Source: Polyangia bacterium
GTDB taxonomy: Bacteria > Myxococcota_A > Polyangia > Fen-1088
DNA length: 59,853 bases
Assembly: GCA_036268875.1 (NCBI GenBank)
Contig: DATATI010000052.1
Location: forward strand, 1-59,853
Direction: 5' to 3'
Part shown: piece by piece, positions 1-59,853 of the stretch
Position numbering within the stretch: the stretch's first letter is position 1
Layout: each line of letters begins with the position of its first letter
Notes under the pieces: generated by a model
Database searches by the model: none
Told to the model about the DNA's origin: nothing
Seen by the model: only the letters and a program-made list of their open reading frames with translations
Position numbers and translations under genes: made by a program

Positions 1-1
1 C

Positions 2-514
2 TACGTCAACTGCCAGAACGGCAGTGAGTTCCCTGGCGTGCCCGGCATCAACGGCGAGGACTACCCGCGCGGCGTTCAGATTCGATCAGACCGCGCCGTG
101 ATCGCGCAGGTCACCGTCCACGCGGACCACCCCTTCTGGGAGAGCTTCGCCGAGAACTCATCGCTGAGGTTCGATCCGATCGCCGCGCAATACGTCGGCG
201 TCTCGAACCCCGTCGCGACCATCGAGGACATGAAGGGCGTCGACTTCACCGCGTTCAAGGACAAGACCGGCGCGGCACTCCCGATGCGTTCCTGCCTGGA
301 CACGTCCCTCTACGCGCCGCCCTACCCGCCCGGCGATCAGCTCCACTTCGATCCGCTCAGCGTTCCCGTGGACAAGACCGGCATCGAGCCGAGGAAGGCC
401 CTCAAAGACTATTTCGACTACCTCCGCTACACGCAATCGACCCAGGGCCACCTCAACTCCCAGGGTCTCTGCTTCGTCGCGCGCAATTACGGCTCGCCTC
501 CGGGAGGTTCTTGA
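2..514 (+). CDS. Hypothetical protein, 3' end only
   Basis: The reading frame is open from the first bases of the window and ends in TGA at 512-514, so the visible 170 residues are the C-terminal part of a longer protein. I do not recognise the family. The fragment is rich in aromatic residues, His and Asp (for example HADHPFW and TQGHLNSQGLCF), has only three Cys, and has no visible membrane segment. The composition suits an exported globular domain, which is inference only. The next gene is about 100 bases downstream on the same strand. Confidence 0.6.
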   Translation, partial: YVNCQNGSEFPGVPGINGEDYPRGVQIRSDRAVIAQVTVHADHPFWESFAENSSLRFDPIAAQYVGVSNPVATIEDMKGVDFTAFKDKTGAALPMRSCLDTSLYAPPYPPGDQLHFDPLSVPVDKTGIEPRKALKDYFDYLRYTQSTQGHLNSQGLCFVARNYGSPPGGS

Positions 515-620
515 TGCACGCCGTTTTCGCGCGATTCGTGTTCGCCGCGTCGGCGTCCGGCAGCCGCGGCGCCGGTCTTCACTGTTGCAGTCGATCTGCT
601 GTTGCCATAGGCTTGAAACC

Positions 621-1085
621 GTGAAGAAGGCGCCACAGGTATCGGTCGACGTCGGTTCTCTGAAGAAGCGGATCCGGGATGTGGGCCTGCGCGGCACCGG
701 TTCCCGAATCGCGGTGCTCCGGGTGCTGCAGGCGGCCCGCGCTCCGATGACCCACAACGAGGTTTCGGACCAGCTCACCTCCTCGGGGTACGATCACGCG
801 ACCATCTATCGAAACCTCGTCGATCTGAGCCGGGCGGGCCTGCTCGCGCGGACGGATCTCGGCGACCACGTCTGGCGGTTCGAGGTGCGGCGCGGGAGCG
901 CCGACCACAAGGCGCAGCACCCGCACTTCGTCTGCGTCGACTGCGGAGACGTGAACTGCCTTCCCGAGAAGGCCGTCAGCGTGCGCGGCACGCCCGGGGC
1001 CCCGCGGGCACTCCGCCGGCGGCGTGTCGTGATTCAGCTCCAGGGCCGCTGCGACAATTGCGAGCGGCTGGCCGCCGCCGGCTGA
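621..1085 (+). CDS. Fur-family transcriptional regulator
   Basis: A 154-residue protein with the Fur-family plan: an N-terminal winged helix (LRGTGSRIAVLRVL, then the recognition-helix region YDHATIYRNL), followed by a dimerisation and metal-binding half. HPHFVCVDCG supplies one CxxC pair and a second pair (CDNC) lies near the C-terminus, together giving the structural zinc site. The GTG at 621 is preferred over a TTG at 585 because family similarity begins shortly after it. Fur, Zur and PerR types cannot be separated from sequence alone. It converges tail to tail with a decayed metal transporter, and the two stops are adjacent. A role in metal or peroxide sensing is inferred from the family. 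Confidence 0.85.
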   Translation: MKKAPQVSVDVGSLKKRIRDVGLRGTGSRIAVLRVLQAARAPMTHNEVSDQLTSSGYDHATIYRNLVDLSRAGLLARTDLGDHVWRFEVRRGSADHKAQHPHFVCVDCGDVNCLPEKAVSVRGTPGAPRALRRRRVVIQLQGRCDNCERLAAAG

Positions 1086-1550
1086 TCAACTCGCTGCGCT
1101 TCTGGAACGGACGAATGCGGCAGCGTTCGTGTCGGCCGCGTGCACCTCGACCGACAGGTGCCCGAACGTGCAGACCGCGAGAATCTGCTCCTTGAGCTCC
1201 GCGGCGGAGCGCGATGCGTGCGAGACCGCGCGTACCGTGCAGCCGTGCACCCCACCGCCGAGCGGCCAGATGCGGATCTCCTCGATGCGCAAATCGCCCT
1301 CACTCTCGAGGCGGGCGATCACGCGCGCCCGCAGCGTCGACGCCTCGCCGGTCATGTCCATGAGCTCCCCGGCGGTCCTGCGCGCAAGACCCACCGCCCA
1401 GACGAGGATCACCGCGGCGCCGATGAGGCCCGCGGCCGGATCGAGGCCACGCCAGCCCGCCAAACCGAGCAGTTCTCTCTCGCCCTTGATCGCCCGAACA
1501 GGCGCCCACCGGATGCGTCGGTGGCGTGACCCACCTTTACCGCCCCACAC
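1086..1550 (-). pseudogene. C-terminal remnant of a CDF (DmeF-like) metal transporter
   Basis: The frame encodes one membrane segment (about residues 37-58: LDPAAGLIGAAVILVWAVGL) and then a soluble ferredoxin-like tail with the DmeF/CDF signature RIEEIRIWPLGGG. In an intact family member of about 300 residues these are the last membrane helix and the cytoplasmic domain. The first four or five helices, including both metal-binding HxxxD/DxxxD sites, are absent, and the residues before the helix look like out-of-frame sequence. I read it as a 5'-truncated remnant. An intact CDF gene lies at 7430-8359, so function may have been replaced. The position beside a Fur-family gene suggests an older metal-response pair. 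Confidence 0.7.
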
Positions 1551-1580
1551 GAAACCGTTTCGCCGTAAGAATCATGTTCG

Positions 1581-4500
1581 ATGCAGGGTAAACGGGCGGG
1601 CTCCACCGACCCGATTTTTGTCGGGCGCGAACGAGAGCTGGACCAGCTCTCGCGCGGGCTCGAGGAGGCGTTCGCCGCGAAAGGGCAGCTCTTTCTCCTC
1701 GTCGGCGAGCCGGGCATCGGCAAGACCGCGCTCTGCGACGCCGCGACGGGCGCGGCTGCTGCGCGCGGGTTGCCCGTCCTTTGGGGGCGTGCATGGGAAG
1801 CAGGCGGGGCGCCGGCCTACTGGCCCTGGCTCGACATCCTCGCAGGGCTGGCCCGTCGCCTCGACGACGGGGCGCTTGCCGCGAGCTTCGACGCGGAAGG
1901 GGCGGCGTTGCTGGCCGAGCTTGTCCCCGAGATTCGCCAGCGCCTCCCGCCTGCGCCCACCTTCTGGCCACCGCCGCCCGACGAGGCGCGCTTCCGTCTT
2001 TGCCGCGCCGTCATCACGCTCGTGCGTCGTACAGCAGCGCCCGCGGGGCTGGTTCTCGTCTTCGACGACTTGCACTCGGCCGACCGGGCCTCGCTGCTGC
2101 TCCTCTATGCGCTCGCGCGCGAGCTGCGCTCGCTTCGCGTGTTGCTCCTCGCGACATGCCGCGACGTCGAAGCGCGCCTCGACGCCGACACCAGTGAGCT
2201 GATCTTCTCTCGGATCGCGCGCGAAGGCACGACGTTGACGCTGCCGTGCCTGGATCGCACCGCCTCGGCCGACCTGCTGCGTGGACGACACGTCGGCGCG
2301 TTGCCCGCCGATCTCGAGACGCGCATCTTCGACAGCACCCACGGCAACCCGCTGTTCCTCGTCGAGATGCTGCGTCTTTACGACGATGAAGGGCCGGCGG
2401 CGATCGCGGCGGGCGTCGTGCCGTCGGGCGTGCGGGACGTCATCCGGCAGCGCCTCGCGCGCGTGGCCGACGATACCCGAACGTTCCTCGAGCTAGCGGC
2501 CGTCGCGGGCGACGAGGTCGACCCGCCGCGGCTCGCGGCGGCGGCGGGCCGGGACGTCGCGTGGGTGGCGGCGCGCGCGGCCGAGGCCTCGCGAACGGGC
2601 ATTTTATGCCAACGCGCACGGCGGCTCTGGTTCTCGCACGCCCTCGTGCGGGAGGTCCTTTACCGCGAGCTCGGAGACGACGAGCGCCGGACGCTCCACG
2701 CCGCCGTCGGCGCTGCGCTCGAGCGCACGGTTAGTACCGAGGCCGCGACGCCGCTCATGGAGCTCGCGCACCACGCGCTCGAGGCCGCGGTCGATCTGCC
2801 CCACGCCGCCGACTTGGCGGTGCGTGCCGCCGCGCGCGCTGCCGCAGTCGCGGCCAACGATCAGGCCATCGTCGTCCTCGAACGGGCTGTCACCGTGCTG
2901 GACGCGGCAGCCGCGCCGGCCCTGCTGCGCGCGCGTGTCCTCCTCGCACTCGCGGAGGCGCGCATCCGCGCCGGCGACTCTGCGCAGGGCACGTCGCTGT
3001 CCTGCGAGGTTGCGACGATCGCCGAGCGCGCCGGTGATCCCGAGTTGCTGGCCAGGGCCGCGTTGACCTATGGGCTGGTGGTCAAGTTCGCCATGGTCGA
3101 TCCGGTGATGGTCGACTTGCTCGAGAGCGCCATGGCCGCGCTGCCATCTGGCGACAGCCCGCTGCGCGCGCGCCTGCTCGCACGCCTGGCGGCCGCGCTT
3201 CAGCCCGCGGCCGACATCGACGAGCCGGTGCGCCTCGCGCGCGAGGCCATCGCCACCGCGCGCCGCCTCGGCGATCGGCGCGGCTTGCTCGAGACCACGT
3301 TCGACGGCCTCTCGGCGATGATGGACGTCGTCGAACCTCGTGAGCGGCACGTGCTGAACGTGGAGGTCGAGGCGCTCGCGGTCGCCGAGGGGGATCGCGA
3401 ACGCCTGCTGCGCACGCATGCGCGCCTGGCGTTGGATCACTTGGCGCTGGGGGAGCTGCCGCTCGCCGACGCCCGCATCGACGCGTTCGAGACACTCGCG
3501 ACCGAGCTGCGCGCGTCATGGATTGGCTGGCGTGTGCCGCTGTTCCGGGCCGTGCGCGCCAGCATCGAGGGGCGCTTCGCCGCTGCCGAGGCGCTGGAGA
3601 CACAGGCGCGCGAGGCCGTGGCCCGCGTGGGCGATCCGCTGGGCGAGCGCGCTCTCGTGCTCCTCCGCGAGGGTTTTCTACGGATGGCCGAACGCCACGA
3701 GGAAATGCGCGAACACGACGCGCTGGCGCGACGTCAACGCGCAGGGCTTCGCCTCGCGCCGGCCTGGCAAAGCCTGGCCTCGGCGCTGCTCTTTGCGCGC
3801 CTCGAAGATGAGGCGCAGGCGGGTTTTCACCTCGACCTCGTGCCAGACGAGCAGCGGCCGCCCCACCGCAACATGTTCCCGCTGTGCTGTCTCGCCGAGC
3901 CGGCGGCCTTCGTCGGGACCACCGAGCTCGCCAGCGACTTGTACGGCCTGCTCGAGCCGCTCGCCGATCAGTACGTGATGCTGGGGATGTCGCAGATGAA
4001 TTGGGACGGCCCGATCGGCCGCCTGGTCGCGTTGCTCGCCGAGCGGCTCGGCCGTCCGGATGAGGCGGTGGCGCGTTTCGAAGATGCGCTCGCGCGCCTC
4101 GAGCGCCTCGGCGCGCGCCCGCTGCTCGCGCGCACGCGCTACGAGCTCGGCCGCACGCTGTGGGGTCGCGCGAGCGCGGGCGCAGGGGATCGTCAGCGTG
4201 CCCGGACGCTGCTCACCGACGCGCGCGCTCTCGCCAGCGAGCTTCGGATGCCCGGCCTCATTCGCCTCATCGATGCGCGCCTCGATACCTGGAACGAAAC
4301 CGCGGCGACACCTGCGGTCGGGCCGCCCGCTGCGCTCAGCCTTACACTCGAGGGGGAGTTCTGGACGATCACGAGCCCGGCCGGCAAGACGTTCCGTCTC
4401 AAGGACAGCCTGGGCCTGCAGTACCTCGCGCGTCTCGTCGCTGCGCCAGGCCGCGAGATCCACGTCCTCGAGCTGGTGCGGAGCGCGGGCGGCTCGGATG

Positions 4501-4865
4501 AGGGACCGGTCGACGGCGGCGATGCGGGGGAGCTGCTCGACGACGAGGCGCGCGCCGACTACGGCCGCCGCTTGGAAGACCTGCGCGACTCCCTCGCAGA
4601 GGCCGAGTCCTTCGGGGATGCCGTGCGCGCCGCGCGCGCCCGTCAAGAGATCGACTTTCTCGCCGCCGAGCTGGGGCGCGCCGTAGGCCTCGGAGGCCGC
4701 GCACGTCGGGCTGGGTCCGCCGCCGAACGGGCCCGCAGCGCCGTGCAGCGACGTATCAAGAACGCGCTCGCGCGCCTGAGCGAAGCGGCACCCGAGCTGA
4801 CGCCTTTCGTGACCCAGGCTGTACGCACCGGAAACTACTGCGTGTACCGCCCGCCGGGCACCTAG
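1581..4865 (+). CDS. Large STAND/MalT-like ATPase with C-terminal wHTH-like domain
   Basis: A 1094-residue cytoplasmic protein. Residues 12-200 form an AAA_16 domain with Walker A GEPGIGKT (42-49) and Walker B LVLVFDDLH (157-165), in the arrangement of MalT/LAL-type signal ATPases. Residues from about 400 to 910 are Ala/Leu/Arg helical repeats of TPR type. From about 945 a separate domain follows (TLEGEFWTI, LKDSLGLQYLARL, then a helical tail ending in RTGNYC), which recurs at the C-terminus of similar ATPases in actinobacteria and myxobacteria. A LuxR-type HTH is not present, so direct DNA binding would depend on that tail. ATG at 1581. Role: signal-responsive regulator, inferred. It precedes the stress-type cluster with a promoter-like element between. 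Confidence 0.8.
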   Translation: MQGKRAGSTDPIFVGRERELDQLSRGLEEAFAAKGQLFLLVGEPGIGKTALCDAATGAAAARGLPVLWGRAWEAGGAPAYWPWLDILAGLARRLDDGALAASFDAEGAALLAELVPEIRQRLPPAPTFWPPPPDEARFRLCRAVITLVRRTAAPAGLVLVFDDLHSADRASLLLLYALARELRSLRVLLLATCRDVEARLDADTSELIFSRIAREGTTLTLPCLDRTASADLLRGRHVGALPADLETRIFDSTHGNPLFLVEMLRLYDDEGPAAIAAGVVPSGVRDVIRQRLARVADDTRTFLELAAVAGDEVDPPRLAAAAGRDVAWVAARAAEASRTGILCQRARRLWFSHALVREVLYRELGDDERRTLHAAVGAALERTVSTEAATPLMELAHHALEAAVDLPHAADLAVRAAARAAAVAANDQAIVVLERAVTVLDAAAAPALLRARVLLALAEARIRAGDSAQGTSLSCEVATIAERAGDPELLARAALTYGLVVKFAMVDPVMVDLLESAMAALPSGDSPLRARLLARLAAALQPAADIDEPVRLAREAIATARRLGDRRGLLETTFDGLSAMMDVVEPRERHVLNVEVEALAVAEGDRERLLRTHARLALDHLALGELPLADARIDAFETLATELRASWIGWRVPLFRAVRASIEGRFAAAEALETQAREAVARVGDPLGERALVLLREGFLRMAERHEEMREHDALARRQRAGLRLAPAWQSLASALLFARLEDEAQAGFHLDLVPDEQRPPHRNMFPLCCLAEPAAFVGTTELASDLYGLLEPLADQYVMLGMSQMNWDGPIGRLVALLAERLGRPDEAVARFEDALARLERLGARPLLARTRYELGRTLWGRASAGAGDRQRARTLLTDARALASELRMPGLIRLIDARLDTWNETAATPAVGPPAALSLTLEGEFWTITSPAGKTFRLKDSLGLQYLARLVAAPGREIHVLELVRSAGGSDEGPVDGGDAGELLDDEARADYGRRLEDLRDSLAEAESFGDAVRAARARQEIDFLAAELGRAVGLGGRARRAGSAAERARSAVQRRIKNALARLSEAAPELTPFVTQAVRTGNYCVYRPPGT

Positions 4866-4875
4866 GAACGGCGAC

Positions 4876-4907
4876 GGAACGCCCGTTCTGTCGAAGGTCA
4901 CGCCTCC
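4876..4907 (+). promoter_or_regulatory. Promoter-like element, copy 1 (GGAAC-N-GGTCACG with inverted repeat)
   Basis: The stretch has GGAAC (4876-4880), an inverted repeat GAACG-CC-CGTTC (4877-4888), and the 12-mer AGGTCACGCCTC (4895-4906). The same three parts recur at 5689-5720 in front of the AhpD-like gene. GGAAC followed about 16 bases later by a conserved G/C-rich -10-like block resembles ECF-sigma promoters; the inverted repeat could instead be an operator. It sits 28 bases before the start codon at 4935. Confidence 0.45.
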
Positions 4908-4934
4908 TTGATCAAAAAGGACAAGGAGGACGAG

Positions 4935-5156
4935 ATGCTCGCGGGAACCTTAAAAGCTGTAATGGCCGCGGTGTCGGTTGCTCTGGCAATCGGATCGACC
5001 CCATTGGTTCGGATGCGGACGCCCTCGCCGCCCGTTGCGCCCCAGAGGGCCTACCGCGTACCGGTTCGCCCAGTGGACCAGGGCTGCCGCGAGATCGCAG
5101 TCTCCGTCCATCCGGTCTCGGCTCCACCGATCGTAGCTGCCCCGACTGGCTCCTGA
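4935..5156 (+). CDS. Small exported hypothetical protein
   Basis: A 73-residue peptide. ATG at 4935 is chosen because AAGGAGGA (4923-4930) stands at ideal spacing; a start 27 bases upstream would put that ribosome site inside the gene. The N-terminus (MLAGTLKAVMAAVSVALAIG) is a good signal sequence or single membrane helix. The rest is Pro/Val-rich with one Cys and no recognisable domain. It is the first gene after the promoter-like element, and 14 bases separate it from the OsmC-like gene, so the two are probably co-transcribed. Function unknown. Confidence 0.5.
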   Translation: MLAGTLKAVMAAVSVALAIGSTPLVRMRTPSPPVAPQRAYRVPVRPVDQGCREIAVSVHPVSAPPIVAAPTGS

Positions 5157-5170
5157 CCCGAGAGGGCCCC

Positions 5171-5707
5171 GTGAAGATCGCCCTGCTCAAGGCATTGTTC
5201 GAGCGTAAGGCGCGCGCGATCGCACGCCGGCCAGCGTTCGCCCGCAGCGTGGGACAAGCGCGGATCCACCTCGGAAACGGGCTCGCGTGCGACGTCGAAC
5301 ACGAGGACCGCAAGCTGCTCGTCGACCAGCCGGCGTCCGAAGGGGGCGGCGGCGCCGGACCGCCGCCCGACGATCTTATGCGCGCCAGCATCGGCGCCAG
5401 CCTGGCCATGGGCTACCGCTTGTGGGGCGCGCGGCTCGGCGTCGCGATCGATGCCGTCGACGTAGAAATGACGTGCGAGTATGACCTGCGGGGCCAGCTC
5501 GGCGTCGCGGATGACGTGACCGCGGGCTGGCAGAGCGTGCGCTTCGACGTGACGATCGCCAGCGCCGCGCCCGAAGAGGACGTCAGGCACGTCGTCGACA
5601 GGGCGAACCGCCTGAGCCCCATGCTGGCCAACCTGGCGCTCGGCGTGCGCCGCGTCCACCGCCTGTCAATCGTTCGCGTCCGGGCAACGGAACGAACCGT
5701 TCCCTAG
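5171..5707 (+). CDS. OsmC-like protein lacking the usual catalytic Cys
   Basis: A 178-residue protein with the OsmC/Ohr fold pattern: an N-terminal strand region (ARIHLGNGLACDVEH), the central helix DDLMRASIGASLAMG, and the following strand VDVEMTCEYDLRG, which matches the VEVxVEGxxDxRG block of the family. OsmC and Ohr are thiol peroxidases using a Cys in the central helix (the AxC position). Here that position is Ser77, so peroxidase activity by the standard mechanism is doubtful. C40 and C102 remain. GTG start at 5171. It lies between a small exported protein and an exported AhpD-like protein, pointing to a redox or stress role by context. Confidence 0.75.
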   Translation: MKIALLKALFERKARAIARRPAFARSVGQARIHLGNGLACDVEHEDRKLLVDQPASEGGGGAGPPPDDLMRASIGASLAMGYRLWGARLGVAIDAVDVEMTCEYDLRGQLGVADDVTAGWQSVRFDVTIASAAPEEDVRHVVDRANRLSPMLANLALGVRRVHRLSIVRVRATERTVP

Positions 5708-5720
5708 GAGGTCACGCCTC
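5689..5720 (+). promoter_or_regulatory. Promoter-like element, copy 2, overlapping the osmC-like stop
   Basis: GGAACG-AAC-CGTTCC (5689-5703) is a perfect 6-3-6 inverted repeat and AGGTCACGCCTC (5709-5720) is identical to the 12-mer of copy 1 at 4895-4906. The element spans the last codons and the TAG of the OsmC-like gene and lies about 40 bases before the ATG at 5762. Conservation of both halves with 19 against 20 bases between their starts suggests a shared sigma factor or regulator site. Confidence 0.45.
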
Positions 5721-5761
5721 TGGGTTTGTCAGCCAGCACAAACCCAAACAAGGAAACGACG

Positions 5762-6679
5762 ATGAACCTCAAGAAGAACCTCGTGAACACCACTCTCGCT
5801 CTCCTCGTCCTTGCCGCCGGCGCCCACGTTGCAGGCGCCGCGGAGCCCGTCACCCGGAACGCCGCCGCGGCGGCCACGCGCGCCGACATCGGCAAGACGC
5901 TGGGTTTCGTGCCGCAGTTCTTCTTCAAGTTGCCGGAGGGGATGCTGCCCGGCACGTGGGAGGAGATGAAGACACTGCAGATGAACCCGAAGACAGCGCT
6001 GTCCGGCCGCACGAAAGAGCTGATCGGTCTCGCGGTCGCGGCGCAGGTCCCGTGCCGCTATTGCATCCTCGGACACACCGAGTTCGCGAAGCTCAACGGT
6101 GCGAACGAGGCAGAGATCGGCGAGGCCGTGGGCATGGCGGCCATCACGCGCCACTGGAGCACGTTCCTGAACGGCATCCAGACCGACGAGACCAAGTTCC
6201 GCGCCGAGATCGCGAAGATCATCGCAAACGTCAAAGCCTCGGCTGGCAAGCCGCCCGCGGGCAAGCCCGTGACCGTGGTCGACGGCGACACCGCTCTGGC
6301 CGAGGTGACGCAGTTCCTCGGCTTCGCGCCCGAGTTCCTGCAGCGGTTCCCGAGCGCGGCGCGCGCCGGTGCCTGGCGGCAGATGCGCGACGTGCAGATG
6401 AGCCGCGTGACGGCGACCTCGGGTAAGAACAAAGAGCTCATGGGGCTGGCTGTCGCGTCGCAAGTGCCGTGCCGCTTCTGCATCATCGCGCACACCGAGT
6501 TCGCGAAGCTCAACGGCGCGACCGACGCCGAGATCACCGAGGCGATTGCCATGGCCGCTTTCACGCGGGAGATGAGCACGATGCTGAATGGAATGCAGGT
6601 CGACGAGGCGCAGTTCCGCAAGGACGTCGACCACCTCGTGAAGAACGTCACGACCAAGAAGGAGCGCGCATCTCGCTGA
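5762..6679 (+). CDS. Exported protein with two AhpD/carboxymuconolactone-decarboxylase-like domains
   Basis: A 305-residue protein starting at ATG 5762 behind AAGGAAA; an upstream start would bury the signal peptide. Residues 1-27 are a signal peptide ending in AGAA. Two homologous halves follow, each with the AhpD thiol motif: PCRYCILGHTEF (C98, C101, H105) and PCRFCIIAHTEF (C237, C240, H244). AhpD reduces the peroxiredoxin AhpC in the cytoplasm in known cases. An exported tandem version would work in the periplasm on an unknown partner. Internal duplication is clear from the repeated FAKLNGA blocks. A strong stem-loop follows the gene. Confidence 0.8.
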   Translation: MNLKKNLVNTTLALLVLAAGAHVAGAAEPVTRNAAAAATRADIGKTLGFVPQFFFKLPEGMLPGTWEEMKTLQMNPKTALSGRTKELIGLAVAAQVPCRYCILGHTEFAKLNGANEAEIGEAVGMAAITRHWSTFLNGIQTDETKFRAEIAKIIANVKASAGKPPAGKPVTVVDGDTALAEVTQFLGFAPEFLQRFPSAARAGAWRQMRDVQMSRVTATSGKNKELMGLAVASQVPCRFCIIAHTEFAKLNGATDAEITEAIAMAAFTREMSTMLNGMQVDEAQFRKDVDHLVKNVTTKKERASR

Positions 6680-6713
6680 ACGGTCGAGAACGAGTGAAAA
6701 CACCTTTCGAGCG

Positions 6714-6742
6714 GGAGCCGGGGTCGCGCGCGACGCGGCTCC
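6714..6742 (+). terminator. Stem-loop after the AhpD-like gene
   Basis: GGAGCCG (6714-6720) pairs with CGGCTCC (6736-6742), and the 15-base loop contains the palindrome TCGCGCGCGA, so a long stable hairpin is possible. There is no T-run after it, so intrinsic termination is uncertain; it may mark the 3' end of the operon. Confidence 0.35.
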
Positions 6743-6879
6743 GGTTTCCCGCGCATCAAACGCAAAACGAACGGGGAACGGAGGTGCGGCCAGCGGCGAC
6801 GGCTGGAAGTACCGCGGCCAAAGCTTCACTTGCTACTTCTCTAGGCTGGTGGCAACCACCGCAAGCCGGCGAGGCGCCC

Positions 6880-7371
6880 TCAGTGCTTGTCGGCACCCAC
6901 CAGCTGCAGGCGCACTTGATCGATGGTCTCCTGGCGCGCTTCCGGGCGATCGGTGACATAAAGTTCCAGCAGTCTTGCCAGCTGCTGTCTCTGTCCCGCG
7001 CTCATGTGCGGCGCCAACGAGCCTTGCCCTTTTGACGGAGGAATCTTGGCCCCGTCCCCGTCGCGGGGCGTCCGGTCGTCGGAATTTGCCGGCTGCTTCT
7101 TGTGCCCCTGGGATTCGGCCTTCCGGGTTTCGATCTGGATTTCCTTGTCCAGTTGTTTGGCCCGTTTCTCCTCGCAGCCTTTCGGTTCACATTCTCCAGG
7201 GCAACCACATTTCGACTTGTGGTCGCAATAGCAGGTTCCGGCGGAATCCTGGCGGCACCCGCAGGCATTCTTGGTTTCCTCGTCGGCGGCGAAGCCACTG
7301 CCACCCGACGCAAAGAGCGTTACCGCGAAGCACACCACGGCGACTTCGCGAATCAGCGTTGCATGAATCAT
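6880..7371 (-). CDS. Exported cysteine-rich protein of the metal-resistance island
   Basis: A 163-residue protein read from ATG at 7371, chosen because it opens a clean signal peptide (MIHATLIREVAVVCFAVTLF, cleavage near GFAA). Just after cleavage come eight Cys within about 35 residues as CGC, CYC, CGC, GEC and GC, a dense thiolate pattern typical of metal-binding peptides. A charged Lys/Glu region follows, then a helical C-terminus (RQQLARLLELYV). It has no family name that I know. It is divergent from czcD with 58 bases between start codons, so a shared metal-responsive control region is likely. Periplasmic metal sequestration is inferred. Confidence 0.65.
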   Translation of the reverse strand: MIHATLIREVAVVCFAVTLFASGGSGFAADEETKNACGCRQDSAGTCYCDHKSKCGCPGECEPKGCEEKRAKQLDKEIQIETRKAESQGHKKQPANSDDRTPRDGDGAKIPPSKGQGSLAPHMSAGQRQQLARLLELYVTDRPEARQETIDQVRLQLVGADKH

Positions 7372-7429
7372 CAAGTAATTTGAGAACCTCGAACCCACTA
7401 CCGTCAAGATTTGGCTATCATTCAAGCCA

Positions 7430-8359
7430 ATGGCCGACCATCACCACCACGCGCCGATGGCCGACCATCACCACGGCCACAGTCACGTCGTCGGGCCGCG
7501 GTTCGCCGTCGGCGCCGCCGTCAATTTCGCTTTCGTGTTGGCCGAGATCGCGTTCGGGGTGGCGGCGCACTCTGTCGCCTTGGTCGCCGATGCCGCGCAC
7601 AACTTTGGCGATGTCCTCGGCCTTTTGCTGGCGTGGGGCGCGACGATACTGGCGCGAAAGCTCCCGTCGTCGACGCACACCTACGGTCTGCGAAAGACCA
7701 CCTTGCTGGCGACTCTGGCCAACGCGGTCCTCCTGCTGGTGGCCGTCGGCGGCGTGGTGTGGGAGGCGATACAACGGCTCCAGGATCCCGAGCCTGTTCG
7801 CGCTGGCATCATCATCGTGATCGCCGCCGCCGGCGTGGTGGTGAATGGCGCCTCGGCGCTGCTGTTCATGAAGGATCGCCACGAAGACACGAATGTGAGA
7901 GCGGCCTTCGCCCACCTGGCCGCGGACGCTCTGATCGCCGTGTGCGTGGCGATCGCCGGTGGGCTGGTCTTTTTAACCGGCTGGCAGTGGCTTGACCCGG
8001 TGACCAGCCTGGCAGTGTCGGCGGCGGTCGTTACCATGTCCTGGCGGCTGCTGAAAGATGCCGTGGCGTCGGTCATCGATGCCGTTCCCGACCACGTCGA
8101 TTACCGCGCCGTCCGCGAGTACCTGACCCGGTTGCCAAGCGTCTCGGAGGTGCACGACCTCCACATCTGGCGCCTCAGTTCGACCGAGACCGCGCTCACC
8201 GCTCACCTGGTTGTCCCGTGGTCCGTGTGTGAGCCGACCTTCCTCCAGGACGTCTGTCGGCAACTTCATGACCGCTTCGCGATCGAGCATTCGACCTTGC
8301 AGCTGGACGCCCCCGGCCTTGATCAGCCCTGCGCGCTGGCGCCGGACGACAAGGTCTGA
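7430..8359 (+). CDS. czcD: Cation diffusion facilitator, CzcD-like zinc/cobalt/cadmium exporter
   Basis: A 309-residue inner-membrane transporter that exchanges a cytoplasmic divalent metal for protons. The N-terminus is His-rich (HHHH at 4-7, then HHHGHSH), typical of CzcD. Six membrane helices are visible. The two metal-site pairs are D54/H57...D61 (ADAAHNFGD) and H162/D166 (AHLAADA). The C-terminal cytoplasmic domain has VHDLHIWRLSS, a CDF hallmark. Length is normal. It starts the island on this strand and is followed by a small Cys-rich protein and a CzcCBA set. Zinc is the commonest substrate in the subfamily, but specificity cannot be fixed here. Confidence 0.92.
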   Translation: MADHHHHAPMADHHHGHSHVVGPRFAVGAAVNFAFVLAEIAFGVAAHSVALVADAAHNFGDVLGLLLAWGATILARKLPSSTHTYGLRKTTLLATLANAVLLLVAVGGVVWEAIQRLQDPEPVRAGIIIVIAAAGVVVNGASALLFMKDRHEDTNVRAAFAHLAADALIAVCVAIAGGLVFLTGWQWLDPVTSLAVSAAVVTMSWRLLKDAVASVIDAVPDHVDYRAVREYLTRLPSVSEVHDLHIWRLSSTETALTAHLVVPWSVCEPTFLQDVCRQLHDRFAIEHSTLQLDAPGLDQPCALAPDDKV

Positions 8360-8424
8360 GGGATCCGGCGGCGCCACCGCGACCACCGCTTGTCCCGCTC
8401 CGCGGTGTTCCGGCCGGGTGTTCC

Positions 8425-8880
8425 TTGACAGGTATTTGGGGAGCCCTCATCCTGAATCTTATTCTCGCCCTATCCCACAACCTGCGCGCGCGCCTTCTTG
8501 CAGCGGCCCTGCTGGTGCCACTGCTCGCGCTGGCCACCGCGACCAGCGGCATGGGGCTCCGTTGTCGGCTCACCGGCCAGGTATTGAGCGCCTGCTGCTG
8601 CGACAGCGGCGACGACGTTGCGCCAACGTCCCCGCCCATCGCAACGGTGGCGCAAGCCGATTGTTGCGATCGCGTTGTTCAGGACGCGTCGACCGTGCCG
8701 GCCGAACTGAGCGCCATGCCGACGGCGCCCTCCGACCAGAGCGCGCTTGTCGTTGCCTTTGACGTTACAGCGCTCGATCGCCTGCCTTCCGTCCTCGCGT
8801 CGCGTTCCGAGACCAGCGTCAGCACAGGACCACCGACAGTTCGCTTGCGCCTGGTCGCCAAGAGTTCGTTCCTCATCTGA
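8425..8880 (+). CDS. Small Cys-rich membrane or exported protein of the efflux operon
   Basis: A 151-residue protein with one N-terminal hydrophobic segment (about residues 22-42) followed by Cys clusters CRLTGQVLSACCCD and DCCDR, six Cys in about 45 residues, and then a Thr/Ser/Ala-rich tail. The only in-frame start near the 5' end is TTG at 8425, so the start is uncertain. Similar short proteins with CCC and CC motifs occur beside Czc-type operons in related bacteria, to my recollection, but without an assigned function. It lies between czcD and the outer-membrane czcC, about 100 bases from the latter. A periplasmic metal-binding role is inferred. Confidence 0.6.
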   Translation: MTGIWGALILNLILALSHNLRARLLAAALLVPLLALATATSGMGLRCRLTGQVLSACCCDSGDDVAPTSPPIATVAQADCCDRVVQDASTVPAELSAMPTAPSDQSALVVAFDVTALDRLPSVLASRSETSVSTGPPTVRLRLVAKSSFLI

Positions 8881-8980
8881 GGCGTCGCGTTCGATCCGGG
8901 GGTGCGTGAGCGCGCCTTCCTTGGTGGACCGATCGTTGGCTTGCGCGCTGTAACAGCGGCGCACTTGTGAGGAGCGTCCG

Positions 8981-10351
8981 ATGCGAGAAGAGAGATCCGG
9001 CACGAGATTGAATTGGGCGATGGGCTTCGCCGTCGTGGCGACCGCGGCGTGGGCTTTCCCGGCGCGCGCCGCGCCCGCTGACTCCCAGGTCGAGACGCCC
9101 ATCGACCGTGCGCTGGCCACCGAAGCCAGGCTGCCGACGATTCTACGTGTGATCGGCGAGCGAAGTCCCGACCTGCGCGAGGCGACCGAGCGCGTGCGCG
9201 CCGCCGAGGCGCGGAGCGGTGCAGCGGCGCGCCTGCCGGATCCCGAGCTCAAGGGCGAGCTGCGGGGCGTGCCGCTCGCTCATCCGGTGAGCTTCGATCA
9301 GGCGAACACGATCATGCTCGGGCTGCGCCAGTCGTTCCCCGCCTGGGGCAGTCTGGACGCCCGCGAGCGCGCCGCCCGCGAGGACGCCGCCATTGCCGGG
9401 GATACGGCGGAGGCGCGCCGACAGGAGGTCACGGCGCAAGCCCGTCGTGCGTTCGCCGCCTATGCCAGCGCCGACCGCGCATACCGCATTCACCTCGAGC
9501 ACGTGGGGCTGACGTCCCGGGTGGCTGAGATCGCCCGTTCGCTGTACCAGGTCGGGCACGGGTCGCAACAGGATCTGCTGCGTGCCCAGGCAGAGCTGTC
9601 GCGCCTGCACGTGGACGTCGCAGGGATCGAGCAGCAGCGCCGTTCGGCGCAGGCATTACTGAACGCCCTGATGGACCGCGATCCCGACGCCGCGCTGGGC
9701 CCCCCGCCCGAGATGTCTTCGCCCGAGGTCTTCGCCTCGGCCGAGGATACCGCCGCCGCCGACCAGAGCCTCGACCAGCGGCGGCCCGAGCTCAAGGCGG
9801 CCGCCCGCGCCGTGAAGCGCAGCGAAGCCGCGCTGGATGTGGCGAAGCGCGAGGCAAACCTGCCGTCATTGATGGTCGGCGCCGACTACTGGTACATGCC
9901 GACCCAACCCGTTCATCACGCCTACGGGGCGATGGTTTCGATGAGCCTCCCCTGGCTGAACCTGCGACACCGCGACGAAGTGAAGGCCGCCGAGCGCGCC
10001 AGCGCCGCCGAGAGAAGCGCCTTGCGGGCCCAGCAGGCAGCGGCGCGCTTCCAGCTTCGCGATGCCGATGCCAAGCTGCGGGCCGCCCGCGAGACTCTCG
10101 CGCTTATTCACAATCAGGTGCTGGCCGACGCGCGACGGAGCTTCGAATCGGCGCAGGCCCTGTTTCAAAGCGGCCACGGAGACGTGACGCCGGTTCTCGA
10201 CGGGGCTCGAAACTACCTGCAGGTCCGGATGGACGAGGTGCGGGCGATGGCCGAGCTGGAGTCGAGCCAAGCGGATTACGCGCGGGCTGCTGGCTTGCCC
10301 GTCGTGGGGATGACGAACGGCACCGACCGGCAGGAGGATCAACGACAATGA
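8981..10351 (+). CDS. czcC: Outer-membrane efflux channel, CzcC/CusC (TolC) family
   Basis: A 456-residue protein with ATG at 8981 behind GTGAGGAG. Residues 1-32 are a signal peptide ending in ARAA. Two OEP repeats follow, rich in long amphipathic helices (for example ELSRLHVDVAGIEQQRRSAQALL), with the short beta segments expected for the trimeric channel (YWYMPTQPVHHAYGAMVSM). It would carry metal ions across the outer membrane together with the next two products. Its TGA overlaps the next ATG (ATGA at 10348-10351), showing translational coupling. Confidence 0.9.
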   Translation: MREERSGTRLNWAMGFAVVATAAWAFPARAAPADSQVETPIDRALATEARLPTILRVIGERSPDLREATERVRAAEARSGAAARLPDPELKGELRGVPLAHPVSFDQANTIMLGLRQSFPAWGSLDARERAAREDAAIAGDTAEARRQEVTAQARRAFAAYASADRAYRIHLEHVGLTSRVAEIARSLYQVGHGSQQDLLRAQAELSRLHVDVAGIEQQRRSAQALLNALMDRDPDAALGPPPEMSSPEVFASAEDTAAADQSLDQRRPELKAAARAVKRSEAALDVAKREANLPSLMVGADYWYMPTQPVHHAYGAMVSMSLPWLNLRHRDEVKAAERASAAERSALRAQQAAARFQLRDADAKLRAARETLALIHNQVLADARRSFESAQALFQSGHGDVTPVLDGARNYLQVRMDEVRAMAELESSQADYARAAGLPVVGMTNGTDRQEDQRQ

Positions 10352-11946
10352 CTAGCCCAAAAACTGAGAACGGGCATGACGAGCGGCCGAACGCCGAGGA
10401 GCGCATTCCACCCGGAGTCGGCACCATGTCAGTGGTTCGGTGGGGCCTCGTCCTGGTGATGGGATTGATTGCTCTGCTCTCCATCGCCTACGCGACCGGA
10501 GCGTTGGCGAAGGTGTCGTTCGGCGGCACGCACGCCGCACAAAAAAGTCTCTACTACTGTCCGATGCACCCGTCGGTCGTGCAGGACCATCCCGGCGAAT
10601 GTCCGATCTGCAGCATGACGCTGGTGCCGAAGCCTGAGGGTGGGTCCGACAAGAAGATGAAGCCGGCGACAACCAGGGCAGGAAGCCAGGCTCCAGCGGC
10701 TGAGGCCAAACCGGTGCCCGGTCTCGCGGATTTGGAGCTGCCGGCTGATCGCATCCAACTCATCGGAATGCGGACAGCCAAGGTCGAACGCGCCGCACTC
10801 GGTGATTCTTTGCGCGCCGTCGGTGTCATCGCGGCGAACGAACGGGGTCTTTCCGAGATCTCGGTGCGGTTTTCAGGATGGGTGCAGCAGCTCATGGTGT
10901 CCGAGACCGGTCAGCGGGTCCGGCGGGGCGAGGTGCTGGCCAACGTTTACAGCCCCGAAGTGCTGCGCGCGGAGCAGGAGTACTTGACCGCTCGGGGGTG
11001 GGACACGAAGGCTGGCGCGACCGGGGATTCCGTCGCTGTCGGGCACCACGGCGATTCCAGCCTTGGCGCGAGCATGCAAGGCGGACTGGCGGCGGACGCC
11101 CGCCATCGCCTGGAGCTGCTCGGTATTGCCGCCACCGAGATCGAGGCAATGGCGTCGCGAGGCAAGGCCAGCGACAGCGTGCCGATCCGCTCGCCCTCCG
11201 ACGGATACGTCACGGCCCGGAACGTCGTCCCGGGCGCGGCGATCCAGGCCGGCGCGCCGCTGTTCGAGGTGGCGGACCTTTCGAAGGTTTGGTTCTTGGC
11301 TGACGTATTTGAGCAGGATGCCGCGCGCATCCGCATCGGACAAAAAGCAGTCCTCGAACTGGCCGCGTATGCCAACGAACATTTCAACGGCCGCGTCCAG
11401 TTCATCTCTCCGACGCTCAACACCGCAACGCGAACGCTGCGCGTGCGTCTCGAATTCGCGAACAAGACGGGAGCAGGCGGCGTGAAGCTGCGGCCGGGCA
11501 TGTACGGGACCGTCGCCCTGGAGCTGCCGTCGGCCTCAGGGCTGGTGATCCCCTCCGAAGCCCTCGTCGACACCGGCGAGAACCAGTACGTCTTCGTCGC
11601 CAAGGCCGAGGGACATTTCGAGCCGCGCTTGGTGCAGGTCGGCGCCCGCGCTGGTGAAAAGGTGCAGGTCGCCAGTGGCGTCGCCGAAGGCGAGACGGTC
11701 GTGACGACCGGAAACTTCCTGCTCGATTCTGAGAGCCGCCTCCGCGCCGCCATCGACGGAGAGAGGGCTGCGCCGGCGGCGGCCTCTGGCGGTGGCGCTG
11801 GCGAAGGTCCCAACTGCGCGAACGACTTCGACGCCACGCGCTTCCCCGACAAGGCTCGAGCCTGCCGAGCCTGCGAGCGCCAGCATCGCGGCATGGGCTC
11901 GATGGAACAAGACTGCAAGGCCGCCATCGAAAAGCCCTGGAAGTAA
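10348..11946 (+). CDS. czcB: Membrane-fusion protein CzcB/CusB with N-terminal heavy-metal-binding domain
   Basis: A 532-residue periplasmic adaptor. Residues 31-50 are a membrane anchor. Residues 69-95 carry a heavy-metal-binding domain (YYCPMHP, then CPICSMTL), found in CusB-type proteins and P-type ATPases for copper or silver. Lipoyl/barrel-sandwich and beta-barrel regions follow (SGWVQQLMV, RSPSDGYV, DVFEQDAARIRIGQ). The last 45 residues are an unusual tail with four Cys and several Met (CRACERQHRGMGSMEQDC), not part of the usual adaptor. The metal-binding head suggests a monovalent copper/silver system, although CzcB versions with it exist. It starts in an ATGA overlap with czcC and ends 12 bases before czcA. 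Confidence 0.9.
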   Translation: MTSPKTENGHDERPNAEERIPPGVGTMSVVRWGLVLVMGLIALLSIAYATGALAKVSFGGTHAAQKSLYYCPMHPSVVQDHPGECPICSMTLVPKPEGGSDKKMKPATTRAGSQAPAAEAKPVPGLADLELPADRIQLIGMRTAKVERAALGDSLRAVGVIAANERGLSEISVRFSGWVQQLMVSETGQRVRRGEVLANVYSPEVLRAEQEYLTARGWDTKAGATGDSVAVGHHGDSSLGASMQGGLAADARHRLELLGIAATEIEAMASRGKASDSVPIRSPSDGYVTARNVVPGAAIQAGAPLFEVADLSKVWFLADVFEQDAARIRIGQKAVLELAAYANEHFNGRVQFISPTLNTATRTLRVRLEFANKTGAGGVKLRPGMYGTVALELPSASGLVIPSEALVDTGENQYVFVAKAEGHFEPRLVQVGARAGEKVQVASGVAEGETVVTTGNFLLDSESRLRAAIDGERAAPAAASGGGAGEGPNCANDFDATRFPDKARACRACERQHRGMGSMEQDCKAAIEKPWK

Positions 11947-11958
11947 CGGGAGAACGTC

Positions 11959-14900
11959 ATGGTCGAGCGAATCATCGAATTCTGTGCGCGCAATCGGGCT
12001 CTGGTGCTCATCGCCGTCGCGTTCGCCGTCGTCGGATCGACGGTGGCCATGCGCCACGCAAAGCTGGACGCCATTCCCGATCTCTCCGATCCCCAGGTCA
12101 TCGTCTTCTCCGAGTGGATGGGGCGCAGCCCGACCCTGGTCGAGGATCAGGTCACCTACCCCATCGTCTCGAAACTGATCGGCACCCCGCACGTCACCGA
12201 CGTGCGCGGCTTCTCGATGTTCGGGATGTCGTTTTGCTACGTCATCTTCGAGGAGGGAACGGACATTTACTGGGCGCGCAGCCGCGTCCTCGAGTACCTG
12301 AACGGCCTGCGGGGAACGCTTCCCGAAGGCGTCGCGCCCAACCTCGGTCCAGACGCGACCGGGATCGGCTGGGTGTTCCAGTACGCCCTGGTCGACAAGA
12401 GCGGCAAGCACGGTCTCGACGACCTGCGAACGTTCCAGGACTTCACGCTCCGCTACGCCTTGGGCAGCGTGCCGGGCGTCGCGGAGGTGGCCAGCGTCGG
12501 TGGCTACCAGAAGCAGTATCAGGTCACCGTCGATCCGAATCGCCTGCGCGCGTTCGGCGTCTCGCTGAAAGAAGTCACCGAGGCGATCCGCCAATCCAAC
12601 AACGACGTGGGTGGCCGCATTCTGGAGATGTCGGGCCGCGAATACTACGTTCGGGGTCGCGGCTACATCACCAGCTTGTCGGCCATCGAGAACGTGACCG
12701 TCCGATCCAGCGGGCCTGCCGGCACTCCGATCTTGGTGAAAGACATCGGCAGCGTTCGATTCGGTCCGGACATCCGGCGCGGGCTGCTCGAATGGAACGG
12801 CGAAGGCGAAGCCGTCGGCGGCATCGTGGTCATGCGCTATGGCGAGAACGCCCTGGATGTCATTGAGCGGGTGAAGAAGAAGATCGCCGACCTCAAACCC
12901 AGCCTGCCCGAAGGCGTCGAGGTGGCGATCGCCTACGACCGCTCGGGGCTGATCGAACGGGCGATCGATACCCTCAAGCACGCCCTCATCGAAGAAGGGA
13001 TCACCGTGAGCCTGGTGATCATCTTGTTCCTGCTGCACTTCCGCAGCTCGCTGCTCCCCATCCTCTCGCTGCCGATCAGCGTCGCGCTGTCGTTCATCCC
13101 GATGGTGCTGCTGGACATCCCGTCGACGATCATGAGCCTGGGCGGGATCGCCATCGCCATCGGCGCCACCGTCGACGCCGAGATCGTGATGATCGAGGCT
13201 GCCCACAAGAAATTGGAACACGCCGGCCCGGGCGCCGACCGCCACAGGCTGCTGGCCGAAGCGGCCAAGGAGGTGACGCCGGCGATCTTCTTCTCGCTGC
13301 TGATCATCGCGGTCGCCTTCCTGCCGGTGTTCACGCTGACCGGCCAGGCCGGACGATTGTTCAAGCCGCTCGCCTACACCAAGACGTTCGTCATGTTGAT
13401 CTCGGCGGTCCTGTCGATCACCTTCGCGCCCGCGCTGCGCGATCTTCTGATTCGCGGCAAGATCAGGCCCGAGCACAAGCACCCGGTATCGCGGTTCCTG
13501 ATCCGGGTCTACGAACCGTTCGTCTACATCGCCCTGCGCCGCCCAAAGTCGACCATCGCCATCGGCCTGTTCGCGCTGGCCTCCGCGGTGCCGCTGGGCA
13601 TGAAGCTCGGCCACGAGTTCATGCCCCCGTTGAACGAGGGCGATCTGCTGTACATGCCGATCACCTTCCCGAACATCTCGATCGAAGAAGCCAAGAACCA
13701 GCTTCAGCATCAGGACCGAATTCTGAAGACGTTTCCCGAGGTCGAGACGGTGTTCGGAAAAGTCGGACGCTCCGAGACCCCGACCGACCCGGCGCCCATC
13801 ACGATGGTGGAGACGACCGTCCGTCTGCGCCCGCAAGAGCAGTGGCGTAAGACGTTTCACGCGCGCTGGTACTCGTCGTGGGCGCCGCCGTGGCTGAAAC
13901 CGCTGTTCCATCCGCTGTGGCCAGAAGAGCGGCGCCTCACCTGGGAGGAGCTCACCACTGAGATGAACAAGAAGATGCAGTTCCCCGGATGGACCAACGC
14001 CTGGACGATGCCGATCAAGACCCGCGTCGACATGTTGACCACGGGCGTGCGCACGCCGATCGGGATCAAGGTGTTCGGCACCGATCTCGAAGAGGTGGAG
14101 AAGATCGGAACCACGCTGGAGCACGTGATCGCGCCGATCAAGGGCACGCGCAGCGTCCTTTACGAACGCAGCCTGGGCGGCCTCTATGTGGACATCATCC
14201 CGAAGCCCGAGAAGCTGGGGCGGTATGGCCTGCGCGTCGCCGATGTCGAGCGGGTGATCGAGAGCGCCATCGGTGGCACGCCGATCGGAACCACCATCGA
14301 GGGACGCAATCGCTTCACCATCAACGTGCGTTATCCGCGCGACCTGCGCGGAGATCTGGAATCCTTGCGACGAGTCCTGGTCCCGATCGGGCCGGGTGGC
14401 TCCTCGATGCCGGCCAACAGCAGCGGCAGCGGCAACGGCATGAGTGGCGGCACGGGAACGCAAGGCTCGTTGTGGCCACCACTCGGGAGCACCGGCATCG
14501 TGCTTGCCCAGAACATGGACAACATGGCAGGTGGCGGCGCGTCCCCGGGCGGAGGCGGGCCGCCGCGCTTGTCGCTCCCGTCGGGCCGGACGTCCATGTC
14601 CGACGCCTCGGGCGGAGGCATGGCCGTGGGCGGAGGCAGCAACATGACCGGCGCGGCGGGAATGGCCGGCGGTCCGATGCTCGGCGGAGGGACGCCAGGC
14701 CCTGGTTCTCCAGAGGTTGGGGGGCAATCTTTCATCCCCCTCGGCGAGGTCGCCGACATCCGCATCGCCGGTGGGCCGCCGATGGTGCGGGACGAAGCCG
14801 GCTTGTTGGTAGGCTACGTCTACGTTGACATCGACCAGGGCCAGCGCGACATCGGCGGCTACGTGAACGAGGCCAAGGAGGTCGTGGCCGGCGCATTGGC

Positions 14901-15750
14901 CGACGGCACGTTGAAGCTGCCCGCCGGCACCTACCTCAAATGGACGGGGCAATACGAGCAGCTGCAAGAGATGGCGGCGCGCATGAAACTGGTCGTGCCG
15001 CTCACGCTGCTCATCATCGTGATGCTGCTTTTTCTGCAGTTTCGGAACGTGATCGAGGTGCTGATCATCTTGCTGTCCATCCCCTTCGCGCTGGTGGGCA
15101 GCGTCTGGTTGATGTGGCTGCTCGATTACCGCGTGTCGACGCCGGTCTGGGTGGGGATCATCGCGTTGGTCGGCCTGGCCGCCCAGACCGGCATCATCAT
15201 GATCGTCTACATCGACAACGCCTTTCACAAACGTCAGGCGGAAGGACGCATCAACAACCTGAAGGACATCATCGCCGCGCACATGGAAGGCACCGTCCAA
15301 CGGGTTCGCCCGAAGTTGATGACGGTCTCGACGATGTTGATCGGCCTCGTTCCGTTGCTGTGGGCCACCAGTTCAGGCTCGGACGTGATGAAGCGGATCG
15401 CGGCGCCCATGGTCGGTGGTCTGCTGACCTCGGCTTTTCTGACGCTGGAGATCATCCCGGTGGTGGTCACCTACTGGCGGCAAGAGCAGCTCTTGTGGCA
15501 GCGATTGGCCGCGCTCGGGCCCGGGCAGCTGCGCAGCTTGAATCGATCGGCGGCGGCGATCGCCGTCGGCGTGGGGCTGGCGGCGTCGACGGCCGTCGCG
15601 CGGATCTACGTCACGATGCCACCCGGCCTGTTCGTGCTGGGACAGCTGGTGGCCGCCGCTGTGTTCCTGGCCGGCGTCGCGGTCTATCTGTTTCGCCGCC
15701 CGGACGCGTACGCGGTGGTGTGGCCTGTGATCGAAGAGAGCCGCCCATGA
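11959..15750 (+). CDS. czcA: RND heavy-metal efflux pump CzcA/CusA with large insert
   Basis: A 1263-residue inner-membrane proton antiporter; the family is usually about 1040. The canonical proton-relay TM4 segment is present (GGIAIAIGATVDAEIVMIE, D406), as are the LPEGV, ARSRVLEYL and MVRDEAGLLVGYVYVDI blocks. Two additions explain the length. An approximately 110-residue Gly/Ser/Met/Pro-rich insert lies at about 812-922, between VLVPIGPG and FIPLGEVADI in the periplasmic region. A C-terminal extension of about 85 residues with two extra hydrophobic helices follows the last normal helix. The Met of the VDMLTTGV segment, which I believe matches CusA M623, is kept. It is the third gene of the operon, and its stop overlaps an ATG. 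Confidence 0.92.
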   Translation: MVERIIEFCARNRALVLIAVAFAVVGSTVAMRHAKLDAIPDLSDPQVIVFSEWMGRSPTLVEDQVTYPIVSKLIGTPHVTDVRGFSMFGMSFCYVIFEEGTDIYWARSRVLEYLNGLRGTLPEGVAPNLGPDATGIGWVFQYALVDKSGKHGLDDLRTFQDFTLRYALGSVPGVAEVASVGGYQKQYQVTVDPNRLRAFGVSLKEVTEAIRQSNNDVGGRILEMSGREYYVRGRGYITSLSAIENVTVRSSGPAGTPILVKDIGSVRFGPDIRRGLLEWNGEGEAVGGIVVMRYGENALDVIERVKKKIADLKPSLPEGVEVAIAYDRSGLIERAIDTLKHALIEEGITVSLVIILFLLHFRSSLLPILSLPISVALSFIPMVLLDIPSTIMSLGGIAIAIGATVDAEIVMIEAAHKKLEHAGPGADRHRLLAEAAKEVTPAIFFSLLIIAVAFLPVFTLTGQAGRLFKPLAYTKTFVMLISAVLSITFAPALRDLLIRGKIRPEHKHPVSRFLIRVYEPFVYIALRRPKSTIAIGLFALASAVPLGMKLGHEFMPPLNEGDLLYMPITFPNISIEEAKNQLQHQDRILKTFPEVETVFGKVGRSETPTDPAPITMVETTVRLRPQEQWRKTFHARWYSSWAPPWLKPLFHPLWPEERRLTWEELTTEMNKKMQFPGWTNAWTMPIKTRVDMLTTGVRTPIGIKVFGTDLEEVEKIGTTLEHVIAPIKGTRSVLYERSLGGLYVDIIPKPEKLGRYGLRVADVERVIESAIGGTPIGTTIEGRNRFTINVRYPRDLRGDLESLRRVLVPIGPGGSSMPANSSGSGNGMSGGTGTQGSLWPPLGSTGIVLAQNMDNMAGGGASPGGGGPPRLSLPSGRTSMSDASGGGMAVGGGSNMTGAAGMAGGPMLGGGTPGPGSPEVGGQSFIPLGEVADIRIAGGPPMVRDEAGLLVGYVYVDIDQGQRDIGGYVNEAKEVVAGALADGTLKLPAGTYLKWTGQYEQLQEMAARMKLVVPLTLLIIVMLLFLQFRNVIEVLIILLSIPFALVGSVWLMWLLDYRVSTPVWVGIIALVGLAAQTGIIMIVYIDNAFHKRQAEGRINNLKDIIAAHMEGTVQRVRPKLMTVSTMLIGLVPLLWATSSGSDVMKRIAAPMVGGLLTSAFLTLEIIPVVVTYWRQEQLLWQRLAALGPGQLRSLNRSAAAIAVGVGLAASTAVARIYVTMPPGLFVLGQLVAAAVFLAGVAVYLFRRPDAYAVVWPVIEESRP

Positions 15751-15800
15751 AGCAATCGTCACGGGCGTCTTCCGCCATTTGCCGATATCATCGTCGTGGG

Positions 15801-16826
15801 ATGATCAGCGTGAGGAATTTCAGCGCCGTCGCTCTCCTGGTTGCTCTGACCGCCGCCTGTGGCAATTCCTCCCCATTGCCGCAAGGGGGGAACGACGCCG
15901 CCGGCGGTGGCGCAGGTGGCGCGGCTGGAACGGGAGGAACCGCAGGCGGGACCGGCGGCGCCCCTACGGACGGTGGCTCGGACGCAGGGACGGGGTCTCC
16001 TTGTCCCAATCAACCGCCCGACAATGGCGCGGCCTGCCCGAAGGAGGGACTGGCGTGCGGCTGGGGCGACGACGTCCGGGGCGACAGCTGCCGGACGTTG
16101 GCCACCTGTTCGTCGCAGCACTGGAACGTGACCACCCCGAATGCGACTTCTTGTCCGCCGCTGCACGACCTCGGCGCGTGCCCGGCCGACACCAGCGTGA
16201 CCTGCACGATGGACACGACCTGCGCGAAGCCAGACGGCAGCCTGTGTCGCTGCACGAGCTGTCGACCGACGGCTCCGATCTGTCAAAACCAGGGCGCCCC
16301 CAGTTGGTATTGCCCCGCCCCCGTGACGACCGCCGGCTGCCCGACGGCCGAGCCAAACTTCGGAACCGCCTGCAACGTCGAAGGCAAAGAATGCGGCTAT
16401 TTTGCGCTCGACTGCGGACACCCGGACCGGGTGTGTTCGCACGGTGTCTGGACGCCCGGTCAAACTTTGGGATGCCCGATATCATCGCGTCGCGCGAAGA
16501 AGGACATTCGCTATCTTTCAGACGACGACGTCCGGTCGATCGCGTCCGAGACCTTGCGCCTGCGCCTGGCGACGTACGAATACAAAGCGGCGCCGTACGC
16601 CGGTCGTCGTCACCTGGGTTTCATCATCGAGGACAGCCCCGGTGTTCCGGCGGTCGATCGGGATGGCAGCCTGGTCGATCTCTATGGCTATACCAGCATG
16701 CTGCTCGCCACGACGCAGGCACAGCAGCGGCAGATTCAATCCCTCCAGCAACAGGTCAAGGATCTGCGGCGAGCGATCGATCGTCAGCGGCCCGACCGCT
16801 CTGGCAACGTCGCGTCGCCGCGATAG
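15801..16826 (+). CDS. Lipoprotein with Cys-rich domain and C-terminal Peptidase_S74-type chaperone domain
   Basis: A 341-residue protein. ATG at 15801 gives a textbook lipoprotein signal (ALLVALTAAC, lipidated C20). Another ATG at 15747 overlaps the czcA stop (ATGA) and would add 18 residues before it, so coupling to the pump is possible. Residues 26-60 are a Gly/Ala spacer. Residues 63-225 are Cys-rich with paired Cys (CPNQPPDNGAACP, CRCTSC). From about 228 the sequence SSRRAKKDIRYL, then HLGFIIED, VDLYGY, and a coiled-coil QRQIQSLQQQVKDLRRAI match the S74 intramolecular chaperone domain of phage tail spikes, including the Ser-x-x-x-Lys pattern at the self-cleavage site. The function of the bacterial version is unknown. 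Confidence 0.7.
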   Translation: MISVRNFSAVALLVALTAACGNSSPLPQGGNDAAGGGAGGAAGTGGTAGGTGGAPTDGGSDAGTGSPCPNQPPDNGAACPKEGLACGWGDDVRGDSCRTLATCSSQHWNVTTPNATSCPPLHDLGACPADTSVTCTMDTTCAKPDGSLCRCTSCRPTAPICQNQGAPSWYCPAPVTTAGCPTAEPNFGTACNVEGKECGYFALDCGHPDRVCSHGVWTPGQTLGCPISSRRAKKDIRYLSDDDVRSIASETLRLRLATYEYKAAPYAGRRHLGFIIEDSPGVPAVDRDGSLVDLYGYTSMLLATTQAQQRQIQSLQQQVKDLRRAIDRQRPDRSGNVASPR

Positions 16827-16837
16827 CTCACCACCGG

Positions 16838-17536
16838 TCACACGGGCGTGAATTTGGCGAGGTCGTGAATACCCAGGATCTTTTCCAGCTCGCCGACGTC
16901 CTTCAAGGATCCCTCGAACCCACCGCTGCCCAGCAGCTTGTGCTCCTGATCCTCGAAACGATCGCCCAGCTTGTCGAACTCTGTTTCGCTGAACTGTTCC
17001 CGATAGACGGGGAAGAGCTCGGTGTCCTCCCAGGCGGCGTGGGGAGCGTACATCCGCGCGAAGCTTTGCAGATCGGCCACCAGGGCCAGACGCTGTTCGG
17101 AGGTGGGGGCTTTTCCCGCCTTCGTCGCGCCGATGATCGACTCAGTGAGCTTCCGGCCGCCCAAATGCTGCACCCGCAACACCTTGGTCAGGTCCGTCAG
17201 CTTGCCGGCCTTTTCCAGCTTGGGAAAAACGAATTCTTCCTCCAGCTTCTCGTGGTAACCCTCGACGAAACGATGGACGATGTTCGCCGCGGCACCGACG
17301 ACGCTGATGACCGTCCCATCGTTGGTCCCCAGTCGGCGCGCCGCCTCGTCATAGATCAGCAAGACGCGCCGAAGGATCCCATGCTCTCGCATCAGGTCCT
17401 CGGTCGGGGGGACATCGTCGGCTTTACCCTTCGTCGCTGCCTTCGGCGCCGCCCCAGCGCCGGATGAAAGCAAAAGCAAACCGGCGCCCGCGGCGCCCGC
17501 CAGCAACTCTCTTCGGTCGCGCCTGATCGGCTTCAT
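16838..17536 (-). CDS. Exported hemerythrin-domain protein
   Basis: A 232-residue protein. ATG at 17536 opens a twin-arginine-like export signal (MKPIRRDRRELL, then a hydrophobic stretch to GAGAA). The mature part has the His/Glu ligand pattern of a diiron hemerythrin: REHGILRR, GYHEKLEEE, QHLGGRK, YAPHAAWEDTELFP and EDQEHKLLG. Hemerythrins bind oxygen or respond to NO or iron; the exact role here is unknown. Export by Tat would fit a cofactor loaded in the cytoplasm. It converges with the S74 lipoprotein, 11 bases apart. No operon partner is evident. Confidence 0.85.
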   Translation of the reverse strand: MKPIRRDRRELLAGAAGAGLLLLSSGAGAAPKAATKGKADDVPPTEDLMREHGILRRVLLIYDEAARRLGTNDGTVISVVGAAANIVHRFVEGYHEKLEEEFVFPKLEKAGKLTDLTKVLRVQHLGGRKLTESIIGATKAGKAPTSEQRLALVADLQSFARMYAPHAAWEDTELFPVYREQFSETEFDKLGDRFEDQEHKLLGSGGFEGSLKDVGELEKILGIHDLAKFTPV

Positions 17537-17575
17537 GGCGAAGATACTAATCACGGCAGGCTGCGGGTGGGACCC

Positions 17576-18277
17576 TCAAAAGCTGACGCGGATCCCGATC
17601 ACGGGCCCTTGAAGCACACAGGTCGACAGATCAGCGCAGAAACTGGCCGGCAAAAGGCGTAGGAATTCGTACCCCAGTTCCAGCCCCACGCCGGGTCCCA
17701 GCGCGATGATCACGCCGGCGCCCGCTCCGGCGCCCCACCCGTCGCCGTGATCGGCCAGGAACACCCGGCCGGCTCGTCCGGTGAGGACCAACGCCACGTT
17801 GGACATGCGCACCGGCACCACGCGCACAGACGCCAGCGCCAGCCCGTACGACGGGGTGGTGTCGCCGCCGCGAACGTAGCTGCCTTCGAAGCCCGGCGCG
17901 ACGCCGTCGGCGAGAAAATACCGAAAGCCTCCCGCGGCCAGAAAACCAGACGCGGACGAGTAACCAAGACCGAGCGAGATCTCCGACGTTCCTTGATCGC
18001 CATAGACGGGAACCACGAGACGCGGAGGCGGCGGTGGTGGTGGCGGATACGTCGCCGCGGTGGGACTTTCAATGGCGGGCGGTGGCATGAGCGGCGGCGC
18101 AGAAGGCGGCGCGGACGGCGGCAGCGCCGGCGTCCCTGGCTGGGGGGGCGGCATCAATGGCTGTGCAACAACGCCCGGCGCCCCCGCCGTCATCAACAGA
18201 AAGCCCGCGACCGCGACTACCGACTGGCTCGTCTCGCCACGCACGGGCGCAAGGCTAGCACCAAGAGCGGCGGTCAC
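17576..18277 (-). CDS. Outer-membrane beta-barrel-like protein with Pro-rich linker
   Basis: A 233-residue protein with a GTG start at 18277. An N-terminal hydrophobic segment (VVAVAGFLLMTAGAPGVVA) reads as a signal peptide. A Pro-rich linker follows (about residues 40-88). The remainder alternates short amphipathic strands with Gly-rich turns (GTSEISLGLGYSSASGFLAAG, YSYVRGGDT-like segments) and ends in a terminal Phe (GIRVSF), the usual outer-membrane insertion signal. It has two Cys near the end (CADLSTC). Family not identified. It lies 6 bases beyond the stop of the GAPDH gene on the same strand and may be co-transcribed with it. Confidence 0.6.
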   Translation of the reverse strand: MTAALGASLAPVRGETSQSVVAVAGFLLMTAGAPGVVAQPLMPPPQPGTPALPPSAPPSAPPLMPPPAIESPTAATYPPPPPPPPRLVVPVYGDQGTSEISLGLGYSSASGFLAAGGFRYFLADGVAPGFEGSYVRGGDTTPSYGLALASVRVVPVRMSNVALVLTGRAGRVFLADHGDGWGAGAGAGVIIALGPGVGLELGYEFLRLLPASFCADLSTCVLQGPVIGIRVSF

Positions 18278-18283
18278 CGCCGA

Positions 18284-19279
18284 TCATCGGGTCGTGATGC
18301 TGACCGCCAGGTCGAGGAGCTTGCTGGAATAGCCCCACTCGTTGTCGTACCAGGCGATCAGCTTCACGAAGGTCGGGTCAAGCTGGATGCCCGCCTTGGC
18401 GTCGAACACCGACGTGCACGATTCGCCCCGCAGGTCGGTCGACACCACCTCCTCGTCGGTGTACCCCAGCACGCCCTTCAGCGATCCTTCGGAGGCCCGT
18501 TTCATCGCCGCACAGATGTCGGGGTAGCTGGCCGGGCGGACAAGCTCGCACGTCAGATCGACGACCGACACGTCCGAAGTGGGGACCCGGAACGACATTC
18601 CGGTCAGCTTCCCCTTCAGCGTCGGGAGCACCCGCGTGACGGCCTCGGCCGCGCCCGTCGACGCTGGAATGATGTTCTCCAGGATTCCGCGGCCGAAGCG
18701 CCAGTCCTTGCCGGACACCCCGTCGACGACCTTCTGGGTCGCCGTGGTCGCGTGGACCGTCGTCATCAGGCCGCGCTTGATACCGAACGCGTCGTCCAGC
18801 ACCTTGGCGATCGGAGCCAGACAGTTGGTGGTGCACGACGCCGCCGAGATGATCGCCTGGCCTGCGTATTGATCGGTGTTGACGCCGTAGACGAAGATCG
18901 GCGTGTCGTCCTTGGAGGGCGCCGACATGATCACCCGCTTGGCGCCGGCCCGCAGATGACCCTCGGTCTTCTCCTTGGTCAAGAAGATCCCGGTCGATTC
19001 GATCACCACATCGACCCCCACCTCGTTCCAGGCCGACGCGGCCGGATCTTTGATCGCGGTGGCGCGGATGGGCCGACCGTCCACCACCAGGAAGCCATCC
19101 TTGACCGCCACGTCGCGCCGGAACCGGCCGTGAACGGAATCGTGCTTCAGCAGATAAGCCAGGTGCGGAAGCTCGAGGAGATCGTTCACCGCCACGATCT
19201 CCAGGTCGGGGCGCTCCATCGCTGCCCGGAACGCCACCCGGCCGATGCGTCCAAATCCGTTGATGCCGATCCTGATCAT
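18284..19279 (-). CDS. gap: Glyceraldehyde-3-phosphate dehydrogenase
   Basis: A 331-residue enzyme that oxidises glyceraldehyde 3-phosphate to 1,3-bisphosphoglycerate with NAD in glycolysis. ATG at 19279 gives the canonical [13 protein letters not shown] Rossmann start; an upstream start would add 21 residues without homology. Catalytic C149 (SAASCTTNC) and H176 (TTVHATTA) fall at the textbook positions, and the terminal WYDNEWGYS block is intact. Residues N32-D33 suit NAD preference. Length is standard. It diverges from a GlxA-type regulator, with about 100 bases between the starts. Confidence 0.96.
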
Positions 19280-19382
19280 CACCGCGCCTTTCTTTCGGTT
19301 TTTCCCCAGGCTAGCCTGAAAGCGACGTGGCCTGAAAGACAAAAAGATTGCGTTTCCAGCCAGCCCCGGACAACCTCAACAG

Positions 19383-20360
19383 GTGCGCCGCCGCGCCAAA
19401 CGGGTCTGGTTTCTCGTCGCCCCCGGCACCGGCATTCTGAACATCGCCGGTCCGTGGGAGGTGCTCGGCCACGCGAACGACGTGCTTGGTCGCGCCGCCT
19501 ATGCGCTAGCGTTGATCGGGCCGCGCGCGCCGGCGGTACAGATGCGGCACGGGCTGATGGTGGGTGGCGTTCGTCCGTTGCCTCGAGCCGGCGCCCGGCT
19601 TCCGGACATCGCGATTGTGGCGGGCGGATCGCCGCGCCGTCCCCTGCCCGACGGGGAAGCGCGCCTGGTCTCGTGGCTGCGTCGCCGTCATCAGCAGCTC
19701 GCGACCGTGGTTTCGATCTGCACCGGCGCTTTCGTCCTGGGAGAAGCGGGCCTGCTCGACGGACGCCGCGCCACCACCCATTGGCTTCATCTCGGCGATC
19801 TGCAGTCGCGGTTTCCCGCTGCCCGGGTCGTCGACGACGGCATCTACGTGCACGACGACGGGGTGTGGACGTCGGCGGGACTGACGGCGGGAATAGACCT
19901 CGCCCTGGCGCTGGTCGAAGAAGACCACGGGCACGGCGTGGCGATGGCGGTGGCCAAAAGAATGGTCCTGTTTCTGCGGCGGTCCGGAAATCAAGCGCAG
20001 TTCAGCGCCGCCCTGAAGCGGCAAGAAAAAGAGCCGGCCAAGCTGCGCGACGTCGCAACCTTCGTCCTCGAGCACGTCGACCAGGCGCTGCCCGTGGAGC
20101 GCCTGGCGGCGGGGATCGGGATGAGCCCCCGCACGCTGAGCCGCTGGTGCCGCGCGCACTTCGACGAATCACCCGCCGAGCTGGTGCGCCGCCTGCGGAT
20201 TGACGAGGCCCGGCGCCTGCTGGAAGAGACGCCCCTTCCTTTGAAGGACATCACGGCACGCACCGGCTTCGGAGACGCCAGCACCCTGTGGCGCGCGTTC
20301 ACCCGTCGCCTGGGCGTCACGCCGGCCGCGTACAGACAGCGCTTCGCAGCCGCTATTTGA
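19383..20360 (+). CDS. GlxA-type transcriptional regulator (DJ-1/PfpI plus AraC HTH)
   Basis: A 325-residue protein with a GTG start at 19383. Residues 5-190 form a DJ-1/PfpI-like domain with the nucleophile-elbow segment VSICTGAFVLGEAGLLDG. Residues 215-320 form an AraC-type double helix-turn-helix (VERLAAGIGMSPRTLSRWCR and LPLKDITARTGFGDASTLWRAF, here given as separate blocks). Members usually sense small nitrogen compounds or act as activators of nearby genes, but the ligand is unknown. It diverges from gap and its last 8 bases overlap the convergent outer-membrane gene. Confidence 0.88.
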   Translation: MRRRAKRVWFLVAPGTGILNIAGPWEVLGHANDVLGRAAYALALIGPRAPAVQMRHGLMVGGVRPLPRAGARLPDIAIVAGGSPRRPLPDGEARLVSWLRRRHQQLATVVSICTGAFVLGEAGLLDGRRATTHWLHLGDLQSRFPAARVVDDGIYVHDDGVWTSAGLTAGIDLALALVEEDHGHGVAMAVAKRMVLFLRRSGNQAQFSAALKRQEKEPAKLRDVATFVLEHVDQALPVERLAAGIGMSPRTLSRWCRAHFDESPAELVRRLRIDEARRLLEETPLPLKDITARTGFGDASTLWRAFTRRLGVTPAAYRQRFAAAI

Positions 20361-21138
20361 ATCCCAGGATCACCTTCACCACGAAGGGATTCGAACCGGC
20401 GGTCAGGCCCTCGCCGATGCCGCCATTGACCTCCCAGTGCTTCCACTTGAGAACGTTGAACACCTCGAACAGGTAGTGCTCCTGCTCGTGCCCCGGCAGC
20501 CAGCTTCCGAGGGGACCAAGGTTGGCGTAGTACTCGAGCCCGATCGAGGCCACCCCGCTGAACACATAAAGTGCCGTTGCGCCGGGCTCGAACGACGGCG
20601 CTTGATCGGCGTCGGGACCGGCCAGGGCAAAGTCGACGATCGGATTCACGGCGAAGTACAGCCGTCCACCGCCGGCCGGGCTGGTCACGATGGGCCGCAC
20701 TTCCATGCCCCACCGCCCGCGATCGTAAGCCTCCGGCAGACGCGAGACTTCCAGGTTCACCCCAAAACGAAACCGGCTGCCGGCTGAAGGCGGAAGGACG
20801 AACTTGGAACGCAGCTTGATTCCCGCATAGTCGAACCTGCCATCGGCCCGCAAGGCAGTCTGCAAATAGCCGCCCAGCTCCCAAGAGTTGGTGATTCCCA
20901 GCGACGGCTCGAACGTGAAGTGGGTCTGATGATCAGCCGGTATCTCGGGCGGCACAGCGTCGCGGCGACCCGAAACGACCGAGTTGACGTGCAGCTCGAT
21001 CCCGGCCGTGCGGGGATCGTTGACCGCGCCGTCGTACACCTGGATCTCGAACGGATCGACGGCGTGCGCTCGAGATCCGATCAGGGACAGCGCCACCACC
21101 TCCAGCGCCGCGAGCCCAAAACGACCGGCGGGCCTCAC
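20353..21138 (-). CDS. Predicted outer-membrane protein, second gene of the porin pair
   Basis: A 261-residue protein. GTG at 21138 is chosen because it follows the porin stop by two bases and opens a signal peptide (LAALEVVALSLIGSRAHA). The mature part shows repeated amphipathic strands with aromatic girdle residues (HFTFEPSLGIT, SWELGGYLQTALRA, RLYFAVNPIVDFAL, YVFSGVASIGLEYYANL) and ends in VVKVILGFK, suitable for a barrel end. No Cys. Its family is not named here; similar proteins in related genomes are annotated only as hypothetical or transporter. Translational coupling with the OprB-like gene suggests a joint role in the outer membrane. Confidence 0.65.
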   Translation of the reverse strand: MRPAGRFGLAALEVVALSLIGSRAHAVDPFEIQVYDGAVNDPRTAGIELHVNSVVSGRRDAVPPEIPADHQTHFTFEPSLGITNSWELGGYLQTALRADGRFDYAGIKLRSKFVLPPSAGSRFRFGVNLEVSRLPEAYDRGRWGMEVRPIVTSPAGGGRLYFAVNPIVDFALAGPDADQAPSFEPGATALYVFSGVASIGLEYYANLGPLGSWLPGHEQEHYLFEVFNVLKWKHWEVNGGIGEGLTAGSNPFVVKVILGFK

Positions 21139-21140
21139 GA

Positions 21141-22568
21141 TTAGAAAGCCGCTTTCACCCGGGCAGAAAAGACTTGAACCGGCCCCCGTGCGCTGTTGTA
21201 CGCGGGGTTGGCGATCGGCTGGTAGATCACCGAGGCCCAAAGATAGTTGGCCGCCGCGACCGTGTAATAGAACTCGCCCAGCACTTCGGGAGCATATCTC
21301 AGCGCTCCGTCGCCGATGATGAAGCCGTAGCCGCCGCCGGCCAGGTATTGCCGGTGCGGACCGGACAGCCCGTTGATCACCACCGCCACGCCCGCTTCAT
21401 CGCGGTTGCGGCGCCACAGCTCGCCGTCCTGGACCACGCCGACGGCCAGCGAACGATCGATCTCCGTGAAGGCCCAGGTCTCGGTGGCGCCGTCGTTCGC
21501 GCTCAACCGGAGAAACGATCCTAGCCCCCGCCGCGTGAGCTGCTGTTCTACCGAGATGGCAAATCCATATTTGTTGCGGTAGGCGCGGGTATTGGCGACG
21601 TCATTGCCATAGGCCGCTGGATCATTCAGCACCTGCTGATAAAGCCCCATATGCGCCTGATTGAGAAAGACCAGCCCGCTGGTGGCGCCCCACAACTCGT
21701 GGAACGTATAGCGCGCCTCGTACTCGGCCATCAGCGCGTGGGCCTGGGTCAGGTGCCAGTCCATCTGCAGACCGTTGGCGACCTTGGGCTCGACCGCGAT
21801 GCCCGCCCGCGCAGACCACCACCCGATCGCCAGGTCAGCCAGCACGCCATAGGTGTAGCCGCGCGTGTCGGCGGGATAATCCCATGCGCCCGAGGCGAAC
21901 ATCGCCCAGTTGAAAAAGCGTTCGGTGGGATCGTGCGCGTAACGGTTTCCGTCGAACACGTCGGCCACCGACAACCGGCCCACGGAGATCGCCAGGATGT
22001 TGCGATCCCGGGTGCCGGCAAGCTCGTTGGGACCCGCTTCGTTCGTCACCCGGCCGCCGCCCAAGTCGAAACTCTGGCTTACCGCCAGACGAGCCAGATA
22101 GACCGCCGGGGCCGGATCGCCGACGCGGTAGACGATGCCGCTCGGAAAAGCGGCCACCCCCAGAGTCTTGCTGAGGCCCTTGCCGCCGCTCATCTCGGGA
22201 TTGAACAAAAGCTCGGCGCCGCGCCACAGACGAAAGTCGGCATAGATCGTCGAGACGAACGCCGTCGCTGATTCCGCCTGCGGGCTAAGGCTGTTCTGGC
22301 CCGAATAAGCGGCTGAAAAAGACGGGTGATACTGCGTCGCCGCGGTGGATTGAAAGTGAAAGCTGTAAAGCTCCTGCTCCCCACGCGACGGATCGACCGG
22401 CGGCGACGGTTTATCCTCCGAGGGCTCGTCGCGCGGACTGTGGCCTTGCGCGGTGGTCGAAGACGTCAGGCCGATCGCGACCGCGCACGCCATGAACCAG
22501 CGCCCCTGTGCAGGGACGCCAGGAACTGTCTGGGGACGAGGGCGGGCCTTTCGCCGGCGGGGAACCAT
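21141..22568 (-). CDS. OprB-like carbohydrate-selective porin
   Basis: A 475-residue protein with ATG at 22568 and a hydrophobic signal (ACAVAIGLTSSTTAQG). The OprB pattern is strong: FQSTAATQYHPSFSAAYSGQ, LWRGAELLFNPE, GLSKTLGVAAFPSGI, RVGDPAPAVYLARL, AGTRDRNILAISVG, then FDGNRYAHDPTERFFNWA and the closing VKAAF. OprB proteins are outer-membrane porins for sugars in Pseudomonas, and the family is now often used for broader substrates. It is followed at two bases by a second outer-membrane gene, and preceded by a 57-codon gene. The substrate cannot be told. Confidence 0.82.
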   Translation of the reverse strand: MVPRRRKARPRPQTVPGVPAQGRWFMACAVAIGLTSSTTAQGHSPRDEPSEDKPSPPVDPSRGEQELYSFHFQSTAATQYHPSFSAAYSGQNSLSPQAESATAFVSTIYADFRLWRGAELLFNPEMSGGKGLSKTLGVAAFPSGIVYRVGDPAPAVYLARLAVSQSFDLGGGRVTNEAGPNELAGTRDRNILAISVGRLSVADVFDGNRYAHDPTERFFNWAMFASGAWDYPADTRGYTYGVLADLAIGWWSARAGIAVEPKVANGLQMDWHLTQAHALMAEYEARYTFHELWGATSGLVFLNQAHMGLYQQVLNDPAAYGNDVANTRAYRNKYGFAISVEQQLTRRGLGSFLRLSANDGATETWAFTEIDRSLAVGVVQDGELWRRNRDEAGVAVVINGLSGPHRQYLAGGGYGFIIGDGALRYAPEVLGEFYYTVAAANYLWASVIYQPIANPAYNSARGPVQVFSARVKAAF

Positions 22569-22611
22569 GGGCCGGATTTATAGGCCCACCTCCCGCGATT
22601 CGCCAAACCGA

Positions 22612-22785
22612 CTACGAGGTGACGGCGACCGGCACGGTGGGCTCGGCCGGAAGGTCGATCAGCGGCGCGTCGGTTTCGATCTTCGGTTCGGTCTCGGCGA
22701 CCACCACGGCGGCGACCCTGCGCGGCCCGTAGTAGTTGAGGTCCCGAATTCCTTGCGCTGTCAGTCGTGATTTCGTCGAGGTCAT
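22612..22785 (-). CDS. Small hypothetical protein (57 aa) upstream of the porin
   Basis: ATG at 22785 stands behind AAAAGGACG at good spacing, and the frame runs 57 codons to TAG at 22612. The product begins MTSTKSRLTAQGIRDLNYYG and continues as an Ala/Val/Glu/Pro-rich acidic tail. There is no signal, membrane helix or Cys. A basic-then-acidic layout with the RLTAQGIRDLNYYGP block looks purposeful, and the site before a porin gene suggests an operon leader peptide or a small cytoplasmic protein. I do not recognise it. Confidence 0.5.
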   Translation of the reverse strand: MTSTKSRLTAQGIRDLNYYGPRRVAAVVVAETEPKIETDAPLIDLPAEPTVPVAVTS

Positions 22786-23016
22786 GGTCGTCCTTTTTGC
22801 GTCGGCGGGTATTGAAAAGCGCGCACCGCCAATGCCGTCGAAGCGGTGAGCATCGCTTCTTCATCATCACCGCACCCTGCAGCGAGAGAAACGACCACGC
22901 GGCCCGAAGCCGCGCCGGGATCACCTATACGCTCTGGCTCGCCTAACCGCCAGCGAATTCACCTTTTGCGCGCCCCTGGCCGGCGGCATCCCACCCTCGA
23001 TCGCGGCCAGCCGACC

Positions 23017-23595
23017 TCAGATTTTTTCCAGCGCGGCCACCATTTCGGCTGCCGAAACCACGGTCGCCTGCCGGACCAGAATTTTCTCCGTCAGCACGCG
23101 GTGCACCTCGTCGTCGGCGTCCACGCAGCAGTCCTGGACCACGACCAGCTTGTAGTCGGCGTCCGCGCCGTAACGAACGGTCGACAAGATGACGCCGCTG
23201 GTGGCGATGCCAAGCAGGATCAACGAGTCGATTCCTTTGGCCCGCAGGATCATCTCCAGATCGGTGCCGGCGAACGCCCCCACCCGGTGCTTGACGACGA
23301 CAATTTCGCCCTCCGCCGGACGCAGCGCCGGCGCAATGTCCGCGCCGGGCGTGGCGACGAAGCGGCCACTTTGCGATATGGCGGCGTACGAAGGGTTCCG
23401 GGCGCTGAGCTCCGGGTAGCCGGAACGAAAACCCACCACGACGTAAATGACCGGGAGCTTCGCCTGGCGCGCGGCCGCCACGACGCCAACCGCGCGTTCG
23501 ATCGCCGGGGCGGCCTTGTCGGCGAAGCGCCCGACGATATCGGACTGAAGGTCCATGACCAGCAAGGCGGTGCGATTTGCTTCGACGGTGATCAT
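23017..23595 (-). CDS. Isochorismatase-fold hydrolase without the catalytic Cys
   Basis: A 192-residue protein of the isochorismatase-like cysteine hydrolase superfamily. The fold markers are present: LLVMDLQ with D15, VVKHRVGAF with K102, the LILLGIATSG turn and DCCVDADDEVH. In active cysteine hydrolases the turn carries the nucleophile (G-x-x-T-x-x-C). Here the residue is G134 in IATSGVIL, as in the isochorismatase subgroup that works without Cys or is catalytically different. The substrate is unknown. Single gene, ATG at 23595, with GAGGAGA just upstream on this strand. Confidence 0.82.
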   Translation of the reverse strand: MITVEANRTALLVMDLQSDIVGRFADKAAPAIERAVGVVAAARQAKLPVIYVVVGFRSGYPELSARNPSYAAISQSGRFVATPGADIAPALRPAEGEIVVVKHRVGAFAGTDLEMILRAKGIDSLILLGIATSGVILSTVRYGADADYKLVVVQDCCVDADDEVHRVLTEKILVRQATVVSAAEMVAALEKI

Positions 23596-23680
23596 GGGTC
23601 TTCTCCTCTTATACGGCCGGGGCAGGCTGTGACGCCAGGGCCCTGCCCTTGCGGCGCGGCCGCTGTGGCATCATGGCGGC

Positions 23681-24136
23681 GTGAAAAAAGACGCCCGGCC
23701 GAAAAAGAAGCCCGTTACCGCGAAGAAAGCACCGCCAGCCGCCAAGACATCGACCAAGAAGTTTGGGCGGCGCGCCGACCTGGGCGCGCCCGTCGACGGT
23801 TTCTTCGCCAAGCAGCCGCCCCACCTGCGCCCGATCTTGGACTTGCTGCGAACCATGGTCGAGACCGCGGGGCCCGAAGCGACGTCGGCGATCAAATGGG
23901 GCATGCCGTTTTATTCGATCGAAAAAAATATGATGTGCGCCCTGGCCGGGTTCAAAGCGCACGTGAACCTGATCCTGCCCGGCCCGCCGGGCACCTACCG
24001 CGATCCCGACGGCCACCTGGAGGGCGACGGCAAGACTGGCCAGCATCTGAAGGTGCGTCCGCTTGATCAGCTGCCACGCGCGACGGTGCAAGGCTGGCTG
24101 GCCACGGCGGCGGCGCGCGCCCGGCAGCCCCAGTGA
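23681..24136 (+). CDS. DUF1801 (YdhG/YjbR-like) protein
   Basis: A 151-residue protein with GTG at 23681. The first 30 residues are Lys/Ala/Pro-rich and likely disordered. The rest matches DUF1801: VDGFFAKQPPHLRPILDLLR, TSAIKWGMPFYS, then KAHVNLILP. Proteins of this kind are small cytoplasmic helix-plus-sheet domains with no proven activity. Its TGA overlaps the GTG of the following sigma-factor gene (GTGA), so the two are translated together. ECF42-type sigma genes usually neighbour DGPF/YCII proteins; here a DUF1801 protein takes that place. Confidence 0.82.
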   Translation: MKKDARPKKKPVTAKKAPPAAKTSTKKFGRRADLGAPVDGFFAKQPPHLRPILDLLRTMVETAGPEATSAIKWGMPFYSIEKNMMCALAGFKAHVNLILPGPPGTYRDPDGHLEGDGKTGQHLKVRPLDQLPRATVQGWLATAAARARQPQ

Positions 24137-25398
24137 CCTCCCGCCCCGACATTCACCGCACCATCGAGGCCGTCTTTCGGATGGAATCGGCGCGTCTCAT
24201 CGCCGGCCTTTCGCGGCTGGTGCGCAACGTCGGCCTGGCGGAAGAGCTGGCGCAGGACGCACTGGTCACCGCTCTCGAGCGCTGGCCGCAAACGGGCATC
24301 CCGGAAAATCCTGGGGCCTGGCTGATGGCGGCGGCGAAGAACCGGGCCATCGACGTCCTTCGCCGGGAAAAACGCCTGGATCGCAAGCACCAGGAGATCG
24401 GGCACGCCGAGCAGGAACAGACGGCGGCGCCTGATCTCGAGGCCGCGCTGGATGACGACGTCGGCGATGATCTGCTGCGCCTGGTCTTCACCGCCTGCCA
24501 CCCGGTGCTGTCGTCAGAGGCGCGGGTGGCGCTGACCCTCCGTCTTTTGGGCGGACTTTCCACCCAGGAGATCGCCCGCGCCTTCCTGGTGCCCGAGCCG
24601 ACCATCGCCCAGCGCATCGTGCGCGCCAAACGAACCTTGACCGACGCCGGCGTGCCCTTCGAAGTCCCGCGCGGGGCCGAGCTGCAGGCGCGCCTGTCGT
24701 CGGTGCTGGAGGTGGTGTACCTGGTCTTCAACGAGGGTTACGCCGCCACCGCGGGCGATGACTGGATGCGGCCCGCCCTGTGCGAGGACGCCCTGCGCCT
24801 GGGCCGCATTCTGGCCACGCTGGTCCCGGACGAACCAGAGGTGCACGGGCTTTTGGCGCTGATGGAGATCCAGGCCTCGCGCGCGCGGGCCCGCACGGAC
24901 GCCACCGGCGAGCCGATCCTGCTTTTGGAACAGAACCGCGCGCTGTGGGACCAGCTGCTGATCCGCCGCGGGTTGACCGGGCTGGCGCGCGCCGAAGCGC
25001 TGGCCGCCGCGCCGGGGCCATACACGCTTCAGGCGGCGATCGCCGCTTGCCACGCGCGCGCGCTGACCGGCGCGGACACCGACTGGGTGCGGATCGCGGC
25101 GCTGTATCAGGCGCTGGCCAGCCAGTCGCGCTCGCCGGTGGTCGAGCTGAACCGCGCCGTCGCCGTGGCGATGGCCTTCGGGCCGGCGGCCGGCCTGGAG
25201 CTGGTCGATGCGCTGCGAGAGGAACCGTCGCTGGCGCAGTATCACCTGCTGCCGGGCGTGCGCGGCGATCTGCTGGTGAAGGTGGGCCGCCTGGCCGAGG
25301 CGCGCGTCGAGCTGGAGCGCGCCGCCGCCCTGGCCCGCAACGCCCGCGAGCGCGCGCTGTTGCTGGCGCGCGCCGCCGCCTGCGAACCGTCGTCCTGA
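24133..25398 (+). CDS. ECF sigma factor with C-terminal TPR-like domain (ECF42-type)
   Basis: A 421-residue protein starting with GTG in a GTGA overlap. Residues 5-75 are sigma region 2 (GLAEELAQDALVTALERWP, NPGAWLMAAAKNRAIDVLRR), and 110-170 are region 4 (LTLRLLGGLSTQEIARAFLV, PTIAQRIVRAKRTL). From about residue 185 a large helical extension follows (VLEVVYLVFNEGYAA, then repeated helix pairs rich in Ala/Arg/Glu), typical of the ECF42 group in which the tail replaces an anti-sigma factor as the control element. Target promoters are unknown. No anti-sigma gene is adjacent, consistent with that group. Confidence 0.88.
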   Translation: MTSRPDIHRTIEAVFRMESARLIAGLSRLVRNVGLAEELAQDALVTALERWPQTGIPENPGAWLMAAAKNRAIDVLRREKRLDRKHQEIGHAEQEQTAAPDLEAALDDDVGDDLLRLVFTACHPVLSSEARVALTLRLLGGLSTQEIARAFLVPEPTIAQRIVRAKRTLTDAGVPFEVPRGAELQARLSSVLEVVYLVFNEGYAATAGDDWMRPALCEDALRLGRILATLVPDEPEVHGLLALMEIQASRARARTDATGEPILLLEQNRALWDQLLIRRGLTGLARAEALAAAPGPYTLQAAIAACHARALTGADTDWVRIAALYQALASQSRSPVVELNRAVAVAMAFGPAAGLELVDALREEPSLAQYHLLPGVRGDLLVKVGRLAEARVELERAAALARNARERALLLARAAACEPSS

Positions 25399-25425
25399 AG
25401 CGCGCGCCCCGACCGCCGTTGATCG

Positions 25426-26190
25426 CTAGCGCGACGGTTCGTCGCGCTTGACCGCAAACCCCGCGAACGCCTGGCACACCGGCATCAACTGGATCGAGTT
25501 GATGTTCACGTGTGGCGGCCGCGTCACCACCCACTGAACGGTGTCCACCACATCGTCCGCGGTCAGCGGCGTTGTGCCGGCATACACGGCGTCCGCCTTG
25601 GCGTCGTTGCCTTTGAAGCGCACGTTGGAAAATTCTGTTCCACCCGTCAGCCCGGGTTCAATGTCCGTCACGCGAATCGCCGTGCCCAACAGATCGGCGC
25701 GCAGGTTCAGGGTGAATTGATAGACGAAGGCCTTGCAGGCGCCGTAGACGTTGCCGCCCGGATAAGGAAACGCGCCCGCCACCGAGCCGAGGTTGACGAT
25801 GTGCCCGCGGTTGCGCGCCACCATCCCCGGCAACAGCAGGCGCGTGCAGAACGTCAATCCTTTGACATTGGTGTCGATCATCGTCTCCCAGTCGTCCAGG
25901 CTGGCCTGCGGCGCCAGCTCCAGTCCCAGCGCGCCGCCGGCGTTGTTCACCAGCACGTCGACCGCCGCGAACGCCGGCGGCAGCGACCCCACCGCGCGCT
26001 CGACGGCGGCGCGATCGCGCACGTCCAGCTCCAGCGGCAAAAGACGATCGCCAAGCTCCGCGTGCAGGGCAGCCAGGCGATCCACCCGCCGACCAGACGC
26101 GACCACGTGCGCCCCTTCATGCACGAACCGGCGGGCGATGGCCGCGCCAAAACCAGCGGTGGCCCCGGTGACGAACAGGATCATCGACAT
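25426..26190 (-). CDS. ydfG: Short-chain dehydrogenase, YdfG-like
   Basis: A 254-residue NADP-dependent oxidoreductase. GATAGFG (cofactor), NNAGG, the catalytic Ser in NLGSVAG and the YxxxK pair in NVYGACKAF are all visible. The C-terminal part (IEPGLTGGTEFSNVRFKG, DDVVDTVQWVVTRPPHVNIN) matches YdfG, which reduces 3-hydroxy acids and serine/malonic semialdehyde. The exact substrate is inferred from subfamily resemblance. It follows alanine dehydrogenase on the same strand with 6 bases between, suggesting an operon in amino-acid catabolism. Confidence 0.85.
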   Translation of the reverse strand: MSMILFVTGATAGFGAAIARRFVHEGAHVVASGRRVDRLAALHAELGDRLLPLELDVRDRAAVERAVGSLPPAFAAVDVLVNNAGGALGLELAPQASLDDWETMIDTNVKGLTFCTRLLLPGMVARNRGHIVNLGSVAGAFPYPGGNVYGACKAFVYQFTLNLRADLLGTAIRVTDIEPGLTGGTEFSNVRFKGNDAKADAVYAGTTPLTADDVVDTVQWVVTRPPHVNINSIQLMPVCQAFAGFAVKRDEPSR

Positions 26191-26196
26191 CCTCCT

Positions 26197-27309
26197 TTAC
26201 TCCAGCGCGGCCGAGACCGCCTTGTAGGGAATTCCGTGCGCCTTCGCCACCGGTTGGCAGGTGACGTCGCCGTCGAAGGTGTTGATGCCGGCGGCCAGCG
26301 CGGCGTCGGCCCGCGCGGCGGCGATCAAGCCGCGGTCGGCGATCTTCTGCGCGTATTCGATGGTGGTGTTGGTCAGGGCCCAGGTGCTGGTCTGGGCCAC
26401 CGCGCCCGGCATGTTGGGAACGCAGTAGTGAACCACACCGTGGACTTCATAGGTCGGCTGGTCGTGATTGGTGGGCCGGCAGGTCTCGATGCAGCCGCCC
26501 TGGTCAACGGCCACGTCGACGACCACGCTGCCCTTCTCCATCTGGGAGACCAGCTTTTCGGTGACCAGCTTGGGCGCCACGGCGCCAGGGATCAGCACGG
26601 CGCCGACCACCAGATCGGCGCGGCGAACGGCTTCTTCGACGTTGTGTGGATTCGAATACAAGGTCTCGATCGAGCTGCCGAACACGTCTTCGAGGTATCC
26701 CATCCGTTTCGCCTGAACGTCGAGGATGGTCACCTGCGCGCCCATGCCGATGGCGATGGTGGCGGCGTTGCGACCGACCACGCCGCCGCCCAGGATCACC
26801 ACGCGACCGCGCCGCGTGCCGGCCACACCCCCCAGCAGAACGCCCTTGCCGCCGCGTTCTTTTTCCAGGCAGGTGGCGCCGACCTGCACCGCCATCCGGC
26901 CGGCCACTTCGCTCATCGGGCGCAGCAACGGCAAGGTGCCGTCGGCCAACTGAATCGTTTCATAGGCGACGCCGCGAACCTTGCGCGCGGCCAATTCGCG
27001 GGTCAGGGCCGGCTCGGCGGCCAGGTGCAGATACGTGTAGAGGATCAGCTCTTCGCGAAAGAACCCAAACTCGGCCGGCAACGGCTCTTTCACTTTCATC
27101 ACCATGTCGGCGGCCCAGGCGCTGGCGGCGTCGGGGACGATCACCGCGCCCGCCTGCTGGTAGTGAACGTCGGCGATGCCGCTGCCTTCACCCGCGCCCG
27201 CCTCGACCATCACCTGGTGGCCGCCGCCCACCAGCAACCGAACCCCGGCCGGCGTCACGCCCACCCGGTATTCGCGCGTCTTGGTCTCGCGAGGCACGCC
27301 GATTTTCAC
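26197..27309 (-). CDS. ald: Alanine dehydrogenase
   Basis: A 370-residue NAD-dependent enzyme interconverting L-alanine and pyruvate plus ammonia. The start [20 protein letters not shown] is the family opening. Substrate-site residues K (MVMKVKEP) and H (YLHLAAE) are in place, the Rossmann motif is [17 protein letters not shown], and the region [13 protein letters not shown] plus [18 protein letters not shown] is near invariant. Normal length. First gene of a two-gene unit with the SDR. Confidence 0.95.
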
Positions 27310-27332
27310 GGCGTGATCATATCACCGGTTGG

Positions 27333-28211
27333 TCACATGCAAGGCGGCGTGTAGCCGTCGATGCGGAGGCCCGCGATGACGACGCTGTTGGCCGCATCGC
27401 CGACGAACAGCAGGCCGCGCACGTTGGCGCGGGCCATGGCGTAGGTCCAGGTCGGCTTGCCCAGGCTGATGGTGGTCCACGATGCGGCATCGAAAGGGAA
27501 AAACTGGGTCTTCATCTGGCCGCTGGTGCTGGGCACGGCGGTCACCCATTGCGCGCCGCCATCGTAATGAAAGCCGGGCCGCATCTGGATCCACAAGGGC
27601 GCCGTCGAGCTCCAGGTCAGCGTGATGCCCTGCGAGTTGCTGAAGTCGTGATCGTGCTGCGCATCGAAGCCGTTGCCGATCAAGATCTCCAGGACGTGCC
27701 AGTCCGAGCCGATGAAGGTCTCCTTGGCCACATAGCCGGTGCCTTGCTTGACCAGCAGCGATCCGCTCATCGGCGTGGTGGTGCCTTCGCCGGTGGCGTT
27801 GAAGTCTTCGATGCGATCGAGGGAGGCCTTGGTGCATTCCATCAGCGGCGGCAAGCCACCGTCAGGATCGATCGCCGCCCCGCCGCTGCCGCTGTCGCGG
27901 CCAGCATCGCCGGCCACCGGTCCGTCGGTGGACGCGCCGCCGCTGCCGCCGGTACCGGGCGCCACCGCCCCGCCGCTGCCGGACGCGCCGCCGCTGCCGC
28001 CGTTGCTGCCGCCAGTCGCGCTGGCGCCGCCGGAACCGGCGCCGCCACTGCCCGAGGCGCCGCCGCTGCCGCCGCCTGACGCGCCACCACTGCCCGGCGC
28101 CGCCGTGTCACTGGACGCGCACCCCGCCGCCACCGCCGCCAGGCCCAGGATCAACATCGCGACCAAGCTGGTCGCTGCCCTGAGTGGAACACTTTTTCCC
28201 TGGCTTGCCAT
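27333..28211 (-). CDS. Lipoprotein with long GSGG spacer and a beta-type C-terminal domain
   Basis: A 292-residue protein. The signal LGLAAVAAGC puts the lipidated Cys at residue 31. Residues 38-115 are an extended Gly/Ser/Ala spacer typical of myxobacterial surface lipoproteins. Residues about 120-292 form a globular domain with Trp/Asp-rich strands (SDWHVLEILIGNGFDAQ, GGAQWVTAVPS, PTWTYAMARANVRGLLFVG) reminiscent of carbohydrate-binding or concanavalin-like sandwiches; that is a fold guess. Two Cys (CTKAS and the near-terminal PPCM) may pair. Single gene. Function unknown. Confidence 0.7.
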   Translation of the reverse strand: MASQGKSVPLRAATSLVAMLILGLAAVAAGCASSDTAAPGSGGASGGGSGGASGSGGAGSGGASATGGSNGGSGGASGSGGAVAPGTGGSGGASTDGPVAGDAGRDSGSGGAAIDPDGGLPPLMECTKASLDRIEDFNATGEGTTTPMSGSLLVKQGTGYVAKETFIGSDWHVLEILIGNGFDAQHDHDFSNSQGITLTWSSTAPLWIQMRPGFHYDGGAQWVTAVPSTSGQMKTQFFPFDAASWTTISLGKPTWTYAMARANVRGLLFVGDAANSVVIAGLRIDGYTPPCM

Positions 28212-28485
28212 GGAGCCTCTGTAGCCCGCCGTCGGCCAAAGCGATCACAGCGGGCGGGAGCAAGAAATGCGCGGCGTCAGGGGCCAGCAACTGCCGCCGG
28301 CTTTCCATTGCCGCCACGGTCTGTTTCGGCACTTGTTTACGGATCGCGCCGGCGAATAACTTCACGAAAAATCCCAGCGGCGTGAGGCGACGCCAAGAAA
28401 AGCACGGCGGGCTGCTGCTTTGCCGACGCATCTTGCTCACTTTTTCACGTTCGCCGCGCGACGGCGCGCGTGGCAAATTGAGCGC

Positions 28486-29139
28486 ATGACACCTTCGTTG
28501 ATCCTGCACACCGATCCATTCTGGGTATCGCCTTACGTCTTCACGGCGTTCGTGGCGTTGAAAGAAAAAGGCGCCCTGGCCGAGATGCGCGCCGTCGATC
28601 TGGGCAAGGGCGAACACCGGCGCGAGCCTTATCGTTCGGCGTCGCTGACCGCGCGCATCCCCGCGCTGGTGCACGACGGCTTCTGGCTGACCGAATCCAA
28701 TGCCATCGCCGAATACATCGACGACGTCTTCCCAGCGCCGGCCCACCGTCGCCTGTTCCCCGCCGATCCGCGCCAGCGCGCCCGGGCCCGCCAGGTGATG
28801 GGCTTCGTGCGCTCGGATCTGGGGCCGCTGCGCGAAGAGCGCTCGTCGGAGACGGTGGTCTACAAGATGAAAGTGGGGCCGCTGTCGCCGCCGGCCGCGC
28901 GCGCGGCGGCCAAGCTGTGCGAGCTCGGCGGCACGCTGATCGGCGACCGCACCGACACCGCCTTCGGCGAGTGGTCGATCGCCGACGCCGATCTGGCCTT
29001 CGCCCTGCACCGCCTGATCGCCAACGGCGACGACGTCCCGGCCAACGTGCGCGCTTACGCCGAGACCCAATGGGCCCGACCATCGGTGCGAGCGTACATC
29101 CAGCACCCGCGCCCGCCGTTCGTCCCGTACAACACTTGA
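28486..29139 (+). CDS. yfcF: Glutathione S-transferase, YfcF-like
   Basis: A 217-residue cytosolic protein. ATG at 28486 begins the thioredoxin-like half directly (MTPSLILHTDPFWVSPYVF), so a start 66 bases upstream is rejected. The SPYV segment, GEH, RIPALVHDGF and ESNAIAEYIDD match YfcF of E. coli, as do RSDLGPLREER and FGEWSIADADLAFALHRL in the helical half. YfcF has glutathione-dependent peroxidase or transferase activity linked to oxidative stress. It converges with yheT 31 bases away. Confidence 0.9.
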   Translation: MTPSLILHTDPFWVSPYVFTAFVALKEKGALAEMRAVDLGKGEHRREPYRSASLTARIPALVHDGFWLTESNAIAEYIDDVFPAPAHRRLFPADPRQRARARQVMGFVRSDLGPLREERSSETVVYKMKVGPLSPPAARAAAKLCELGGTLIGDRTDTAFGEWSIADADLAFALHRLIANGDDVPANVRAYAETQWARPSVRAYIQHPRPPFVPYNT

Positions 29140-29170
29140 AATCCCCACCGCCTGCCGGCGCGCCCACGCC

Positions 29171-30172
29171 TCAGGTCGGGCGCGCCGTCAACCAAGCCAC
29201 CGCGCGCTCTTCCGCCCAAAAACGCGGCTTCCACGGCCAGCGGCCGGCGATGAAGGCGGCGTGGCCGCCCCAGCGGGTGGTGACGATCTCGACGTCTTCG
29301 GACGCCAGCGATTGGGCCCGCCGGACCACCTCGAACGGCAGAAACGGATCGTCCTCGCTGTTGATGCACAACGTGGGCACCTCGATGCGATCGAGGAAAC
29401 GGATCGAGCTGCACTTGCGGTAGTAGTCGTCGGCGCCCTGAAATCCATGCAGGGGCGCGGTGGCCGCGTCGTCGAATTGATAGAACGTGCGCGCGGCGAC
29501 GATGCGCTTGGGTTGCAGCTCGGCCACCGACTTGATGTGAGCAAAGCGGGCGGCGATGTCCAGCGCCTTGGCTTTCAGGGTCTTCAAAAAATGCCGCACA
29601 TAAAACCGCCTGCCCGCCTGTTCCAGGTGGCGCGCCGCCGCCAGCAAATCGTACGGGACCGAGATGGCCACCGCCCCTTCGATGCGGCTGCGCGCCCCGG
29701 TCTCGCCCAGGAATTTCAGCAGGACGTTCCCGCCCAGCGACGTCCCCACCGCGTACAGCGCTTGCGCCGGCGCGCGCGTCGTCAGCGTGTCGACGACGAA
29801 GGCCAGATCGCCGGTCTCGCCGGAGTGATAAAGCCGCGCCGTGTGGTTGGGCAAGGACCGCGACAGGTGCTGCGGATCGCGCGCGCAGGTTCGGAAATTC
29901 AGCACGGTGACGTTCCACCCGGCCCGCGAAAACTGCTGCGCCTGCCCCTGGACGTAAACCGCGTACGAGCTGCCTTCGAGGCCGTGCAACAAAAGCACCC
30001 GCGGGGCATCATCCGCCCCGTCGACGTGGTCCAAGACCAGATCGTCACCGTCGGACGTGGCCAGCACCTCGCGCCGGAATTTGACCAGGCGCTGCGACCG
30101 CCCGAAACGCCCCCACGTGGTTTGAAAATGCGCGCCGCGTACCCACCAGGCGGCGCCAATCGGATCGGACAT
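29171..30172 (-). CDS. yheT: Alpha/beta hydrolase, YheT family
   Basis: A 333-residue protein; ATG at 30172 gives the YheT opening (AAWWVRGAHFQTTWG) and lies 7 bases after the rpe stop. The nucleophile elbow GTSLGGNVLLKFLG carries the catalytic Ser; the acid is in NSEDDPFLP and the His in WGGHAAFI. HGLEGSS is the oxyanion loop. YheT/ABHD1-like proteins act on unidentified esters. It is the last gene of the long minus-strand run that begins at 44177. Confidence 0.88.
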   Translation of the reverse strand: MSDPIGAAWWVRGAHFQTTWGRFGRSQRLVKFRREVLATSDGDDLVLDHVDGADDAPRVLLLHGLEGSSYAVYVQGQAQQFSRAGWNVTVLNFRTCARDPQHLSRSLPNHTARLYHSGETGDLAFVVDTLTTRAPAQALYAVGTSLGGNVLLKFLGETGARSRIEGAVAISVPYDLLAAARHLEQAGRRFYVRHFLKTLKAKALDIAARFAHIKSVAELQPKRIVAARTFYQFDDAATAPLHGFQGADDYYRKCSSIRFLDRIEVPTLCINSEDDPFLPFEVVRRAQSLASEDVEIVTTRWGGHAAFIAGRWPWKPRFWAEERAVAWLTARPT

Positions 30173-30179
30173 GCGGGCC

Positions 30180-30869
30180 TTAGCCGGTGGCCTTGGCCAT
30201 CCCGACAGTCCCGGCGCCGCGACGGAGCGCCGCGATGGCCTGCCGATAATCATGCCCCGCCGAACCGAACACCGCCGACCCGGCCACCAGCACGTTGGCG
30301 CCCGCCGCCACCACCATCGGCGCGGTGTCGGCGGCGATGCCGCCGTCGACCTCAATGTCGACCGACAGCTTGCGGCGGGTGATGGCCGCCCGCAGCGCGC
30401 TGACCTTGGGGACCACGGCGTCGATGAACTTCTGGCCGCCGAACCCAGGATTGACCGTCATCAACAGGACCATGTCCAGATCCGGCAAGATCACGTCCAG
30501 GCCATCCAGCGACGAATGCGGGTTCACCGCCACCGACGCCTTCTTGCCCAGCGATCGAATGTGCTGAACCGTCCGGTGCAGGTGTGGCGACGCCTCAAGG
30601 TGCACGCTGATGAGGTCGGCGCCGGCGCGGGCGAAGTCGTCGACGTACCGTTCGGGCTCGACGATCATCAGGTGGACGTCCAGCGGCAACTTGGTCGCCG
30701 CCCGCACGGCCTTGACCACCAGCGGACCGATGGTGATGTTGGGGACAAAGCGTCCGTCCATCACGTCGACGTGGATGTAATCGGCGCCGGCCGCCTCCAC
30801 CGCGCGCACTTCTTCAGCCAGCCGACCGAAGTCGGCTGAAAGGATCGAAGGCGCGATGCGCAGGGTCAT
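30180..30869 (-). CDS. rpe: Ribulose-phosphate 3-epimerase
   Basis: A 229-residue TIM-barrel enzyme of the pentose phosphate pathway that interconverts ribulose 5-phosphate and xylulose 5-phosphate. The active-site segments are intact: IAPSILSADF, YIHVDVMDGRFVPN, LDVHLMI, MVLLMTVNPGFGGQ and IEVDGGI, which supply the metal ligands and the two catalytic Asp. It follows rsmB by 9 bases and precedes yheT by 7, as in the common fmt-rsmB-rpe order. Confidence 0.96.
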   Translation of the reverse strand: MTLRIAPSILSADFGRLAEEVRAVEAAGADYIHVDVMDGRFVPNITIGPLVVKAVRAATKLPLDVHLMIVEPERYVDDFARAGADLISVHLEASPHLHRTVQHIRSLGKKASVAVNPHSSLDGLDVILPDLDMVLLMTVNPGFGGQKFIDAVVPKVSALRAAITRRKLSVDIEVDGGIAADTAPMVVAAGANVLVAGSAVFGSAGHDYRQAIAALRRGAGTVGMAKATG

Positions 30870-30878
30870 GCCGGTATC

Positions 30879-32192
30879 TTATCCGGTCGCCCGCAAGCGC
30901 ACGGCGAAAAACGCGTCGGCGTCGTCGCGGTGGGGCCAGGTGCGAATCGCCGGCTCGTCGAGGCGAAAGGCGGGATGACGTTCCAGGAAACGCGCCACCA
31001 CGTCGTCGCCCTCGGCGCGCTCGAACGTGCACACGCTGTAGGTCAGCGTTCCGCCGGCACGCACCAGCGGGGCCACGGTGTCCAGCAGACGCGCCTGGAT
31101 TTCAGCCAGCGCGGTCAATTCATCCGGTTGGCGTCGGGCCAGCGCCTCCGGATGCCGGCGCAGAACACCCAGTCCCGAACAGGGAGCGTCCAGCAGCACG
31201 CGATCGTACCCGCGCTCGCCGGTCCACGGCTCCGTCAGATCGGCGGCGCGGGTGGTGACCCCGCCGACGCCCAGCCGGGCGAACAATCGGCGCGCTTCGT
31301 CCAGTTTTGCCGATGCAATGTCGACGGCGTCGATGCGAGCCTTACCGTCGGCCAGCGCCGCCAGGTGCGCGCTCTTGCCGCCGACACCCGCACAGGCGTC
31401 CAGGATGCGCTCGCCCGGCGCCGCGCCGGCCAGCGCCACCACTCGTTGCGCACCGGCGTCCTCGACGGCGAACCAGCCTTCGCGCCACGCGTCGGTGACA
31501 AACGGCGAATCCATCTTGCGGACCAGCAAAGCGTCGGCGGCCAGCGCCGACACGTCGACCACGGCGCCCGGACGTTCCACCAGCAGCCGCGCCGCCAGCG
31601 TCTGTCGATCGGTGCGCAGGCGATTGGCCCGGATGGTCAGCGGGGCGTGCGCGGTGCTGGCGTCAGCGAAGGCCACTACCTCTGCTGGGGGCAACTCGGC
31701 GATCACCAGACGGGCCATCCACTCTGGAAAACCCGCCGCCTCGACGACGTAGCCGAGCGGATCGCGCGCCGGATCAGGCAGCGGCGGCTCGCCCCGCTCG
31801 GCCACCCTACGCAGAAGCGCGTTCGCCAGCCCGGCCAGGCGCCCGCCGCGGATCGCCTTGCACGCCTCCACGGCGTCGTTGACGGCGGCGTAGGCCGGAA
31901 TGCGATCGAGAAACAAGATCTGATACGCCGCCACCCGCAGCGCGATGCGCACGCGCAGATCGATCTGCGACAGCCCGCGGTCAGACACCGCCTCCAGCGC
32001 CCGGTCCAGACGGGCCTGGCGGCGCAGAACCCCGTAAACCAGCTCGGTGGTCAGCGCGCGATCTTCCGACGAAAGGGCGCGCTGGCGATCCAGCGCCGCG
32101 GACAGCGCGCGATTGGCATAGGCCGATTCCTCCGCCACCCGCGCCAGCACCGCGCGGGCAAGGTCTCGACCGGTCAGCGTGTGGTTCGCCAT
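30879..32192 (-). CDS. rsmB: 16S rRNA (cytosine-967-C5)-methyltransferase
   Basis: A 437-residue enzyme. ATG at 32192 gives the NusB-like N-terminal domain (LARAVLARV, SAYANRALSAAL, ELVYGVLRRQARLDRAL). The SAM-dependent RNA methyltransferase domain follows with DACAGVGGKSAHLA (SAM), the motif IV Cys in DAPCSGLGVLRRHPE and the catalytic Cys in TYSVCTFERAEGD. It methylates C967 of 16S rRNA. It is 23 bases downstream of fmt, the usual neighbour. Confidence 0.94.
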   Translation of the reverse strand: MANHTLTGRDLARAVLARVAEESAYANRALSAALDRQRALSSEDRALTTELVYGVLRRQARLDRALEAVSDRGLSQIDLRVRIALRVAAYQILFLDRIPAYAAVNDAVEACKAIRGGRLAGLANALLRRVAERGEPPLPDPARDPLGYVVEAAGFPEWMARLVIAELPPAEVVAFADASTAHAPLTIRANRLRTDRQTLAARLLVERPGAVVDVSALAADALLVRKMDSPFVTDAWREGWFAVEDAGAQRVVALAGAAPGERILDACAGVGGKSAHLAALADGKARIDAVDIASAKLDEARRLFARLGVGGVTTRAADLTEPWTGERGYDRVLLDAPCSGLGVLRRHPEALARRQPDELTALAEIQARLLDTVAPLVRAGGTLTYSVCTFERAEGDDVVARFLERHPAFRLDEPAIRTWPHRDDADAFFAVRLRATG

Positions 32193-32215
32193 CGTGGTTT
32201 TCGAATGATGCGCGA

Positions 32216-33163
32216 TCAGCGCAAGACCGCGCCGGCCAGCGTCGGTTGCCCCGCCAGCACCGCCGCCGCGGGCAAGCGTTTGCGTCCCGGCAATTGCACC
32301 TCGGCGAAGGCCACCGCGCCCTCGCCGCACGCCACGATCAAACCGCCCGGGCCGGCGCCACCGACGGTGCCGGGCGCACCGCCGGCGCCCGCGGTCAGAA
32401 CCCGCGGCCCGAACAGTTTCAACGATTGCCCCGCGAAAAGCGCGAACGCGCCCGGCCAGGGATCCACGCCGCGGGCCCGCGCCGAGACCGCACGCGACGA
32501 CCGGGTGAAATCGAGATGGCCGTCTTCCTTTTGCAGCAGCGGCGCCAGCGTGGCCGCGACGTCGTCTTGGCGCTGCAGCGTCACCGCCCCGGCGACGATC
32601 GCCGGCAGCGTGCGCCCAAGCAGCGCCGCGCCCTGCGCCGACAGACGCGCCGACAACGTGGCGGTGGTGTCATCGTCGGTGATGGTGGTCTCGGCGACCG
32701 CCGCCACCGGGCCGGTGTCCAGGCCCGCTTCCATGCGCATGATGCTGACGCCGGTGCGGGCTTCGCCGCCGATGATCGACCACTGGATCGGGGCCGCGCC
32801 ACGCAGACGGGGCAACAGCGACGCGTGCACGTTCCAAGGCCCGAGGCGCGGCAGGTCCAGCAGCGCCTGCGGCAAGATGCGCCCGTAGGCCACCACCACG
32901 AACAGGTCGGCGGCGAACGAGCGCAGCGTCGCCTCGAATTCGGGCGGGCGAATTTTCTCCGGCTGCAACACCGGCGCACCGAGACGCCCAGCCGCCACCT
33001 TCACCGCCGGCGGGGTCAGCTGGTTGCCGCGACCGGCAGGACGATCCGGCTGGCTGACCACCGCCACCAGATCAGCGACCTCCGCCGTTGCCTCCAAGCA
33101 CGGCACCGCGAACGCCGGCGAGCCGAAAAAGATCGCCCGCGGTTTGCCGCCGCGAGTGGCCAT
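32216..33163 (-). CDS. fmt: Methionyl-tRNA formyltransferase
   Basis: A 315-residue enzyme that formylates initiator Met-tRNA with 10-formyl-THF. The start FFGSPAFAVPCLEA, the folate and catalytic loop NVHASLLPRLRGAAPIQW, and the active-site Asp region MRMEAGLDTGPV are complete, with the OB-like C-terminal domain after about residue 205. Its ATG directly follows the TAG of the PATAN/J-domain gene with no gap. The usual partner def (peptide deformylase), often between priA and fmt, is not here. Confidence 0.95.
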   Translation of the reverse strand: MATRGGKPRAIFFGSPAFAVPCLEATAEVADLVAVVSQPDRPAGRGNQLTPPAVKVAAGRLGAPVLQPEKIRPPEFEATLRSFAADLFVVVAYGRILPQALLDLPRLGPWNVHASLLPRLRGAAPIQWSIIGGEARTGVSIMRMEAGLDTGPVAAVAETTITDDDTTATLSARLSAQGAALLGRTLPAIVAGAVTLQRQDDVAATLAPLLQKEDGHLDFTRSSRAVSARARGVDPWPGAFALFAGQSLKLFGPRVLTAGAGGAPGTVGGAGPGGLIVACGEGAVAFAEVQLPGRKRLPAAAVLAGQPTLAGAVLR

Positions 33164-35227
33164 CTAGACCGTTGATTCTCCGGCCGAGCCTGTCTTCGCC
33201 GGCTCGGGCGACGGCGCGGCGGACAGATGGCTTTGATAAAGGTGGCGCAGCCGCGCATCGCCAAGCACGCGCGCGCCTTCGGCGATCACCGCGTCGATGG
33301 CGGCCAGCGGGCCGGCCAGATCAGCGGACAGCTCGGGCGCCAGGGCGTGACGAGCAAACTCGCGGGCCAAGGACTGATGGGCGCGCTTGATCTCGTGCGC
33401 GGTGGCCTGCCGCGAAACACCCAGCACTTGAAAATAGTCGCCGTCGCACACCAGGGCGTACCGCGCCAGGATGCGCGCGCGATCGATCTCGCGATCGCGC
33501 TCCCGATCCTGCGCGGCGCTGTCGGCGGACGCCCCGCTGCCTTCCCTGGTCGGAGCGGCCGCCACATTGACCTGCTCGGCGGCGCCGGCGACAGCGGTGA
33601 GGGGCGCCAACCGGCGCAGCACCAGCAGCGCCCATGCCACCGCCAGCAGCGTCGTCTCGTCGACGCCGGGAGCCGCCACCAGATCGTCCAGAGCGCGCGC
33701 GCCGTCGAACAGGCCCACTGATCGCCGTTCGTCGTCGGTGGCGGCCATCTGTTCCAGCAGCGCGGAAAGGCCCGTCTCCTTGACCACCCGCAAGACCGCC
33801 GCCCCGCCGCCCAGGCGGGCGCGCAACCGAGCGGCGCCGTACTTGCGACGGATGCCTTCCAAGATCAGCGCCGCCGGGTGTTCGGTCAGCAACACAGTCT
33901 CTTCTTTTTCCGGGCGATCGGGGCTCATCACCCACTCGCCGGATTCCCAGGCGAAAAGCGAATAGATGATCTCTTCGAAATGCCGCCGCACCAGCGGCCC
34001 CAGCTCGCCCGCCTTGATGAAGCCGCTCTCCACCAGCACCACGCCAAGGCGGCGGCCGGTGGCGATCAAGATCTCCACGCTCCTCGCCTGCTGTTCGGAC
34101 GTCAGCCGGCCCTGGCGCACCAGCATGTCGCCCATGCGATCCGCCGGCAGGTTGGATCCGGCCAGGATGGGCGCCCCGCGTTCGAAGACGATGGCCTTCT
34201 CGACGCCGTCGCGCTTGAAAGTCAGCCATCCGGTCAATCGTTCGGCAAAACATCGCCCCAGCAACCAGGCGACATCGCGCCTGGCCAGATCGCCGTTTTC
34301 CAGCGGCGCGGCCCCGCCGGCGGCGGGCGAACGACCGTCGGACGGCGCGCCGCCCGAATCGGCGCTGGCCATGCGCGCCACCACGTCGCGCGGGACCTCC
34401 AAGGTTTTTTGGCTGCTCTCGTCGCGCAGCTCGTTCAACGCGAGATCGCCGGCGGCGCTGTCTTCGGAGACGGCCTTCCCCGCCGGCGCCAACGCCGCCA
34501 CCTCGGCGGTGGCGTGGCGCGGACGGCCCACCGGCGTCCCCAAGCGCTCGCGCTGGCCGACGTGGCGGATGGCCTCACGAATGTCGGCGTCCAGCGCGGC
34601 GTCGATGCTCTCGTCCAGGTTCATCAGGAACGGATCGCTTCCGCCGCCGGAAGCGCCCGGCGAGCGGGGCGCCGGCGTCGGCTCGCTCTGCGCCACCAGC
34701 GGCTTGAGGTTGGGCGGCGTCTTCAAGCCGTGCGGTCCGCTCTTGGGCGTGCGGCCACCGCCGGATTCGCGCGCGCCGTCGCTGCCGCTGTCGCTGCCCC
34801 GCTCCGGCACCCCCTCGCCGCTGCCGCCAGTCGCCGCGATCGGGCCACTGCCGTCGGTGCCGCCCGCCGGGCCGCCCTCCGGGGAAGGGCCCAGCAGCGA
34901 TCGCGCTTCGGCGATCAGATCGTCGGGCGACACCGGCCGCATGAAAAATCCGTCGGCCAGCCCCTTGAACCGAGCCTCATCGGCAGCGTCACCCACCAAG
35001 AAAATGGGAACCCGCCCGCGTGGCACCGCCCGCACCTTGCCCAGCGCCACCGTGGGATCCGGGCTCACGATCTTCGGCGCCATCACGATCAGATCCGGCC
35101 GCGCCGACGAGATCCAACCCGACAAGCTTTCGCCCGGTTCGACCGCCACCGTCTCGAACCCCGCCGACACCGCCGCCTTGCGCAGACGATCCGCTTCATA
35201 AGGTCCGGCGATGATCAGCAGCTTCAT
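33164..35227 (-). CDS. Pseudo-receiver/PATAN (DUF4388)/degenerate J-domain protein
   Basis: A 687-residue protein with three parts. Residues 1-112 fold like a response-regulator receiver, but the phosphoacceptor Asp is lost (DLIVMAPK has Ala where Asp belongs) and the conserved Lys is Arg (FMRPVSPDDL). Residues 113-300 are low-complexity Gly/Ser/Pro. Residues about 310-470 are a DUF4388/PATAN domain (FAERLTGWLTFKRDGVEKAI, LPADRMGDMLVRQGRLT, LFAWESGEWVM). Residues about 600-675 are J-domain-like (YFQVLGVSRQATAHEIKRAH) without the HPD motif. In myxobacteria such proteins often control motility or development; the role here is unknown. It occupies the def position between priA and fmt. Confidence 0.8.
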   Translation of the reverse strand: MKLLIIAGPYEADRLRKAAVSAGFETVAVEPGESLSGWISSARPDLIVMAPKIVSPDPTVALGKVRAVPRGRVPIFLVGDAADEARFKGLADGFFMRPVSPDDLIAEARSLLGPSPEGGPAGGTDGSGPIAATGGSGEGVPERGSDSGSDGARESGGGRTPKSGPHGLKTPPNLKPLVAQSEPTPAPRSPGASGGGSDPFLMNLDESIDAALDADIREAIRHVGQRERLGTPVGRPRHATAEVAALAPAGKAVSEDSAAGDLALNELRDESSQKTLEVPRDVVARMASADSGGAPSDGRSPAAGGAAPLENGDLARRDVAWLLGRCFAERLTGWLTFKRDGVEKAIVFERGAPILAGSNLPADRMGDMLVRQGRLTSEQQARSVEILIATGRRLGVVLVESGFIKAGELGPLVRRHFEEIIYSLFAWESGEWVMSPDRPEKEETVLLTEHPAALILEGIRRKYGAARLRARLGGGAAVLRVVKETGLSALLEQMAATDDERRSVGLFDGARALDDLVAAPGVDETTLLAVAWALLVLRRLAPLTAVAGAAEQVNVAAAPTREGSGASADSAAQDRERDREIDRARILARYALVCDGDYFQVLGVSRQATAHEIKRAHQSLAREFARHALAPELSADLAGPLAAIDAVIAEGARVLGDARLRHLYQSHLSAAPSPEPAKTGSAGESTV

Positions 35228-35278
35228 CCGCGCGAAAGACTAACACGGACCCCCGCGCCGGCCTCCTGCGCCGCCGCG

Positions 35279-37786
<2,508 letters not shown>

Positions 37787-37801
37787 CGCGAACGAAGACT
37801 G

Positions 37802-38707
37802 TCAGCCGCGCCCCAGCTCGTCGAGCAGGCGCTGCGTCCCCGCCCGCACCTCGGCGCCGATGTCCTGGCGATGAAGGGCGTAGTACAGCACCGCCAGCAC
37901 GTACCCGGCGCGATCCCCGGCGTCGAAGCGCAAGCCTTCCATCTCCACGCCGTGCAGGCCGCGGCGCGCGCACAGCGTGGCCAGCGCGTCGGTCAGCTGG
38001 ATCTCGTCGCCCCGACCGGGCGGCGTGTTCTCCAAGATCTCGAAGATCTCCGCCGGCAACACGTAGCGGCCGATGATGGCCATGCGCGACGGCGCGGTGC
38101 CAGGCGCGGGCTTCTCGATCAACTTCGACAGCTTCCAGTCGCGCCCGCCGACGTTGCCACCCTCGACGATGCCGTAAAGGTGTTCTTGCCCGGCCGGCAC
38201 CTCTTTCAAGCCGATCACCCCGGTGCCGCGGCGTTCGTACACGTTCACAAGCTGCTTGATACCGGGCGGCTGCGCTTCGACCAGATCGTCGCCCAGCAGC
38301 ACCGCGAACGGTTCGTCGCCGACGGCCGCCTTCGCGCACAGCACGGCGTGGCCCAGGCCCCGCGCTTCCGGCTGGCGGACCGAACTCATCTTGGCCAGCG
38401 TCGACAGGCGGCGCACCGAGTCCAGATCGGCCTTCTTGTTTCGCCGTTCCAGCAGCGCTTCCAGGTCGCCGGCCCGATCAAAGTGATCTTCGATGGCGGA
38501 TTTTCCCCGCGAGGTGACGAAGATGATCTCTTCGATTCCACTTTGCGCGCACTCTTCGACGATCAGCTGGATGCTGGGGATGTCGACGATGGGCAGCATC
38601 TCTTTCGGGATGGCCTTGGTGGCCGGTAGGAACCGCGTTCCCAAACCCGCCACCGGCAAGACGGCTTTACGAATTTTTTTCAACGATGGCAGCGACGGCT
38701 GGGACAT
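37802..38707 (-). CDS. galU: UTP-glucose-1-phosphate uridylyltransferase
   Basis: A 301-residue nucleotidyltransferase making UDP-glucose for surface polysaccharide and trehalose pathways. ATG at 38707 lies behind GAAGAGGAG; an upstream in-frame start would run into the FlhB-like gene. The core is intact: AVLPVAGLGTRFLPATKAIPKE, the QLIVEE helix, LGHAVLCAKAAVG, FAVLLGDDLV and EKPAPGTAPSRMAIIGRYVL. It begins 10 bases after the stop of the truncated FlhB/SctU gene. Confidence 0.95.
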   Translation of the reverse strand: MSQPSLPSLKKIRKAVLPVAGLGTRFLPATKAIPKEMLPIVDIPSIQLIVEECAQSGIEEIIFVTSRGKSAIEDHFDRAGDLEALLERRNKKADLDSVRRLSTLAKMSSVRQPEARGLGHAVLCAKAAVGDEPFAVLLGDDLVEAQPPGIKQLVNVYERRGTGVIGLKEVPAGQEHLYGIVEGGNVGGRDWKLSKLIEKPAPGTAPSRMAIIGRYVLPAEIFEILENTPPGRGDEIQLTDALATLCARRGLHGVEMEGLRFDAGDRAGYVLAVLYYALHRQDIGAEVRAGTQRLLDELGRG

Positions 38708-38717
38708 GAACTCCTCT

Positions 38718-39494
38718 TCAGGGCGGCAGTATATCAGCCGAAGTGACCGCGCCATCGCCGAGCGCGCGGTGCAGGTCGCGCCGCCGGGCCCGGTGCCGCG
38801 GGTCGCCTTCGCTTTCGCGGCGCTGGCGCTCGACCTCCTCGCGGGTCATGCGCAGGCGGCGGCGATGGCCCAGCCATTCGACGCCGTAGTCGATCGCCCC
38901 CAATCCCAGCAACACCAAAACCAGGCGCAGGCCCAGGCGCGCGGCCAGCACGCCCAACGCCGCCGCCACCCGCACCGGCGGCGCCCCGGTCAGGCCCACC
39001 AGCGACGGGAGCAGCGGCCGCAGCGTCGTCCAGGCCACCGCCGTCAACAGGGCGAGCTTGCCCAGCGCCAGCAGCGCCGCCGACAGCGCTCGGCCGCGCC
39101 CGTCGCCCGTGCGGGGCCAGCCAAGGCGCGGCGATACGATCACCGCGCGGGTCTGCCAAAATCCAACGGCCAGCGCGCCCACTATCGCTGCGCCCAGGAT
39201 CGGCGCCAGCGCCCACCCACCAGCGGTCAGCCCGGCACGCAAAGCGCCTCCAGGCGCCGCCGACGGGCCATTCACGCTGACCGCCTGCGCCCACTGGGAG
39301 GCGCAAAATCGCAGCGCTCCCTGCCACAGCGACGGTCCCACCAGCGCTAACGTCAACGCCGCGCTGGCCGACGCAGCGGCGCCGATCAGCGGTCGACTGA
39401 CCGCCAGTTCGCCGAGCCGGCGCGCCTCGGCCAATCGTTGTGGCGTCGGCTCTAACGTGGGTTCACCCCGCGCTGAGGAACCGCTGCCAGCCAT
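38718..39494 (-). CDS. FlhB/SctU-family export switch protein, truncated before NPTH
   Basis: A 258-residue inner-membrane protein. TPQRLAEARRLGELAVSR is the FlhB/SctU N-terminal block; four hydrophobic segments follow; LRMTREEVERQRRESEGDPRHRARRRDL is the linker helix. Here the blocks are RMTREEVERQRRESEGDP and RARRRDL. In all canonical members (about 350-380 residues) the next element is the autocleaving NPTH loop and a cytoplasmic specificity domain. This protein ends ADILPP-stop exactly where ADVVVTNPTH should stand, and galU follows 10 bases later, so no continuation exists in any frame. It is the last gate component of the cluster. Confidence 0.8.
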   Translation of the reverse strand: MAGSGSSARGEPTLEPTPQRLAEARRLGELAVSRPLIGAAASASAALTLALVGPSLWQGALRFCASQWAQAVSVNGPSAAPGGALRAGLTAGGWALAPILGAAIVGALAVGFWQTRAVIVSPRLGWPRTGDGRGRALSAALLALGKLALLTAVAWTTLRPLLPSLVGLTGAPPVRVAAALGVLAARLGLRLVLVLLGLGAIDYGVEWLGHRRRLRMTREEVERQRRESEGDPRHRARRRDLHRALGDGAVTSADILPP

Positions 39495-39508
39495 GATGAC
39501 GCCCGCCC

Positions 39509-40261
39509 CTACTTCGCCGGCGGCGTCTTCGCGGCGGCGGCGCTGCTCATCGCCTTGGCGGTGTTGGTCATCTGGCCCATGAAGACCTGCTGATCGAACG
39601 GCTTGACGGGCGTGGTGATGACCGACGCCGCGCTTTTTCCGTGGGACTGCAGCTCGAAGCTGATGGCGGCGGGCGCGGCCGTTCCGCCCGGCGGGCCCAT
39701 GGTCTGCTGTCCCTGGATCTTCACCAACCCGAACGGCGGCACGTCGCCGCTGATCCAGAACTCCAGCGGATCGCCCTTGGCCGTCTTCTGGCGATAGTGC
39801 TTGGCCTTGAAGGTGCCGCCGGCGACAGTGACCATCTCGTCATTGACGAACGATTTGGGATCCGGTTTTTCGAACTGTTTGTGCTGCGCGGTTTCAGGCG
39901 GCATTTCCATTGGATCGTTCGGGCCCATCTGCATGACCAGCTTCTTCACCGCGCCCGCCTTCGAGGTGTCGGCGTCGACGGTGGTCTGCAGAGTCATCTT
40001 GCCACCCGCCGCCGCCAGCACGCCGCCGTCCACGGTCATCTCCAGCGTGACCAGATTTTTGGCCCGCGCCACCAGCGCCATGCGCGTGGTCATGGTCGGC
40101 AGCGCGGCGATGCCGATCTTGTATTCGGCCCACGAGCCAACCGGCGCCTTGTGCAGATCCAGCGCCGCCGGCATGGGCGGCCCGTCGGTCAGTTGCGCCC
40201 ATAACGCCGGCGACACCGCCAACAACAGCGCCAGCACACCTGCGAAAAGCAGTCGCCTCAT
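39509..40261 (-). CDS. Exported hypothetical protein in the export-gate operon
   Basis: A 250-residue protein; ATG at 40261 opens a clear signal peptide (RRLLFAGVLALLLAVSPALWA). The mature part has LHKAPVGSWAEYKIGIAALP, several Met/Lys-rich strands, KHYRQKTAKGDPLEFWISGDVPPFGLVKI and an Ala-rich tail with MGQMTNTAKAMSS. No Cys. The layout resembles a lipid- or OM-facing beta protein (a DUF-type fold with LEFWIS...GLVKI as seen in LolA-like or DUF3108-like proteins), but I cannot place it. It starts 20 bases after the preceding outer-membrane gene, and 14 bases separate it from the FlhB-like gene. Confidence 0.6.
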   Translation of the reverse strand: MRRLLFAGVLALLLAVSPALWAQLTDGPPMPAALDLHKAPVGSWAEYKIGIAALPTMTTRMALVARAKNLVTLEMTVDGGVLAAAGGKMTLQTTVDADTSKAGAVKKLVMQMGPNDPMEMPPETAQHKQFEKPDPKSFVNDEMVTVAGGTFKAKHYRQKTAKGDPLEFWISGDVPPFGLVKIQGQQTMGPPGGTAAPAAISFELQSHGKSAASVITTPVKPFDQQVFMGQMTNTAKAMSSAAAAKTPPAK

Positions 40262-40281
40262 GGCGCCGCAGTGTAAGCGAT

Positions 40282-41265
40282 CTAGAACCCGACGCCGAGC
40301 TTCAGCGACCAGGTGTCGACGTAGACGCTGGCGAACGACAGGCCCTTGGTGAAACCGTTCACCGGGTGCAGGTATCCGAGCGCGACGCTGAGGCACGCAT
40401 ACTTGGCCATGAAGATCTCGGTCCCCACGTCGACGCCGTACTGCCAGTAAGCGGTGGGAACCGAGCTGCCGAATTGCATCCGCCGCAGGTAGCCGCCGCC
40501 GGCGAAGGCCTCGGCGAACGGGGTGAAGATGTTGCCGGGGATCTGCGCGCCCAGCGACGAGGATTCCGCGATGAAGTAATCGCCGCCGCCCATCAGCTTG
40601 CCGCTCTCGGCGCCGTATTGGGTGGACAGGCCGAAGCGCACGAACGACGACACCGGGTACAAATCCAGCGAGATCACGTCGAACGGTTCGGAGGCGGCGA
40701 CACCGGTGGTCGACGCTGGATCGCTGGCGCCGATGCGAACGAAGGAAAAGCGCCGATAGCTCAGCTTCAAGCGCGGCACGTAGGTGGCCGACGAATCGTC
40801 GTGCGCGCCCGGTTGCATCTTGCGCGTGACGGCATCCTCGCCGATGGGACCGGAAAGCGGCGCGACCGCCGATGGCGACGACGAAGGCGCCGCCGCCAGG
40901 GCCGGTGTGCCGAGCGGTTTGCCGGCGTCCACCGGCAGCGAAGTTTCAGAGGCCGCCGGCAGAGCTGCGATCGGCGCGGCCGAAGCCGCCGGCGGCGGCG
41001 GGTTCGTCTGGGTCGCCTGCCTTGGCAGCGGCGTGACCGGCGACGCCGCGCTGGCCGCGGGCGCCGCGATCGCCGTCCGGGTCTTCAGCCGGCGGGCCAC
41101 TTTTGGATCGTCGATTTCCGATGAAGAAGGCGCGCCCGCCAGCACGGGCAGCGCGGCGCCGTTGGCCGCGCCGTCGGGATTCGCCGCGCGCGCCGGACCG
41201 GCGACAGACCACACGGCCAGCGCGCCAACTGTCGCTGCCCAGCGCCAGCTCGGCACGACAGTCAC
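40282..41265 (-). CDS. Predicted outer-membrane beta-barrel protein in the export-gate operon
   Basis: A 327-residue protein with a GTG start in a GTGA overlap with the preceding lipoprotein gene. Signal peptide (about residues 8-27, ending in GPARAA), then a long Ala/Pro/Ser-rich linker to about residue 160. The rest is strand-rich with aromatic residues (LKLSYRRFSFVRIG, FVRFGLSTQYGAES, GGGYLRRMQFGSS, YWQYGVDVGTEIFMA) and closes WSLKLGVGF, ending in Phe as outer-membrane barrels do. Not a secretin: no KH or secretin signature is seen. Coupled expression with lipoprotein and gate genes suggests an envelope partner of the gate. Confidence 0.65.
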   Translation of the reverse strand: MTVVPSWRWAATVGALAVWSVAGPARAANPDGAANGAALPVLAGAPSSSEIDDPKVARRLKTRTAIAAPAASAASPVTPLPRQATQTNPPPPAASAAPIAALPAASETSLPVDAGKPLGTPALAAAPSSSPSAVAPLSGPIGEDAVTRKMQPGAHDDSSATYVPRLKLSYRRFSFVRIGASDPASTTGVAASEPFDVISLDLYPVSSFVRFGLSTQYGAESGKLMGGGDYFIAESSSLGAQIPGNIFTPFAEAFAGGGYLRRMQFGSSVPTAYWQYGVDVGTEIFMAKYACLSVALGYLHPVNGFTKGLSFASVYVDTWSLKLGVGF

Positions 41266-41867
41266 TTGCCGCCGGCCACCGGCGCGCGGAAGCTGGCGAT
41301 CATCTGCGTGACCATGTTGTCGGCGACCAGCGGGACCGCCGCCGAAAAATGCATGCGGAAGCTGAGGCCCGCCGCGATGTTGATGTACGCATCGCGATGA
41401 TAGACGGAGGCGGTCTCTTGCCAGCTCATCTCCACGCCGGTCGAACCCGACTCGGACGCCACCGTCGTCGGGCCGCTGCTGGACTCGACCGGCGTGCGGC
41501 TGGGCGCGTCCGCTTGCAGCGCCGATGCGGCGTCGGTGTTCTGGCGGTAAATGTGCAGGCTGTAGGTCGCGTCGCTCTCCGACGGCAGCAACGTGACGAT
41601 CTTCGACGGAACCACGAAGATGGTCTCTGCCTGCGAGATCGTCTCGCGCCAGGGTGGTTCAAGCAGGTTGAACTGATACTCGCTGCTCGGGCTTTCATAC
41701 AGCACAGTGCCGGGGAACGAGGCGCTGCCGGCGTCGACGCCACCACAGCCGAGCGACACGGTCCCCAGGACCGCGCCCAGGGCGACGATGAATCGGCGGC
41801 GCGCTGACCGACAACCTTTCGAAACGACGGCTGCGATCAGCCCACACATGGGGCGAAGCCTCAACAT
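41262..41867 (-). CDS. Lipoprotein in the export-gate operon
   Basis: A 201-residue protein. ATG at 41867 has CTGGAG upstream. A hydrophobic stretch ends in the lipobox VSLGC (C41), preceded by a basic segment SARRRF. The mature part is soluble and rich in Ser/Glu (YESPSSEYQFNLLEPPWR, IFVVPSKIVTLLPSES, SVYHRDAYINIAAGLSFRMHF). The C-terminal VTQMIASF helix closes it. No family name recognised. Its TGA overlaps the GTG of the outer-membrane gene (41262-41265). It is 107 bases downstream of fliR. Confidence 0.65.
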   Translation of the reverse strand: MLRLRPMCGLIAAVVSKGCRSARRRFIVALGAVLGTVSLGCGGVDAGSASFPGTVLYESPSSEYQFNLLEPPWRETISQAETIFVVPSKIVTLLPSESDATYSLHIYRQNTDAASALQADAPSRTPVESSSGPTTVASESGSTGVEMSWQETASVYHRDAYINIAAGLSFRMHFSAAVPLVADNMVTQMIASFRAPVAGGK

Positions 41868-41974
41868 GCAAGCTCCAGGAGATGATTCTAGCACCCGAAT
41901 TTCGACAGAACCGAAACAGTGCTTGAACAATCGACGGGAAAAATTCGCCGGGACCCTTCGAAAAAATCGCGGCG

Positions 41975-42778
41975 TCAGCGGCGAAAGCTGTCGATCACGC
42001 GGTTCACAAGGTCCAGCCATCCGGCGAAACCGCTGGCGAGCGTCCCGTGCAACGCGCCCAACCCCAATAAAATCACGCCCACGCCCAGCAAAGCCTTGAC
42101 CGGCAGGCCAAGAAAATAGATCGGCAAATCTGGGGCCAGGCGCGCCAGGGCGGCCAACGCCACGTCGGCCAGAAGCATCGCCACGATCAGCGGGGCCGCC
42201 AAGCCGAGTGCCGTCGCCAGCAATTTTGCAGACGCCAGCAGCACCACCAGCGCGGCATTTTGCATTCCGGACACCGATGCATTTGAAAGACCCAAAGGAA
42301 CTGCCGCGTAACTGTTCATCAGCGCCGCGATCACCCGAGAAAGACCGCCAATTTCCAGAAAGATGACTGTGGCCAGCAACAAGTAAAGTGTTCCCAACGG
42401 ACTTGGCGCGCCGCCATCCGAGGCGGGGATCAAGATCGCGGCCGCGTTGGCGCCGCGCAAGCCGTCGCCCAGCTGGCCCGCCACCTCGGCGGCGTGAAAA
42501 GCCAGCGACGCCACGAAACCAACCGCGACGCCCACGGCCAGTTCACGTCCGACGATCAAGATCCACAACAGCGGCGAGGCCCGGTCCAGACCTGCGCCGC
42601 CGTATGCCGCGGCGACCAATGGCCAGGCCAACGCCGCGAGCAGCGCGCCCAAAGCCAAGCGAATGCTCAGGGGAACATGGCGGCCGCCAAACGCCGGCAG
42701 CATGATCGCCAGCGGAATCACGCGCGCCCCACCCACCAACATGATGTTGGACATTCGAAGAAGAGCATCTTGCGCCAC
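41975..42778 (-). CDS. fliR: Export-gate protein FliR/SctT
   Basis: A 267-residue polytopic protein with GTG start at 42778 and six or more hydrophobic helices. Family marks are the N-terminal RVIPLAIMLPAFGGRHVP, the central LAFHAAEVAGQLGDGLRGANAAAILIPASDG, and SPLGTLYLLLATVIFL, which match FliR/SctT (VAGxxIDxxxG...P). It is part of the FliP5-FliQ4-FliR1 (SctR-S-T) pore of flagellar and injectisome export. The ending LDLVNRVIDSFRR lacks the FlhB-fusion seen in some species. Start is 9 bases after the FliQ stop. Confidence 0.85.
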   Translation of the reverse strand: MAQDALLRMSNIMLVGGARVIPLAIMLPAFGGRHVPLSIRLALGALLAALAWPLVAAAYGGAGLDRASPLLWILIVGRELAVGVAVGFVASLAFHAAEVAGQLGDGLRGANAAAILIPASDGGAPSPLGTLYLLLATVIFLEIGGLSRVIAALMNSYAAVPLGLSNASVSGMQNAALVVLLASAKLLATALGLAAPLIVAMLLADVALAALARLAPDLPIYFLGLPVKALLGVGVILLGLGALHGTLASGFAGWLDLVNRVIDSFRR

Positions 42779-42787
42779 GCTGGTTCC

Positions 42788-43063
42788 TCAGCGCACGGTG
42801 GGCACCGCCAAGAGCAGCGCGTGCGTGAAACGCACCAGCTGCGCACCCAGCAATGGTCCAGTGGCGAGCAGAACCAGCATGACGATCACCAGCTTCGGCA
42901 CGAAGGCCAGCGTCTGATCGTGCACCTGGGTGGCCGCCTGGACGATCCCCGCCACGATGCCGATGGCCAGGCTGGCCAGCAGCGGCGGCGCAGACAGCAC
43001 CAGCACCAGCAGCAGGCCCTCGCGCACCACCCGCATGATCAGGTCGGCGCTGGGCCCACTCAC
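42788..43063 (-). CDS. fliQ: Export-gate protein FliQ/SctS
   Basis: A 91-residue protein with two hydrophobic helices and the family centre AIGIVAGIVQAATQVHDQTLAFVPK, here quoted as GIVQAATQVHDQTL and AFVPK. FliQ subunits wrap around the FliP-FliR pore in the export gate. The LVLVLSAPPLLASL first helix is closer to the injectisome (SctS) style than to classic FliQ, judged by eye. GTG start inside a GTGA overlap with fliP. Confidence 0.9.
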   Translation of the reverse strand: MSGPSADLIMRVVREGLLLVLVLSAPPLLASLAIGIVAGIVQAATQVHDQTLAFVPKLVIVMLVLLATGPLLGAQLVRFTHALLLAVPTVR

Positions 43064-43815
43064 AGGTAGCTCTCGATGAGGCCGCGCACCACCAGGTGCC
43101 AGCCGTCGGCCAGAACGAAGAGCAACAGCTTGAACGGCAGTGAAACCGTCGGCGGCGACAGCATGTGCATGCCCAGCGCCAGCAACAAATTCGCGATGAC
43201 GAGATCGATGATCAGGAATGGAACGAACAACAGGAAACCGATCTCGAAGGCCCGCCGCAGCTCGGACACCACGAACGCCGGCGCCACCACCATCAGGTCT
43301 TGCTCGGAGATCCCGGCGCGCTCGTCGGGCGCGCGCATCTTCAGCGCCAGGTCGTAGAACATCGTCCGGTCGCGGCGATCACCGTGCTTGAGCAGAAAAT
43401 CGCGCAGCGGTTCTTTTGCTCGGTCGCCGGCGGTGACCAGCGCCTGGACAGTCTGGCCGCTCAGCAGATCAGCGCCGGCACCCAGGTTCAACACCGGCTC
43501 GACGGCGCGGTAGATGCGCTCGCCGGTGGGGGCCATCACGAACAGCGTCAGCAATATTGCCAGCCCGGTCAGCACCTGGGTGGGCGGAACCTGCGCGGCG
43601 CCGATCGCGCTGCGCAGGATCGACAGCACCACCGACACCCGCACAAAACAGGTCAGCATCAAAAGCGCGAACGGAATCAGCGACAGCGCCGCCATGGCGG
43701 CGATCAGCACCAACGGCCGCGAGGCGAGCGCCTCGGTCTTCGACGAAGCGGCGAAGGCGGCCCGTGACAACACGGTGCCGAAGATGGCCCCGCCGACGAT
43801 CACCGCCCGCTTCAC
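43060..43815 (-). CDS. fliP: Export-gate protein FliP/SctR
   Basis: A 251-residue protein. A hydrophobic signal (VIVGGAIFGTVLSRAAFA) starts it, as in FliP. Core features: FVRVSVVLSILRSAIGAAQVPP, LLTLFVMAPT, VVAPAFVVSELRRAFEIGFL, LFVPFLIIDLVIANLLLALG and SLPFKLLLFVLADGWHLV. The signal peptide is a FliP trait, while LLALGMHMLSPP and the short GLIESYL end recall SctR, so it sits between flagellar and injectisome types. GTG start overlapping the FliO stop (GTGA). The central pore component of the gate. Confidence 0.9.
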   Translation of the reverse strand: MKRAVIVGGAIFGTVLSRAAFAASSKTEALASRPLVLIAAMAALSLIPFALLMLTCFVRVSVVLSILRSAIGAAQVPPTQVLTGLAILLTLFVMAPTGERIYRAVEPVLNLGAGADLLSGQTVQALVTAGDRAKEPLRDFLLKHGDRRDRTMFYDLALKMRAPDERAGISEQDLMVVAPAFVVSELRRAFEIGFLLFVPFLIIDLVIANLLLALGMHMLSPPTVSLPFKLLLFVLADGWHLVVRGLIESYL

Positions 43816-44177
43816 GGGCGCGGATCCGCCGGCGGTCGATGAAAGACGCGCCCCAGAATCTCCGCCACGCCCGACGGCGAAGGCGGCTCAGCGGCGATCG
43901 CCTTGGCCTTGTCGCTGTCGACCTCGGCCAGCAGCGACATCGGTCCGTCGCCGACGCCGACCAGGAAGCAGCGCCCCGCCGCTTCGATCAGATACACCGC
44001 GCGCCGCGGCTCCAGCGGGCATCGGGCCAGCACGCGCACCGCGCCGCTGGGCCGCCCGACGCCGCGCCCGGCGAGAAACCGCAGCGCCAGCCAGGCCACC
44101 AGGCACACCACGCCCAGTGACACGAACGACAGCGCGATGCCATCCCACCCAAACGAAGGCAGCGCCGTCTCGCCCAT
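43812..44177 (-). CDS. fliO: FliO-like export-gate assembly protein
   Basis: A 121-residue protein with one membrane helix (SFVSLGVVCLVAWLALRFLAG) followed by a small cytoplasmic domain of FliO type: VRVLARCPLEPRRAVYLIEAAG, then CFLVGVGDGPMSLLAEV. Quoted as RVLARCPLEPRRAVYLIE and FLVGVGDG. FliO helps FliP assembly in flagella and is normally absent from injectisomes, so its presence here argues for a flagellar-type origin of the gate. First gene of the run; GTGA overlap with fliP follows. Confidence 0.8.
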   Translation of the reverse strand: MGETALPSFGWDGIALSFVSLGVVCLVAWLALRFLAGRGVGRPSGAVRVLARCPLEPRRAVYLIEAAGRCFLVGVGDGPMSLLAEVDSDKAKAIAAEPPSPSGVAEILGRVFHRPPADPRP

Positions 44178-44242
44178 ACCCGGCGTTATACGCCAGGCCG
44201 GCCGACCACTGTCAACCGCGCGGCGACGCCCGCGGCCGGCGC

Positions 44243-44650
44243 CTACTCTTCGTCGTCGTAGTAGAGCGAATCGCGGTTCTGCAGAAAGGTCTGAATAGCC
44301 TGCGAGGCTTCTTGCGACAAGTTGATAAAGCGGACACCCATTCCGGTTGAACCGTCCACCCGGTGCAGCGATGAATTCTCGCGAATCCAGCGCACTTCGG
44401 TCTCGACGTCCAGGGACGTCTCACTGCCGGGCAGCGAAAACTTGATCTTGATGCGGTCGCCGATGCGGCGCAGCTGGTGCGTCGCGATGAACAGACCGCC
44501 GGCGCTGATGTTCTGGGTGAGGCCGGTATAGAAGTTGTGGTCGCTCTCGAGATCGACCTTCACCTCTAAGTCGAACCGCTCGGCGACTCGGACGGCTTTG
44601 TGAGTCTCGTCAACAACTGCCGCAGCTTTGGCCCCCGCGCCTCTCTCCAT
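44243..44650 (-). CDS. PilZ-domain protein
   Basis: A 135-residue cytoplasmic protein; ATG at 44650 with AAAGGAG upstream. The PilZ c-di-GMP motif is recognisable: RVAER (RxxxR, about residue 21) and NISAGGLFI (the D/NxSxxG box, about residue 48), with the FSLPGSETSLDVETEVRWI beta strands and MGVRFINL following. It could bind c-di-GMP and act on motility or secretion. The N-terminus of the PilZ motif is slightly degenerate. Single gene between the ribosomal cluster and the export-gate run, each on the same strand. Confidence 0.85.
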   Translation of the reverse strand: MERGAGAKAAAVVDETHKAVRVAERFDLEVKVDLESDHNFYTGLTQNISAGGLFIATHQLRRIGDRIKIKFSLPGSETSLDVETEVRWIRENSSLHRVDGSTGMGVRFINLSQEASQAIQTFLQNRDSLYYDDEE

Positions 44651-44734
44651 GGGACTGTCTCCTTTAGCTTCGAGTTTCGAGGGCAAAAACCCTACCCGAA
44701 GAAACGTCGACAGGAGCCTGGGAAAACTGTAGGA

Positions 44735-44749
44735 GCCGATCCTATCGGC
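44735..44749 (-). terminator. Short stem-loop after rplQ
   Basis: GCCGAT (44735-44740) and ATCGGC (44744-44749) form a 6-3-6 hairpin in the 150-base gap between rplQ and the PilZ gene. On the minus strand it is followed by GCTCCTACAGTTTT, so a weak intrinsic terminator of the ribosomal operon is possible. Confidence 0.3.
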
Positions 44750-44801
44750 CGGCCACTGTTCTAGGAGCTGGGACAGCCTGGCGACTGCCCCGACGAGCCG
44801 G

Positions 44802-45428
44802 CTACTGGTCTTTTTTGGGGGCCTTGGGCGCCTTGGCCTTGGCGGGCTTCTCACCGGTCGCCTCGCCCTGGTCACTGGCCTCCGCCTTGGGAGCCGCCTT
44901 CTTCTTGGTGGCCTTCGTGCCACCTTCGGCCTCCGCGCCCTTGGCCGAAGCGGCCTTGCTGCCCTTGGCCGCCTTGCCACCCTTTTCGGTGGGCTCGGGG
45001 GCGGGTGCGGGTGCGTTCTCGTCGGGCAGCAACTCCAGCAGCGACATCGGCGCCGCGTCGCCCGGGCGCTGGCCCAGCTTGACGATGCGCGTGTAGCCGC
45101 CACGCCGCCCGGCGAAGCGGGGCGCGATCTCGTCGAACAACTTCAACACCGCGGTCCGGTCGCGCACCAGGCGGCGCGCCATGCGCACCGCGTGCACCAC
45201 CCGCGCCGACTCTTCCGTCGACCGGCGGTCCGGCTTCTTCGTCAGCACGTCGCCCACCCGGCGCGCCCAGGTGATGGTCCGCTCCGCCAGCCGCCGCGTC
45301 TCTTTGGCCTTGGCGTCGGTGGTGCGAATGCGCTCATTGGTCAGCAGCGCCGCGATCAAATTGGAAAACAGCGCCTTGCGGTGCGCCGACGTGCGCGAAA
45401 GTCGAACCCCAGCTTTACGGTGTCGCAT
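44802..45428 (-). CDS. rplQ: 50S ribosomal protein L17 with long Lys/Ala-rich tail
   Basis: A 208-residue protein. The L17 core ([20 protein letters not shown], then [30 protein letters not shown]) ends near residue 135; the family is usually about 120-130. The extra 75 residues are a low-complexity Lys/Ala/Glu/Gly tail, probably disordered and exposed on the ribosome. Last gene of the alpha operon, 37 bases after rpoA. Confidence 0.97.
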
Positions 45429-45465
45429 TGTCCGTCCTTACAAGATCGTTACGAAATCGTACCCG

Positions 45466-46512
<1,047 letters not shown>

Positions 46513-46540
46513 TGGATCTCCTATCAGGACTGCCCGGGGA

Positions 46541-47170
46541 CTAACGAGAATAAAGCTCGACGATGAGTTGCTCGCGGATGGGAAGCGTCAGGTCTTCGCG
46601 CGACGGCAGCGACGTCAGCCGGCCCTTGAACGCGTCCTTGTCCAGCTCCAACCACTTGGGGACCCCGCGCCGATCGACGGCGCCCAGGCTCTCCAGCACG
46701 CGGGTCACTTTCTTGGACCCTTCCTTGACCTCGATCTGATCGTTGATGCGGCACAGGAACGAAGGGATGTTCACCTTCTGGCCGTTGATCCGGAAGTGGC
46801 CGTGGCGAACCAGCTGGCGCGCCTCCGCATGATCAGAGGCGAAACCGAGACGGTAAACCACGTTGTCCAGACGGCGCTCGAGAAGCTGGAGCAGGTTTTC
46901 ACCGGCCACCCCCTTCATGCGCACCGCCTTGTGGTAGTAGCCGCGAAACTGCCGCTCGGCCAGGCCGTAGATGCGCTTGACCTTCTGCTTCTCGCGCAGC
47001 TGCGAGCCATAGTTCGACAGCTTGCGCCGCCGAGCCTGGCCGTGCTGGCCGGGGGCGTAGGCGCGACGCTCGTAGCCGCATTTGTCGGTGTAGCAGCGGT
47101 CCCCTTTCAGGAACAGCTTCATGTCTTCACGCCGACACAGTCGGCACACGGGACCAGAATAATTCGCCAT
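46541..47170 (-). CDS. rpsD: 30S ribosomal protein S4 (zinc-binding type)
   Basis: A 209-residue primary 16S-binding protein. The N-terminal domain keeps the four-Cys zinc site (CRLC at 9-12, C26 and C31) that marks the C+ form of S4, which many proteobacteria have lost. The S4 RNA-binding domain is intact ([37 protein letters not shown]). It follows rpsK with three bases between. Confidence 0.97.
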
Positions 47171-47173
47171 GAC

Positions 47174-47584
47174 TCAGACTCTCCGCCGCTTGGGCGGGCG
47201 GCAACCGTTGTGCGGAATGGGGGTGAGATCGCGGATGAGGGTGATTTTGAAACCGGTCGAGGCCAGCGCGCGCAGCGCCGACTCGCGTCCCGATCCCGGC
47301 CCCTTCACGAAAACGCTGAGCGACTTCATACCATGTTCTTGCGCCTTGTGCGCCGCGTCCTCGGCGGCCAGCTGGGCGGCGAACGGCGTCGACTTGCGCG
47401 AGCCCTTGAAGCCCTTCACCCCCGACGACGACCAGGCCACCACGTTTCCTGAAACGTCGGTGATGGTGACGATGGTGTTGTTGAAGGACGCGGTGATGTG
47501 CGCAATCCCGCTTTGGATGTTCTTCTTGACCTTCTTCGCCTTCGACTTGGCCTTAGGCTTGTTCTCTACCGGGGTCGTCGCCAT
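47174..47584 (-). CDS. rpsK: 30S ribosomal protein S11
   Basis: A 136-residue protein of the 30S platform. The core [32 protein letters not shown], and the end [18 protein letters not shown] are canonical. The first 20 residues are Lys-rich. Between rpsM and rpsD. Confidence 0.97.
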
Positions 47585-47608
47585 TGAGGTGATCCTTTAC
47601 CCAGCGCT

Positions 47609-47995
47609 CTAAGCGCCAGTCTCCGTCTTCTTCTTGATTGCTTGACCTTTGCGCGGACCCTTGCGCGTGCGCGCGTTGGTGTGCGTGCGCTGTCCGCGCA
47701 CCGGCAGGCTCTTGCGATGACGGAGGCCCCGGTGGCAGCCGAGATCCATCAGGCGCTTGATGTTCATCGAGACGTCGCGGCGCAGATCGCCTTCGACCTT
47801 CATCTGCTTGCCTTCGATGACCTCGCGGATGCGCCGGGTCTCGTTGTCGTCGAGATCATCGGTGCGCTTGTCCAGCGACACCTCGGCCGCCTTGAGAATC
47901 TCGCGCGCCCGCGCTTTCCCGATCCCGTAGATGTATGTGAGAGCGATCTCCATGCGCTTGTTGCGCGGAAGATCGACACCTGCCAAGCGTGCCAT
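47609..47995 (-). CDS. rpsM: 30S ribosomal protein S13
   Basis: A 128-residue protein of the 30S head. ATG at 47995 gives [20 protein letters not shown], the family start; an upstream in-frame start would overlap rpmJ. The basic C-terminal tail [16 protein letters not shown] contacts tRNA. It follows rpmJ by 4 bases. Confidence 0.97.
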
Positions 47996-47999
47996 TCGT

Positions 48000-48113
48000 T
48001 TAGCCCTGCCTTTGTTTGTGCCGAGAGTTCTCGCAAATGACACGCACGATGCCGCGGCGGCGGATCACCTTGCACTTGTCACATATCTTTTTGACGGACG
48101 CTCGAACCTTCAT
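48000..48113 (-). CDS. rpmJ: 50S ribosomal protein L36 (zinc-binding type)
   Basis: A 37-residue protein, easily missed by length limits. It reads [20 protein letters not shown] then [17 protein letters not shown], with the zinc ligands C11, C14, C27 and H32 of the C+ form. ATG 48113, TAA at 48000-48002. infA, which often separates map and rpmJ, is absent: only 43 bases lie between map and this gene. Confidence 0.95.
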
Positions 48114-48156
48114 GAATCGCTCCCCATACCGCGAAAATCACTTGGGATAAACAACA

Positions 48157-48909
48157 TCAGGATCTGGACAGCACAACCGGGCCGTTATCCGTGACGGCCA
48201 CAGAATGCTCAAAATGGGCGGAGAGGCTACCATCTTTGGTTACAGCCGTCCAGCCGTCGTCTTTCACCAGCACGTCAGCGCTGCCGGCGTTGATCATCGG
48301 CTCGATGGCCACCACCAAACCGACCGACAAACGGCGGCCATTTCCCGCTTTTCCGTAGTTCGGGACGTGCGGCTCCTCGTGCATGGCCCGGCCGATGCCG
48401 TGGCCGACGAACTGGCGCACCACTGAAAAACCCTTGGGCTCGACGTGCGACTGCACCGCCCAGCCGATGTCGCCCAGACGGTTGCCGGCCACGCACTGGG
48501 TGATGGCCCGCTCCAGCGATTCGCGGGTGGCGGTCATCAGATCGGCGGCGTCCTTGGACACCTGGCCGATGGGGATGGTACGCGCCGAATCGCCGCACCA
48601 GCCGTCTTTGAAGGCGCCAAAGTCGATGGACAGTAGATCGCCCTCTTGCAGCACCACGTCCTTGCGCGGAATGCCGTGCACGACGACCTCGTTCACCGAC
48701 GTGCACAGCACCGCCGGATAGCCGTGATATCCCAGGAAGGCCGAGTCCGCTTTGAGCTGGCGCAGCTTCTGGGCGGCGATCTCGTTCAGCTCCCAGGTGG
48801 TCATGCCCGCCTTGGCCGAGCTTTCCAGCACGTCCAGCACCTCGGCGACGACCAGGTTGGCCTCGCGCAGCTTGGCGATCTCCGACGGGCTTTTGAGCGC
48901 GATGGCCAT
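48157..48909 (-). CDS. map: Methionine aminopeptidase, type I
   Basis: A 250-residue metalloenzyme removing N-terminal Met. ATG at 48909 gives [17 protein letters not shown]; an upstream frame would intrude into adk. All five metal ligands are in place: D and D in [19 protein letters not shown] in [15 protein letters not shown] in VAIEPMI, and E in HFEHSVAVT. It follows adk by 11 bases. Confidence 0.96.
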
Positions 48910-48920
48910 GGCAACGTCAG

Positions 48921-49577
48921 TCAGCTCAAAAACAGCGCCGCGTAGATGCGACCGAACACCTGGTCCATGTCGCCGATGGCGTCGACCGGTTTCATCGGCC
49001 AACCGTGGGTTTGAAAGTATTCGATCACCGGCTTGGTCTTGACGCCGTACTCCTGCAGGCGGTGGCGAACGATGGTCTCGTTGTCGTCGCTGCGCTGAAG
49101 CAGCTCTGCTCCGCAGCGATCGCAGACGCCTTCGACCCTGGGCGGTTTAGCGGTGAGGTGATAGCTCGTCTGGCAGCTCTCGCAGGTGCGGCGGCCAGTG
49201 ATGCGGGCGACGATCGCTTCGTCAGGGGCGTCGAGGACGATCACGCTGTCGACGTGGCGGTCCTGCTGGGCGAAGATTTTTCCCAGCGCTTCGGCCTGCG
49301 GGACGGTACGCGGAAACCCGTCCATCAGGAAACCGCGCGCGGTGTCGCTGTGGGCGATCCGCTCGCGGATCACGTCGACCATGATCTCGTCCGGAACCAG
49401 CTCGCCGCGCCCGATCAGCGCGCCGACCTTCGCGCCCAGCGGTGTGTGCGACTGCACGGCCGCCCTCAACATGTCGCCCGTGGCGACGTGCGGGATCCGA
49501 AGCGCGGCCGATAGGCGCTGCGCTTGGGTTCCTTTCCCCACGCCGGGGGGGCCAAACAAGATGAGGTTTTCACCCAA
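48921..49577 (-). CDS. adk: Adenylate kinase (zinc-lid type)
   Basis: A 218-residue enzyme converting ATP plus AMP to two ADP. P-loop [10 protein letters not shown], the AMP site ATGDMLR and GFPRTVPQA are intact, and the lid carries four Cys (CESC, CDRC), so it binds zinc. The only fitting start is TTG at 49577, which lies 3 bases past the secY stop; translation probably relies on coupling with secY. Confidence 0.94.
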
Positions 49578-49580
49578 TCC

Positions 49581-50927
49581 TTAGGTTCCGATGGCTCCGG
49601 TGGCGCGGCTACCGCGCCCTCGGATACGCGGTCCGCGCGGACCGGTGAAGCCTTCGTAGTTGCGGGTGATGAGGTGCGATTCGATCTGTTGAACGGTGTC
49701 CAGGGCGACGCCGACGACGATCATCAGGCCGGTGCCGCCAAAGTGGAACGGCACCTTCATGTTGGTCTGCAGCAGCGACGGCAGCACGCAGATGGCCGAG
49801 ATATAAATGGCGCCGCCGAAGGTGATGCGGGTCAGCACCTTGTCGATGTAGGCCGCCGTGGCCTTGCCGGGGCGAATGCCCGGGATGAAGCCGCCGTACT
49901 TCTTCATGTTGTCGGCGACGTCCACCGGGTTGAAGGTGACCGCGGTGTAGAAGTAGCAAAAGAAGACGATCAGCGCGATGTAGATGGTGTTGTAGCGCCA
50001 GTCGCCCGGGTGCAACGCCTCCGAGATCCGCTGCATCCACGGCGTCTGCACAAACGACGCGATCTGCTGCGGAAACATCAGGATCGACGAAGCAAAAATC
50101 GGCGGGATGACGCCGGCGGTGTTCACCTTCAGCGGCAAGTGCGTCGACTGCCCGCCGAACATCTTTCGCCCGACGACGCGCTTGGCGTACTGGACCGGGA
50201 TGCGTCTTTGCCCGCGTTCGAAGAAGATGATGGCCGCGACGACCAGCACGATGATCACGCCGATGAGGGCCAGGTCGAAGGCCGTGATGTCGCCAGCCTT
50301 GGCCTTCGAGAACATCCGCACCGCCGCGTCCGGCATGTCGGTGACGATGCCGGCGAAGATGATCAGCGAGATACCGTTGCCAATGCCGCGCTCGGTGATC
50401 TGTTCACCCAGCCACATGATGAAGGCCGTCCCGGTGGTCAGCGAGACCATGGTCAAAAGGCGGAAGCCCCAACCGGGGTTGATCACCACCTGGCCGAACT
50501 GGGCGTAGGCCCGGTTGTTCCCTTCCAGCCAGCGCGAGATGAAGAATGACTGCACCAGCGACAGAATCACGCAGCCATAGCGCGTGTACTGGTTGATGCG
50601 TCTTTGTCCGGCGCCGCCTTCCTTGTTGATCTGCTCGAGCTTGGGAATGACGACGGTGAGCAGCTGCAAGATGATCGACGCGCTGATGTACGGCATGATG
50701 CCCAGCGCGAAAATCGACATCTGTTCCAGGGCGCCGCCCGAGAACATGTTGAACAGACCCAGGAACGTGCCCGAGGCCTGGTTCACGATCTTGGACATGA
50801 TGGCCCGGTTGACGCCCGGCGTGGTGACGAACGCGCCGATGCGATAGACCGCCAGCAGCGTGATCGTGAAGAAGATCCGCTTGCGCAGCTCGGGAATCTT
50901 CCCGATGTTTTGAAAACCAGAGGCCAT
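49581..50927 (-). CDS. secY: Protein translocase subunit SecY
   Basis: A 448-residue inner-membrane channel with ten helices. Markers: [23 protein letters not shown], plug and pore segments, [34 protein letters not shown] and the C-terminal [15 protein letters not shown]. It forms the Sec channel with SecE and SecG. It sits between rplO and adk, the spc-operon position. Confidence 0.97.
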
Positions 50928-50948
50928 GACGATTGCCCGGCGCCGGCC

Positions 50949-51404
50949 TTAGCCCGCGACCACTTCCGCCGTGCCGCCCGCCTTCTCGATCTTTTCCTTG
51001 GCGGAGGCCGAGAAGGACGACGCCTTGATGACGAACTTCTTGCTGAGATCGCCCTCGCCCAAAATCTTCACCGTCTTCCACGAGCGCGGCACCATGCCGG
51101 CGCCCTGCAGGACCGACAGATCGATGGTGCCGCCGGCAAAGCGCTCTTCCAGCGCGCCGACGTTGACCGCGAAGATCTGCTTGCGGAAATGGTTCTTGAA
51201 CCCCTTCTTCGGAAAGCGGCGCTGCATCGGCATCTGTCCGCCTTCAAAGCCCAGACGCGCACCGTGGTGACCGGTGCGGGCCTTCTGACCCTTGACGCCC
51301 TTGCCGGACTGCTCGCCGGTGCCCGAGCCCGGGCCGCGGCCGATGCGCTTGCGGTTACGGGTCGATCCCCGTGGCCCCTTCAACGTGTGCAGTGTCGTTC
51401 CCAT
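50949..51404 (-). CDS. rplO: 50S ribosomal protein L15
   Basis: A 151-residue protein. The Gly/Arg-rich start (LKGPRGSTRNRKRIGRGPGSG) threads into 23S rRNA, quoted in part as RKRIGRGPGSGTG, followed by KARTGHHGARLGFEGGQMPM. Normal length. 21 bases before secY. Confidence 0.97.
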   Translation of the reverse strand: MGTTLHTLKGPRGSTRNRKRIGRGPGSGTGEQSGKGVKGQKARTGHHGARLGFEGGQMPMQRRFPKKGFKNHFRKQIFAVNVGALEERFAGGTIDLSVLQGAGMVPRSWKTVKILGEGDLSKKFVIKASSFSASAKEKIEKAGGTAEVVAG

Positions 51405-51433
51405 GGTGCTCTCTCTTCTCTTTCGGCGACGTT

Positions 51434-51619
51434 CTAATCGCCGGATTCGACGTGAACCAGATGTGAAACGGAGCGAATCATGCCACGAACGGCCAGATTG
51501 TCCGCCAGAACCACCGTGCGTCCCATCTTGGTCAGGCCGAGGCCTTTGATGGTGCGTTTCTGGGGCTCCGGGCGATTGATGCCGCTGCGGATCAGCGTGA
51601 CTCTCAGCTTCTTGGCCAT
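51434..51619 (-). CDS. rpmD: 50S ribosomal protein L30
   Basis: A 61-residue protein of normal size: [49 protein letters not shown]. It lies between rpsE and rplO. Confidence 0.96.
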
Positions 51620-51638
51620 GACGATTTCTCTCCCTCGC

Positions 51639-52139
51639 CTAATCGCGAATTTCGGCCAGCGTCTTGCCGCGCAGGCCGGCGGCGTTTTCGGCGCTGCGCA
51701 GCTGCTGGAGGGCGTTGATCGTGGCGTGAATGACGTTGTGCGGATTCGACGTGCCGATGCACTTGGTCAGGATGTCCTGCACGCCGGCCACTTCCAGCAC
51801 CGGGCGAACCGCACCGCCGGCGATGACGCCGGTACCGGCGCTGGCCGGACGCAGCAGCACTGACCCAGCGCCAAAGGTGCCGAGCACCTCGTGCGGGATG
51901 GTGGTGCCGGCCAGCGGGATGTGGAACAGGTTCTTCTTGGCCTGCTCGGTTCCTTTGCGGATGGCCTCCGGAACCTCGTTGGCCTTGCCCAGCCCGGCGC
52001 CGACATAACCACGTTGATCGCCGACCACCACCAGCGCGGAGAACGAGAACCGGCGCCCGCCCTTGACGACCTTGGCGACGCGGTTGATGAAGACCACGCT
52101 GTCGACGAGCTCGCCGACCTCTTCGTAATTGATGACCAT
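51639..52139 (-). CDS. rpsE: 30S ribosomal protein S5
   Basis: A 166-residue protein with the dsRNA-binding-like N-terminal domain ([20 protein letters not shown]) and the C-terminal fold ([35 protein letters not shown]). It takes part in decoding fidelity. Standard spc position. Confidence 0.97.
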
Positions 52140-52169
52140 GCTGTTCCTTTTTTCCCGTCTACCGATTCT

Positions 52170-52547
52170 TTAGAACTTCAGGCCCGCTTCGCGGGCGCCG
52201 TCGGCCAGGGCCGAGACGCGGCCGTGATATTTGTAGCCAGCCCGATCGAAGACCACCTTGTCGATCCCCTTTTCCAGGCACTTCTTGGCGATGGCGGCGC
52301 CGACCAGCTTGGCGCGATCCTTCTTCTTGCCTTTGGCCTCGCCGGCGGCAGCGGCCGCCCCTTCTTTGGTGAGCTGATCGGAGACCGACAGCAGCGTCTT
52401 GCGAGACAGATCGTCGATGACCTGGGCGTAGATGTGCCGCGTGCTGCGGAACACCGCCAGGCGCGGGCGTTCGGGCGACCCTTCGATCCGTTTGCGGATC
52501 GCGCGGTGACGTTTCTTGCGGCTTTCACTCTTGCTATTGGCGGACAT
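52170..52547 (-). CDS. rplR: 50S ribosomal protein L18
   Basis: A 125-residue 5S rRNA-binding protein: [55 protein letters not shown] Lys/Ala-rich stretch (about residues 58-78) lengthens it slightly. Confidence 0.97.
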
Positions 52548-52565
52548 CGTTTTCCCCTCGCTCGA

Positions 52566-53117
52566 CTAACCGGCCCCGCCGCCGGTGGCGCCGGCCTTGC
52601 CGACCTTACGCTTGATGGTTTCCTCGACGTACTTGACGCCCTTGCCCTTGTACGGCTCGGGCGGGCGAATCTCGCGCACCTTGGCCGCGGTCAGGCCCAG
52701 CAGATCGCGATCGGCGCTGGTGAGAGCGATGCGGTTTTTTTCGACCTTGGCGCCCACGCCCTTCGGCAGCTTGAACACCACGGGGTGTGAAAAACCGAGC
52801 GCCATGTTCAGCGTGTCGCCGGTGACCTCGGCGCGGTAGCCGACGCCGTTGATCTCCAACTCCCGCGTCCAGCCGTCGGTCACGCCCTTGACCATGTTGG
52901 CCAGGTGCGCCCGCATGAGACCATGCTTGGAACGGTTCTCGCGCGAATCGTCGGCGCGGACCACGTTGATCTTGTCGCCGTCGACCTTGATGCTGATCCC
53001 CGCCGGAACCGCCTTGGTCAGCTCGCCCTTGGGCCCCTTCACGCCGATCTGGCCGGCCTTCTGGCTCAGCGTCACGCCCTTGGGCAGCGGCAGAACTTTT
53101 CGTCCGATACGTGACAT
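52566..53117 (-). CDS. rplF: 50S ribosomal protein L6
   Basis: A 183-residue protein. ATG at 53117 yields MSRIGRKVLPLPKGVTLSQK, the family start. Two L6 repeats are present (VKGPKGELTK; GYRAEVTGDTLNMALGFSHP) and the 23S-binding end RPPEPYKGKGVKYVEE. It is 4 bases after rpsH; the short C-terminal Gly-rich tail is unusual but minor. Confidence 0.97.
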   Translation of the reverse strand: MSRIGRKVLPLPKGVTLSQKAGQIGVKGPKGELTKAVPAGISIKVDGDKINVVRADDSRENRSKHGLMRAHLANMVKGVTDGWTRELEINGVGYRAEVTGDTLNMALGFSHPVVFKLPKGVGAKVEKNRIALTSADRDLLGLTAAKVREIRPPEPYKGKGVKYVEETIKRKVGKAGATGGGAG

Positions 53118-53121
53118 GGTT

Positions 53122-53523
53122 TTACCAAACCTCGCAAAGAAGCTCGCCGCCCACACCGGCCTTGCGCGCCGCCCGATCGGTCATCAGGCCTTGCGAGGTG
53201 GAGAGAATGGCGATGCCCAAACCAGAACGGATCTTCGGGATGGTCCCGTGGCGAACGTACGTTCGCTGGCCTGGTCGCGATCGCCGGCGCAGGCCGGTGA
53301 TGGCGTTGGTGCGCGGGTCCGCCCAGCGCAGCTTGACCACGATCTGGGGCAGGCCGGCGTCGTCGTCGCGCGTGCCGTAACCAGCGATATAGCCCTCGGA
53401 CTGCAAGAGCTCGGCAAGGCGCTCCTTCAACTTGGAGGCCGGCGCCGCCACCTCGGCGTGACGAGCGAGGATGGCGTTGCGGATGCGCGCGAGGAAATCA
53501 GCAATGGGATCAGTCATTGACAT
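53122..53523 (-). CDS. rpsH: 30S ribosomal protein S8
   Basis: A 133-residue protein: [72 protein letters not shown] at 53523 gives MSMTDP as in other bacteria; an ATG two codons later is also possible. It follows rpsN by 7 bases. Confidence 0.97.
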
Positions 53524-53530
53524 TCAGCAC

Positions 53531-53710
53531 CTACCAGCTCGACTTGATGACGCCGGGGATGTCGCCCCGGAGCGCAAGGTTTCGGAAGCAGATCCGGCAC
53601 AGATCAAACTTCCGCAGGAACGCCCGCGCTCGGCCGCACTGCTTGCAACGGTTGCGATGACGAACCCGCCATTTGGGGGTCGGGCGATGCATATCGACGG
53701 TTTTTGCCAT
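53531..53710 (-). CDS. rpsN: 30S ribosomal protein S14, zinc-binding short type
   Basis: A 59-residue protein that falls below common length limits. ATG at 53710, TAG at 53531. It reads [20 protein letters not shown], then [20 protein letters not shown] and [19 protein letters not shown]. The four zinc ligands C22, C25, C38 and C41 define the C+ type. It lies between rplE and rpsH, where S14 is expected. Confidence 0.95.
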
Positions 53711-53713
53711 GAT

Positions 53714-54445
53714 TTAGGTCCTGAAAGGCATTCCGAGGTGGCGCAGAAGCGCACGCCCCTGCTCGTCGGTGCGAGCGCTGGTGGAGAAGGTGATGTTCAT
53801 ACCCTTGGGTTTCTCGATGCGTTCGTAGTTGATCTCCGGAAAGATGATCTCCTCGCGAACACCGAGCGTGTAATTCCCGCGGCCGTCAAACGCCTTCGGC
53901 GAGACGCCCTTGAAGTCGCGCACGCGCGGCAGCGCGAACGAGACCAGCCGGTCGAGAAATTCGTACATCTGATCGCGGCGCAAGGTGACCATGGCGCCGA
54001 TCTTCTGGCCGGCGCGCAGCTTGAAGACGGCGATCGACTTCTTGGCCCGGGTGACCACCGGCTTTTGCCCGGTGATGGCGCCCAGCTCTTCCACCGCCGT
54101 GTCCAGCACCTTCGGGTTGGTCACCGCTTCGCCGAGGCCCATGTTGATGGTGATCTTCTGCAGGCGCGGCGCCTCCATCGGATTCTTCAGGGAGAACTCG
54201 CTGATCAACTTGGCGCGGACTTCACTGTCGTAAAGTTTCCGTAAGCGAGGCGCGCCCGTGCGCTTGACCCGCTCCATCGCCACCTGGGCCTTGGCCCCGC
54301 CGGCGCCCTTGCCGCCACCTTTGCCGCCCTTGGCCTTCGCCTCGGCGCGGGCCGCCTTCTTGGCGGCGGCCTCCGCCTCCTGCTCGGGCGTCAGGGTGGG
54401 CTTGGCGCCCTTTGGGGCTTTATCCGCTTTATCGTCGTCGGCCAT
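53714..54445 (-). CDS. rplE: 50S ribosomal protein L5 with N-terminal extension
   Basis: A 243-residue protein; L5 is usually about 180. Residues 1-62 are a low-complexity Ala/Lys/Gly extension ([18 protein letters not shown]) before the normal start near [15 protein letters not shown]. The core is intact: [73 protein letters not shown]5 contacts 5S rRNA and the P site. The next gene starts 3 bases after its stop. Confidence 0.96.
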
Positions 54446-54487
54446 GAACTGGTTCCTTTGCCTTGCTCTGTTCCAAATCGTGTTTCG

Positions 54488-54805
54488 CTAGGACGTCTCG
54501 AACGGTGTGCTGCACTTGAGGCACAGCCGGCGCTTCTTGCCGTCCTCGCGCTGTTCGACCTTGGCGCGACGGGCGGCCGCGCACTTGTTGCAGTAAAGCG
54601 ACACGTTCGAAGCTTCCAGGCCGCCTTCTTTTTCCAGGATGCCACCGCGCGGGTTGCGCTGGGTGGGCTTGGTGTGGCGCTTGACCAGGTTCACCCGCTC
54701 GATCACCACGCGGCCGGCGCCGGTCAAAAGGCGCAGCACGCGGCCGCGCTTGCCCTTCTCCTTGCCGGCGATGACGACGACGGAATCTCCTTTGCGAACG
54801 TGCAT
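54488..54805 (-). CDS. rplX: 50S ribosomal protein L24 with zinc-ribbon-like Cys pairs
   Basis: A 105-residue KOW-domain protein: [40 protein letters not shown]. The C-terminal half has two Cys pairs (CNKC and CLKC), a probable zinc site found in many bacterial L24. The ATG at 54805 shares a base with the rplN stop; a GTG one codon before is possible. Confidence 0.96.
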
Positions 54806-55173
54806 CACAGAACCTCCGGCGCCAGCGAGATGATCTTCATGAACCGCTTGGCGCGCAGCTCGCGGGCCACCGGCCCAAAGATGCGAGTCCCGATCGGCTC
54901 GTTGTCCTTGTCCACTAAGACCGCCGAGTTCGCGTCGAAGCGGATGTAGGAACCATCCTGGCGCGAGACCTCTTTCTTGGTGCGCACGATGACCGCCTTG
55001 GCCACGTCACCCTTCTTGACCTTGGCGTTGGGGATCGCCTCTTTGATCGAGACGATAATCACGTCGCCCAGCGACGCGTACTTGCGCTTGGTGCCGCCCA
55101 GAACCCGGATGCACATGATCTTCTTGGCACCCGAGTTGTCGGCCACGTCTAGCGTCGTTGTTGTTTGAACCAT
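54805..55173 (-). CDS. rplN: 50S ribosomal protein L14
   Basis: A 122-residue protein at the subunit interface, of exact family length: [73 protein letters not shown]. It follows rpsQ by 37 bases. Confidence 0.97.
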
Positions 55174-55210
55174 GGTTTCACCGAGCTTCTTTCCGTCAGT
55201 CCGTTTCGGC

Positions 55211-55522
55211 CTAAGCCTCTTGCGGCCGCTCGATCAGCTTTTCCACGCGCCAGCGCTTGTCGCGCGACAACGGGCGGCTCTCGACGATCAGCACCTTGTC
55301 GCCGGTCTTGTATTCGTTCTTCTCGTCGTGGGCTTTGTACTTGGTCCGGCTGGTCATGTACTTGCCGTACTTCTTGTGCGACAGACGGCGTTCCACCTGC
55401 ACGATGCGGGTCTTCTGCATCTTGTCGCTGGTGACCACCCCGATGAATTCGCGGCGATGAATCTTGGGGCGATCGGGATCTTCCGCTGCGCCGTGGTGTT
55501 TTTCCGGTGAAGCCACGATCAT
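55211..55522 (-). CDS. rpsQ: 30S ribosomal protein S17
   Basis: A 103-residue OB-fold protein: [57 protein letters not shown]. The first 20 residues are an extension beyond the usual 85. ATG at 55522 overlaps the rpmC stop (ATGA); a GTG two codons later is an alternative. Confidence 0.96.
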
Positions 55523-55764
55523 TTCTCCTTGGTGGTCGCCGCCGGCGCGGTCGCCGGAGCAGCTTGGCGCAGGCGTTCCGCCAGCACGGTGTTCACCCGC
55601 GCGATGTCGCGGCGGGCCTGGCGGATCAGCATGGTGTTCTCCAGCTGATTGGTGTTTTTCTTGAGGCGATTCTGGAACAGATCCTCGGCCAGTTTCTTCG
55701 CCGTGCGGCCGAGCTCGTCCGGATCGTTGCCGCGAAGATCCTTGGCCCGCAGGTGCTTGCTCAT
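55519..55764 (-). CDS. rpmC: 50S ribosomal protein L29
   Basis: An 81-residue helical-hairpin protein: [43 protein letters not shown] at 55764 overlaps the rplP stop (ATGA). The Ala/Thr-rich tail of about 15 residues is longer than usual. Confidence 0.95.
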
Positions 55765-56177
55765 AACACCTGCTCCCGACCGACGAACCGGGTCTGCACG
55801 GACAGCTTGTGCTCGGCCAGGTGGAACGCCTCGCGGGCCAGCGTCTCTTGCACGCCGTCGAGCTCGTACATCACGCGGCCAGGCTTGACCACGGCCACCC
55901 ACTCCTCCGGGTTGCCCTTTCCTTTACCCATCCGGGTTTCGGCAGGCTTCTTCGAGATGGGCTTGTCGGGGAAGATCCGGATGTAAAGCTTCCCACCACG
56001 CTTGACGTGACGGGAGATGGCGATGCGCGCCGCCTCGATCTGTCGCGAGGTGATGAACCCGCAGGACATCGCCTGCAAGCCGTACTCGCCGAAGACAACT
56101 TGCGTGGCGCCCTTGGAAACGCCGCGCATCTTGCCCTTTTGCTTCTTACGCCACTTAACTTTTTTGGGAGCGAGCAT
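55761..56177 (-). CDS. rplP: 50S ribosomal protein L16
   Basis: A 138-residue protein near the peptidyl-transferase centre: [60 protein letters not shown]. Normal length and position after rpsC. Confidence 0.97.
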
Positions 56178-56186
56178 GGATAACCT

Positions 56187-56834
<648 letters not shown>

Positions 56835-56852
56835 CTAAATCGCCTTTTCCTT

Positions 56853-57185
56853 TTACTCGGGGATATCGACCACGACCGTCACGTGCGACGTGCGGCTGTT
56901 GATCCGGTTCGCGCGGCCCATCGATCGTGCCATCCAGCGCTTTTGCACCGGGCCGCAGTCGATGGCCACCTGCGTGACCACCAGCTTGTCGGCGTCGGCC
57001 TTTTCATTTTCCGTCGCGTTGGCGATCGCCGAACCAAGCACCTTGGTCAGCATCACCGCGGCCTTGCGGCGCTGCAGCTTCAGGATCGACAGCGCGTCGT
57101 TCGCCGAGCGGCCGCGGATCATGTCGGCCACCGCCCGCACCTTGCGCGGCGACTCGCGGAAGCGTCTCAAAATTGCCCGTGCCAT
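56853..57185 (-). CDS. rplV: 50S ribosomal protein L22
   Basis: A 110-residue protein lining the exit tunnel: RFRESPRKVRAVADMIRGRS, VLGSAIANATENEKADADKL, MARSMGRANRINSRTSHVTV. Normal length. Confidence 0.97.
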   Translation of the reverse strand: MARAILRRFRESPRKVRAVADMIRGRSANDALSILKLQRRKAAVMLTKVLGSAIANATENEKADADKLVVTQVAIDCGPVQKRWMARSMGRANRINSRTSHVTVVVDIPE

Positions 57186-57198
57186 GGTCGCGTCTCCT

Positions 57199-57519
<321 letters not shown>

Positions 57520-57542
57520 TTCTTCTCCTTGGACCTGGCGCC

Positions 57543-58376
57543 TTACGACTTCTTGCCGCGTCGCTTGATGATCATCGAATCGGTCCGCTTGTTCTCCCGG
57601 GTCTTGAGGCCCTTCGACAGCTGACCCCACGGCGAACAGGGATGCCGACCGCCGGACGAACGGCCTTCGCCGCCGCCCATCGGGTGATCGACCGGGTTCA
57701 TGGTGACGCCCCGGTTGTGCGGGCGGCGACCCTTCCAGCGCGTGCGGCCGGCCTTGCCGATGTGCACGCTGCCGTGCTCGATGTTGCCGACCTGGCCGAT
57801 GGTGGCCCGGCAGTCGAGGTGGACGCGACGAACCTCGCCCGACGGCAAGCGCACCTGGCCCCAGTCGCCTTCCTTCGCCATCACCTGCGCGCCAACGCCG
57901 GCCGACCGGCAAAGCTGCGCGCCACCCAGGATCTTGAGCTCGATGTTGTGGATGGTGGTGCCGAGCGGAATGAAACGGATGGGCAGGTTGTTGCCCGGCT
58001 TGATGTCCGCGTTGCGCGACGACACCACGGTGTCGCCGACGCTGAGGCCGTCAGGACACAGGATGTAGGCCTTTTCGCCGTCGACGTAGTGAAGCAGGGC
58101 GATGCGCGCGGTGCGGTTCGGATCGTATTCAATCGACGCCACCTTGCCCGGCACGCCGACCTTGTTGCGACGAAAGTCGATGATGCGGAAGCGCCGCTTG
58201 TGGCCGCCGCCGCGAAAACGGCTGGTGATGCGACCGTAATGGTTGCGCCCGCCGGTGCGGTTCATCTTCTCGGTCAGCGACTTTTCGGGGGCGTTCCCCT
58301 GCGTCAGCTCGGAGAAATCCGGCGAGACGCGGCCGCGGCTGCCTGGCGTGGTGGGATTGTGCGGACGAAGACCCAT
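57543..58376 (-). CDS. rplB: 50S ribosomal protein L2
   Basis: A 277-residue protein needed for peptidyl transfer: [40 protein letters not shown], the end [20 protein letters not shown] carries the conserved His of the peptidyl-transferase region. It overlaps nothing; rplW ends 3 bases before. Confidence 0.97.
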
Positions 58377-58379
58377 GGC

Positions 58380-58709
58380 TTAGACCCCTTCGAAGAACTC
58401 GATGTTCTGACCAGCGGCGATGGTGACGATGGCTTTCTTCCAGTTCGACCGCTTGCCGGTGAACCGCCCCATCCGCTTTTCCTTGCCGCGCACCACGGTG
58501 GTGCGCACCGCCAGCACGTCGACGTTCCACAACTTCTCGACGGCGTGTCGAATCTCGACCTTGTTGGCGTCGCGGGCCACTTCGAACAGCAGCTGCGGCT
58601 TGGTCGACTCGGGCGAGGCTTCGCTGTCGGCGCCGCCGCCGGTCTCTTTGAGCCGCGTGCCCTTCTCGGTCAGCAGCGGTCGCTTGATGATTTGCTCTGG
58701 TGGGCGCAT
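58380..58709 (-). CDS. rplW: 50S ribosomal protein L23 with short insert
   Basis: A 109-residue tunnel-exit protein that docks SRP and trigger factor. [19 protein letters not shown], then a Gly/Ser/Glu insert of about 15 residues ([15 protein letters not shown]) before [20 protein letters not shown]. The end is canonical. Confidence 0.96.
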
Positions 58710-58729
58710 GAGATGACTCCCGACGTTTC

Positions 58730-59374
58730 CTACGAGGCCGCCGCCGCGTCAGCTTCCGGCTGCACGCGCTGCTCGATTTCCTTGATGGCGCTGGCTGCGA
58801 TGACGAGGCCCGGGTGATTGAGGATGTCGTAGACGTTCAACCCCTCGGGCGGCAGATACTTCGAGGCCGCCAAGTTTCGCGCCGACTTGGACAGGTTGGC
58901 GTTGGTCTTCGAATCGATGACCACCGCCGACTCCACGCCCAGCGTCTTCAGGATCGACGCCAGCGTCTTCGTCTTCGGCGCGTCAAAGCTGAGCTTGTCG
59001 ACGACGATCAGCTTTTTCTCCTGCACGCGCAGCGACAGCGCGCTGGCCAGCGCGGCGCGCTTGACCTTCTTCGGCACGGTGTAGCTGTAGTCGCGCGGGT
59101 GCGGCCCGAAGACCTTGCCGCCGCCGACGTGGTTGGGGGCGCGGCTTGAACCTTGACGAGCGTTGCCGGTGCCCTTCTGCTTGTACGGCTTCTTGCCGCC
59201 GCCGCGCACGTTGGCGCGCGTCTTGGTCGAGTGCGTGCCGGCGCGCTTGGCCGCCTGCTGCGCCTTCACCATCTCCCACAAGAGGTGCTCTTTGACCTTG
59301 GTGCCGAAGACGGCGTCGGCCAGCGCGGCCTGGCCGACCTTCCTGCCCTGGATGTCTACAATGTCGATCTGCAT
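58730..59374 (-). CDS. rplD: 50S ribosomal protein L4
   Basis: A 214-residue protein: [40 protein letters not shown] form the tunnel loop, and the globular part is normal. In bacteria rplC lies directly upstream; here rpsJ ends 21 bases before this ATG, so rplC is missing from the cluster. Confidence 0.97.
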
Positions 59375-59395
59375 GGCTTCGCTCCGTCGCTTTCG

Positions 59396-59697
<302 letters not shown>

Positions 59698-59701
<4 letters not shown>

Positions 59702-59853
59702 TTCGCCTTTACCTCGTCCGGGTGAATCTTGGTGACGACGCCGGCGCCGACGGTCTTGCCACCTTCGCGAATGGCGAAGCGCAGACCTTCCTCGCAAGCG
59801 ATCGGCGTGATGAGCTCGATGTCCAGGTTGATGTTGTCGCCCGGCATCACCAT
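59698..59853 (-). CDS. tuf: Elongation factor Tu, C-terminal part only
   Basis: Fifty-one residues of the last EF-Tu domain are visible: [20 protein letters not shown], then [29 protein letters not shown]. Both blocks are EF-Tu hallmarks. The gene is cut by the window edge, and its TGA overlaps the rpsJ start, so tuf and rpsJ are co-transcribed. Confidence 0.95.

Follow-up and report, generated by a model that had tools for sequence, protein, structure and literature searches.

A Peptidase_S74 chaperone domain at the C-terminus of a family of cysteine-rich lipoproteins in Myxococcota

Introduction

S74 chaperones are known mainly from phage beta-helical spikes; MYRF is a eukaryotic exception, and the fibres of Bdellovibrio are a recent bacterial case. 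The window analyzed here, i.e. the whole 59,853 nt stretch of Polyangia bacterium contig DATATI010000052.1, carries an open reading frame that appears to place such a domain on a small Cys-rich lipoprotein, directly 3′ of a set of heavy-metal efflux genes. The locus raises the question of whether the S74 domain is genuine, whether it cuts itself off and, if so, which part of the chain stays with the cell. The original prediction, made from this DNA alone, was of a lipid-anchored, Cys-rich surface protein that is encoded in a metal-efflux operon and released by self-cleavage.

Results

The open reading frame and its features

The features of the locus are listed below (window positions, all on the + strand).

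8981..15750, +, heavy-metal RND efflux genes upstream: outer membrane factor, membrane-fusion protein with a heavy-metal binding domain (HMBD), RND pump (local neighbours)
15747..15800, +, possible extension of the N-terminus from an in-frame ATG, which forms ATGA with the stop codon of the RND pump gene and has GAAGAGAG before it (sequence)
15801..16826, +, lipoprotein with C-terminal S74 domain, 341 aa; 359 aa from the alternative start at 15747 (open reading frame, homologues)
15801..15860, +, predicted signal peptide and lipobox LTAAC, Cys20 at 15858–15860 (pattern, sequence)
15861..16001, +, Gly/Ala-rich linker (sequence)
16002..16481, +, disulphide-rich domain with 20 Cys, ending ...GCPI (no structural match in the PDB)
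16473..16475, +, Cys225, at P3 of the predicted cut site (invariant across the 40 intact members)
16482..16823, +, Peptidase_S74/intramolecular chaperone auto-processing domain (Pfam, model, structure matches)
16482..16484, +, Ser228, predicted nucleophile, P1′ (alignment; MyRF S587, PMC8326128)
16497..16499, +, Lys233, predicted partner of Ser228 in S-x4-K (alignment; MyRF K592, PMC8326128)
16680..16787, +, C-terminal helix, predicted coiled coil, residues 294–329 (AlphaFold2 model)

The lipobox, Gly spacer and Cys-rich domain of the original prediction are all present in the 341 aa protein (pattern, sequence), and its coordinates and its numbering of the Ser residue (228) are right. MISVRNFSAVALLVALTAAC followed by GN matches the PROSITE-type lipobox pattern (LTAAC), and lipidation at Cys20 is predicted. 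Twenty Cys residues are found between Cys20 and Ser228 and none C-terminal to Ser228. The sequence SSRRAKKDIRYL occupies positions 228–239 and HLGFIIED positions 271–278. No clear ribosome site is seen at ATG15801. The in-frame ATG at 15747, which overlaps the pump stop codon (ATGA) and has GAAGAGAG upstream, is judged by eye to be the more likely start; it would extend the signal peptide by 18 aa and otherwise change nothing. The source genome carries one copy of the gene.

The S74 domain

PF13884 (Peptidase_S74) matches positions 228–278 with an E-value = 2.1e-6 and 28.4 bits, above the Pfam gathering cut-off of 22 bits, and phage tail PHROGs match the same C-terminal part (E-value = 5e-5 to 1e-3). 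The Pfam model matches 26 of 39 relatives at E = 0.01, the others falling below; used alone it recovers only part of the family, which is thus easily overlooked.

An AlphaFold2 model gives a mean pLDDT of 84.8 and a pTM of 0.64, both for the monomer only, and places a helix at positions 294–329. The top Foldseek match is the MyRF ICA domain (7dc3, E-value = 8e-4), and many phage tail-fibre S74 proteins are matched in the viral library. VIA yields Z = 7.7 for MyRF, 6.5 for the T5 fibre, 6.3 for endosialidase 3gw6 and 5.6 for the intramolecular chaperone 3gud; the next row, Z = 3.9, is unrelated. A VIA Z below 8 is by itself modest, but the fold match is convincing because the four S74 entries stand together above the rest and the sequence match agrees. 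The predicted fold is thus that of S74 with a long C-terminal helix, as in the MyRF, T5 fibre and endosialidase chaperones. The coiled coil of the original prediction stands in part: the helix is predicted, but heptad periodicity alone is not significant for this protein (p = 0.066). The heptad register is the same in six members, and for most members the periodicity is not significant against shuffles. The S74 domain itself, with its Ser228/Lys233 pair, is genuine, as Pfam, the alignment, AlphaFold2, Foldseek and VIA all indicate, and it is carried by a Cys-rich lipoprotein.

The Cys-rich part, modelled alone, has a pLDDT of 77. Compared with known structures, this model gives no Foldseek match better than E = 1.4 and no VIA row with Z ≥ 2, a null result for the model that need not mean a new fold. 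In PDB searches by sequence the single protein gave chance matches only, and two profiles, one of the entire family and one limited to the Cys-rich part, gave none. No upstream beta-helix is recognizable in the Cys-rich part by the model (pLDDT 77), Foldseek or VIA.

Extent and architecture of the family

Of 97 related genomes searched with the protein, 26 gave a match. A scan of GTDB genomes with the patterns LYGY.SM plus a Gln-rich stretch, which do not include Cys225, Pro226, Ser228 or Lys233, gave 42 loci. Almost all of these are labelled Myxococcota or "Deltaproteobacteria"; two Polyangium isolates, y55x31 (L070) and 6x1 (L075), are among them, as are single MAGs labelled Acidobacteria and Oligoflexia. 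An alignment of 16 sequences was too diverse for the pattern scan and a tighter one was used instead. Searching 379 genomes of the phylum with a profile built from 39 members gave matches at E = 1e-6 in 82; a few matches are weak or cover only the Cys-rich part. Genomes other than the source genome have up to five matches each. The family is not represented in NCBIfam, and no description of S74 in myxobacterial lipoproteins was found in the open-licence papers searched. Thus a Cys-rich lipoprotein–S74 family is widespread in Myxococcota and apparently undescribed in that literature.

The common plan consists of a signal peptide, often a low-complexity linker, Cys-rich modules, the S74 domain and a C-terminal helix. 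The Cys-rich modules differ between subgroups, and the Cys-rich half is very variable across the family, the S74 half being the more conserved part. By a strict lipobox rule 26 of 40 members score, of which L076 is a false positive and L089, a fragment, probably is too; several of the members that do not score have near-miss lipoboxes or uncertain start codons. Kazal-type protease inhibitor domains precede the Cys-rich and S74 parts in L060 (8801–10444) and L063 (8930–10444), and L007–L009 contain sequence similar to these inhibitor regions. L069 (8400–8777) and L097 (9914–10126) contain S74 fragments without Cys-Pro-x-Ser, situated after a shared unrelated leader (LIELVYHR); these fragments are probably relics.

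In a tree of S74 domains the 40 members form one side of a branch with support 100/98, apart from 22 other S74 domains of the phylum, a separation that rests on few columns. This bears on whether a phage tail-fibre gene is decaying here. An S74 domain would be typical of such a gene, but the frame is open, a lipobox is present and no close phage relative was found (one match at E = 0.09, none in viral contigs). The spread of the family over 82 of the 379 genomes, as one clade apart from the other 22 domains, likewise makes a phage remnant scarcely credible.

Conservation at the predicted cut site

All 40 intact members have Cys-Pro-x-Ser-x4-Lys, and in 36 of them the residue that precedes the Ser is Ile or Val. 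The motif is also present in 27 of 27 members drawn by profile without a peptide pattern, a set that overlaps the first in part. The S74 region, taken from Cys225 on, has a mean pairwise identity of 47% and only 12 invariant columns in 117; Cys225, Pro226, Ser228 and Lys233 are among the 12. Since these four residues are absent from the search patterns, their invariance is not an artefact of selection. Part of the conservation of LYGYTSM is such an artefact, as that pattern was used in the GTDB scan.

In mouse MyRF the catalytic pair is S587/K592, equivalent to S911/K916 of endosialidase NF, and an Ala mutation of either MyRF residue abolishes cleavage (PMC8326128). Bd3182 of Bdellovibrio also self-cleaves at the S74 Ser (PMC10769870). 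Self-cleavage of the S74 domain studied here is likely.

The Asp that usually follows the Ser (consensus SDxxxK) was not treated as defining for S74. It is found in none of the 40 members, where R, S, T, L, A, Q or V replaces it; SD is present in 18 of the 22 other S74 domains of the phylum, and the Asp is absent in four. Given the missing Asp, the main rival to self-cleavage is that the domain trimerizes but no longer cuts and stays attached for good, capping the distal end of the Cys-rich domain as a trimer. The replacement of the Asp in 40/40 members is consistent with this, as is the absence of a recognizable upstream beta-helix in need of a chaperone. However, a pure trimerizer would need neither the Ser nor the Lys, and both are invariant, while the published dyad consists of Ser and Lys and does not include the Asp (PMC8326128). 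A natural relative, L010, also stops at the cut position. On balance a non-cutting cap appears unlikely, though it is to be taken seriously.

L010 (related genome, about 1440–2172) is 47% identical over the N-terminal part and ends ...SPCPVVN followed by a stop codon where other members continue CP[IV]S. The Cys-rich part can thus exist by itself, with a C-terminus close to the one that cleavage is predicted to leave. L025, L028 and L029 are further relatives that have the Cys-rich part and no S74. L042 and L054 belong to a second S74 clade, with SDxxxK, and show a lipobox, a Ser/Gly linker and a Cys-rich stretch with CPV or CPR directly before the Ser. Thus either two or more S74 lineages have acquired Cys-rich lipoprotein parts, or the S74 domain was swapped at the cut site. 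In L044 an S74 domain of the SDxxxK clade is likewise joined to a Ser/Gly-rich lipoprotein with a Cys-rich stretch.

Genomic neighbourhood

The membrane-fusion protein encoded upstream is of the CusB/HlyD type with a heavy-metal binding domain. Because it carries the HMBD, the adjoining pump looks Cus/Sil-like rather than Czc-like, and the name CzcA in the original prediction seems not to fit. The pump (1263 aa) contains a Gly/Met-rich insertion of ~100 residues (window about 14375–14740), which probably lies in the periplasm and may bind metal. Co-transcription of the lipoprotein gene with the pump is plausible at this locus from the gene order and the ATGA overlap, and no promoter-like site was found between the two genes, which is weak evidence for co-transcription.

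The pump adjoins the gene only in this genome, so that a metal-efflux operon is not a trait of the family: no RND pump was found near other members among the 42 loci (flank up to 10 kb) and the shorter loci. The only recurrent neighbour seen is uvrC, directly upstream of the family gene in L062, L063 and L064; other members adjoin unrelated genes. Genes for GAPDH and a GlxA-type regulator are found near the lipoprotein gene (window 18284–20360), and also within ~9 kb of the divergent L092 member (L092 13224–16003).

Which part would be released

Because the Cys-rich part is the one that bears the lipid anchor, a cut between Ile227 and Ser228 would shed the chaperone and the coiled coil. Release of the surface protein by self-cleavage, as originally predicted, has the polarity reversed, the lipid being N-terminal to the scissile bond. 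The predicted anchor position would rule out a released Cys-rich surface protein unless lipidation fails. A metal-linked surface protein freed from the cell in this way would fit the numerous Cys residues and the position of the gene directly 3′ of an RND metal pump gene, which it may overlap at ATGA. However, anchor and Cys-rich domain lie on the same side of the cut, and other members have uvrC or unrelated genes in place of an adjoining RND pump; this reading is highly improbable. Nothing ties the lipoprotein to metals.

Alternatively, the function could reside in the shed C-terminal fragment, acting as a free trimeric signal or binding protein. The greater conservation of the S74 half, next to a very variable Cys-rich half, is in favour of this, but the S74 domains characterized in the papers cited act as chaperone and protease of the part that precedes them (PMC3742443, PMC10769870), and relatives with a Cys-rich part and no S74 exist. 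A functional shed fragment is thus improbable.

Discussion

A proposed mechanism

The reading that appears to be the most probable, held with some reserve, is that of an envelope lipoprotein whose S74 domain trimerizes a disulphide-rich ectodomain before cutting itself off, so that a Cys-rich protein remains anchored. The protein would be exported and, as predicted, lipidated at Cys20. Three S74 domains would then meet through their C-terminal helices, as in the MyRF and phage homologues, and the Cys-rich parts would fold and form disulphides side by side. Ser228, activated by Lys233, would cut after Cys-Pro-Ile227; the residues are conserved and the reaction is proposed by homology. The ~114-residue chaperone and coiled coil would be shed while the Cys-rich part would stay lipid-anchored, probably as a closely packed trimer. 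At the cell surface the anchored part would probably serve in a structural or binding role. This would be, most simply, the phage S74 mechanism with a different client.

MyRF cleavage requires the S74 trimer and not contacts with an upstream beta-helix (PMC8326128); thus trimerization without such contact can suffice for cleavage. The position of Cys225 at P3 suggests a coupling of disulphide formation and cleavage. Tentatively, oxidation or correct pairing of Cys225 might be needed before the S74 trimer cuts, which would make the domain a checkpoint for the oxidative folding of Cys-rich lipoproteins and not of a beta-helix.

Comparison with known S74 proteins

Endosialidase NF (S911/K916, PDB 3GW6) and the T5 L-shaped fibre (PDB 4UW8) share the S74 fold, its C-terminal position and the Ser-x4-Lys with the lipoproteins. 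In phage tail spikes the client is the triple beta-helix of the fibre, whereas here it is a disulphide-rich lipoprotein; the lipoprotein family also differs in lacking the Asp after the Ser and in having an invariant Cys-Pro before the cut. The MYRF/MrfA ICA domain (PDB 7DC3) is the best structural match, and MYRF is likewise membrane-tethered. However, MYRF is anchored C-terminally and its cut frees the N-terminal part, the reverse of the N-terminally anchored lipoprotein.

The myxobacterial TraA, from the same phylum, is also a Cys-rich surface protein, a likeness by description only; TraA is not known to carry an S74 domain.

The S74-group MAT fibres of Bdellovibrio (e.g. Bd3182, PMC10769870) are, like the lipoprotein, exported cellular bacterial proteins that end in S74. 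They are ~1000 aa beta-helical adhesins with SDxxxK and, after the signal peptide, a ~130 aa beta-rich domain. In contrast, the 341 aa protein has S[not D]xxxK and, in the N-terminal position, a lipobox, a Gly/Ala linker and a Cys-rich part; with neither a fibre of ~1000 aa nor the ~130 aa domain, it falls outside the MAT family. The S74 clients in the papers cited have an upstream beta-helix, and in the Cys-rich lipoprotein none is recognizable.

S74 has been adopted by Cys-rich lipoproteins in about one fifth of the Myxococcota genomes sampled, with the cut site tied to an unvarying Cys-Pro motif. Confirmed cleavage would mean that S74 can mature a quite different kind of client, and would make the domain a small self-trimming trimerizer for disulphide-rich proteins.
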